From Desulfovibrio sp. OttesenSCG-928-I05 (GTDB lineage: Bacteria > Desulfobacterota > Desulfovibrionia > Desulfovibrionales > Desulfovibrionaceae): 37,548 bases of DNA. Of the stretch, positions 1 to 37,548 are shown piece by piece. The notes beneath the pieces are model-generated. The model did not search any database and was not told the origin of the DNA. It was given only the letters and a program-made list of their open reading frames with translations. A program made the translations under genes and the position numbers. Location: NCBI GenBank assembly GCA_030266385.1, contig JAJDHY010000005.1, positions 1-37,548 of the forward strand, read 5' to 3'. Position 1 is the first letter of the stretch; each line of letters begins with the position of its first letter.

Positions 1-833
1 GCGACAATGTCACCGGCGGCGAACACGCCGGGAATATTTGTCGACATGTCCGGCCCGGCAGGAATGTAGCCCTGGGAATCCAGAGTAACGGAAGCGGCGA
101 AAAGGTCGTTGTTGGGCTTCTGGCCCAGAAACACAAAAACGCCGTCCACTGGAAGGGACTGCTCTTCCCCGGTCTGGGCGTTGCACAGAAGGGCCGAGGC
201 AAGTTTGCCGTTTTCGAGCGTCAGATCCTTTACTTCCGTCGTCGTGAGGCAGCTGACATTCTCATGACATTGCAGGGCCTGCTGCGTGCTCTCGGCGGCA
301 AAAAAACGGTCCATGACTTCGATAAGGGTTATGTGACGCACACCGAGCGAAAGCAGGTAGAGGCTTTCATCAAAGGCGCTGTTCCCGCCGCCGACCACCA
401 GCACGTTCTTGCCCGCGTAGGCCGCGCCGTCACAGACGGAGCAGTAATGGATTTCTTCGCACTCGGTGGGCACATCCAGCGCCACGGGCGTCCTGCCGGT
501 GGCGAGAATCACGGCGGGCGCGGCATACACGGCGTCTTCCGTGGCAACAGCCTTGATATCTCCGGAAAGGTCCAGAGCGGTAATTTCGCAGAGTTCTTCC
601 ACCGGAACGCCCAGAGCGTCCACATGCTCGCGCATTTTCTCCATCAGCTCCATGCCGTGAATACCAGGGTAGGAAGGAAAATTTTCCACCATATACGTGG
701 AATTGACAAGACCACCGGTAATGGAACTTTCAAGGACAATCACAGCCAGATTGGCCCGGGCCGCGTAAATGGCGGCAGTAAGACCGGCGGGTCCGCCGCC
801 GATAATAATGCAATCATAACTGTGCCGGTCCAT
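1..833 (-). CDS. trxB: thioredoxin reductase, 3' end cut by the window edge
   Basis: FAD/NADPH-dependent reductase that passes electrons to thioredoxin in the cytoplasm. About 277 residues are visible of a family length near 305-315; the C-terminus lies outside the window. Read on the minus strand, the protein begins MDRHSYDCIIIGGGPAGLTA, a classic FAD-binding GxGxxG fold. The redox-active pair is in C-S-V-C-D-G, in place of the common C-A-T-C-D-G, followed by the NADPH-binding GGGNSAFDE segment. Near the edge it reads AAGD, the conserved second FAD motif. The ATG at 833 has the strong ribosome site CAGGGAGG just upstream. The thioredoxin-like gene lies 130 bp upstream on the same strand, so the two probably form a reductase/partner operon. 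Assignment is firm; whether the partner is the neighbouring protein is inference. Confidence 0.95.
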   Translation of the reverse strand, partial: MDRHSYDCIIIGGGPAGLTAAIYAARANLAVIVLESSITGGLVNSTYMVENFPSYPGIHGMELMEKMREHVDALGVPVEELCEITALDLSGDIKAVATEDAVYAAPAVILATGRTPVALDVPTECEEIHYCSVCDGAAYAGKNVLVVGGGNSAFDESLYLLSLGVRHITLIEVMDRFFAAESTQQALQCHENVSCLTTTEVKDLTLENGKLASALLCNAQTGEEQSLPVDGVFVFLGQKPNNDLFAASVTLDSQGYIPAGPDMSTNIPGVFAAGDIV

Positions 834-963
834 GGGACCTCCCTGAAATATTTGGACTGTGCGATGACGTTTCGACATGAAATAAGCGGCAAGGCCGTGT
901 CCGTCAAACGAACACAGCTGACGGACGCTGGGGAACAATCAACGTCCCGGCATGCGGCGGGAA

Positions 964-1272
964 TTACGCCGCGTTATACCAGGCTCTCAGTTCTTTGGGG
1001 TTCATAAGCCCCGCTTTGGTCGCGGCGATCTTACCGCCCTTGATAACCAGCAGCGTGGGGGCGCGCTCGGCACCGAACGCGGCGGCAGCCGCCGGGTTTT
1101 CCTCAATATCCATACGCAAAAGCGCCGCACCCGGCTCAAACGTCGAAAACTTCTCCAGCGCCTTTTCCATATTCTTGCAATGCGGGCACAGCTTTTTGTA
1201 GCAAATCAGAATACCGCCCTCGGTACCGGCAATGGCGGCTTCATAGCCCGCGTCGTTCGTTTCGGTAAACAT
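964..1272 (-). CDS. thioredoxin-like protein with CPHC active site
   Basis: Small (102 aa) cytoplasmic thioredoxin-fold protein, probably a disulfide/dithiol exchanger reduced by the adjacent trxB product. The active site is Cys29-Pro-His-Cys32, as in DsbA-type proteins, not the W-C-G-P-C of ordinary thioredoxin. The cis-proline region is present as R-A-P-T before the last strands. A GTG at 1284 is also possible, but the GGAGAG directly upstream of the ATG at 1272 makes that ATG the better start. A strong promoter lies at 1341-1369. It could equally be called a thioredoxin-family or glutaredoxin-like protein; the fold is sure, the substrate is not. Confidence 0.85.
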   Translation of the reverse strand: MFTETNDAGYEAAIAGTEGGILICYKKLCPHCKNMEKALEKFSTFEPGAALLRMDIEENPAAAAAFGAERAPTLLVIKGGKIAATKAGLMNPKELRAWYNAA

Positions 1273-1340
1273 GGCTCTCTCCACTCGTTATCAAACATAA
1301 AGCAAACATTTAATTGTGCTAACCCCTAAATACTGCACGA

Positions 1341-1369
1341 ATTATACACAAGAATAGCACATTACGCAA
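1341..1369 (-). promoter_or_regulatory. sigma70-type promoter of the thioredoxin-like/trxB pair
   Basis: On the minus strand TTGCGT (1369-1364) and a perfect TATAAT (1346-1341) are separated by exactly 17 bp. Transcription would start near 1334, giving a ~60-nt leader before the ATG at 1272. The rest of 1370-1575, between this promoter and the terminator of the next gene, holds no gene I can support; it has a short 12-bp tandem duplication (ATGGTCCGACGC/ATGGTCCGGCGC) near 1412-1435. Confidence 0.75.
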
Positions 1370-1576
1370 GAAGGAGGCCAGAGCAGTCAGAACGTCTTCA
1401 TGGTCGTTTATATGGTCCGACGCATGGTCCGGCGCATAGCTCTGCGGGCACGAAACGCCGGAACGGATAATACGGAAGGGACGAGAAAAACATGAAGCAG
1501 CAAATACCGTCAGTATAAAAAAATATCCGGCAAAAAAAACGACAACGAATGCACCGCCCGCTGTGTCCCTTCCCTC

Positions 1577-1617
1577 AAAAAAACGTCCGGCCTTCGCGCA
1601 ACAGGCGAAGGCCGGAC
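1577..1617 (-). terminator. intrinsic terminator of the CitMHS carrier gene
   Basis: A perfect 13-bp stem (1585-1597 with 1605-1617, 7-nt loop) is followed on the minus strand by seven T residues (1583-1577). It lies about 35 bp downstream of the carrier's stop codon. Confidence 0.9.
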
Positions 1618-1651
1618 AGTACGGTATCAAGCGGGGTGTCGATGAACGGCG

Positions 1652-2980
1652 CTACCAGGGGATAACGCCGAAAGCAGCGGCGGCGACGGTCATAAGGATC
1701 GTGCACAGCCATAGGTAGGGGAAACAGTACTTCTGGTGTTCGCCGAAATCAATGCGGCAAAGCGCCACCAGCAGGAAGGGGGCCGGAGTCAGCGGGGTTA
1801 TGGGGAATCCTGTGGTCAGTGCCCCGAGCAACGCGGCCCGGGCCACTTCCAGCGGATCACCGCCCAGAGTGCCGTATACTTCCGCGATAACCGGCATGAC
1901 GCCGAAGTAGAAAGAATCCGGGTCAAAAAACAGGGACAGCGGCATGGATATGATCCCCAGCGCAAAGGGAATATGCTGCCCCATGGCTTCGGGTACCGCG
2001 CTGACGGCGGCCTGGGCCATGGCCGTCAGCATGCCCGCCCCTTTCATGATGCCCACAAAAACCCCGGCGGCCATAAGGATACTGGCCATCATCAGGGCCG
2101 GTTTGGCGTGGGCGTCCACGCGTTTTTTCTGCATGTCCACGTCAGGGTAGTTAATGATCAGCGCCAGCGCGGTGCCGATCATGAAAGAAACCACGGCATC
2201 CACCCACCCGGCAACCAGCGTGATAATCACGCAGAGGGTAAGAATAATGTTCGGCCAGAACATGCGCGGGCGGCGCAGTGCCATTTTTTCTTCGGGAATC
2301 GCGTAGAGGTCTGCCTCGCCGCCTGCCGGGGAACCGGCAGCGGAAGCGTTTGCACCGTACGCGCCCAGACCGAGCCGCCGTTCTTCACGTTTACCGAGCA
2401 TATAGGCGATAAGGAACACCGCCCCCAGCCCGACAATCTGTACAGGAATCAGCGGGTAAAAAAGCGTCGCGGCGGGAACCTGCATAACGGCGGAAGCGCG
2501 TATGACCGGCCCGACCCAGGGCAGCACGTTCACCCCGGCGGCCATGCCGATGGTCAGGGCAAGAATGCGCCGGTCCATCCCCAGCCGTTCATAAATAGGC
2601 AGAATGGCGGGAACCGTCAGCATGAAGGTGACCGCGCCCGAGCCGTCCAGATGGATGATCAGGGTAAGGAGTACCGTGCCCATGGTAATCCGGGCGGGAT
2701 AGTTACCCATTTTCCTGATGATCCAGTTGATGATCGGGTCCAGCATGCCCGCGTCGGATACGACACCGAAAAAAAGGATGGCGAACACGAACATTCCGGC
2801 CGCAGGGACAATATTACGCAGCCCGTCAATAATGAAACGGCTGATTTCAGCGGGCGAAAAGCCCATAAGAAGCGCCCCGGCACAGGGGACAAGCATCAGG
2901 GCGGCAAGCGCGGAAAGCTTTTTGGTCAGAATGGCCGCCAGCATGACAATAATAATGCACAGACCGGTAAGCGCGAGCAT
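1652..2980 (-). CDS. CitMHS-family citrate/metal-citrate:H+ symporter
   Basis: A 442-aa hydrophobic inner-membrane carrier with about a dozen membrane segments, the usual length for the CitMHS family (Bacillus CitM/CitH type), which imports divalent-metal citrate complexes with protons. The start MLALTGL and the later segments FAILFFGVVSDAGMLDP and HLDGSGAVTF match the family pattern. I chose the ATG at 2980 because TTGGAG precedes it and because it aligns with the family N-terminus; an open frame continues to 3034 but has no ribosome site. Its transcript has to pass a terminator-like hairpin at 3009-3037. The real substrate could be another tricarboxylate. It lies downstream of the TctCBA genes on the same strand but is separated from them by a hairpin block. 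Confidence 0.85.
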   Translation of the reverse strand: MLALTGLCIIIVMLAAILTKKLSALAALMLVPCAGALLMGFSPAEISRFIIDGLRNIVPAAGMFVFAILFFGVVSDAGMLDPIINWIIRKMGNYPARITMGTVLLTLIIHLDGSGAVTFMLTVPAILPIYERLGMDRRILALTIGMAAGVNVLPWVGPVIRASAVMQVPAATLFYPLIPVQIVGLGAVFLIAYMLGKREERRLGLGAYGANASAAGSPAGGEADLYAIPEEKMALRRPRMFWPNIILTLCVIITLVAGWVDAVVSFMIGTALALIINYPDVDMQKKRVDAHAKPALMMASILMAAGVFVGIMKGAGMLTAMAQAAVSAVPEAMGQHIPFALGIISMPLSLFFDPDSFYFGVMPVIAEVYGTLGGDPLEVARAALLGALTTGFPITPLTPAPFLLVALCRIDFGEHQKYCFPYLWLCTILMTVAAAAFGVIPW

Positions 2981-3008
2981 GATCACTCCAACAAAAGGTA
3001 AGACAATG

Positions 3009-3037
3009 AAAAAAAGCCATGCCGGATGCAGCATGGC
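3009..3037 (-). terminator. terminator-like hairpin in the CitMHS leader (possible attenuator)
   Basis: The 7-bp stem GCCATGC/GCATGGC (3037-3031 with 3022-3016, 8-nt loop) is followed on the minus strand by seven T residues (3015-3009). The carrier's start codon is only 28 nt further on, so no promoter fits between them and transcription of the carrier must read through. The leader from 3038 to 3240 holds no gene I can support. Confidence 0.65.
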
Positions 3038-3243
3038 CGCGCTTGCGAACGCCGGACACTGTCTTATAAAAAAACATAGGGAGAGTCCAGCCCTGTTGCT
3101 CTTGTCCCGGCAGGAAACACAAAGGAAGATCGCTTCCGGTCACATAGCTATTTTGTCTCCATAAAATGCCGTTCGCGTTTCAGGTATCATTGCCGCAATT
3201 ATGCTATTGCAGTACGCGCCTCGCAGAATCGGTATCCATAACA

Positions 3244-3434
3244 AAACCGGGCGGCGTCATGCGACGCCGCCCGAGCCTGTTGACAAAGTCTTCTTTGTCA
3301 ACAGGCCGCCGCGCAGGCGTAGGCGGGATTCACTCCCGCCGTTAAGCGCCGGAGCGGGCGTGCCTTTACAAAGCCCGGCTTTTGCGGGCTTTGTCATCAG
3401 TCTGGGGCGGCGTCATGCGACGCCGCCCGGTTTT
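3244..3434. repeat. 190-bp block of five hairpins with inverted terminal palindromes
   Basis: Five inverted repeats are packed end to end. They are GGGCGGCGTC-ATGC-GACGCCGCCC at 3250-3273, a perfect 13-bp stem CCTGTTGACAAAG/CTTTGTCAACAGG at 3276-3305, GGCGGGA/TCCCGCC at 3322-3340, ACAAAGCCCG/CGGGCTTTGT at 3368-3394, and a second copy of the first palindrome at 3405-3428. The two outer copies, each flanked outward by CCGGTTTT-type sequence, are inverted relative to each other, so the block has terminal inverted repeats of about 30 bp. It may act as a bidirectional terminator or RNA-stabilising block between tctA and the CitMHS gene, or be a small non-autonomous repeat element. Confidence 0.75.
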
Positions 3435-3447
3435 AACAGCCTCCAAA

Positions 3448-4971
3448 CTATTCTTCCACCTCAGGTGGAGCCGCCTGCCCCAATGCGGCCCGGCGTCTTT
3501 CAAGACCGTAGCGGATCAGCGGCAGACAAAGCAGTACCGCCGTCATGGCGAAAAGCGCCAATGCAATGGGGTGGCCGTTAAAAAAGGCCCAGAAGTTGCC
3601 GTCGGACAGCAAAAGCCCCTGCCGCAGGCTGAGTTCCAGTTGTGTTCCAAGCACCATGCCGATAACCAGCGGCGCGACGGGCATGCCGAACACGCGCAGG
3701 ATGTACCCGAAAATACCGAACACCAGCGTCACAACCAGGTCAAAGGCGCTGTTGCGGATGCCGTAGGTGCCGAGCAGGCACAAAATGACGACCATGCCCA
3801 TGAGCAGCGGCTCCGGAATACGCAAAAACCGCGCGAAAAACTTGGCCACCGCGAAACCCTGAAAGAACATCAGGATATTGGCGATGATCAGCGCGATAAA
3901 AGCGCTGTAAACAGCCACGGGGTTGTCGATCATCAGGCGCACGCCCGGCGTGATGCCGTGCAGAACAAGTGTTGCGAGCATGACTGCCGTCACGGCATCG
4001 CCCGGCAACCCCAGAGCCAGTGACGGCACCAGTGCCCCGCCAGTCACGGCGTTGTTCGCCGCTTCCGAAGCTACCAATCCGTCAGGCTCGCCCTGCCCCA
4101 TCCCGGCGGAACGGGGAGAGCTGCGCTTGGCTTCGGCATAGCTGATAAAGGCCGCCGTCGCCGCCCCCGTACCGGGCAAAATACCGACGACAGACCCGAT
4201 GATACTGGATTTAAGCAGCAGGCCGATACGAATTTTCCACTCATGCCAGGGCGCGAAGCGCATGCCGGAATACGCGACTTGCGGCGCTTTATTGTTCAGA
4301 AATTCTGCGGCTCTGGCAAAGACTTCCGTCAGCGCGAATACGCCGACCACGACGGCGATCAGCTCAAAGCCGCCGGAAAGTTTGAAGTACCCGAATGTGA
4401 AGCGCATATTCCCCGATACCGGGTCCATCCCCACGGTTACCAGGAAAAGCCCCAGCACGCCGGAAAGAAGGCCCGCCGGCATGCTGCCCTTGGAAATACT
4501 GGCGATGCAGGTAAGCGCCATGAGTATGAGCGCAAAGGTTTCCACCGGGCCGAAATTCAGGGCGAACTTGGCAAGTTGCGGTCCGCAGACGATCAGGACG
4601 ATGCAGGATAACAGGCCACCGAAAACGGACGAGCCCGTGGCCCAGCCAAGCGCCAGATCGGCTTTGCCCTGCTGGGCCATGGGGAAGCCGTCAAAGCAGG
4701 TGGCGGCGGACTGGGGCGTGCCCGGCGTATTGATAAGAATGGCGGAAATGCAGCCGCCGTACACGGAACCGCAGTAGCACCCCAAAAGCAGCGCGATGGC
4801 CGAGGCGGGGTCAAGCGCATACGTAAACGGCAGACAGATCGTTATGGCCAGCACGGACCCGAGGCCGGGCAACGCTCCGACGATAATGCCCCAAAGGGTA
4901 CCCACGAAAATGCAGAGCAGGCACATCCAGCTGGTGGTTTGTGCAAAGGCCTCCAATATTGCCTGGTCCAT
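3448..4971 (-). CDS. tripartite tricarboxylate transporter, large permease TctA
   Basis: A 507-aa polytopic inner-membrane protein and the channel subunit of a TctCBA secondary importer, which takes up carboxylates delivered by the periplasmic TctC protein. Family signatures are visible: GIIVGALPGLGSVLAIT near the N-terminus, the GGCISAILINTPGTP segment around residue 75, and the second half repeat VVGILPGTGAATAAFISY followed by SLALGLPGDAVTAV. Length is typical (about 500). The ATG at 4971 is preceded by GAGGTAG. It is the third gene of tctC-tctB-tctA, 56 bp after tctB. The substrate cannot be read from sequence; the surrounding sugar-acid enzymes suggest an aldonic or related acid. Confidence 0.93.
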   Translation of the reverse strand: MDQAILEAFAQTTSWMCLLCIFVGTLWGIIVGALPGLGSVLAITICLPFTYALDPASAIALLLGCYCGSVYGGCISAILINTPGTPQSAATCFDGFPMAQQGKADLALGWATGSSVFGGLLSCIVLIVCGPQLAKFALNFGPVETFALILMALTCIASISKGSMPAGLLSGVLGLFLVTVGMDPVSGNMRFTFGYFKLSGGFELIAVVVGVFALTEVFARAAEFLNNKAPQVAYSGMRFAPWHEWKIRIGLLLKSSIIGSVVGILPGTGAATAAFISYAEAKRSSPRSAGMGQGEPDGLVASEAANNAVTGGALVPSLALGLPGDAVTAVMLATLVLHGITPGVRLMIDNPVAVYSAFIALIIANILMFFQGFAVAKFFARFLRIPEPLLMGMVVILCLLGTYGIRNSAFDLVVTLVFGIFGYILRVFGMPVAPLVIGMVLGTQLELSLRQGLLLSDGNFWAFFNGHPIALALFAMTAVLLCLPLIRYGLERRRAALGQAAPPEVEE

Positions 4972-5027
4972 GATCTACCTCATGTTTGATTGAATAGTGC
5001 TGTAAGCGGCATACAGTTCCCGGCGAA

Positions 5028-5477
5028 CTAGGCCAACCAGGGAATTTCGGGAAGCGGAATCAGCAATATTTCGTTAAAAATGTACCAGGTGGCGAAAGAA
5101 AAAATGATACTTAACGGGATGAGCACTGTGCTGCGCCTGTAACCGAGAGCCCACGGGTAAGCGAGCATAAACGTAAGGCTGATGGGCAGAAAGCCCACTA
5201 TCGGCATCAGGGTGCAGGCAAGTGCCGTAAGGCCTATGGACGCAAACAGCCCTTTCCAGTTCTGTTCCTTATACTTTCTGCCTTTAAGCAGAATCGATTC
5301 CGCCATCATGGCAAGAGCAAGAACCAGCCAGGTCCACAACAAGATGCGGGGAAAGAACTGAGGACCGAACTGCGCGGCGGCGGCGACGTTCGCTGTCGTG
5401 TAGCTGTAGGCCAGCAAAAAGGCCCCGATGCTGAACATGACGACGGAGAAGAGTAAACGACCGGTTATTTTCGGCAT
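5028..5477 (-). CDS. tripartite tricarboxylate transporter, small permease TctB
   Basis: A 149-aa membrane protein with four predicted hydrophobic segments, typical of the small TctB subunit that pairs with TctA. The family-like motif FGPQFFPRILLWTW follows the first helix pair. The start at 5477 (MPKITG) is chosen because AAAGGA lies at good distance; the open frame extends 12 codons upstream without such a site. It sits between tctC and tctA with short gaps (62 and 56 bp), so co-transcription is likely. Confidence 0.88.
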   Translation of the reverse strand: MPKITGRLLFSVVMFSIGAFLLAYSYTTANVAAAAQFGPQFFPRILLWTWLVLALAMMAESILLKGRKYKEQNWKGLFASIGLTALACTLMPIVGFLPISLTFMLAYPWALGYRRSTVLIPLSIIFSFATWYIFNEILLIPLPEIPWLA

Positions 5478-5539
5478 ATCGTTTCCTTTCAGGAAGGCCC
5501 GCCGGGCGCACACCCGGCGGGCGGGAGACAGGGAATGAA

Positions 5540-6490
5540 CTATTCGAGCTTGATACCGGCTTCCTTGATGATGCCGCCGAACTTGTCATACTCGGCGTTC
5601 ACGAAGTCGGTGAATTCGGCGCGGGTCATATCGATGAAATGCGCGCCCATGCCGGAAACGAACTTCTGCGCTTCGGGATCCTTGGAGAGGTCCTTGCACG
5701 CGTCATAGATCTTGTCGAGAATCTCCGCAGGCGTACCGGCCGGAGCATACAGGGCGTTCCACACGGAGAAACGCTGGTCGGAACCGATTTCCTTGGCGGA
5801 CGGGATGTTCGGGAAGTCAGGATGACGCTCGTCAGAGAAGATGACCAGACCTTGCAGGTCGTAACGGGGGATATACATGCCCGCGTCGGCAAAGAAATGG
5901 GTGGTGCCGCTGGCCATGCTCTTCATGACTTCCGCACCGCTGCGGTCGGGAACGTGCTTCATCTCAACGCCGTATTGCTTGCACAGGGCGATCAGATTGA
6001 TGTGGGGCACGGTGCCGGGGCCGGTGGAGCCGTAAACGTACTTGCCGGGATTGGCCTTGGCGTCCGCTATCATCGCGTCAAAAGAAGAAGGCACGTCCTT
6101 GGTCGCGATCAGGAAGGAAGGGCTGTTGGCGATGAAGTATATGGGCGCGAAAGCGTCTTTGCCATAGGGGAGGGTCCGCAGTTGGGTCTGCAAGACAACC
6201 GGGCCGAGGGGAGCCACCATCAGGGTGTAGCCGTCGGGCTTGGAGTTGGCAACTTCGGCCGCGCCCAGGGTCAGCGCGCCACCGGGCACGTTTTTGACCA
6301 GCGCTTTCACGCCAAAGGCCTTTTCAAGGGCGGGAACGATCAGGCCGCGAGCCAGACCGTCCGTATTGCCGCCGGCGGCCAGGGGCACCAGAACGGTAAT
6401 GTTCTTGGCGGGCCAATTGGCGGCGGACGCGCCGGAAACACACAGGAACAGAGCCATGATGCATGCCAGAACGGAGAAAGTCTTTTTCAT
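5540..6490 (-). CDS. TctC/Bug-family periplasmic solute-binding protein
   Basis: A 316-aa secreted binding protein that catches the substrate for the TctBA permease. A Sec signal peptide is visible (MKKTFSVLACIMALFLC..., cleavage near ASA-AN at residue 23/24). The mature part starts WPAKNITVLVPLAAGGNTDG, the hallmark strand and loop of Bug/TctC proteins, and continues with NVPGGALTLGAAEVANSKPDGYTL. Length is typical (300-330). A ribosome site (GAGGTG) precedes the ATG. It is the first transporter gene after the DapA-type lyase gene (130 bp). Bug proteins bind varied carboxylates and amino acids, so the ligand is unknown. Confidence 0.92.
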   Translation of the reverse strand: MKKTFSVLACIMALFLCVSGASAANWPAKNITVLVPLAAGGNTDGLARGLIVPALEKAFGVKALVKNVPGGALTLGAAEVANSKPDGYTLMVAPLGPVVLQTQLRTLPYGKDAFAPIYFIANSPSFLIATKDVPSSFDAMIADAKANPGKYVYGSTGPGTVPHINLIALCKQYGVEMKHVPDRSGAEVMKSMASGTTHFFADAGMYIPRYDLQGLVIFSDERHPDFPNIPSAKEIGSDQRFSVWNALYAPAGTPAEILDKIYDACKDLSKDPEAQKFVSGMGAHFIDMTRAEFTDFVNAEYDKFGGIIKEAGIKLE

Positions 6491-6620
6491 GGAACACCTC
6501 GTTACGGTTGGAGTGGTATGGAAAGCCCTGCGGCTTTTTCCCGTTGTCGCGGTATCTGTTCTGTCTGAAACATTGTTACTGCAAGCGTAGCCGGGCGCAT
6601 GTTCCGGGGAACACGACGCG

Positions 6621-7541
6621 TTATACTTTGCTCAGCAGCGGGAAATTGAACTCGTCTTCCAGCGTGCTCATCGTATCAAAGAGCAGCGTTTCCTGTTCGG
6701 CGGAAAGGTTGCGCATGGGGTTTCTGGGCCAGGCGTCGACTATGCCGCGGCGGCGCATGATGGTTACGCGCGGCGTAAAGAACGGCAGCTTCATGAAAAG
6801 CAGACGCAGGCGGGATGCCAGGAACTGCAAACGGCGCGCTTCTTCTATTTCCCCGGCACGGACCAGACGGAAAATGGCGGCCATCAGTTCGGGGTTGTGG
6901 GAAGCCATGGCGCAGATGCCGCCCGCTCCGCCCATGACGTGAGCCGCCACGCACATGCCGTCGGATCCCATGATGTTGCCGAAATCCGTGCCCATCACAT
7001 CCACATAGTCAATAAAACGCGTGAAATCCTGGGTGGTATCCTTCACGCCCGCGAGGTTGGGAATGACATCCTTCATGCTCTTAAGAATGGCAGGCGTTAC
7101 GTCGTTGGCGGCGTACATGGGGATATTGTAGACGTAGAACGGCAGATCCGGGTTGATTGCCGCCACTCGGGAAAAATAAGCGGTCAGCGCGGCGGCGTCA
7201 TATTTGTAATAATACGGCGGCACGGCGGCAAAACTGTCCACGCCGATTTCTCCGGCATGGCGGGCAAGTTCCAGCGTCTGCGTTTCGGTATCGGAACCGA
7301 TATGAATGCACACGGGCACCCTGCCCTTCACGGCCTTCACATGGGCTTCCGCCGCCACCTTGCGTTCTTCCGTACTGAAAAGCGGAAAATTCCCGGTGGA
7401 CCCGATCCCGAAGACGCCTTCACAGCCCTTTTCCAGCAAAATATCAATCATGGACTGCATCAGGCCCGGATCAAAGTCGCCGTTCCTGTTCACCGGAGTG
7501 ATTGTCGCGACGATCAAGCCGGTAATCTTCTTGCCTTTCAT
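6621..7541 (-). CDS. DapA/NAL-superfamily lyase (2-keto-3-deoxy acid aldolase or dehydratase)
   Basis: A 306-aa TIM-barrel Schiff-base enzyme of the dihydrodipicolinate synthase / N-acetylneuraminate lyase superfamily. The Schiff-base lysine is Lys167 in A-G-V-K-D-T-T and the partner tyrosine is Tyr138 in Y-N-I-P. The substrate-carboxylate loop reads G-S-T-G-N (47-51) where many relatives have G-T-T-G-E. The ATG at 7541 has AAAGGAGAG upstream; the open frame upstream of it (30 codons) lacks a ribosome site. Given the IlvD-type dehydratase in the same operon, the most likely job is cleavage or dehydration of a 2-keto-3-deoxy sugar acid, not lysine synthesis. That role is inference from context. 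Confidence 0.88.
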   Translation of the reverse strand: MKGKKITGLIVATITPVNRNGDFDPGLMQSMIDILLEKGCEGVFGIGSTGNFPLFSTEERKVAAEAHVKAVKGRVPVCIHIGSDTETQTLELARHAGEIGVDSFAAVPPYYYKYDAAALTAYFSRVAAINPDLPFYVYNIPMYAANDVTPAILKSMKDVIPNLAGVKDTTQDFTRFIDYVDVMGTDFGNIMGSDGMCVAAHVMGGAGGICAMASHNPELMAAIFRLVRAGEIEEARRLQFLASRLRLLFMKLPFFTPRVTIMRRRGIVDAWPRNPMRNLSAEQETLLFDTMSTLEDEFNFPLLSKV

Positions 7542-7623
7542 TACACTCTCCTTTTGGTTCATGCCGTGCTGTTGCTCTATGTGCATTGAAAAAGTGAAAC
7601 TGCGCTCAAAAATCCTTTTTCCA

Positions 7624-8934
7624 TCATGCATCGCGCAATGACGCTATGCCGCTCAAGTTTCCTTCTGCATCAAAATCCATGGGTGTGGCTTCCCCCTGCG
7701 CTACCCAGCCTTTTTCCAGAAGCTCCGGCACCAGAGCCGGGGAGGCATCCAGGATATCCAGATGCAGGGTGCTGCGCGCCCGTATCAGGCGGATTGCATC
7801 CGGACCGCCGCCGTTGCAGGTTCTGACCACGGCTCTCACCACGTCACGATCCGACGGTAACGTGCAGGGCGTGCGGGAACCGAACAGCACGGTGGAAGTC
7901 AGCGCGTTGGCGTATACATTTTCAAAATCTATCGCGTCATACAGACGGCGGCTGATACAATCCGCCAGCCCCATGCCTATGGCGTTGCCTTCGCTCTCGG
8001 GGGTCAGGCGCAGCACGGCGATCTTGTTGATGACCGGCCCGCCGCGTAAAAACGGCACTGTGTAGCGCCCCAGCACATTGGGATCCATGCCGGAGCCGGA
8101 AATATTTTTGCCCATCTCGTCAAGAATCAGGCCGTCCAGCCGATCCACAGGCAAGCGTGCCATTTTTTCCCAGGCAAGTTCCAGCAACGCCGCGTCACGG
8201 GCGAACATGTCTTCCACCGGAACGGCTTCAATGCGGCAGGTGGCGTGGTTCCTGTTCTCCACCAGCGCCAGCCCGCCCAGTACACTCCGTGCGCCCCGGT
8301 CATTTTGATGCTGCATCATATAACCCGCCACGGAGGCCAGCCGTTCCGCGATGCGTTCAAAACCGTACTTGTGACAGCTTGCCGCGCCTTTCTGTTTGCC
8401 GAGCCCGATCGCCAGCATTTTCACAATGCCGCTCTCGTTGGCGGCCCGAAAGGCGTTATGCGGCTTGATCTTGTTGATCACAAAAATGCCGTCGGCCTCC
8501 GCCGCATAGGGATCGCAAAAAACTTCCAGATCATCGGAGAGCGACGCCAGATGCACCGCATCCATGCTTGAGCGGACGGGGCAATCCATGCGCTCTTCCG
8601 TAACCCCGTATTCCGCCAGCAGTGATTTCTGGCTCGCCGCATCCACTCCGCCGTGGCTGCCCATGGCCGGAATGATAAAAGGTTTCGCGCCTTTGCCGTG
8701 CAGCCAGTCAATGACCGACCGGACAATCACGGGCAGGTTGGCGACGCCCCGCGAGCCCACGCCTACCGCCACCGTCATGCCGGGATACACCCGTTCCCTG
8801 ATGGCCGAAGCCTCCAGAGTATCCAGAACCGCAGCGGCAACATCGCTAATGGCGTCATTCTCCCCTTGCGGCTCTCGCAGTCGGATCATGGGCGGAATGA
8901 TCACGTTTTCCAGAAGGGCCAGAGCGTGCCGCAT
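7624..8934 (-). CDS. LarA-like nickel-pincer isomerase/epimerase family protein
   Basis: A 436-aa cytoplasmic protein of the lactate racemase (LarA, DUF2088) superfamily, whose members use a nickel pincer nucleotide to racemise or epimerise alpha-hydroxy acids. Candidate catalytic residues are His94 in A-M-G-S-H-G-G, His159 in K-I-K-P-H-N, Lys172 in G-I-V-K-M-L and His188 in S-C-H-K-Y. The 16-residue Lys172-His188 spacing equals that between the cofactor lysine (184) and His200 of Lactobacillus LarA. It lies 11 bp after the 2-hydroxyacid dehydrogenase gene. The likely role is C2 epimerisation of a sugar acid, as known for a gluconate epimerase in this family; the substrate is inferred. No larB/C/E cofactor genes are in the window. 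The ribosome site at 8934 is weak (GGAA). Confidence 0.82.
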   Translation of the reverse strand: MRHALALLENVIIPPMIRLREPQGENDAISDVAAAVLDTLEASAIRERVYPGMTVAVGVGSRGVANLPVIVRSVIDWLHGKGAKPFIIPAMGSHGGVDAASQKSLLAEYGVTEERMDCPVRSSMDAVHLASLSDDLEVFCDPYAAEADGIFVINKIKPHNAFRAANESGIVKMLAIGLGKQKGAASCHKYGFERIAERLASVAGYMMQHQNDRGARSVLGGLALVENRNHATCRIEAVPVEDMFARDAALLELAWEKMARLPVDRLDGLILDEMGKNISGSGMDPNVLGRYTVPFLRGGPVINKIAVLRLTPESEGNAIGMGLADCISRRLYDAIDFENVYANALTSTVLFGSRTPCTLPSDRDVVRAVVRTCNGGGPDAIRLIRARSTLHLDILDASPALVPELLEKGWVAQGEATPMDFDAEGNLSGIASLRDA

Positions 8935-8945
8935 AGCAGTTCCAG

Positions 8946-9938
8946 TCAGCGTTTGTTGGGGCTGTCAAAAACAGCCCTGTTCACCACCCGTTCGGGAATT
9001 TCCCCGCGCAGCATGGAAGAAAGGCTTTCCAGAGTCGCCAGCCCCACCCGTTCCTGTGATTCTTTCGAGTTGGCCCCGTTGTGCGGGGTGAATATGCAGT
9101 GCGGATGCGCGAACACCGGATGCACCGGATCGGGCGGTTCCACGGAAAACACGTCCAGCACGGCCCCGGCAATACGTCTGGCGGCCAGCACATCACCCAG
9201 AGCGTCCAGATCCAGCACATCCCCGCGCGCGAAATTCATGAACAGGGTGTCAGGTTGCAATAACGCCAGCTCGCGGGCGGCGATGAAATTGAAATTGGCC
9301 GGGCCGCCGTTAATGTGCAGGGAAACGACATCCGCCCCCGCAAGTACGGCGTCCAGATCAAGCATTTCAATGCCGTGCTGTACGGCAAACGCATGATCCG
9401 GCTTGATATCGTTGGCGATAACCCGCATTCCCAGCGCCCGGGCTTTCAAGGCAAGGCGCTTGCCGATGGTGCCAAGACCGATAATACCGAGCGTGCGGCC
9501 TTCAATTTCCCAGCCCACGTAGCGTTCCCATCCCCCGGCGGCGATGGTGTTGTGCGCCTGAATGATACGGCGGCCAAAGCTGATCATGGTCCCGATAGCC
9601 AGCTCGACTACCGCGTTGGCGTTTGCGCCGGGCGTATTGCAGATAACGACGCCCGCTTCCGTGGCAGCCGCGATATCAATTTTCTCAACGCCCACGCCAT
9701 GCTGGAACACGGCTTTCAGCTTCGGGGCCTTTGCGAAAAACTCCCGCGTCACCGGGTAGGTGCCGGAAACGAGATATTCGATTTCGTTCAGATAGCTATC
9801 CAGACGCGGCAACACCGCTTCCGTCGGGTCACCGAATTCCGCTGCGCGGACCAGCTCCCAGGCATTTTCACGCAACATATCCGGAATCACCCCCACCATG
9901 CCGAAGGCGGGCGAGGTACTGATTATTCTGAGCGCCAT
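8946..9938 (-). CDS. D-isomer-specific 2-hydroxyacid dehydrogenase
   Basis: A 330-aa NAD(P)-dependent oxidoreductase of the D-2-hydroxyacid dehydrogenase family (like phosphoglycerate and hydroxypyruvate reductases), interconverting D-2-hydroxy acids and 2-keto acids. The Rossmann motif GIIGLGTIGKRL is near residue 150, and the catalytic Arg (FARGD), Glu (VEPPD) and His (TPHNGAN) are all present in order. It lacks the C-terminal ACT domain of SerA and is short, so it is not a serine-pathway SerA. GGGGGATTTT precedes the ATG. It lies between the dehydratase and LarA-like genes, so its substrate is probably the same acid or its keto form. Confidence 0.92.
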   Translation of the reverse strand: MALRIISTSPAFGMVGVIPDMLRENAWELVRAAEFGDPTEAVLPRLDSYLNEIEYLVSGTYPVTREFFAKAPKLKAVFQHGVGVEKIDIAAATEAGVVICNTPGANANAVVELAIGTMISFGRRIIQAHNTIAAGGWERYVGWEIEGRTLGIIGLGTIGKRLALKARALGMRVIANDIKPDHAFAVQHGIEMLDLDAVLAGADVVSLHINGGPANFNFIAARELALLQPDTLFMNFARGDVLDLDALGDVLAARRIAGAVLDVFSVEPPDPVHPVFAHPHCIFTPHNGANSKESQERVGLATLESLSSMLRGEIPERVVNRAVFDSPNKR

Positions 9939-9996
9939 AAAATCCCCCTGCCGTTTGCATCAAAGCGCATGAAGTCTTCCCGTAGCGGGGTACAAA

Positions 9997-10035
9997 GGCC
10001 GGGTGGCAGCAAACAGTGCCCTGTGCCACCCGGCC
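9997..10035. other. 12-bp stem-loop between the dehydratase and dehydrogenase genes
   Basis: GGCCGGGTGGCA (9997-10008) is perfectly complementary to 10024-10035. It sits in the 111-bp gap of an operon and is followed on the minus strand by only a short T-run (TTTGTA). It could be a weak terminator, a processing site or an mRNA-stabilising hairpin. Confidence 0.55.
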
Positions 10036-10049
10036 GCAGAACACGTCTC

Positions 10050-11783
10050 TTAATAAATATCCGGTTCGGGGAGTTTTTCGGAGCCTTGCAGGAAGTCAAA
10101 GTCACAGCCTTCCGGCGCCTGGGTCACGTGGGCGCAGTACATGGCCCCATAGCCCCGGCTGTAATGCGGCGCGGGAGCTTTCCAGGCAGCGCGGCGACGG
10201 GCGAGTTCCGCCTCATCCACCAGCAGGTTGAGCTTGCGTTCCGGCACGTTCAGTTCAATCATGTCACCGTCTTCTACCAACGCGAGGGGACCGCCCACGG
10301 CGGATTCCGGCGCGACGTGCAGCACCACGGTACCGTAGTGGGTGCCGCTCATACGGGCATCGGAAATACGCACCATGTCCCGTACCCCTTTGGCCAGCAG
10401 CTTCTTGGGAATGGTCATGCCGCCCCATTCGGGCATGCCGGGACCGCCCACGGGACCGCCCTGCTTCATGACCAGCACGGAATTTTCGTCCACGTCGAGA
10501 TCCGGGTCATCCACACGGGCGTAAAGATCCGCCACACCGTTGAACACTACGGCCTTGCCGGTGTGCACCAGCAGTTCACGGGTCGAGGCGCTGGGTTTGA
10601 TGATGGCGCCGTCCGGGGCAAGGTTGCCGCGCAGCACGGCAATGGATTCGACATCCGTCAGCGGGGCGTCGAGGGTGCGGACGATCTCGTCATTATAGCA
10701 GGGAGCGTCCGTGATGTTGTCGCCGAGAGTCTTGCCGTTAACCGTCAGGCAATCGAGCGCAAGGTGTTCCTTGATACGGTTCAGGATGGCGGAAAGGCCG
10801 CCCGCGTAGAACAGGTCTTCCATAAGGAAACGCCCGGCAGGCAGCATGTCGGCGATGACGCGCAATTTTCTGGACACGGCGTCAAAATCTTCAAGCGTGA
10901 GGGAAATGCCCGCGCGGTTGGCCATGGCGACCATATGAATGGGCGCGTTGGTGGAACCGCCCACGGCCATGAGCGTGGCGACGCCGTTCATGAAGGCTTC
11001 GCGGGTAAGGATTTTTTCAGGGACCAGATTCTCCCACACCATTTCCACAATACGCTCGCCGCAGTCGGTCGCCATGCGCGGGTGAGCGGAATCCACAGCC
11101 GGAATGCAGATGGTATTGGGAAGCGTAAGCCCCATGGCTTCGACCAGGGCGGTCATGGTGGAAGCCGTTCCCATGGTGTTGCAGGTGCCGTTGGAACGGC
11201 AGATGGCTTCTTCTATTTCTTCCCAGTCCTGATGCGTGATGGTGCCGGAACGCAGTTCTTCCCAGAATTTCTTCGTATGGGTTCCCGCGCCTATGGTGTG
11301 CTTGCGCCAGTGCCCGTTCAGCATGGGCCCGGCAGGCAGGAACAGGAAAGGAACCCCCGCGCTTATCGCGCCCATGATAAGACCGGGCACCGTCTTGTCA
11401 CAGCCGCCGAGCAGGATGACGCCATCAAGGGGGTGACTGCGGATGATTTCTTCCACTTCCATGGCCAGCAAATTTCTATGGAACATGGTGGTGGGCTTGA
11501 CCATGACTTCACCCAGACCCAGGGCGAAAAATTCCAGAGGAAGCCCCCCGGCCGCCCAGACGCCGCGCCGCGCTTCGTTGGCGCGTTCCTTGAGGTGGTA
11601 ATGACAGGTGGACAGTTCGTTCCAGGTATTGATAAGCCCGATGATGGGTTTGCCGGTAAAGTCTTTACGGCGAAAGCCCATTTGCAGCGTACGTTGGCGG
11701 TGGGCGGAAGCGCGGATGGTGTCGGGACCATACCAGCGGTAACTTCTCAGTTCCTCGGGGCGAAGACGCGTGGCACTGCTCAT
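10050..11783 (-). CDS. IlvD/Edd-family sugar-acid dehydratase ([2Fe-2S], arabonate/xylonate type)
   Basis: A 577-aa dehydratase that removes water from an aldonic acid to give a 2-keto-3-deoxy acid. Cluster ligands are visible as Cys60 (W-N-E-L-S-T-C), Cys128 (G-G-C-D-K-T) and Cys201 (C-N-T-M-G-T). These numbers are each one more than those of Rhizobium L-arabinonate dehydratase as I recall it, with Lys130 at the carbamylated lysine and I-S-D-A-R-M-S-G carrying the catalytic serine. The tail and length (about 575) also fit the pentonate/hexonate branch rather than IlvD of branched-chain synthesis (about 555-615) or phosphogluconate Edd. It is the first gene of the minus-strand operon, divergent from the SDR gene. 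The ATG has GGGAGAA upstream. Confidence 0.9.
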   Translation of the reverse strand: MSSATRLRPEELRSYRWYGPDTIRASAHRQRTLQMGFRRKDFTGKPIIGLINTWNELSTCHYHLKERANEARRGVWAAGGLPLEFFALGLGEVMVKPTTMFHRNLLAMEVEEIIRSHPLDGVILLGGCDKTVPGLIMGAISAGVPFLFLPAGPMLNGHWRKHTIGAGTHTKKFWEELRSGTITHQDWEEIEEAICRSNGTCNTMGTASTMTALVEAMGLTLPNTICIPAVDSAHPRMATDCGERIVEMVWENLVPEKILTREAFMNGVATLMAVGGSTNAPIHMVAMANRAGISLTLEDFDAVSRKLRVIADMLPAGRFLMEDLFYAGGLSAILNRIKEHLALDCLTVNGKTLGDNITDAPCYNDEIVRTLDAPLTDVESIAVLRGNLAPDGAIIKPSASTRELLVHTGKAVVFNGVADLYARVDDPDLDVDENSVLVMKQGGPVGGPGMPEWGGMTIPKKLLAKGVRDMVRISDARMSGTHYGTVVLHVAPESAVGGPLALVEDGDMIELNVPERKLNLLVDEAELARRRAAWKAPAPHYSRGYGAMYCAHVTQAPEGCDFDFLQGSEKLPEPDIY

Positions 11784-11846
11784 GGGTAATTCTCCCTGCC
11801 GTTTTTTTCGTCGCTGATACGGAAATACCAGCCGACAATTTGTACA

Positions 11847-11913
11847 TTCAAAAAATAGTTTGCTTTTTCAAAAATCTGTTCTATATTTCGAACTGCGATT
11901 CACTATTTCAAAA
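11847..11913. promoter_or_regulatory. four TTC(A/G)AA elements at a 20-bp period in the divergent promoter region
   Basis: TTCAAAA starts at 11847, TTCAAAA at 11867, TTCGAAC at 11887 and TTCAAAA at 11907, so the spacing is exactly 20 bp three times. The AT-rich stretch separates the divergent dehydratase and SDR genes. A candidate plus-strand promoter TTGCTT (11860-11865)-16-TATATT (11882-11887) lies inside it. The likely binder is the IclR-type regulator encoded two genes away; that is inference. Confidence 0.65.
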
Positions 11914-11979
11914 TTCTGTGTTTCCGTCAAGAGCTTTTTCCAGATGCACCCAAGCATGCCGCAGAAGCGGAGGTAGTTC

Positions 11980-12777
11980 ATGGACGTACAACTTCGTGAC
12001 AAATGCGTTGTTATTACAGGTGGTTCAGCAGGGATCGGCAAAGGTCTTGCCATGCAGTATCTGGCGGAAGGCTGTTTCGTCGCGGTATGCGGCAGAGGGG
12101 AGCAGGCGCTTACGGCCTTTGAAAACGAGTGTGCCGCAGCAGGGTACGGGGACCGTTTTCTTGCCTTTCAGGCGGACGTTACCGACAATAACGCCATGCG
12201 CAGTTTTCGCGATGCCGTTCTGACGCGCTTCGGGCGGCTGGATATCTGGGTGAATAACGCGGGCGTCACGCTACGGAACCTTCTGATGGACGCAACGGAA
12301 GAAGAGTGGCGGACCATGATGGACGTCAATTTGCGTTCCGTATGGCAGTGCGCTAAGCTCGCCGCCGAACATATGCGGGAAGCGGGCGGCGGGGTTATCG
12401 TCAACACATCCTCCTATGCTTCCAAATCCCCGAAGATGGGCAGCGGCTTGTATGCGGCTTCTAAATGGGGAGTAAGCTGCCTTACCCGTTCGCTGGCCGG
12501 GGAACTGGCCCCTTCGAACATCCGTGTTTTCGGGTTCCTGCCGGGGGTTGTCATGTCGGAAATGACCAAAGCAGTCCTTGCCCGAAACCCCGAAGCTGTG
12601 GAAAAAGAAGCCGCTGTCCGCCGCTATGCCCGCCCGGAAGATATAGCTCCCGTGGTGGTTTTTCTCAGTTCCCCCCTAGCGTCTTACGTGACCGGGGTGG
12701 ATATTGACGTCAGCGGCGGCAAGTTCTGCATCCAGAATCCGGATATGCCCTGGAGCGGAGCGGAAATTCCCAGATAG
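11980..12777 (+). CDS. short-chain dehydrogenase/reductase (SDR)
   Basis: A 265-aa classical SDR that oxidises or reduces a hydroxyl/keto group with NAD(P). Visible motifs are the cofactor loop T-G-G-S-A-G-I-G (13-20), N-N-A-G (92-95), and the catalytic Ser145, Tyr158 and Lys162 (Y-A-A-S-K). The C-terminal P-G-V-V motif follows the usual position. A good GGAGGTAG ribosome site precedes the ATG at 11980. It is divergent from the dehydratase gene and upstream of iclR on the plus strand, which suggests a role in the same sugar-acid pathway. The last codons lie inside a short tandem repeat that continues beyond the stop. Confidence 0.93.
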   Translation: MDVQLRDKCVVITGGSAGIGKGLAMQYLAEGCFVAVCGRGEQALTAFENECAAAGYGDRFLAFQADVTDNNAMRSFRDAVLTRFGRLDIWVNNAGVTLRNLLMDATEEEWRTMMDVNLRSVWQCAKLAAEHMREAGGGVIVNTSSYASKSPKMGSGLYAASKWGVSCLTRSLAGELAPSNIRVFGFLPGVVMSEMTKAVLARNPEAVEKEAAVRRYARPEDIAPVVVFLSSPLASYVTGVDIDVSGGKFCIQNPDMPWSGAEIPR

Positions 12778-12831
12778 GCCAGAGCGACAATTCCAAGATA
12801 GGCCGAGCGGAAATTCCCAGATAGGCCAGAG
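12761..12831 (+). repeat. three tandem 23-24-bp repeats at the SDR/iclR junction
   Basis: Units at 12761-12784, 12785-12807 and 12808-12831; the first and third are identical, the second has lost a base and carries a few changes. Each has CAATTCC or GGAAATTCC and GATAGGCC. The first unit encodes the SDR C-terminus and stop codon. GGAAATTCC is a small palindrome reminiscent of operator half-sites, so the array may regulate iclR, or may simply be a slippage duplication. Confidence 0.8.
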
Positions 12832-12960
12832 CGGCCTCCCGGAAACGCCGGATCAAAATTCATGATGGACCGAAACGGCAATCCCTGGCAAAAACGGGAA
12901 CCGCCCGGACGCCGGACGACGTTTCCCGTTCCGGCGAACACCAATCAGCACGAGGTAGAT

Positions 12961-13755
12961 GTGAGAGAACGCGATTATACCGTGCCCGCAGTAGCCAAGG
13001 CGCTCGACATACTCGAATATGTCGGCATCCATGAGAGTGCGACCTTGCAGGATATCGTCAAGGATCTCGGCCTCCCAAAGACCAGCGCCTACCAGTTGAC
13101 CCGTACGCTCCTGCAACGCGGGTACCTGCGCAGCACACGCATGCCCGGCGGCCATGCGCTCGGTATGCGGCTCTTCGCCCTGGGCAACCAGGCCATTGGG
13201 CAAATCGACATCCGCTCGGAGGCAATGCCGCTGCTATACGAACTGATGCGTTCCGTGCAGCAGACCTGTCACCTTGGGGTTCTGGAAGGAAACGAAGCCA
13301 TGTACCTGGCCAAGGTGGACAGCCCCCAGTCTCTGGCTGTGGGTTCATGGGTCGGCAAGCGCTTCAATCTGCAAAGCACGGCCATGGGCAAAGTGCTTGT
13401 GGCCTGGCGCAACCCGCAGGAAGTACGTACCCTGCTCCTCAGCAACCCGCCGACATCCCCCACGGAACACACCATCATGGACGTGGATGAATATCTGGTA
13501 CAACTGGCGGAAGTCCGCATGCGGGGCTGGGCCTTTGACGACCGGGAAAACGTACCACATATGCGCTGTCTGGCCGCGCCGGTTTTCGGCGCACAGAACA
13601 GTGTGGTCGGCGCTGTCAGTATCACGGCCTCAGCCGAAGAAGTCACGGACGCAACCATCCCGGAATACACCACACAACTGACGCTGATAGCGGCGAAACT
13701 CTCCGAAAAAATAGGCTACCGCGCCCAGCGGACCGACACAGCTCCCCTTCGCTGA
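12961..13755 (+). CDS. IclR-family transcriptional regulator
   Basis: A 264-aa DNA-binding regulator: an N-terminal winged helix-turn-helix (residues ~8-65, with S-A-T-L-Q-D-I-V-K-D-L-G-L recognition region) and a C-terminal IclR effector domain (from ~80, ending with GAVSITASAEEVTD). The open frame reaches an ATG at 12862, but no ribosome site precedes it; the GTG at 12961 has GAGGTAGAT directly upstream and places the start right before the helix-turn-helix as in the family. It lies downstream of the SDR gene. It probably controls the divergent sugar-acid operon, sensing the acid or a pathway intermediate. Confidence 0.92.
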   Translation: MRERDYTVPAVAKALDILEYVGIHESATLQDIVKDLGLPKTSAYQLTRTLLQRGYLRSTRMPGGHALGMRLFALGNQAIGQIDIRSEAMPLLYELMRSVQQTCHLGVLEGNEAMYLAKVDSPQSLAVGSWVGKRFNLQSTAMGKVLVAWRNPQEVRTLLLSNPPTSPTEHTIMDVDEYLVQLAEVRMRGWAFDDRENVPHMRCLAAPVFGAQNSVVGAVSITASAEEVTDATIPEYTTQLTLIAAKLSEKIGYRAQRTDTAPLR

Positions 13756-13811
13756 CACCCCTTCCCGCCGCGCGGCGTAGTACGGAAACAGTATACGGCC
13801 TGCAAACGTAG

Positions 13812-13840
13812 ACGGCGCCTTTCGCTATGAAAGGCGCCGT
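13812..13840. terminator. hairpin between convergent iclR and DUF4405-like genes
   Basis: Perfect 12-bp stem ACGGCGCCTTTC/GAAAGGCGCCGT with a 5-nt loop, placed between two genes that converge. T-tracts are poor on both sides, so its strength as an intrinsic terminator is uncertain. Confidence 0.6.
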
Positions 13841-13874
13841 CGGTGTTGGCACGCTGGAAAGCGTATGTATCCGG

Positions 13875-14312
13875 CTATTCCGAATGCGCCGCCTGGTATC
13901 CCTGTCCACGGCCCGAACCGTCCTTGGCACCCCATCCCATGCCGCCTCCCGTCATGTGCGCGGGCTTGTTCCAGGAGAGCAATTGTTCCACCGGCGCAAC
14001 GCGAGCAAGAGTAGCCCCGTAAATAGCCACGCTGAGTGAAAGCGCCAGCACGGCAGGCGCGGCGGCCTTCCAGCTGAAAGAGAAAGACTTTCTGGTATAG
14101 GCCAACAAGGCGCGGTAATTCAACAGCATATGCCACATCCCGGCCGCGATAAAAAGAAATCCGCCCGTGATATGAATATCCTTCCATTGCAGCACGGTAA
14201 GTCCGAGTACATTGACACCCGCCCCCTTGGGCAGCACATAGAGCACCACGGAAGAAATAATGAGAACAAGAAAGGAAACAGTGGTAAGAAGAGAAATAGT
14301 CCGGCGGATCAT
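13875..14312 (-). CDS. DUF4405-like small membrane protein with histidines in helices
   Basis: A 145-aa inner-membrane protein with three to four hydrophobic helices (about residues 6-28, 43-63 and 83-105). Histidines occur in W-K-D-I-H-I-T-G-G and in W-H-M-L-L-N-Y, the arrangement seen in DUF4405 proteins, which resemble small b-type cytochrome subunits; heme binding is a possibility, not shown. The tail is glycine-rich and would lie outside the membrane. I chose the ATG at 14312 for its AGGAGCG site; the open frame extends 23 codons further without one. It is divergent from the FmdE-like/ABC operon. Confidence 0.75.
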   Translation of the reverse strand: MIRRTISLLTTVSFLVLIISSVVLYVLPKGAGVNVLGLTVLQWKDIHITGGFLFIAAGMWHMLLNYRALLAYTRKSFSFSWKAAAPAVLALSLSVAIYGATLARVAPVEQLLSWNKPAHMTGGGMGWGAKDGSGRGQGYQAAHSE

Positions 14313-14436
14313 AGTCCACGCTCCTGTTGGTATAGTAGTGTCGCGCAATGCGATGACAGATAATAGCAAAGTACGTACCATTATGTATTATTTTGAAATT
14401 ATTTGATAAATATATAATTGCCTTCCTTTTTTCACC

Positions 14437-14481
14437 GTGCAGATTTGCACAATTTTGCACTTCCCTGCACATATTGTGCAA
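14437..14481. promoter_or_regulatory. TGCAC half-site array with 10-bp period
   Basis: TGCAC starts at 14446, 14456 and 14466 (10 bp apart, one helical turn), flanked by inverted GTGCA at 14437 and 14476. TGCACATATTGTGCA at 14466-14480 is a near-perfect palindrome. It lies in the 460-bp divergent region between the DUF4405-like gene and the FmdE-like operon, which otherwise has an AT-rich stretch (14381-14420) and nothing coding that I can support. The binding protein is unknown. Confidence 0.6.
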
Positions 14482-14680
14482 CCATCCCCCCTTCACCCTC
14501 CCCAAAATGTCCGCATATCGCCCGCCTGATGTAGTATATGAAATGCGTATAGCCGGTACGCGTGCAGCGCATCTCCCTCACAGTTCTGCTGCGCCGCGCA
14601 TCCCCCCGCGCACAGGCACGGACACGAACTAAAACACCCGCACCCAACCGGCGTGTGGAAAGAGTGCTTGCGCTTCGTTT

Positions 14681-14703
14681 TTGAAAATGATATTCGTTTT
14701 CAA
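14681..14703 (+). promoter_or_regulatory. Fur-box-like palindrome upstream of the FmdE-like/ABC operon
   Basis: TTGAAAA (14681-14687) and TTTTCAA (14697-14703) are inverted arms around TGATATTCG. The site fits two overlapping 7-1-7 half-site pairs like the Fur motif described for Desulfovibrio (TGAAAAT-N-ATTTTCA), with two to three mismatches each. A weak -35-like TTGCGC lies just upstream at 14668. The start codon of the first gene is ~70 bp downstream. Iron-dependent repression is predicted, not shown. Confidence 0.6.
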
Positions 14704-14774
14704 CCTTGCACAGGGCTTCCAGGCAGCATACATATACTTTTTGGTTTACCTTCCGCCCGCAAAGAGGTTCCGCT

Positions 14775-15362
14775 ATGGTTCACAGCGTCCCGCACCACCC
14801 CTTGCTCATCGCCCCCTCAGACTGGGCGGAACCAGTCATCCGCGTCAGCGACGACGGCAGCCCCGCCCTGTTCACCTTGCAGGATGCCTTCAACTATCAC
14901 GGCTATGACGCGCCGGGCGGTGTGGTGCTGGGCTTTCGTCTGCTGCAACGCGCATTCGCCCTGCTGGCTCCGGATTCGGCATACCCGGAACGTAAAAAGC
15001 TCTCCCTGTTCACGTCATTTCCCGGCCTCGGCCTGAAAGACACGATGGAACTTGTCACCCGCATGGTGACCGAAGGCCGCTACTGCGTCGATTCGAGCTA
15101 TTGCGACCCGCGCGCCCAGGAAGGCGTTGCCGGGCGCTTTTATTACCGCTTCACCCTCACATCCTCCGCAGCCGGAACGCCCGCCACTGTGGAACTGGCC
15201 CCTGTCGAAGGCTATCCCAGCCCGGAGTTCATCAGGCTCGGCAAGGCCTCCAAACGCCCCGGCTTCAGCGCAGCCGATGCCGAAGCCTGGAAAACGGCCA
15301 AGTTCTCTCTGGCCAATACCCTGCTCGGCGCACCCGCCGAAGCGCTTGTCAGGGTGCTCTGA
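14775..15362 (+). CDS. FmdE-like protein A, first gene of a NitT/TauT-type ABC operon
   Basis: A 195-aa soluble protein without signal peptide. Residues ~36-100 resemble the FmdE domain (formylmethanofuran dehydrogenase subunit E type): Y-H-G-Y-D-A-P-G-G-V-V-L-G-F-R at the place of the usual HGHxCPG motif, then an amphipathic helix, F-P-G-L-G-L-K-D and E-G-R-Y-C-V-D. The metal-binding His/Cys of typical FmdE are only partly kept, so zinc binding is doubtful. It is clearly paralogous to the protein encoded at 17940, sharing AFxLLxPD, FPGxGLxD and VxEGR. AAGAGG precedes the ATG. Its stop codon overlaps the permease start by one base, which implies translational coupling. Function unknown; a link to metal or cofactor handling is inference. 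Confidence 0.7.
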   Translation: MVHSVPHHPLLIAPSDWAEPVIRVSDDGSPALFTLQDAFNYHGYDAPGGVVLGFRLLQRAFALLAPDSAYPERKKLSLFTSFPGLGLKDTMELVTRMVTEGRYCVDSSYCDPRAQEGVAGRFYYRFTLTSSAAGTPATVELAPVEGYPSPEFIRLGKASKRPGFSAADAEAWKTAKFSLANTLLGAPAEALVRVL

Positions 15363-16117
15363 TGCCTGCGCTCCGGACACTGCTCACCCCGCTATTGCTT
15401 GTCGTTTACTGGCAGATCATTGCCGGTTCCGGGCTTGTCTCGAACTACCTGCTGCCCACGCCCATGACCGTGCTGCATTCAGCGCTCGCCATGTGGCAAT
15501 CCGGCGTGCTGCCGGAACATATCAGCGCATCCCTCACGCGTATCGTGTTCGGGTTTTCCCTGAGCAGCGTCGCGGGCTTATTGTTCGCCGGGCTGATCAC
15601 GCGCTTTTCTCCGCTCAACGAACTGCTGGCCGCGCCGCTGGCGCTTTTGCGCATGATCCCGCCGCTGGCCATGACGCCGCTGCTCATCCTCTGGCTGGGA
15701 ATAGGCTCAGCCACGCAGTACACCATCATTATCATGGCCTCCTTCTTTCCTATCTTCCTGAACGCCCGCGACGGCTTCTGCCGGGTGACGGAACAACACC
15801 GGGAACTGGCGCACAGCCTGAACCTTTCCACCTGGATGTACGTTTCGCGCATTGTGGTTCCCAGCGCGGTGCCCTCCATTGTGACCGGCCTGCGCCTTGC
15901 CTTCGGCTACAGCTGGCGTTCCCTGATCGGCGCGGAACTTATCGCCGCAGCCAGCGGGCTCGGGTATATGGTCATCAACGCCCAGGAAATGCTACGGACC
16001 GACGAAGTTTTTGTGGGCATTCTTGTTATCGGCATTATCGGCTGGCTGCTGGATGCGCTTTTCATGCAGGGCATCAACCGCCTCCTGCGCCGCCGTTTTC
16101 CGGAGATCGCATCATGA
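15362..16117 (+). CDS. NitT/TauT-family ABC transporter permease
   Basis: A 251-aa inner-membrane subunit of an ABC importer of the nitrate/sulfonate/bicarbonate type (SsuC/TauC-like), with six hydrophobic segments. The conserved cytoplasmic loop is visible late in the protein: S-L-N-L-S-T-W-M-Y-V-S-R-I-V-V-P-S-A-V-P followed by I-V-T-G-L-R-L-A. The start ATG overlaps the upstream stop (TGATG), and the stop overlaps the next gene's start (ATGA), so the three genes are tightly coupled. The open frame continues upstream to 15101 but only as a shadow of the preceding gene. Substrate unknown. Confidence 0.9.
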   Translation: MPALRTLLTPLLLVVYWQIIAGSGLVSNYLLPTPMTVLHSALAMWQSGVLPEHISASLTRIVFGFSLSSVAGLLFAGLITRFSPLNELLAAPLALLRMIPPLAMTPLLILWLGIGSATQYTIIIMASFFPIFLNARDGFCRVTEQHRELAHSLNLSTWMYVSRIVVPSAVPSIVTGLRLAFGYSWRSLIGAELIAAASGLGYMVINAQEMLRTDEVFVGILVIGIIGWLLDALFMQGINRLLRRRFPEIAS

Positions 16118-16863
16118 ACGCTGCCAGCCACCCGATGACAGACAACGCGGACATGACGTCCGTGCTGGAAAAGATCAGCAAGCAATTCGGCAGCCATACG
16201 GTGCTTGACGGCGTCTCACTATCGCTGGCCGAAAACGGCATTACCTGCCTGCTCGGCCCTTCCGGCTGCGGTAAATCCACCCTGCTCCGCATCGCGGCGA
16301 GCCTGCTTCCGGCGGACGGCGGGTCCGTACATATCGATCCGCGCGAAGCGGCCATGGTTTTTCAGGAACCCCGCCTGCTGCCCTGGTTGACTGTAGAGGA
16401 AAACCTCAGTCTCGCCATCCAGAACGCCTCTCCCGCAGACCGGGCGGCGGGTATTCGGGACGTGCTGTCACTGGTCGAACTTGGCGACATCGCGCAGTTG
16501 CTCCCCCGGGAGCTTTCCGGCGGCATGGCGCAACGGGTCGGACTGGCCCGGGCGCTGCTCAGGCGTCCCCGCTTTCTGCTCATGGACGAACCCTTTGCCG
16601 CGCTGGATGCCATTACCCGTGCCGCGCTCCAGAAAATGCTCGTCGCCCTGATCGCGGAACAGCGTGTCACCTGCCTGTTCGTGACCCACGATATTAATGA
16701 GGCGCTTCTCATCGCCAACCATATCTATGTCACAAAAAACGGCACCATCATGCTGGATTGCGCATCCACACCCGAACTGGCATCAACCGTTCCCGACGAA
16801 AGCGCCCGCTGCGCGAGAGAAAACGTCAGGGAACGGATACTTTCCTATTTGCAAAAAACGTAA
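16114..16863 (+). CDS. NitT/TauT-family ABC transporter ATPase
   Basis: A 249-aa cytoplasmic ATP-binding subunit that powers the permease next to it. Walker A G-P-S-G-C-G-K-S-T, the Q-loop in M-V-F-Q-E-P-R-L-L-P-W, signature L-S-G-G-M, Walker B L-L-M-D-E-P-F and the H-loop F-V-T-H-D are all intact and in order. The Q-E-P-R-L-L-P-W sequence is characteristic of the SsuB/TauB branch. It overlaps the permease gene by four bases and is followed 23 bp later by the binding-protein gene. Confidence 0.93.
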   Translation: MNAASHPMTDNADMTSVLEKISKQFGSHTVLDGVSLSLAENGITCLLGPSGCGKSTLLRIAASLLPADGGSVHIDPREAAMVFQEPRLLPWLTVEENLSLAIQNASPADRAAGIRDVLSLVELGDIAQLLPRELSGGMAQRVGLARALLRRPRFLLMDEPFAALDAITRAALQKMLVALIAEQRVTCLFVTHDINEALLIANHIYVTKNGTIMLDCASTPELASTVPDESARCARENVRERILSYLQKT

Positions 16864-16886
16864 CCGTCACAACCAAAGGATACAGA

Positions 16887-17825
16887 ATGAAACGCATCGC
16901 CCTTCTCGCCGTCATGGGATTCCTTTTCCTGAGCGGCAACGCGTTCGCGGCCAAGAACGAAGTCGCCATCAGCTATGTGAAATCCCCCTTCAACCTCCAG
17001 ATGATTGTCATGAAGGAACACGGGCTGCTGGAAAAGGAACTCGCCCCCCTCGGCGTCTCCGTGAGCTGGCCGGAAATCAACTCCGGGTCCAAACAGGCAC
17101 AGGCCATGGCTTCCGGTGACCTGGATATCTGCGGCGTCATGAATTCCACCTCACTGCTCATGGCCGCCAGCGAAGGCATGCCCATCAAGATCATCGCCGG
17201 GGTGGCGCGGCCCACGGACGTCTTCGCCCTGATGGGCAGAAAGGGCGGTCCCGCCTCCATCAAGGAACTCAGAGGGAAAACCATCGCCGGTCCCAAAGGC
17301 ACTGTCCTGCACCAGCTCCTTGTTGCCGCGCTGGCCACGGAAGGCATGACGCTCAAGGACGTGCAGTTCTTGCAGATGGATATTCCCCAGAGCTTCGCGG
17401 CCATGCAGGGCGGCAAGGTTGACGCGGCGCTGCTGGCCGCCAACATGGTTATCAAGGCCGAAGAAGAAGGCGCAGCCAAGATTGCCACCGCCACCGGCCT
17501 TGTGGTCCCCAAACTGGCCATGATGGGGTCCGATTCCTTCATCAAAAACCATCCCGACCGCCTCAAGGCCGCTATTGCCGCCCATGACAAAGCCTGGCAG
17601 TGGATCACGGAAAACCACGACGAAGCCATTGCCCTTGGCGCGAAAATTCAGGGGATCAGCATAGAAGACGCCGAGCGGCTCTTTGAATGGTCTTACTTCA
17701 CCCAGCGCTTCAACCAGAGCGATATCGAAAGCATGAAAGATGACATGCAGTTCCTGCTTGATAACGACATGATGCGCAAGACCGTGGATGTTTCCACCCT
17801 TATCATCCCCGAAGCCATGGAATAA
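16887..17825 (+). CDS. NitT/TauT-type periplasmic substrate-binding protein
   Basis: A 312-aa secreted binding protein (SsuA/NMT1-like fold). The signal peptide MKRIALLAVMGFLFLSGNA is cleaved near AFA-AK. The mature start (E-V-A-I-S-Y-V-K-S-P-F-N-L) and the segments G-S-K-Q-A-Q-A-M-A-S-G-D-L-D-I-C-G and L-R-G-K-T-I-A-G-P-K-G-T are typical of the family, which binds nitrate, sulfonates, thiamine precursors and other small anions. An AAAGGA site precedes the ATG. It belongs with the permease and ATPase just upstream. The ligand cannot be predicted; Fur-box control would point to an iron-linked molecule. Confidence 0.9.
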   Translation: MKRIALLAVMGFLFLSGNAFAAKNEVAISYVKSPFNLQMIVMKEHGLLEKELAPLGVSVSWPEINSGSKQAQAMASGDLDICGVMNSTSLLMAASEGMPIKIIAGVARPTDVFALMGRKGGPASIKELRGKTIAGPKGTVLHQLLVAALATEGMTLKDVQFLQMDIPQSFAAMQGGKVDAALLAANMVIKAEEEGAAKIATATGLVVPKLAMMGSDSFIKNHPDRLKAAIAAHDKAWQWITENHDEAIALGAKIQGISIEDAERLFEWSYFTQRFNQSDIESMKDDMQFLLDNDMMRKTVDVSTLIIPEAME

Positions 17826-17835
17826 CACGGCATGA

Positions 17836-17897
17836 CGCCTCCGGCGCTGGGGAGTACGGACGGGAGTTCATGCCTCCCCCATCCCGCGCCGGAGGCG
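17836..17897 (+). other. long stem-loop after the binding-protein gene
   Basis: CGCCTCCGGCGC (17836-17847) pairs with 17886-17897, with an inner GGGGAG/CTCCCC stem (17849-17854 with 17874-17879). It occupies most of the gap before the second FmdE-like gene and has no T-tract. Such hairpins often protect the binding-protein mRNA or partly stop transcription. Confidence 0.6.
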
Positions 17898-17939
17898 AAG
17901 CCGCTTTCGCCTCTCCCTTTCATATTTTCAGGAGCACGC

Positions 17940-18482
17940 ATGTCACAGGCAAGCACCGAACCGTATATCACCCTTCTTGATCAGGACGGAGAAATCACGC
18001 TGCGCCGCGAGGATCTTCTCAAATACGCGACCAACGCCAACGTCATTGCGGCGGCGCTGATGATCCGCGTCTGCCGTCTGGCCTTTTCCCTGCTTTCCCC
18101 GGATGCCCCGGTCAAACGCCGGGAACTGTACTGGACCCTCGGCTTTCCCGGTGCCGGTCTGGTGGACTGCGTGGAGATGATATCCCACGCCGTGCGCGAA
18201 GGCCGCTGCCTGCAACAGCCGGAATGCAACCATCCTGACGCGCCCTTTTCCCTGAACGGCCAGATGGTGTTCACCATAGGCTACGCGGGCAAACGCCTCC
18301 AGCTCTGGCCGGATCCATCCGTCTTTGACGATGAATTCCGCTCGGAAGTCGCCGCCTGGCAGGAACTGCCGGATGATGCCCCCGGCCGCGACGCGTTCTT
18401 GCGCTACAAGGAAGGTAAAGTGCAGGACATCATGACGCTGGCCGACGAAGCACTGCTGCATACCCGCTGGTTGAAAAACTAG
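17940..18482 (+). CDS. FmdE-like protein B, paralogue of the 14775 gene
   Basis: A 180-aa soluble protein, homologous to the first gene of the operon: [23 protein letters not shown] and A-V-R-E-G-R match AFALLAPD, SFPGLGLKD and MVTEGR there. The HGH-type motif of classic FmdE is lost altogether (the position reads T-N-A-N-V-I-A-A-A). A Cys/His cluster follows (Q-P-E-C-N-H-P). AGGAG lies ahead of the ATG at 17940. Sitting at the far end of the ABC transporter genes, it probably serves the same system as its paralogue, perhaps as a heteromeric partner. No function is known to me. Confidence 0.65.
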
Positions 18483-18558
18483 CCCGTAGCGAACAGACTG
18501 TGTGGTTCACGAGCGGCTCCGGCGGCTCTGTAAAAAGCATCTACCAGCAGGATACCAC

Positions 18559-19251
18559 ATGAAAAAATTCGTTCTTTGCGCAGTGCTGTGCATACTGTTC
18601 GTGCTGCCCTGCGTACCCATGGCGCAGGACGGACCTGCGTTCTGATCACTCGTGATCTGGCCCGTAGCGGAACAATACGCGTGCCTCATGGTACGTATCG
18701 ACGAGCCGGACACGGATTTCCGCCCCGCTGAAATTCTCGCTGTGGCGCGAAAGGAAATGGAAGAGCGCAAGCTGCCCCTGTTGCAGATCGCGTTGTATGA
18801 AGAAGACAAAGCGTTCGGTGAGGGAGCCTTTGCGGTTGCGACCATGCGAAAGGACGGCCCCCGGAACCCTGAATTTACCCGTCCGGCAAACCGGGAAGAA
18901 GCGCTGCAACTGGAATACTCGCTGGGCTACAAAGTTTCCTCCGCTCTACTGGCCCGAGAATTCGCGGATGATCCCTCCGGCGCGGGGGAAAGGTATCAGG
19001 GCGTTCTGCTGCTTCTGGAAGGCCCGGTTCTGCGCGTCGGGTCCGGCTTCGGATCCGGCGACGGAGGGCAACCTGTTATCCTGTTCCACGAAAAAAGCGC
19101 CAATAGCCCTGCTATCACGGCGTTTCTGCCGCCATCCGATCCCTTTGCCGCCCGGATACGACAGGGTACGACTGTCGTATATCAAGGCGATGCCAGAAGC
19201 CTGTTCGATAACGCCGTTCTGTGCATGGGACGGGTTGTCGGGATACAATAG
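18559..19251 (+). CDS. secreted protein gene with in-frame TGA after the signal peptide
   Basis: From the ATG at 18559 (AGGA upstream) the frame encodes a Sec signal peptide, MKKFVLCAVLCILFVLPC, then V-P-M-A-Q-D-G-P-A-F and a TGA at 18643-18645. The same frame continues without another stop for 201 codons to 19251 (IWPVAEQYACLMVRIDEPD...VVGIQ). The second part has no ribosome site at its GTG (18652) or ATG (18688), so it seems meant to be joined to the signal peptide. The TGA sits at the edge of a small perfect palindrome, GATCAC-TC-GTGATC. Choices are selenocysteine, programmed readthrough, a nonsense mutation (pseudogene) or a sequence error. I do not recognise the mature domain. It follows the FmdE-like gene by 76 bp and may belong to its operon. 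Confidence 0.55.
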
Positions 19252-19334
19252 CAGCGCGAAAAACGGCGCGCTCCCCCGTTTCGCGCCACCATTCCCGCTG
19301 GCGTCCCACGCTCCAAACTGATACAGCAACAAGC

Positions 19335-19380
19335 GCTTCCCGGAACCTGACAGGGCTGTTCCCGCCGCGTTCCGGGAAGC
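19335..19380 (+). other. 12-bp stem-loop in the uup leader
   Basis: GCTTCCCGGAAC (19335-19346) pairs perfectly with 19369-19380, around a 22-nt loop, ending about 30 bp before the uup start. A weaker hairpin (19254-19286, GCGCGAAA/TTTCGCGC arms) lies just after the preceding stop codon. No T-tract follows either, so they may control the message or end the upstream transcript weakly. Confidence 0.5.
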
Positions 19381-19409
19381 CTCATGCTATGCAAAAGGAA
19401 ACATATCGT

Positions 19410-21308
19410 ATGGCTCTCATCCATATGCAGGGCGTCAGCCTGAACCTGGGCGGCCAGCCCTTGCTGGATTCCGTGGATTTTTCTCTGGAAGCGGGGGAGC
19501 GGGTCTGTCTGGCCGGGCGCAACGGCGCGGGCAAATCAACGCTTCTGGCGCTTCTTTCCGGCGACCTGACCCCGGATTCCGGGGAAATCGTGCGTACCGG
19601 CGCGTATTTCGGCCATATGCCACAGGATGTGCCGCTCAGCTGGAACGGCACGGTTTTCAGTCTGGTGGCCGAGGTGCTTGGCGATGAAGGGAAATCCCTG
19701 TCCGCCGCCCATTCGGCCCAGTCCGGCGGAAATGGCGAAAATGGCGTAAACGGCGAGAGCGGTGCCCTGCACGGGGGGGGCTGGGAACGCTACGGTGAAA
19801 TTCTCGGGGTTATCAACAACCTTGGTCTGAACCCGGATGCCGAATTCAGCGCCCTTTCCGGCGGCAGCAAGCGCCGGGTCGCCCTTGCCCGGGCGTTGCT
19901 CCGTTCCGGCGATCTTATTCTGGACGAGCCCACGAACCATCTGGATATCGCCACCATTGCCTGGCTGGAAGAATTTTTGCTGCGCAAGGCAGGCACCCTT
20001 ATTTTTGTCAGCCACGACCGGGCTTTTTCCCAGCGTCTCGCCACACGCGTGGTTGAAATAGACCGGGGCAAACTCCACAGCTATTCCTGCCCCTTTGACC
20101 AGTATGCGGAACGCCGGGAAGAGCGTCTTGATATCGAAGAGAAGCATTTCGCCCTCTTCGACCGCAAGCTGGCCAAGGAAGAAGCCTGGATACGGCAGGG
20201 CATCAAGGCCCGCCGCACGCGGAACATGGGCAGAGTGCGGGCGCTGCGGGATATGCGCGCCGAGCGATCCGCCCGGCGCGAGAAACAGGGGAACGTACGC
20301 ATGGCCGCGCAGGAGGCCGAGCGTTCCGGCAAACTGGTTATTGAAGCGGAAAATATCGGGTTTGGTTTTCCGGACGGGAAGACCCTGTTCCGCAACTTTT
20401 CCACGGTCATCCAGCGCGGCGACCGGGTGGGTCTTATCGGCAACAACGGCATGGGCAAAAGCACCCTGCTCCGCATCCTGCTCGGTGAACTGCAACCGCT
20501 TGAAGGTTCCGTCCGGCACGGTACACAGCTGCACATAAGCTATTTTGACCAGCTCCGCGAAGCCCTCAACCCCGAGCATACCGTCATGCACAGCGTGGCC
20601 GACGGCAACGATGTGGTGACCATTAACGGCAACACCCGGCATGTGGCGGGATATCTTCAGGATTTTCTCTTCACGCCGGACAGACTGCGTTTGCCGGTCA
20701 AGGCCTTATCCGGCGGCGAGCGTAACCGCCTTTTGCTGGCGCGGCTTTTTACCCGTCCTTCCAACCTGCTGGTACTGGACGAACCCACCAACGATCTGGA
20801 CATGGAAACCCTTGAGCTGCTGGAAGAACTGCTTTCCGACTATTCCGGCACCGTGATCATGGTCAGCCACGACAGGCGTTTTCTGGACAACCTTGTCACC
20901 GGCGTTCTGGCCCTTGAGGGCGACGGCCTTGTTCATGAATACGTCGGCGCGTACACGGACTGGCTGCGGCAGCGCAGCGTTCCGACGGAAAACTCCCCCG
21001 TTCCCAAACCCCGACCAAAGCAGGAAAGCGCCCCCAAACCCCGGCGACGCGGATTCAACGAGCAGCGCGAATTCGAGCAACTGACACGGGAACTGGAAGA
21101 ATTACCCAACCGTCTGGATGCTCTGGAACAGGAACAGCAGGATATAGAAACCCGTCTTGCCGACCCCGATCTCTTCAACCGCGACCCTGCCGGGTTCACC
21201 CAACTGACGGAACGCCTCTCGGCTCTGGACGAAGAGCAGACCGCTCTCCTCCTCCACTGGGAAGAAGCCGAAGCACGCCTGAAAGAGCTTGAGGTCTTGG
21301 GGGGCTAG
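19410..21308 (+). CDS. uup: ABC-F family ATPase Uup
   Basis: A 632-aa soluble twin-ATPase protein without membrane domain. ABC-F proteins act on ribosomes or, for Uup, on transposon excision and ribosome/replication intermediates. First ATPase: G-R-N-G-A-G-K-S-T, L-S-G-G-S-K-R-R and L-D-E-P-T-N-H-L-D. A charged linker (ABC-F P-site tRNA interaction motif region) follows with RRTRNMGRVRAL, which is the Uup-type linker. Second ATPase: G-N-N-G-M-G-K-S-T, L-S-G-G-E-R-N-R and L-D-E-P-T-N-D-L-D. The C-terminal ~75 residues are a coiled coil, as in E. coli Uup (635 aa). A Gly/Asn-rich insert lies between Walker A and the first signature. The ATG at 19410 has AAAGGA about 10 nt upstream; an ATG at 19388 is an alternative. 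Confidence 0.92.
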   Translation: MALIHMQGVSLNLGGQPLLDSVDFSLEAGERVCLAGRNGAGKSTLLALLSGDLTPDSGEIVRTGAYFGHMPQDVPLSWNGTVFSLVAEVLGDEGKSLSAAHSAQSGGNGENGVNGESGALHGGGWERYGEILGVINNLGLNPDAEFSALSGGSKRRVALARALLRSGDLILDEPTNHLDIATIAWLEEFLLRKAGTLIFVSHDRAFSQRLATRVVEIDRGKLHSYSCPFDQYAERREERLDIEEKHFALFDRKLAKEEAWIRQGIKARRTRNMGRVRALRDMRAERSARREKQGNVRMAAQEAERSGKLVIEAENIGFGFPDGKTLFRNFSTVIQRGDRVGLIGNNGMGKSTLLRILLGELQPLEGSVRHGTQLHISYFDQLREALNPEHTVMHSVADGNDVVTINGNTRHVAGYLQDFLFTPDRLRLPVKALSGGERNRLLLARLFTRPSNLLVLDEPTNDLDMETLELLEELLSDYSGTVIMVSHDRRFLDNLVTGVLALEGDGLVHEYVGAYTDWLRQRSVPTENSPVPKPRPKQESAPKPRRRGFNEQREFEQLTRELEELPNRLDALEQEQQDIETRLADPDLFNRDPAGFTQLTERLSALDEEQTALLLHWEEAEARLKELEVLGG

Positions 21309-21328
21309 TCTCCCCCCTTATCGGGGGT

Positions 21329-21395
21329 GCAGGGGGATCATCCCCCTGCCGGGAGAGAGGATCCAAGGAGAGAGGGCAGCGCCCTCTCTCCTTGG
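21329..21395. terminator. double hairpin between convergent uup and amino-acid ABC genes
   Basis: GCAGGGGGAT/ATCCCCCTGC (21329-21349, 1-nt spacer) and a perfect 15-bp stem CCAAGGAGAGAGGGC with its complement (21363-21395, 3-nt loop) lie between two convergent genes. T-tracts are absent, but stem strength and position suggest a bidirectional transcription stop. Confidence 0.65.
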
Positions 21396-21426
21396 CCCCC
21401 GGAGGGCCGCCGGAGGCATCACCTCA

Positions 21427-22167
21427 TCACAATATCTGTTGCAGGAACTGTTGAAGGCGGGGGTGTTTGGGGCTGGTGAAGAAGTGTTCCGGGGTTCCGA
21501 CTTCAATGACCTGTCCTTTATCCATGAACACGATACGATCCGCGACTTCGCGGGCAAAGCCCATTTCGTGGGTAACGCAGACCATGGTCATACCTTCGCG
21601 GGCGAGATCGACCATAACTTCCAGCACTTCACCGATCATTTCAGGATCCAGCGCGGAGGTCGGCTCGTCAAAGAGCATGATCTTGGGGCTCATGGCAAGG
21701 GCGCGGGCGATAGCCACGCGCTGCTGCTGACCGCCGGAAAGCTGACCGGGATAGACCAGCGCCTTATCCGAGATACCGACTTTTTCCAGCAGGGCCATGG
21801 CCATGGTTTCCGCTTCCTTGACGGGCATACCGCGCAGGACGACGGGCGCCATGGTCAGGTTATGGAGCACGGTCTTGTGCGGGAACAGGTTGAAGTTCTG
21901 AAACACCATACCCAGTTCACGGCGGGCGAGATCGATATCCGTATCCGGGGCGTTCATATCCACGCCATCGACGAGGACCATGCCCTGATCCACGGTTTCC
22001 AGCCGGTTGATACTGCGCAGCAGGGTTGATTTTCCGGATCCGGAAGGACCGATAATAACAACCTTCTCACCGGGAAAAACGCTGAGCGAAACGTCGCGCA
22101 ACGCCGAAAGATTGCCGAAAAACTTGTACACGCCGCGAATATCGATGATGGGATTAGCGCCGGTCAT
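21427..22167 (-). CDS. polar amino-acid ABC transporter ATPase
   Basis: A 246-aa ATPase subunit of the GlnQ/HisP type. Walker [11 protein letters not shown]-loop [11 protein letters not shown], signature L-S-G-G-Q-Q-Q-R, Walker [13 protein letters not shown] and the H-loop V-T-H-E-M are all present; the F-N-L-F-P-H Q-loop and M-G-F-A-R-E are typical of the polar amino-acid branch. Its start overlaps the permease gene end by 14 bases and has GAGG upstream. With the binding protein and permease encoded just upstream it forms a complete importer. Confidence 0.95.
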
Positions 22168-22942
22168 AATAATTCAACCTCGCTTCCATGATACTTACAA
22201 GCTTGGAAAGTATGAGCGTGATAATGAGATAAATCAGACTGACCAGAGCGAACACTTCAAAATAGTTGAAGTACTGCCCGGCGTATTCTGTCCCCCGGCG
22301 CAGAAGATCTGAAAGCGCCAGAACGGAGACGAGGGAAGTATCTTTCAGCATGGCGATAAATTCGTTCCCGACCGGGGGCAGGATGGTGCGCATGGCCTGG
22401 GGGAGAATAACCAGCCGCATGGTCTGACGGGCGGAAAACCCGAGCGAGCGGGCGGCTTCCGTCTGGCCATGGCTGATGGCGCTGATACCCGCGCGGAACA
22501 CTTCGCCCATGTACGCGCCGTAGCATACGCTCATGGCGATAACGGCGGCGGGCACCCCGCCGACGCCGAAAATCTTGCCCATCCCGTAATACAGGAAGAA
22601 CAACTGCGCCATGAGGGGGATACCGCGGATCACTTCCACGTAGGTGGAGGCCAGCAAGTTGATTTTCTTGTTGGTGGAAAGGCGTCCCAGCCCGGTGAGC
22701 AAGCCGATGGGAAGCGAGAGCATGATGGCGAAAATAGTCACCTGAAAGGTGATGATAAGCCCATCCGCCACAAATTGCAGGATATCCCAGAACGGGTCTG
22801 CCATGACGGTAATGAGAAAAACAAGCAGGGCCAGCGCGCCGAAAAACGCGATGGACCAGGCCGTGACCAGGCCTTTGTCACCGGGATGGGGAATAGATGC
22901 TCCGTCGGAAACTTCTATCCGTATATTCGGCGTATCCGCCAT
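22154..22942 (-). CDS. polar amino-acid ABC transporter permease
   Basis: A 262-aa inner-membrane permease of the HisM/GlnP family: a ~30-residue polar N-terminus, then about five to six helices. The family motif region is readable as [15 protein letters not shown] and, later, [22 protein letters not shown], the ATPase-coupling loop. The ATG at 22942 has GGAGG seven bases upstream; the longer frame to 23005 starts inside a terminator and is unlikely. An intrinsic terminator separates it from the binding-protein gene. Confidence 0.93.
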
Positions 22943-22952
22943 ATGGCCTCCG

Positions 22953-22980
22953 AAAAAAAACCGGGCGTTTTTTCGCCCGG
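22953..22980 (-). terminator. intrinsic terminator between binding-protein and permease genes
   Basis: CCGGGCG/CGCCCGG with a 6-nt A-loop (22980-22961 read on the minus strand), then eight T (22960-22953). It lies only 11 bp before the permease start, so permease/ATPase expression depends on readthrough. This would yield much more binding protein than transporter, a common arrangement. Confidence 0.9.
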
Positions 22981-23093
22981 ACTGGACGCATGTGCACCGG
23001 CACAATGCCCTGCCACACCGGTAGTCCAGGATAGCAACGCCGTCCTGAAACTACCGGTGCGTGAATCATCCGCATGATGGAAACGGGGTGTCC

Positions 23094-23834
23094 CTATTTA
23101 CCGATCCATTTTTTGATCAGTTCAGCTTCAATGCCTTTTTCCTGCACCGCTTTGATACCCCGGTTGAGAATTTCCAGGGTTTCCTTGTCGCCCTTGCGCA
23201 CGGCGAACCCGTAATGTTCGGTTTCCGCATCGGTGATGACAAAAGCGATTTTGAGCTGGTCGGCATTGCTGCCGCCCTGAAGGGCGAAGTCGGCGGCGAC
23301 GGGGTCGTCGCAAAGCACGGCGTCAAGGTTGCCGTTTTTCAGGTCTTCCATAGCGTAGCCGACGGCGTCGTAGGACTTGATATCCCTGTTCAGTGCGCGG
23401 CCCGCGAAAAAGCCCGTGGTGCTGATTTGCGCGCCAAGACGTTTACCTTTCAGATCGTCGACAGTTTTAAACTCCGCGTCTTTACGGGTCACGACGGCCT
23501 GCTGCACGGTATAGTACGGCTCGGAGAAATCCATGGCGTTCATCCGGTCTTTCGTGATGGTCACGGACGAGGCGATAACGTCGGTACGTCCAGCGCCCAG
23601 TTCCGCGAAAATCCCGGCCCAGGCCACGTTCCGGTGTTCGACAGTGATGCCGGTTTCCTTGGCGATGGCGTCGATGTAATCCACAGAATACCCGACAAGC
23701 TGTTTATTGGCGTCGAGATATTCCATGGGCGGCCAGGTGGCGTCATGCGCGACCCGCAATGTTTTGCCGGCGGCCAGGGAAGGTTGGGCGCTCACGAGCA
23801 GCATAACGGCAAGAAGAAGCATTTTTTTCAACAT
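23094..23834 (-). CDS. amino-acid ABC transporter substrate-binding protein
   Basis: A 246-aa periplasmic binding protein (SBP_bac_3 family). Signal peptide MLKKMLLLAVMLLVSAQPS, cleaved near SLA-AG. The ligand domain begins T-L-R-V-A-H-D-A-T-W-P-P-M-E and has the typical F-A-E-L-G-A-G-R-T-D-V-I and S-S-V-T-I-T-K-D-R motifs. The ATG at 23834 has a strong AGGAGG site. It is the first gene of the importer operon, with promoter and palindrome at 23887-23932. The ligand class is polar or acidic/aromatic amino acid; no more can be said. Confidence 0.95.
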   Translation of the reverse strand: MLKKMLLLAVMLLVSAQPSLAAGKTLRVAHDATWPPMEYLDANKQLVGYSVDYIDAIAKETGITVEHRNVAWAGIFAELGAGRTDVIASSVTITKDRMNAMDFSEPYYTVQQAVVTRKDAEFKTVDDLKGKRLGAQISTTGFFAGRALNRDIKSYDAVGYAMEDLKNGNLDAVLCDDPVAADFALQGGSNADQLKIAFVITDAETEHYGFAVRKGDKETLEILNRGIKAVQEKGIEAELIKKWIGK

Positions 23835-23886
23835 GATAGCCTCCTGATAAAATAGCGCCCGCACGGAAAGTGACGAACAGCGGAAT

Positions 23887-23932
23887 ATTCTTATTATACG
23901 ACGTCCTTTTGTCAATTTCTTTCATGACAAAA
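23887..23932 (-). promoter_or_regulatory. promoter and overlapping palindromic operator of the amino-acid ABC operon
   Basis: On the minus strand TTGACA (23915-23910) and AAGAAT (23892-23887) have a 17-bp spacer; a TATAAT also lies inside the spacer. The perfect inverted repeat TTTTGTCA (23907-23914) / TGACAAAA (23925-23932) with a 10-bp centre overlaps the -35 box and region upstream, so a dimeric regulator could block or recruit polymerase. The regulator is unknown. Confidence 0.6.
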
Positions 23933-23977
23933 ATGAGACAGGGCGTTCCGGGCGACCGCTTCAGCGGCATATTCACA

Positions 23978-24901
23978 CTATCGCCCAAAAGTCAGCGCCA
24001 GCGTCACCATGACCGGCACCAGCATGGTCATGATCATTCCATTGAAAAGCGCGAGAAAGCCGTAGCGTTCTCCCGCAAAACGCATGATGCCCGGCAGGCA
24101 CACATCCACACCCGGTGCGCCCGCGCCCGCGACGGGGGCAAGCGGCCCCAGCAGCCGGATAAGCAAAGGCGTCGCCAGCAGGATGAAAAGCTCGCGGAAC
24201 ACGTTGGCGATCAGGGTGATGGACGCAAGGGCCGGAGTCGCCAGTTCCGTGACGATGATCGTGGAAAGGCTGTAGTAGCCCATACCGACGCCCGCCCCGA
24301 GGCAGGAGCGGAAATCCAGATCCGCGAAAAACAGGGATGCGATAAACGCCCCCACAACGGTCCCGGCGATTGTGAGCAGAGGAATCAGAAGTACCCGCAA
24401 ACCCAGATCGCGCACAATGAGAAAGGCCTTGAGATCAAAGCCCATGCACATCCCCACGCAGACAAGCATGGCCCGCAGGATGTACAGAAAAACGTCGCCG
24501 CCGTAAAACCAGTGCGGGAGCACATCGCCCACGCCCAGACCGAGCCCCACGCAAAAACAGCCGAGAATCTTCAGGGAACCTTTCATGCCCTGCCAGAACC
24601 CGCCTTCCTGCCCGGCATTCGTATCCGAGCCTGTCCTGACGCTGAAAAAACGCCCGATCGGCACCATGCAGACGGCGCTCCCCATGGTGCAGCAAAAACC
24701 GATGGTCAGCCCCTGTATACCCAGCACGTGCAAGGCGCGGATAAGCGCTTCATCACTGCCAAGGCGCAAGCCGAGAATAAAAAGCAGCGCGTAGATGGTA
24801 CCCATGGTGGCGTGGCCCACCAGAGTAACGGCACGGGAATTTTTCCGCAGCAGCCAGCCGGGGAATATGCCCGCGACCAGCAGAGAGAGTTCGATAAACA
24901 T
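23978..24901 (-). CDS. LysO-like amino-acid exporter (DUF340 / Lys_export family)
   Basis: A 307-aa membrane protein with about eight hydrophobic helices, the length and layout of the E. coli lysine exporter LysO. The family-like stretches are L-L-F-I-L-G-L-R-L-G-S-D near residue 40 and the repeated G-M-G-Y-Y-S-L-S-T and L-A-T-P-A-L-A-S segments near 210-225. An upstream open frame to 25078 runs through a non-coding hairpin; the ATG at 24901 matches the usual N-terminus but only a weak GAG site precedes it. It lies 143 bp upstream of the amino-acid importer gene on the same strand. Lysine as substrate is inferred from family only. Confidence 0.8.
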   Translation of the reverse strand: MFIELSLLVAGIFPGWLLRKNSRAVTLVGHATMGTIYALLFILGLRLGSDEALIRALHVLGIQGLTIGFCCTMGSAVCMVPIGRFFSVRTGSDTNAGQEGGFWQGMKGSLKILGCFCVGLGLGVGDVLPHWFYGGDVFLYILRAMLVCVGMCMGFDLKAFLIVRDLGLRVLLIPLLTIAGTVVGAFIASLFFADLDFRSCLGAGVGMGYYSLSTIIVTELATPALASITLIANVFRELFILLATPLLIRLLGPLAPVAGAGAPGVDVCLPGIMRFAGERYGFLALFNGMIMTMLVPVMVTLALTFGR

Positions 24902-25011
24902 GCAGCGCTCGATATGTTTTCCGCCGGAGGCCGAAAGCGGCGGTGCGGCAGGCAGCCGAAAGCAGTACCAGCGCAAAGCCGCTTTGTCGATGCCCGGGAT
25001 GCCTCCGGCGG

Positions 25012-25059
25012 CCGGGGGAAAGGGGAAACTTTTTGCAAAAAGTTTCCCCTTCCCCCCGG
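25012..25059. repeat. 23-bp-arm hairpin element between rpsO and the LysO-like gene
   Basis: Arms 25012-25034 and 25037-25059 are complementary with one mismatch; the inner core AGGGGAAACTTTTT/AAAAAGTTTCCCCT is perfect. Such long A/G-rich hairpins are common in Desulfovibrio intergenic regions, by my recollection. The rest of the 315-bp gap (24902-25216) holds the rpsO terminator at 25180-25209 and no gene I can support. Confidence 0.75.
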
Positions 25060-25179
25060 ACCCCCCTTCCACCTTCAAAAACTTTTGTTAGGTGGTGGTG
25101 GGCGTTGCGCGGAGGAACGGATATTTTCCCGGATCCCCCTGACCATGGTTGTGACGGGTTGAACCGTCTGGTTAATAGT

Positions 25180-25209
25180 AAAGCTCCCGCCGGGATGAGC
25201 GGCGGGAGC
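25180..25209 (-). terminator. intrinsic terminator of rpsO
   Basis: GCTCCCGCCG/CGGCGGGAGC (25209-25200 with 25192-25183, 7-nt loop) followed on the minus strand by TTTAC; it starts eight bases after the rpsO stop codon. The T-tract is short but the position is right. Confidence 0.75.
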
Positions 25210-25216
25210 GTCGGTT

Positions 25217-25486
25217 CTACTTGCGCAGTCCCAGTTTTTCGATAAGGGCACGGTAACGCTGAACGTCTGTTTTACGCAGATAGGCCAGCAAATTGCGCCG
25301 CTTGCCCACGAGTTTCAGAAGGCCCTGCCGGGAGTGGAAGTCCTTCTTGTGGGATTTGAAGTGTTCGGTGAGATAGGTGATGCGGCTGGTCAGCAGAGCA
25401 ACCTGCACTTCCGGCGAACCGGTATCCCCTTCGTGTTTGGCGTGTTCGGCAATAACCGCTTTCTTTTGATCGCCATCCATGACCAC
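25217..25486 (-). CDS. rpsO: 30S ribosomal protein S15
   Basis: An 89-aa primary 16S-rRNA binding protein of the small subunit. The core [16 protein letters not shown] and [19 protein letters not shown] are near-universal S15 sequence, and L-G-L-R-K ends the protein. I chose the GTG at 25486 (MVMDGDQ...): GGAGG lies eight bases upstream, and it gives 20 residues before DTGS exactly as in E. coli S15, whereas the ATG two codons later has a poor spacing. It lies 38 bp downstream of truB. Confidence 0.95.
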
Positions 25487-25524
25487 AGCAATATCCTCCA
25501 ATGCTCGAACGCGGCCTTCCGCGT

Positions 25525-26460
25525 TCAGTTCCACAGTCCCCGGATGATGACCCAGGCAGGGGCGCCGTTATCCAGACCGCATTCGGCCAGGGCGACAGGC
25601 ACGCCATCCGCGTTCTGCATAAGAGCAGTCGCGCCGGGATCAAAACCGGCCGCCGGGTTGCCGTCCCATCCCCGGAAGGGGATGCGCATGCCGTTTTTGA
25701 CTCTGGCTTCTTCATCTCCGGAGAGAGTGAAAAGCGGCCAGTTCGGCAGGGCCGCATGCAGCGGCGTGACACACTCGGCGAAACGGTCGGGATTGCCCAG
25801 AATCGTATCAAGATCGTGGGCGCTATCCAGTCCGAACGGGTGACTGTACTCCCGGGTAAGCTCTGTAAGTGTGGCCCCGCACCCCAATCGAATCCCCAAG
25901 CTGTGGGCCAGGGACCGTATATAGGTGCCGGAACCGCACGCCACCCGGAAGCGGCAATGCGGGAAATCCACCCATTGGATTTCCGCGCTCGTAATACGCA
26001 CGGTCTTTGTTTTGACCGGCGTTTCCAGCCCTTTCCGCGCCAGTTCATACAGGGGCTTGCCCTGATGCTTGGCCGCTGAATAGGGCGGAACTTCCTGTTC
26101 GGTCTCGCCGATCCAGGAAGCGATTCCATCCGCCAGCATGGCTTCGGTCACATGGGACGCATCGCGCCGTTCCGTGACGGTTCCTTCCGCATCCCAGGTG
26201 TCTGTCGCTTCACCAAGACGCAGGGTGCCGGCGTAAATTTTTTCCCCGGCGGCCATGAGGTGGCCGGAAAGCTTTGTCGCCTGCCCGAGCAGCACCAGGA
26301 GTACCCCCGACGCCATCGGATCGAGCGTGCCCGCATGCCCGATTTTTTTCTGCCCTAACTGCCGCTTTATTTTCGCGATACAGGCGGCTGACGTGGGACC
26401 CGACGGCTTGTTTACAACGAGGATGCCGTCCTGCTGGGCGCATGTGGTGAATGCTTTCAT
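25525..26460 (-). CDS. truB: tRNA pseudouridine(55) synthase TruB
   Basis: A 311-aa enzyme that converts U55 to pseudouridine in the T-arm of all elongator tRNAs. The catalytic Asp47 stands in [11 protein letters not shown], the family signature; K-P-S-G-P-T-S near residue 18 and the [11 protein letters not shown] segment near 180 are also conserved. Length is normal. It lies between nrnA and rpsO on the minus strand, the classical order of the nusA-infB cluster. Confidence 0.97.
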
Positions 26461-26631
26461 ACGAGAACTTTATTTCTTACTCCGAATATTGTTTCCTGTC
26501 CAGCACTTGAGGGCGAAGCGCATATGTCGATACGCGATTCGCGGGGAGAGCCGGGCCGCGTCGCGTGCCCCGCTGGGCGGGCAGTCGTGTATCTCATTGC
26601 AGCCCCGCCGGGAGGCAGGTGCGCGCAGTCG

Positions 26632-27639
26632 TTAACTGCCCGGCGTTATCAGTTCGCAGAGCAGGGGGAGTATCCGCGCCGCCGCTTCGCCGGGTTCTCC
26701 CGGCATATCGACGCCCGCCGCCGCGACATGCCCGCCGCCGCCGAACTGCGCCGCCACGGCCTGCACGTTGACGTCACCCATGGAACGCAGGCTGACCTTG
26801 GTGCCGTGCTTCGCGGTACGGGCGAACAGCACCACCTTGACCCCGGCGAGACGCCGCAGCCAGGATGCGTAATCTTCCAGAGCGTTGGGTTTCAGTCCGT
26901 AGCGTTCAAGGTGCGCGGCAGTCACCACACTGACGGCGACCGCGCCTTCGCATTCCAGACGGACCTCGTTCATGAGCTGTCCCCAGAGCCGCATGCGGGA
27001 AAGGGACCAGTTGTACTCGTATTCCTGTGTGAATTCGGCGACGGAAAGGCCGTTGTCCACGATTTCAGCGGCCAGATGCAGCGCCTGCGCGTTGGTGTTG
27101 GCGTAGGAGAACGAGCCGGTATCCGAGGCGATGGCCAGGTACAGGGCCTTGCCCAGTTCGCCCGCCAGCGGAATGTTCAGGGAGCGGGCCAGTTCCCCGA
27201 TGATCGCCCCGGTCGCGCAATAGTTCGGGTCAACCCAGTTTTCGTCGCCGTACAGCGGGTTGCCGGTATGGTGGTCGATGCTGATGATGCGGTATTTCCG
27301 CTGCGCGAAAGGCGCGGACAGCAATTCCGCCATTTCGGCCCCGGCCCGGTACTGGTCGGCGCAGTCGACTACGGTCAGCGTATCGAATTGCCAGCCATCC
27401 AGTTCTGTCATGGAATGGACCAGCTTCGCGGGCATGGGCAGCCATTCCAGGTGATCCGGCGTCGGCGTTTCACAAAAAAAACGCACTTCCTTGCCCAGGC
27501 TTTGCGCGATGCGGCCGAAAGCGGCGGCGCTGCCCAGAGCGTCCCCGTCAGGGTTCTTGTGCGTGGTGACAAGGATGCGCGTCGCGGAGCGCAGGGCGTC
27601 GATTACGGGCGCGGGGGTAGGAGTCAGTTGTGGCGTCAT
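26632..27639 (-). CDS. nrnA: DHH-family phosphoesterase NrnA (oligoribonuclease/pAp phosphatase)
   Basis: A 335-aa DHH/DHHA1 enzyme that degrades nanoRNA and often also 3'-phosphoadenosine 5'-phosphate. Metal-binding motifs are visible: H-K-N-P-D-G-D-A-L-G-S (residues ~27-37), V-D-C-A-D (~91), I-D-H-H-T-G (~121) and D-T-G-S-F-S-Y. The DHHA1 substrate motif F-G-G-G-G-H-V-A-A-A-G is near residue 300. AAAGGAAAG precedes the ATG. It lies between DUF503 and truB. In a sulfate reducer pAp hydrolysis would matter less than in sulfate assimilators; nanoRNA degradation is the likely main job. Confidence 0.92.
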   Translation of the reverse strand: MTPQLTPTPAPVIDALRSATRILVTTHKNPDGDALGSAAAFGRIAQSLGKEVRFFCETPTPDHLEWLPMPAKLVHSMTELDGWQFDTLTVVDCADQYRAGAEMAELLSAPFAQRKYRIISIDHHTGNPLYGDENWVDPNYCATGAIIGELARSLNIPLAGELGKALYLAIASDTGSFSYANTNAQALHLAAEIVDNGLSVAEFTQEYEYNWSLSRMRLWGQLMNEVRLECEGAVAVSVVTAAHLERYGLKPNALEDYASWLRRLAGVKVVLFARTAKHGTKVSLRSMGDVNVQAVAAQFGGGGHVAAAGVDMPGEPGEAAARILPLLCELITPGS

Positions 27640-27669
27640 ACTCGTGCTTTCCTTTGGAAAATGCCCCAG

Positions 27670-27685
27670 CCGGGGCTAGCCCCGG
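27670..27685. other. GC-rich palindrome ahead of nrnA
   Basis: CCGGGGCT/AGCCCCGG is a perfect palindrome 31 bp upstream of the nrnA start on the minus strand. As a hairpin it would need a loop opened from its centre; possibly part of the structured leader. Confidence 0.4.
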
Positions 27686-27796
27686 ACCGGCTGCGGGGAG
27701 GGGCGTCAGTGGTTCCGTCGTGGTCCGGCGCGCATGATAAGGCACAGTTGTCATGCCGTCCAGCCTGCGCGATATATTTGTTCAGGGGGAAAATAT

Positions 27797-27845
27797 CCGG
27801 GGGAGAGGGAAAACGTTCTGTGCGAACGCTTTCCCTCTCCCCCGG
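27797..27845. repeat. 21-bp-arm hairpin between the DUF503 gene and nrnA
   Basis: Arms 27797-27817 and 27825-27845 pair with a single mismatch; composition (CCGGGGGAGAGGGAAA...) resembles the elements at 25012 and 21363. It sits in the 232-bp gap where rbfA would be expected. No long T-tract follows; it may be a processing or termination signal. Confidence 0.75.
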
Positions 27846-27871
27846 CGCGCATGCGCGCCTTGCTTCATTTC

Positions 27872-28162
27872 TTACTCGGGGGCGACGAATTCGATGTCGC
27901 TGTAAACCATTTCTTCGGGGCAGACGGCTTCCATCATGGAGAGGCATTTCGTGAGGCGGCTCTGCATGTGGGTACCATCATTGCTGACGCTGACGACCGC
28001 GAGGGCAAGGCGGTCCATTTCGTTTTCCGAACCGTCTTCCGCGATGGATACATTGAACTTGTTGCGAACTTTCTGCTTGAGACTGTTCGCGATACGGCGT
28101 TTGTCCTTGAGGGATTCGTTACCGTGCAGGCGGTATTCGACGCGGAGAAGACCGATAACCAT
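27872..28162 (-). CDS. DUF503 (YlxP-like) protein
   Basis: A 96-aa protein of the DUF503 family, encoded next to infB/rbfA in many bacteria. The family start M-V-I-G-L-L-R-V-E-Y-R-L-H-G-N-E-S-L-K-D-K-R is plainly recognisable, as is N-V-S-I-A-E-D. Function is not established; the conserved location suggests a role in translation or ribosome maturation. It begins six bases after the stop of a small membrane ORF. Confidence 0.9.
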   Translation of the reverse strand: MVIGLLRVEYRLHGNESLKDKRRIANSLKQKVRNKFNVSIAEDGSENEMDRLALAVVSVSNDGTHMQSRLTKCLSMMEAVCPEEMVYSDIEFVAPE

Positions 28163-28168
28163 GGCGTG

Positions 28169-28387
28169 TCAGACGAGGGAACCGTTCCGGGACCCGAGGG
28201 TAATAAGGGCTACCGTCATCAGGCCGAGCCCGAGGACGCAGAAAAGCGACCCCAGGCGGCGTGTGCCGGGACGCAGACGACCGCGCAAAAGAGAGCCGAG
28301 CAGGGCGATGAACGCCCCGGTCAGGCCAAAAGCCACAGGCAGCCATAAAGGAAGCGGCATGCCGAAATGCGCGTGTAAAAAATCCAT
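28169..28387 (-). CDS. small two-helix membrane protein between infB and the DUF503 gene
   Basis: A 72-aa ORF (ATG at 28387) with two hydrophobic helices (about residues 12-31 and 43-62) joined by a basic loop R-G-R-L-R-P-G-T-R-R, consistent with a positive-inside hairpin membrane protein. Its stop lies six bases before DUF503, which favours a real gene. There is no clear ribosome site: the upstream sequence is the T-tract of the infB terminator. I do not recognise a family. Confidence 0.55.
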   Translation of the reverse strand: MDFLHAHFGMPLPLWLPVAFGLTGAFIALLGSLLRGRLRPGTRRLGSLFCVLGLGLMTVALITLGSRNGSLV

Positions 28388-28395
28388 ACGCAATC

Positions 28396-28427
28396 AAAAA
28401 ACCGCCCGGAGGATGCCTCCGGGCGGT
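28396..28427 (-). terminator. intrinsic terminator after infB
   Basis: Perfect 12-bp stem ACCGCCCGGAGG/CCTCCGGGCGGT (28427-28416 with 28412-28401, 3-nt loop) and six T (28401-28396). It starts a few bases after the infB stop. Downstream genes on the same strand would need readthrough or their own promoter. Confidence 0.92.
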
Positions 28428-28432
28428 GGATG

Positions 28433-31400
28433 TTACAGGGTGGCGGCCTCTTCGACTATTTCGAAGGCTTCAATGTTGTCGCCGACTTTAAGGTCGTTGA
28501 ACTTGTCGATGCCTATGCCGCATTCATATCCTTTGACCACTTCGCGCGCATCATCCTTGAAGCGGCGGAGCGAACCGATCTTGCCGGTGTGGATGACCAC
28601 GTTGTCGCGCAGCAGGCGCACCTGGGCGTTTCTGGTGATCTTTCCATCCGTGACCATGCAGCCGGCGATAACGCCGATTTTGGGCACGGAGAAAAGTTCC
28701 CGCACTTCGGCGAGGCCGAGGTACTGCTCCTTGGAAATGGGAGCCAGCATACCGGTCATGGCGCTCTTCATCTCGTCCACGAGCTTGTAGATGATATCGT
28801 AGAAACGGATATCGACCTTTTCCTGCTCGATGAGTTCCTTGGCGCCCGGCGTGGGCCGCACGTTGAACCCGATGATGATGGCTTCCGAAGCGGACGCCAG
28901 CAGAACGTCGGATTCGGATACCGCGCCGACGCCGCCGTGAATGATCGACAGGCGGACCTTTTCGGTACCAAGCTTGTTCAGGGCGTCGGAGATGGCTTCG
29001 AGAGACCCCTGCACGTCCGCCTTGACCACCAGGTTGAGCACTTGCGCTTCCACGGCGTCGGGGTTGCGGGACAGGAAGGTTTCCAGCGTGATGCGGCTTT
29101 CCTTGGCCAGCGTCTTTTCGCGCTGTTTCATGGTACGCGAATCGGCGATGCGGCGGGCCACCTTTTCGTCCGGGATGGAGACGAATTCGTCCCCGGCCTC
29201 GGGCACGCCTTCAAACCCTTGCACTTCCACGGGCATGGAAGGCCCGGCGGCTTTCACCTTGCGGCCCTGATCGTCGAGCATGGCCCGGACCCGGCCGTAA
29301 TGCACGCCGGATACGAAGGGATCCCCGACTTTCAGGGTGCCTTGCTGGATAAGCACGGTACCGAGGGAACCGCGTCCCTTGTCCAGACGGGCTTCAATGA
29401 TGTGGCCGCGCGCGGGTTTATCCGGGTTGGCTTTCAGTTCCAGAAGTTCCGCCTGCAGGGCGAGCATTTCGAGCAGTTCGTCGATGCCCATGCGGCTTTT
29501 GGCGGAAACGTAGGAATAGACCGTATCGCCACCCCATTCTTCGGGAACCAGCCCGTATTCGGCCAGTTCGCGCTTGACGCGGTCGGGGTTGGCTTCTTCT
29601 TTATCCATCTTGTTCACGGCGATCATGATGGGCACCCCGGCGGCCTTGGCGTGGCTTATGGCTTCCCGGGTCTGTTCCATCACACCGTCGTCGGCCGCAA
29701 CGACCAGAACGACGATATCCGTAACTTCCGCACCACGGGCACGCATGGCCGTAAAGGCTTCGTGACCGGGGGTATCCAGGAACACGATTTCGCCCTTTTT
29801 CGTCTTGACGTGGTACGCGCCGATATGCTGGGTGATGCCCCCGGCTTCGCCGCTGACCACGGACGATTTACGGATGGCGTCCAGCAGGGATGTTTTACCG
29901 TGGTCGACGTGACCCATGATGGTAACCACGGGAGGCCGGGTAACCATGTCTTCGGGGGAATCGGCCGTTTCCTGCTCTTCAAGCAGCGCTTCTTCGGAGA
30001 AGCCCACGCGTTCCACTTCGTAGTCGAATTCGGCAGCCACAAGGGTGGCGGTATCAATATCAAGGCTCTGGTTGATGGTGGCCATGACGCCGAGACCAAA
30101 GAGCACCTTGATGATTTCACCGGCCTTGAGGCCCATCTGGTGTGCAAGGTCGGATACGCGAATGAATTCTTCCATCCGGATCTTGCGCTTGACGGCCTTG
30201 AGCGGCTGCGTCGCCACGGGTTTGGCCTGTTCGCGCTTGCGTCCCTTGCGGCGTCCTCTGGCGTTCCAGCCGCCTTCATCGCCTTCCTGCCGGCGTTTGC
30301 CGAAATCCGCACCGAAATCAACGGTGCGTTTATCCTTGCCGCCGCGCTTCTTGCGTGCATCGGCATCACCGGAAGGCGGGGGACCGTCAGGGGCGGCAAA
30401 GCCGGGACGGTGACCGCCGGGCGCACCGGAACGGCCGGGACCGCCCGATCCACCGGGTCCACCGGGACGGCCGGAGCCTCCCGGTCCACCAGCGCCGCCG
30501 GGTCCGCCGGAGCCGGCCGGACGGAAGGGACGGCCATCCCGCGTGCCGGAATCCCGGCCGTCGCGTGCGCCGTCACGGCCCGCAGGTCTGGGCTTGGAAG
30601 GATCAGGGCGGGAAATAATCCGTACCTGTGATTTGTTTTCCGGCTGCGCCTGAGCAGCCTCGGCACCGTCCGCTTCGGAACGGGGCAGGGGGCCGGGGGC
30701 GGAAGACAGCGCCTGACCATCCGCGCCGCGCTCGGGCTCGGCGGAAAGGTTGGGGGCCATGGCGGGACGAATCACGCGGGCGTGGCCGCTTTCCGCTTTT
30801 TCCTTTTCCTGCCTGGGAGCCTTGCTTGCCTGCTCGGGGCGGGTAGCTTCGGCCTGTTTGGCAGCGGGGGCTTCGGCTTGCTCGGTCACGGCAGCAGGGG
30901 CTGCCTCGGCGACGGCCTGAGGAGCAGGCTGCGCGGGCTCGACAGTGCTGGCGGCTTCGCCGGGCGCTGCAACCGCTGCTTCGGGCTGTGCGACGTCGTC
31001 CTGGGGACGGCGAATAATACGCGCGGTCGCAGCCTTGGGCTTTTCAGCATCCTTGGCTTTGGGAGCGGCTTTCTTTTCTTCACCGCTCTCCGCAGTGGCG
31101 GCTTCCGCCGCTTTGGCGCTCTTGCGCTTCGCAGGCGCGGCCTCTTCCGCCACAGGGGCATCCGCTTTTTCCTGTCCGGCTGCCTGAACAACCGGGGCAG
31201 GTTCGGCGGCTGCGCTTTCCTGCAAATCAACACCCGCGTCGGAGGCTTCGGCAGACGCTTCCTGGGCCGCGTCACGGCGGCGGCGGCGAACAATGACGCC
31301 GCTCTTGGTCTCACGCCGTTCGGATTCCTGCGTCGGCGCCGAAAAATGGGCGCGCAACTTGGACGCGTCCTCGGACGCGATGGACGCTACAAGGCTCTTG

Positions 31401-31498
31401 GCGGCGATATTCAGTTCGCGTAACGCGCCGAGCATATCCTTATTGGACACGCCCAGTTCACCGGCGAGATCCTTCACTTTGACCATTTCCTCAGTCAT
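28433..31498 (-). CDS. infB: translation initiation factor IF-2
   Basis: A 1021-aa GTPase that brings fMet-tRNA to the ribosome. The N-terminal IF2N helix region ([17 protein letters not shown]) is followed by a ~400-residue low-complexity Ala/Pro/Glu and then Gly/Pro/Arg-rich part (about residues 60-440), then a second IF2N-like segment, the G domain (G1 G-H-V-D-H-G-K-T near 528, D-T-P-G-H-E, N-K-M-D) and the C1/C2 tRNA-binding domains. The length and repetitive Gly-Pro stretch around 320-350 are at the long end for IF-2. The ATG at 31498 overlaps nothing; a start at the fifth codon is the alternative. Confidence 0.97.
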
Positions 31499-31501
31499 GC
31501 A

Positions 31502-31729
31502 TCAAACCCCTTTTTGCCTTTTCGCGTGCTTTTTCGCAAAGCGTTCCCTGCATGTGTCGTCCGGGCACACATACATGCCCCGGCCCGGAAGAACCTGGCG
31601 CGGGTCCGGAACAGGAGAGGCGCTCCCTTCCGGTGATACAAAGCGCAGAATATCGCCTTTTGGGAAGCGTTTTCTGCAGATAACGCACATCCGGGCGGGA
31701 ATGTGCCGCAATTTCCCCAAGTCACTCAT
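31502..31729 (-). CDS. YlxR-family (DUF448) RNA-binding protein
   Basis: A 75-aa protein of the YlxR family. The signature is clear: R-M-C-V-I-C-R-K-R-F-P-K-G-D-I-L-R-F-V and G-R-G-M-Y-V-C, with C-R-E-R-F-A-K-K at the end. Family members bind RNA, interact with the RNase P/nusA locus products in some bacteria, and always sit between nusA and infB as here. The start is 6 bp after the nusA stop and the stop lies 3 bp before the infB start. Confidence 0.92.
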   Translation of the reverse strand: MSDLGKLRHIPARMCVICRKRFPKGDILRFVSPEGSASPVPDPRQVLPGRGMYVCPDDTCRERFAKKHAKRQKGV

Positions 31730-31735
31730 GCAGCG

Positions 31736-33040
31736 TTATTCCTGCTCCTGAGCCGGTTCATCCGCTTCCACCGTTTCTTCTGCCCCCGGGGCGGCTTCCG
31801 CAGCGTCAGCTTCCGTATGCAGGAAGCGAATGGCGGCCCGCAGATCCGTGATTCTGGATTCCGTCATACCCGCGATGGCCATGAGGGCGATATCATCCGC
31901 CTCACGCAGGGCATCGAGGGTGGAGAATCCGGCGTTCAGGAAGTTTTCCACGGAAATTTCCGCGACGCTGGCCAGCTGCTCAAGCCCCTTGCCGATGGCG
32001 TTGGCCTCGTTGTAGCGGGTCTCGGTGTAAATATCGATTTTCCATCCCAGAAGTTTCGCCGCCAGTTTGACGTTCTGCCCCTTGCGCCCGATGGCGTTGG
32101 TGAGCTGATCGTCCGGCACGATGACTTCCAGAAGGTTTTCATCCTCGTCCACGATAATGCGGGTAATAACCGCCGGGGAAAGGGCGTTTCTGGCGTAGGT
32201 CGCGATATCGGCGGACCACACCACAATATCAATGCGTTCACCGCGCAGTTCCTGCACGATGTTCTGGATGCGGGAACCGCGAATACCAACACACGCGCCC
32301 ACCGGATCCACATCGCGGTCGCGGCTCATCACCGCCACCTTGGCGCGGCTGCCGGGGTCACGGGCAACGCCCATGATCTGCACAGTGCCGTCATCCACCT
32401 CGGGCACTTCGCGCCGGAAGAGGGTGGCCATATAATCCCGGTGCGAGCGGGAAATGATAATCTGCGGGCCGCGTCCTTCCTTGCGTACTTCGATGATAAT
32501 GCCCTGCACGCGGTCGCCGCGCTTGTAATGTTCGCGCGGGATCTGCTCTTCTTTCGGGAGCAGGGCTTCGGTACGGCCGAGGTTGATGATCCAGCCCGCC
32601 TTGTCGCGGCGCTGGATGATCCCGGAAACGATTTCGTTTTTCCGGTCCTTGTATTCTTCGAAAATAATTTCCTGTTCCGCGTCGCGCATGCGCTGGATGA
32701 TCACCTGCTTGGCAGACTGGGCGGCAATACGGCCGAGATCCTCGACCTTGAGGCGGAAACCCATTTCGTCATCAAGCTGCACACCGGGGTCGTGCTTGAC
32801 CGCATCGTCAAGCGCGATCTGGCTGGCGGGATCTTCCACCTCTTCGACCACGATCTTGAACTGGTAGACGTCGATTTCGCCCGTGTCTTCGTTGAAGCTC
32901 ACTTCAATATCGATGTCTTCACCGTACTTGCGTACGACGGACGTCCGCACGGCTTCTTCAAGCGTGTCGACCAGCATGTCGCGGTCAAGACCTTTGTCCT
33001 TGCTGATCTGGTCTATGGCTTTTTTGAGTTCCAAGCTCAT
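31736..33040 (-). CDS. nusA: transcription termination/antitermination factor NusA
   Basis: A 434-aa RNA-polymerase-associated factor. Domains in order: N-terminal RNAP-binding domain (1-~125), S1 domain (~133-200, I-V-S-G-I-I-Q-R-R), KH1 (V-G-A-C-V-G-I-R-G-S-R-I-Q), KH2 (N-A-I-G-R-K-G-Q-N-V-K-L-A) and a C-terminal helix-hairpin-helix repeat region (~345-410), ending in an acidic tail. GGAGG precedes the ATG. The start overlaps the rimP stop by four bases (ATGA), so the two are translationally coupled. Confidence 0.98.
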   Translation of the reverse strand: MSLELKKAIDQISKDKGLDRDMLVDTLEEAVRTSVVRKYGEDIDIEVSFNEDTGEIDVYQFKIVVEEVEDPASQIALDDAVKHDPGVQLDDEMGFRLKVEDLGRIAAQSAKQVIIQRMRDAEQEIIFEEYKDRKNEIVSGIIQRRDKAGWIINLGRTEALLPKEEQIPREHYKRGDRVQGIIIEVRKEGRGPQIIISRSHRDYMATLFRREVPEVDDGTVQIMGVARDPGSRAKVAVMSRDRDVDPVGACVGIRGSRIQNIVQELRGERIDIVVWSADIATYARNALSPAVITRIIVDEDENLLEVIVPDDQLTNAIGRKGQNVKLAAKLLGWKIDIYTETRYNEANAIGKGLEQLASVAEISVENFLNAGFSTLDALREADDIALMAIAGMTESRITDLRAAIRFLHTEADAAEAAPGAEETVEADEPAQEQE

Positions 33041-33714
33041 TCGGATCCTCCGGAACCTGTATTCGGCGTGCTGTGCGTTTCATCAGCATCTGACGAAACG
33101 GCACTGTCTTCTCCGGCACGCGGCGTTTTTTTATTTTTCGCGGCAAGAGGGGGTTTGGCCGTCTTGCCCTTTTTCGGCTTGTCGGGCGCGGGCACGAAGT
33201 GGATGCGCCGTATCTTTTTAATGTCGCCCCAGGTGAACGTGACAAGGGGGAGCTCTTCATTTTCGCCGTTTCCGGCTTTTGCCGGAGCGCCGGGATCTTC
33301 CGGCAACAGCGTGAAAAGCCCGTCCGCCGCGCTGAGGAGCTTGCCGTTAAATTTTCTGCGTCCGGGGTACCCGGCCGTCGGCTGGAGCAGGGAAAGTTCC
33401 AGGTAATCGCCATTTCCGGCGTAGGGAACAAGCTGCTCGGGGGCGAAAAACACCCGCTCAAGGCCGGGGGAGGAGACTTCCAGCACATACGCGTCAGGAA
33501 GGATATCCTCCACTTCGAGCGACAGCCCGAAAAGGCGGGATATATCGGCGCACTGGTCTATGGTGGCCCCGTCTTCCCCATCTATATAGAGGCGGACGAT
33601 ACTGCGGCCGCCGGGAATGAATTCCAGACCCCATATCTGAAGTCCGAGAGATTCCACAAGCGGAGCCGCGATGGCGAGCAGGCGTTCGGTGATATTCGGC
33701 GCGGGTGCAGTCAT
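33037..33714 (-). CDS. rimP: ribosome maturation factor RimP with long basic tail
   Basis: A 225-aa protein needed for 30S assembly. The N-terminal domain (V-E-S-L-G-L-Q-I-W-G-L-E-F near residue 20 and V-R-L-Y-I-D near 41) and Y-V-L-E-V-S-S-P-G-L-E-R-V-F are the hallmarks of RimP. The core ends near residue 170. Residues ~175-225 form an added Lys/Pro/Ser-rich, probably disordered tail, making it longer than the usual ~150-160. AGAGG precedes the ATG. It is the first gene of the translation operon. Confidence 0.95.
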   Translation of the reverse strand: MTAPAPNITERLLAIAAPLVESLGLQIWGLEFIPGGRSIVRLYIDGEDGATIDQCADISRLFGLSLEVEDILPDAYVLEVSSPGLERVFFAPEQLVPYAGNGDYLELSLLQPTAGYPGRRKFNGKLLSAADGLFTLLPEDPGAPAKAGNGENEELPLVTFTWGDIKKIRRIHFVPAPDKPKKGKTAKPPLAAKNKKTPRAGEDSAVSSDADETHSTPNTGSGGSE

Positions 33715-33790
33715 TGATCCTCTGGTTTGCTCCGGCGGCGTGAGCGTCCTCTACTGCCGTCTTTTCCGGGTTCCCCCGGAGCGCGGAGCC

Positions 33791-33821
33791 AAAAAAAAGG
33801 GAGGCCGAAGAGGCCACCCTT
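33791..33821 (-). terminator. terminator hairpin in the leader of the rimP-nusA-infB operon
   Basis: AAGGGTGGCC/GGCCTCCCTT with one internal mismatch and a 5-nt loop (33821-33797), followed by eight T (33798-33791) on the minus strand. It lies ~110 nt after the predicted start of transcription and ~75 nt before rimP, so it may act as an attenuator. Confidence 0.75.
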
Positions 33822-33914
33822 GAAGCAGCCTTCACGGCTTCCAGGATGTAGAAAGATATGTCCTGCGCGCGTCGCCGCACGCCGTTGGAAACACCCTTCC
33901 TCTAACTGCGAGAA

Positions 33915-33943
33915 GGTGTAATGCCCCTTTGCACGAATGTCAA
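33915..33943 (-). promoter_or_regulatory. sigma70-type promoter of the rimP-nusA-infB operon
   Basis: A perfect TTGACA (33943-33938) and TACACC (33920-33915) with a 17-bp spacer on the minus strand; transcription would start near 33908. The 431-bp divergent region 33715-34145 holds this promoter, the leader terminator, and the flg promoter at 34000-34028. Confidence 0.7.
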
Positions 33944-33999
33944 GCGGAAATGGGCGTTGGGAAAGCCCCCGGCGGCCTCGCAGCCGGGCGGGGGAGTCT

Positions 34000-34028
34000 T
34001 TGTCCGCCCGGTGCTGCCATCCTTATAT
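34000..34028 (+). promoter_or_regulatory. candidate promoter of the flgF-flgG-flgA-flgH genes
   Basis: TTGTCC (34000-34005) and TTATAT (34023-34028) with a 17-bp spacer on the plus strand, ~120 bp before flgF. The -35 box overlaps an 8-bp hairpin (CCGGGCGG 33984-33991 with 34004-34011). No convincing sigma28 or sigma54 site was seen. Confidence 0.5.
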
Positions 34029-34145
34029 ATTCCTGACAGCACACGCTTCACCTGTATTCACAAGCGTTGGCCCGTATGTTGCAAGGCTTGTGGCAAGCCA
34101 GGGTGCGAACGGTCGGGGAGGCCGGGGCGTCCTGGAGGAGGAACC

Positions 34146-34934
34146 ATGCAAAGTGCTATGTACAGCGGCCTTTTCGGCGCATTGACCAGCGAACACCGTA
34201 TGAACAGTATCGCCAATAATTTGGCGAACGTGAATACCACGGGCTACAAACGGGATCGGCTGGCGTTTCAGGATACATTTCAGATGTACGCCCACGACAT
34301 GATTTTTGAAGCGGGCGCCAATATCCGCGACAAAAAAATGTTTCCGGAGCCGACCCACTTCGCCCGGACCCGTATTTCTGTGGCGCAGACGGATTTTCAG
34401 CAGGGCGCGCTGAAGGGGACCAGTTCCCCGTTTGATGTCGCCCTCGGCGGCGACGGGTTTTTCAGAGTGCAAACCCCGGATGGGGAATTCTATACGCGTA
34501 ACGGCCATTTCCGCACCACGGCGGAAGGGTTGCTGATTACGGAACAGGGCTACACGGTAATGGGAGAGGGCGGTGAAATCACCGTGCCCGCCGGATACCG
34601 TGATCTGGTTATCGCCGAAGACGGGCGCATGTTCGCCGACGGTTTGCAGTTCGGCCAGCTGGCGGTCGTGGGCGTCGCCAACCCGGAAGTTCTGGAGAAA
34701 ATGGGGCACAACCTCTACAGGCCGCGTAACGGCGCTGAAGTTGAAGAAGCCGCGGTGGATCCAACCGCCACGCGGGTGATGCAGGGCTTTCTTGAAGCCC
34801 CCAACGTGGACGCTGTGTACGAGATGGTCAACATGATTGAGACGCAGCGGCATTTTGAAGCCATGCAAAAGGTCATGCAGTCCAGTGACACTATTGACCG
34901 CGAAGCGATCAGTAAGGTCGGCAAGCGCGTTTAA
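34146..34934 (+). CDS. flgF: flagellar proximal rod protein FlgF
   Basis: A 262-aa rod component secreted by the flagellar type III system. Rod-family signatures are at both ends: I-A-N-N-L-A-N-V-N-T-T-G-Y-K near residue 21 and V-Y-E-M-V-N-M-I-E-T-Q-R-H-F-E near 225. The central D-V-A-L-G-G-D-G-F-F and L-Y-T-R-N-G-type segment (E-F-Y-T-R-N-G-H-F) fit FlgF. It is slightly longer than FlgF of E. coli (251). I chose the ATG at 34146 because GGAGGAGG precedes it. It is 30 bp upstream of flgG. Confidence 0.93.
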   Translation: MQSAMYSGLFGALTSEHRMNSIANNLANVNTTGYKRDRLAFQDTFQMYAHDMIFEAGANIRDKKMFPEPTHFARTRISVAQTDFQQGALKGTSSPFDVALGGDGFFRVQTPDGEFYTRNGHFRTTAEGLLITEQGYTVMGEGGEITVPAGYRDLVIAEDGRMFADGLQFGQLAVVGVANPEVLEKMGHNLYRPRNGAEVEEAAVDPTATRVMQGFLEAPNVDAVYEMVNMIETQRHFEAMQKVMQSSDTIDREAISKVGKRV

Positions 34935-34964
34935 ACGATTTTTTGAACGACAGGAGAAAGTATT

Positions 34965-35756
34965 ATGATGCGTTCATTGTGGACCGGAGCCACGGGCATG
35001 GTCGCCCAGCAGCTCAATATTGACGTTATCGCGCACAACCTTGCCAACGTGAACACCATCGGCTTCAAAAAGAGCCGGGCTGAATTTGAAGACCTCATGT
35101 ACCAGAACATGCGTATCGCCGGTGCCGTGACGGGCACGGGCGGGGATCAGCGTATTCCCACGGGCATCCAGGTCGGTCTTGGTGTGCGCCCGACCACGGT
35201 GCACAAGTTCTTCACCCAGGGCGATTACCAGAATACCGGTAACGCGCTGGATCTTGCCATTGAAGGCGACGGCTTTTTCCAGGTCGAGGTGAACGGCGAA
35301 ATGCTCTACACCCGGGCGGGTGCGTTCAAACTGAATCAGGACGGAACTGTCGTTACCGCCAACGGGTACATACTCCAGCCGGAAATAACCGTGCCGACGG
35401 AAACCAAGAGCATCGTGGTCACGGAAAACGGTAACTTCGTGGCGCTGGACGGCCAGAACCAGGAAGTCGCCGGCGGGGATATTCCGCTCTACACCTTCAT
35501 CAACCCCGCCGGACTCGAAGCGCGCGGCCGTAACCTGTACGTGCCGTCGGAAGCTTCCGGCGACGCGGTTGAGGGCATTCCCGGCGAAGATAACGTGGGC
35601 ACCATCGCCCAGGGCTTTCTGGAAATGTCCAACGTGGAAGTCGTTGACGAAATGGTGAACATGATCGTCGGCCAGAGAGCGTATGAAATGAACTCCAAAT
35701 CAATCCAGACATCCGACAGCATGCTGCAAATGGCGATTCAGCTCAAGCGGCAGTAA
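34965..35756 (+). CDS. flgG: flagellar distal rod protein FlgG
   Basis: A 263-aa protein that forms the distal rod through the peptidoglycan and outer membrane; length is almost identical to E. coli FlgG (260). Seen directly: M-R-S-L-W-T-G-A-T-G-M at the start, H-N-L-A-N-V-N-T-I-G-F-K-K-S-R, the FlgG-specific loop V-G-L-G-V-R-P-T, and the C-terminal V-D-E-M-V-N-M-I-V-G-Q-R-A-Y-E-M-N-S-K. AGGAG lies upstream. Follows flgF and precedes flgA. Confidence 0.97.
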   Translation: MMRSLWTGATGMVAQQLNIDVIAHNLANVNTIGFKKSRAEFEDLMYQNMRIAGAVTGTGGDQRIPTGIQVGLGVRPTTVHKFFTQGDYQNTGNALDLAIEGDGFFQVEVNGEMLYTRAGAFKLNQDGTVVTANGYILQPEITVPTETKSIVVTENGNFVALDGQNQEVAGGDIPLYTFINPAGLEARGRNLYVPSEASGDAVEGIPGEDNVGTIAQGFLEMSNVEVVDEMVNMIVGQRAYEMNSKSIQTSDSMLQMAIQLKRQ

Positions 35757-35794
35757 GACGGTATATTCTTAGTTTCAGCAGAGGAGGGAGCGGG

Positions 35795-36805
35795 ATGGAA
35801 AGCGGAACACAGAACAGCGGCGGGCGCGCTATTGCGCGTGTCATTCTGGCGGCCCTTGCGGGTATCGTTCTGGCGCTCGCGCTGGTGCAGCTTGCCGAAG
35901 CCGCCGGGGAATCCACCGGCTGGCGGCTGCGCATCAAGGACGCGGCTGTTGTACGGGGGGATGCCGTCCTGCTGGGCGAAATCGCCGACCCGGTCGGTCC
36001 TCTTGACCCCGCGCTGTGGCAGAAGCTTGCTGCGTCACGTTTGTGGGAATCCCCCCCCGAAGGCAGACCCGTGAGCATGACCAAGCCCAAGCTCCAGCAG
36101 GCCATGGCGGCGTATGCCGGGGAACTTTCCGCCCTGTGCATCTATCCCGCGTCCATCACGCTGCAACGCGGCGGGGCCATTCTGTATGAAGACGATTTGC
36201 GCTCCCTTGTTGTCAAAACTCTGACTCCGCATCTGGGGCGGCTTCCCGGTGAAGCCTCCTTCAGTGATTTTCGCCTGCCCGCGTCCGTCTTTCTGAACCA
36301 CAGCGGGCAGAACGTGGAACTGGAAGGCCCGTTTGATCTGGTTCCCGGTCGCTGCACGCTGCGTCTGGCCGTCAAGGAAATGGACGGCGTGGTGGTGCGG
36401 CGGCTGACCGGCACGGTGTTTGTGGATATCTGGGCCAACGTGCCCACCGCATCATCGCCCATGAACCGGGGGGATATCCTTTCGCCCGGTCAGATTACCT
36501 TTGAACGCAAGAACCTCGCGCATCTGCGCGAAGCCCCGTGGGACGGCAAGGGCGGCCCCTGGCGGGTGGTGCGGCCTATCGGGGCCGGACAGACCATTCA
36601 TGTGGGCGATCTTGGCGTGGTTCCCGCTGTGACGCGCGGCGCTACCGTCACCATGCTCTATGAAGGAAAGAACTTTCGTCTGGCCATTCCGGGAGAGGCT
36701 ATGGCCGACGCCGCCATTGGTGAGAGCGTTGCGGTCCGGAATTTGCAAAGCAAGAAACAGGTCTACGGCGTCGTGCGTGACGGCCTTACAGTCGTCGTCC
36801 GCTAA
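35795..36805 (+). CDS. flgA: flagellar P-ring assembly chaperone FlgA
   Basis: A 336-aa periplasmic protein that helps FlgI build the P ring. A signal anchor or Sec signal lies at residues ~12-36 (V-I-L-A-A-L-A-G-I-V-L-A-L-A). The C-terminal SAF domain (about 200-336, with N-R-G-D-I-L-S-P-G-Q-I-T and P-I-G-A-G-Q-T-I) is characteristic. It is longer than enterobacterial FlgA (~220), with an added N-terminal region of ~100 residues, as is common in Desulfovibrio-type genomes. GAGGAGGGAG precedes the ATG. Confidence 0.9.
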   Translation: MESGTQNSGGRAIARVILAALAGIVLALALVQLAEAAGESTGWRLRIKDAAVVRGDAVLLGEIADPVGPLDPALWQKLAASRLWESPPEGRPVSMTKPKLQQAMAAYAGELSALCIYPASITLQRGGAILYEDDLRSLVVKTLTPHLGRLPGEASFSDFRLPASVFLNHSGQNVELEGPFDLVPGRCTLRLAVKEMDGVVVRRLTGTVFVDIWANVPTASSPMNRGDILSPGQITFERKNLAHLREAPWDGKGGPWRVVRPIGAGQTIHVGDLGVVPAVTRGATVTMLYEGKNFRLAIPGEAMADAAIGESVAVRNLQSKKQVYGVVRDGLTVVVR

Positions 36806-36861
36806 GCCCCCGCAGACTGGGCAGAATGATATGTCCCGGAAATTCCGGGGAGGAGAAAACC

Positions 36862-37548
36862 ATGCGTACACACACCCTGACAACACTCGCCGCGAAAAGC
36901 GTAACCGCCGTTCTGGCCGTGGCCGTGCTTTCGGGCTGCAACGGGGCCGCGCACCAGTCGTCCGTGACGACGCCCATGGTGACGCCCCAGGCCTACACGG
37001 AACCCGAAGACCGCTATGACAACCCCGGTTCGCTTTTCAGCGATTCCGGTCAGCAGTATCTGTTCTCGGATAACCGGGCCAGGAACGTGAACGATATCGT
37101 CATCATCAAGGTTGTGGATACCACCAAGGGCAAGCTCAAGGCCGACACCAGCGCGGAAAAGGGCAACACCAACGAATACAGTGTCGCGGCGGCGTTCGGC
37201 CGCAGTTCGGTCAACCCGTCGCTGACCGGTTCGCTGCTGGCGGGCAAGGTCGGGGCCGGTCCCATCCTGTCCACTTCTTCTTCGAGCAAGTCCGACGCGA
37301 CGGGTGAAACCACCCGCGAAAACACCCTCACCGCCACCCTCGGCGCGCGCGTTGTGCAGGTGCTGCCCAACGGCATGCTGCAAGTGGAAGGGGCGCGAGA
37401 AATCCGGGTGAACGAGGAAACCCAGTATCTGGTCATTACCGGCCTGATCCGGGCCAGGGATATCGGCGCGGATAACTCCATCCTTTCCACCCAGATGGCT
37501 GATTCGCGCATCGAATACTGGGGCAAGGGCGTTCTGGCCGACAAGCAG
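36862..37548 (+). CDS. flgH: flagellar L-ring lipoprotein FlgH, 3' end cut by the window
   Basis: Outer-membrane lipoprotein that forms the flagellar L ring; 229 residues are visible and the last few are outside the window. The lipobox L-S-G-C puts the lipidated cysteine at residue 26. Typical FlgH segments are G-S-L-F-S-D, D-I-V-I-I-K-V-V-D, and near the end V-L-P-N-G-M-L-Q-V-E-G and Y-L-V-I-T-G-L-I-R. GGAGGAG precedes the ATG. It follows flgA by 56 bp. Confidence 0.95.
   Translation, partial: MRTHTLTTLAAKSVTAVLAVAVLSGCNGAAHQSSVTTPMVTPQAYTEPEDRYDNPGSLFSDSGQQYLFSDNRARNVNDIVIIKVVDTTKGKLKADTSAEKGNTNEYSVAAAFGRSSVNPSLTGSLLAGKVGAGPILSTSSSSKSDATGETTRENTLTATLGARVVQVLPNGMLQVEGAREIRVNEETQYLVITGLIRARDIGADNSILSTQMADSRIEYWGKGVLADKQ

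Follow-up and report, generated by a model that had tools for sequence, protein, structure and literature searches.

The window analysed here, a stretch of 37,548 nucleotides from Desulfovibrio sp. OttesenSCG-928-I05, contains an operon of five genes on the plus strand, encoding F1, an ABC permease, an ABC ATPase, a substrate-binding protein (SBP) and F2. F1 (14775-15362) is a protein of 195 aa with a predicted FmdE fold. The permease (15362-16117; PF00528, 2.6e-23) is of the SsuC/TauC/NtrB type and scores below the cut-offs of the SsuC and TauC models. The ATPase gene (16114-16863; PF00005, 3e-28) shares its first 4 bp with the end of the permease gene. The periplasmic SBP (16887-17825; PF09084, 5.5e-24) is SsuA/TauA/NMT1-like and displays a signal-peptide-like stretch at its N terminus. 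F2 (17940-18482) is a paralogue of F1 that lacks the HG metal motif, identified by hhalign (probability 99.5%, E = 2.4e-22 against the F1 family); it is conserved as the last gene in five of six relatives that carry the operon, the sixth (G181) being cut by a contig end. On the 3′ side of the operon lies a gene of secreted type (18559-19251) with a weak tRNA_anti-like match and an in-frame TGA just past the signal peptide. In four distant relatives the frame is open and Cys is absent from the vicinity of the TGA position, and a premature stop or a sequencing error is therefore likelier than selenocysteine.

The preliminary description of this DNA had called the operon "FmdE-like", a label that holds at the level of the predicted fold. 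The structure predicted for F1 (pLDDT 72.9) matches 2glz (Z 10.8), 3d00 (Z 9.0) and 2gvi (Z 8.3) first, with the next match at Z 5.2, and on this model F1 has the alpha+beta core fold of FmdE. F1 has no Pfam match, the PF02663 model finds none among seven members of the F1 family with E values allowed up to 10, and a profile comparison of F1 with true FmdE members (probability 0.5%) gives no sequence link; the predicted fold and a short HG motif are thus the two features by which F1 would be connected to FmdE. The FmdE metal motif FHGHxC reads YHGYDA in F1, with two ligand positions changed. By eye, neither F1 nor F2 displays a signal peptide, and a cytosolic role therefore seems likely. A protein of 375 aa in another genome (G245, L052:2149-4072) combines two FmdE-like domains in one chain. 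Its gene adjoins one for a FecE/HmuV-like ATPase assigned to the iron-complex class, and the contig ends before the remainder of the operon is reached.

Permease, ATPase and SBP belong, as judged from their sequences, to the sulfonate/taurine/nitrate class of ABC importers. The best structural matches of the SBP model are SsuA (Z 33.6) and TauA (Z 31.9), and the protein reaches 148 bits against SsuA_fam (cut-off 163.5) and 72.3 bits against taurine_ABC_bnd (cut-off 304.25). At E <= 1e-60, the SBP is found in the genome of the window alone among 395 genomes of the phylum, which are a sparse draw.

A spacer of 393 bp separates the operon's first gene from a divergent gene for a DUF4405 membrane protein (13875-14381, minus strand). 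Within this spacer, 94 to 72 bp 5′ of the F1 ATG (14775), lies the 23-bp sequence TTGAAAATGATATTCGTTTTCAA (14681-14703, without assigned strand), a predicted Fur operator. The inverted arms TTGAAAA (14681-14687) and TTTTCAA (14697-14703), already pointed out in the preliminary description, are present and perfect over 7 bp each. The site resolves into two dFUR-boxes (14681-14697 and 14687-14703) that overlap with a shift of 6 bp. Compared with the E. coli box GATAATGATAATCATTATC, 15 of 19 bases agree; if this box is written with N at its centre, shuffling the upstream 300 bp 1000 times gives only one sequence that matches as well as the site. The delta-proteobacterial box WTGAAAATNATTTTCAW is matched on either strand, in each case at 14 of 16 informative bases. 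The same spacer holds a second inverted repeat (14445-14481), made up of TTGCACAAT (14445) and ATTGTGCAA (14473), at which a different regulator might control the divergent DUF4405 gene. An Rfam scan of the window finds no family that reaches threshold, hence no known riboswitch there.

Fur boxes of delta-proteobacteria follow WTGAAAATNATTTTCAW, a Desulfovibrio site is made up of a pair of them that overlap, offset by 6 bp, and spans 23 bp, and the E. coli Fur consensus is reported to fail in delta-proteobacteria (Rodionov et al. 2004, PMC545781). Since the plain E. coli consensus is a weaker guide here, published Desulfovibrio sites were chosen for a position matrix: 20 box pairs were joined into 23-mers and made strand-symmetric, the window sequence being excluded. 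The site at 14681-14703 scores 32.1 bits, close to the upper end of the range of the training sites (19.3-33.2 bits), which are themselves predictions. The runner-up position in the 37.5-kb window reaches 11.3 bits and overlaps the same site. AT-rich spacers often contain short palindromes, and the repeat at 14445-14481 is a further example in this very spacer, so that the site might be a chance palindrome in an AT-rich intergenic stretch. We consider this extremely improbable, because the score is attained in none of 300 dinucleotide shuffles of the whole window (best scores with mean 11.7, sd 2.8 and maximum 24.3 bits) and in none of 5000 shuffles of the intergenic region (maximum 20.0 bits), and because the site recurs in related operons (see below). 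The genome-wide check was carried out with a 23-bp pattern instead of the matrix. With up to 3 mismatches, 14681-14703 is the sole match on both strands of the 1.7 Mb of genome searched (about 54% complete), in which a reversed control of the pattern finds no match.

A search with F1 in 288 genomes of the same family yields five clear orthologs with 49-58% identity. The gene order F1-permease-ATPase-SBP-F2 is identical in all of them, as far as sequence extends in G181, which ends inside the ATPase gene at a contig end. A matrix match is located upstream of F1 in all five (G181, 30.4 bits; G183, 28.3; G178, 24.3; G008, 22.8; G170, 31.9), each scoring higher than any of 1000 shuffled versions of the respective upstream region. 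Among 120 kb of sequence from these and other loci there are six matches of at least 22 bits, and these are exactly the operator of the window and those of the five orthologous operons. As a positive control, the matrix finds matches of at least 19 bits at 8 of 10 feoB loci of the same genomes. The window's neighbour genes, DUF4405 and IclR, are not found at the ortholog loci, and therefore the site travels with the operon. The Fur-box-like operator of the preliminary description is hence borne out by its layout, by the strong match to a Desulfovibrio Fur matrix and by its conservation in front of all orthologous operons detected in the family. A more distant relative (G174) carries an operon of similar kind with one FmdE-like gene (SBP 52%, permease 48% identity), upstream of which the matrix finds no such Fur site. 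The canonical FmdE genes of relatives (L088-L096) have no Fur site in their flanks. A further match to F1, in G214, was rejected as spurious, as its frame contains four stops and its flanks no operon.

The full five-gene operon is also present in Leminorella grimontii, an enterobacterium and thus a gammaproteobacterium (L031:5001-8474; SBP 65%). This operon is as close to that of the window as are the copies of the same family, which suggests horizontal transfer. Its upstream sequence AATGAGAATTGATATCATT includes TGAGAATTGATATCA, in which 12 of 15 positions conform to the 7-1-7 Fur pattern TGATAATNATTATCA if N is scored as matching, a fit equalled by 13 of 1000 shuffles. The -35 element of a promoter-like pair (TTGATA-17-TAAAAT) falls inside this Fur-like site. 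The Leminorella operon thus probably has a weaker Fur-like site over its putative promoter.

Within the family, the box of G181 opens with a hexamer that is a perfect -35 element (TTGACA), with TAAAAT 16 bp further on, and G178 and G170 display weaker versions of it; Fur bound to the box would obstruct polymerase there. No convincing sigma-70 promoter overlaps the box at 14681-14703 in the window, and the exact mode of repression is therefore one that we infer. One gene of the FUR family was found elsewhere in the genome, on contig C166; its product is nearest to Fur proteins in NCBIfam and PDB, with scores below the Fur equivalog cut-offs. As the genome is only about 54% complete, further FUR-family regulators may be missing from the sequence.

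The site could alternatively be the operator of another repressor of the FUR family (PerR or Zur), or it could serve an unrelated regulator whose AT-rich palindrome happens to look alike. Both PerR and Zur belong to the protein family of Fur, the genome is incomplete, and some PerR boxes elsewhere are Fur-like, e.g. that of Desulfotalea (12 of 18 informative bases). However, the published PerR and Zur consensus sequences of Desulfovibrio agree with the site at 8 of 14 informative bases each, versus 14 of 16 for the Fur box, and the 23-bp double-box layout is specific to Fur sites in Desulfovibrio. We therefore regard such a regulator as improbable, and 14681-14703 as very probably the Fur operator of the F1-permease-ATPase-SBP-F2 operon, with Fur expected to bind there and to repress.

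On the basis of these comparisons, control of the predicted operon by iron appears well supported, and the data suggest that the importer is made when iron is scarce. In a possible mechanism, Fe(II)-loaded Fur would occupy both overlapping boxes under iron sufficiency and keep RNA polymerase off the promoter; upon iron scarcity, Fur would leave the site and the importer would be made. The two FmdE-fold proteins would then probably act in the cytosol on the imported cargo, perhaps as a heterodimer of F1 and F2.

As cargo we favour an iron chelate or metal ligand that is small and anionic, a link to iron that we infer, though only by a narrow margin over an iron-sparing nutrient; a Fur site by itself does not distinguish between these options. 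In the latter case the operator would still be one of Fur, and the importer would carry an iron-sparing or sulfur-linked compound (a sulfonate, a thiamin or flavin precursor, or similar) for which demand rises in low iron. We give this possibility somewhat less than an even chance. It would agree with the affinities of the SBP, whose nearest neighbours by both sequence and fold are SsuA and TauA, followed by the NMT1/Thi5 group, and with the ssuA2B2C2 operon of C. difficile, whose expression rises strongly in low iron as well as in a fur mutant (PMC6311696). That operon, too, is described as one of SsuABC type; it differs in that no Fur site was found upstream (PMC6311696) and in that its fourth gene is hydrogenase-like and not FmdE. 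This iron-responsive precedent fits either reading of the cargo. On the other hand, the SBP stays under the family cut-offs of both SsuA and TauA, most FmdE genes adjoin genes of metal-ion transporters (PMC2954224), and the fused double-FmdE gene of G245 stands beside an ATPase gene of the iron-complex class, which hints at a paired function tied to metal complexes.

Returning to the iron chelate, we tentatively hypothesize a new iron-acquisition system, which appears possible but rather less than probable: an SsuABC-type importer of an anionic iron chelate or metallophore, together with a cytosolic FmdE-fold heterodimer (fused in G245) that would take the metal or the ligand from the imported complex. 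With either cargo, an importer found in several genomes of Desulfovibrionaceae type and in one enterobacterium would be placed in the iron regulon, by which its substrate is narrowed, and the poorly understood FmdE fold would gain a regulatory setting.

The SsuABC and TauABC sulfonate importers have permease, ATPase and binding protein, as well as the fold of the latter, in common with the present system. Unlike them, the operon's proteins remain below the curated SsuA, SsuC and TauA cut-offs, and the importer is flanked by two FmdE-fold genes with a Fur site in front. With the FmdE family (PF02663; 2glz, 3d00, 2gvi), F1 has in common a short HG motif and, by prediction, the fold. Two zinc-ligand positions are altered alike in F1 and 3D00 (His to Tyr and Cys to Ala), and 3D00 binds no zinc there (PMC2954224). 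Unlike the FmdE family, F1 has no sequence match to PF02663, and two separate paralogues occur in one operon. The literature on FmdE in connection with Fur or iron transport, as far as searched, yielded no description of this operon. The dFUR-box sites of Desulfovibrio (PMC545781) display the same 17-bp consensus and the same overlapping pair shifted by 6 bp, they lie at a similar distance from the first gene, and the score of the present site is within the published range. The site table of that study contains no importer with FmdE-like genes, so that the present target is new relative to that list. The type of regulation is not new; the novelty would be a further member of the Fur regulon.
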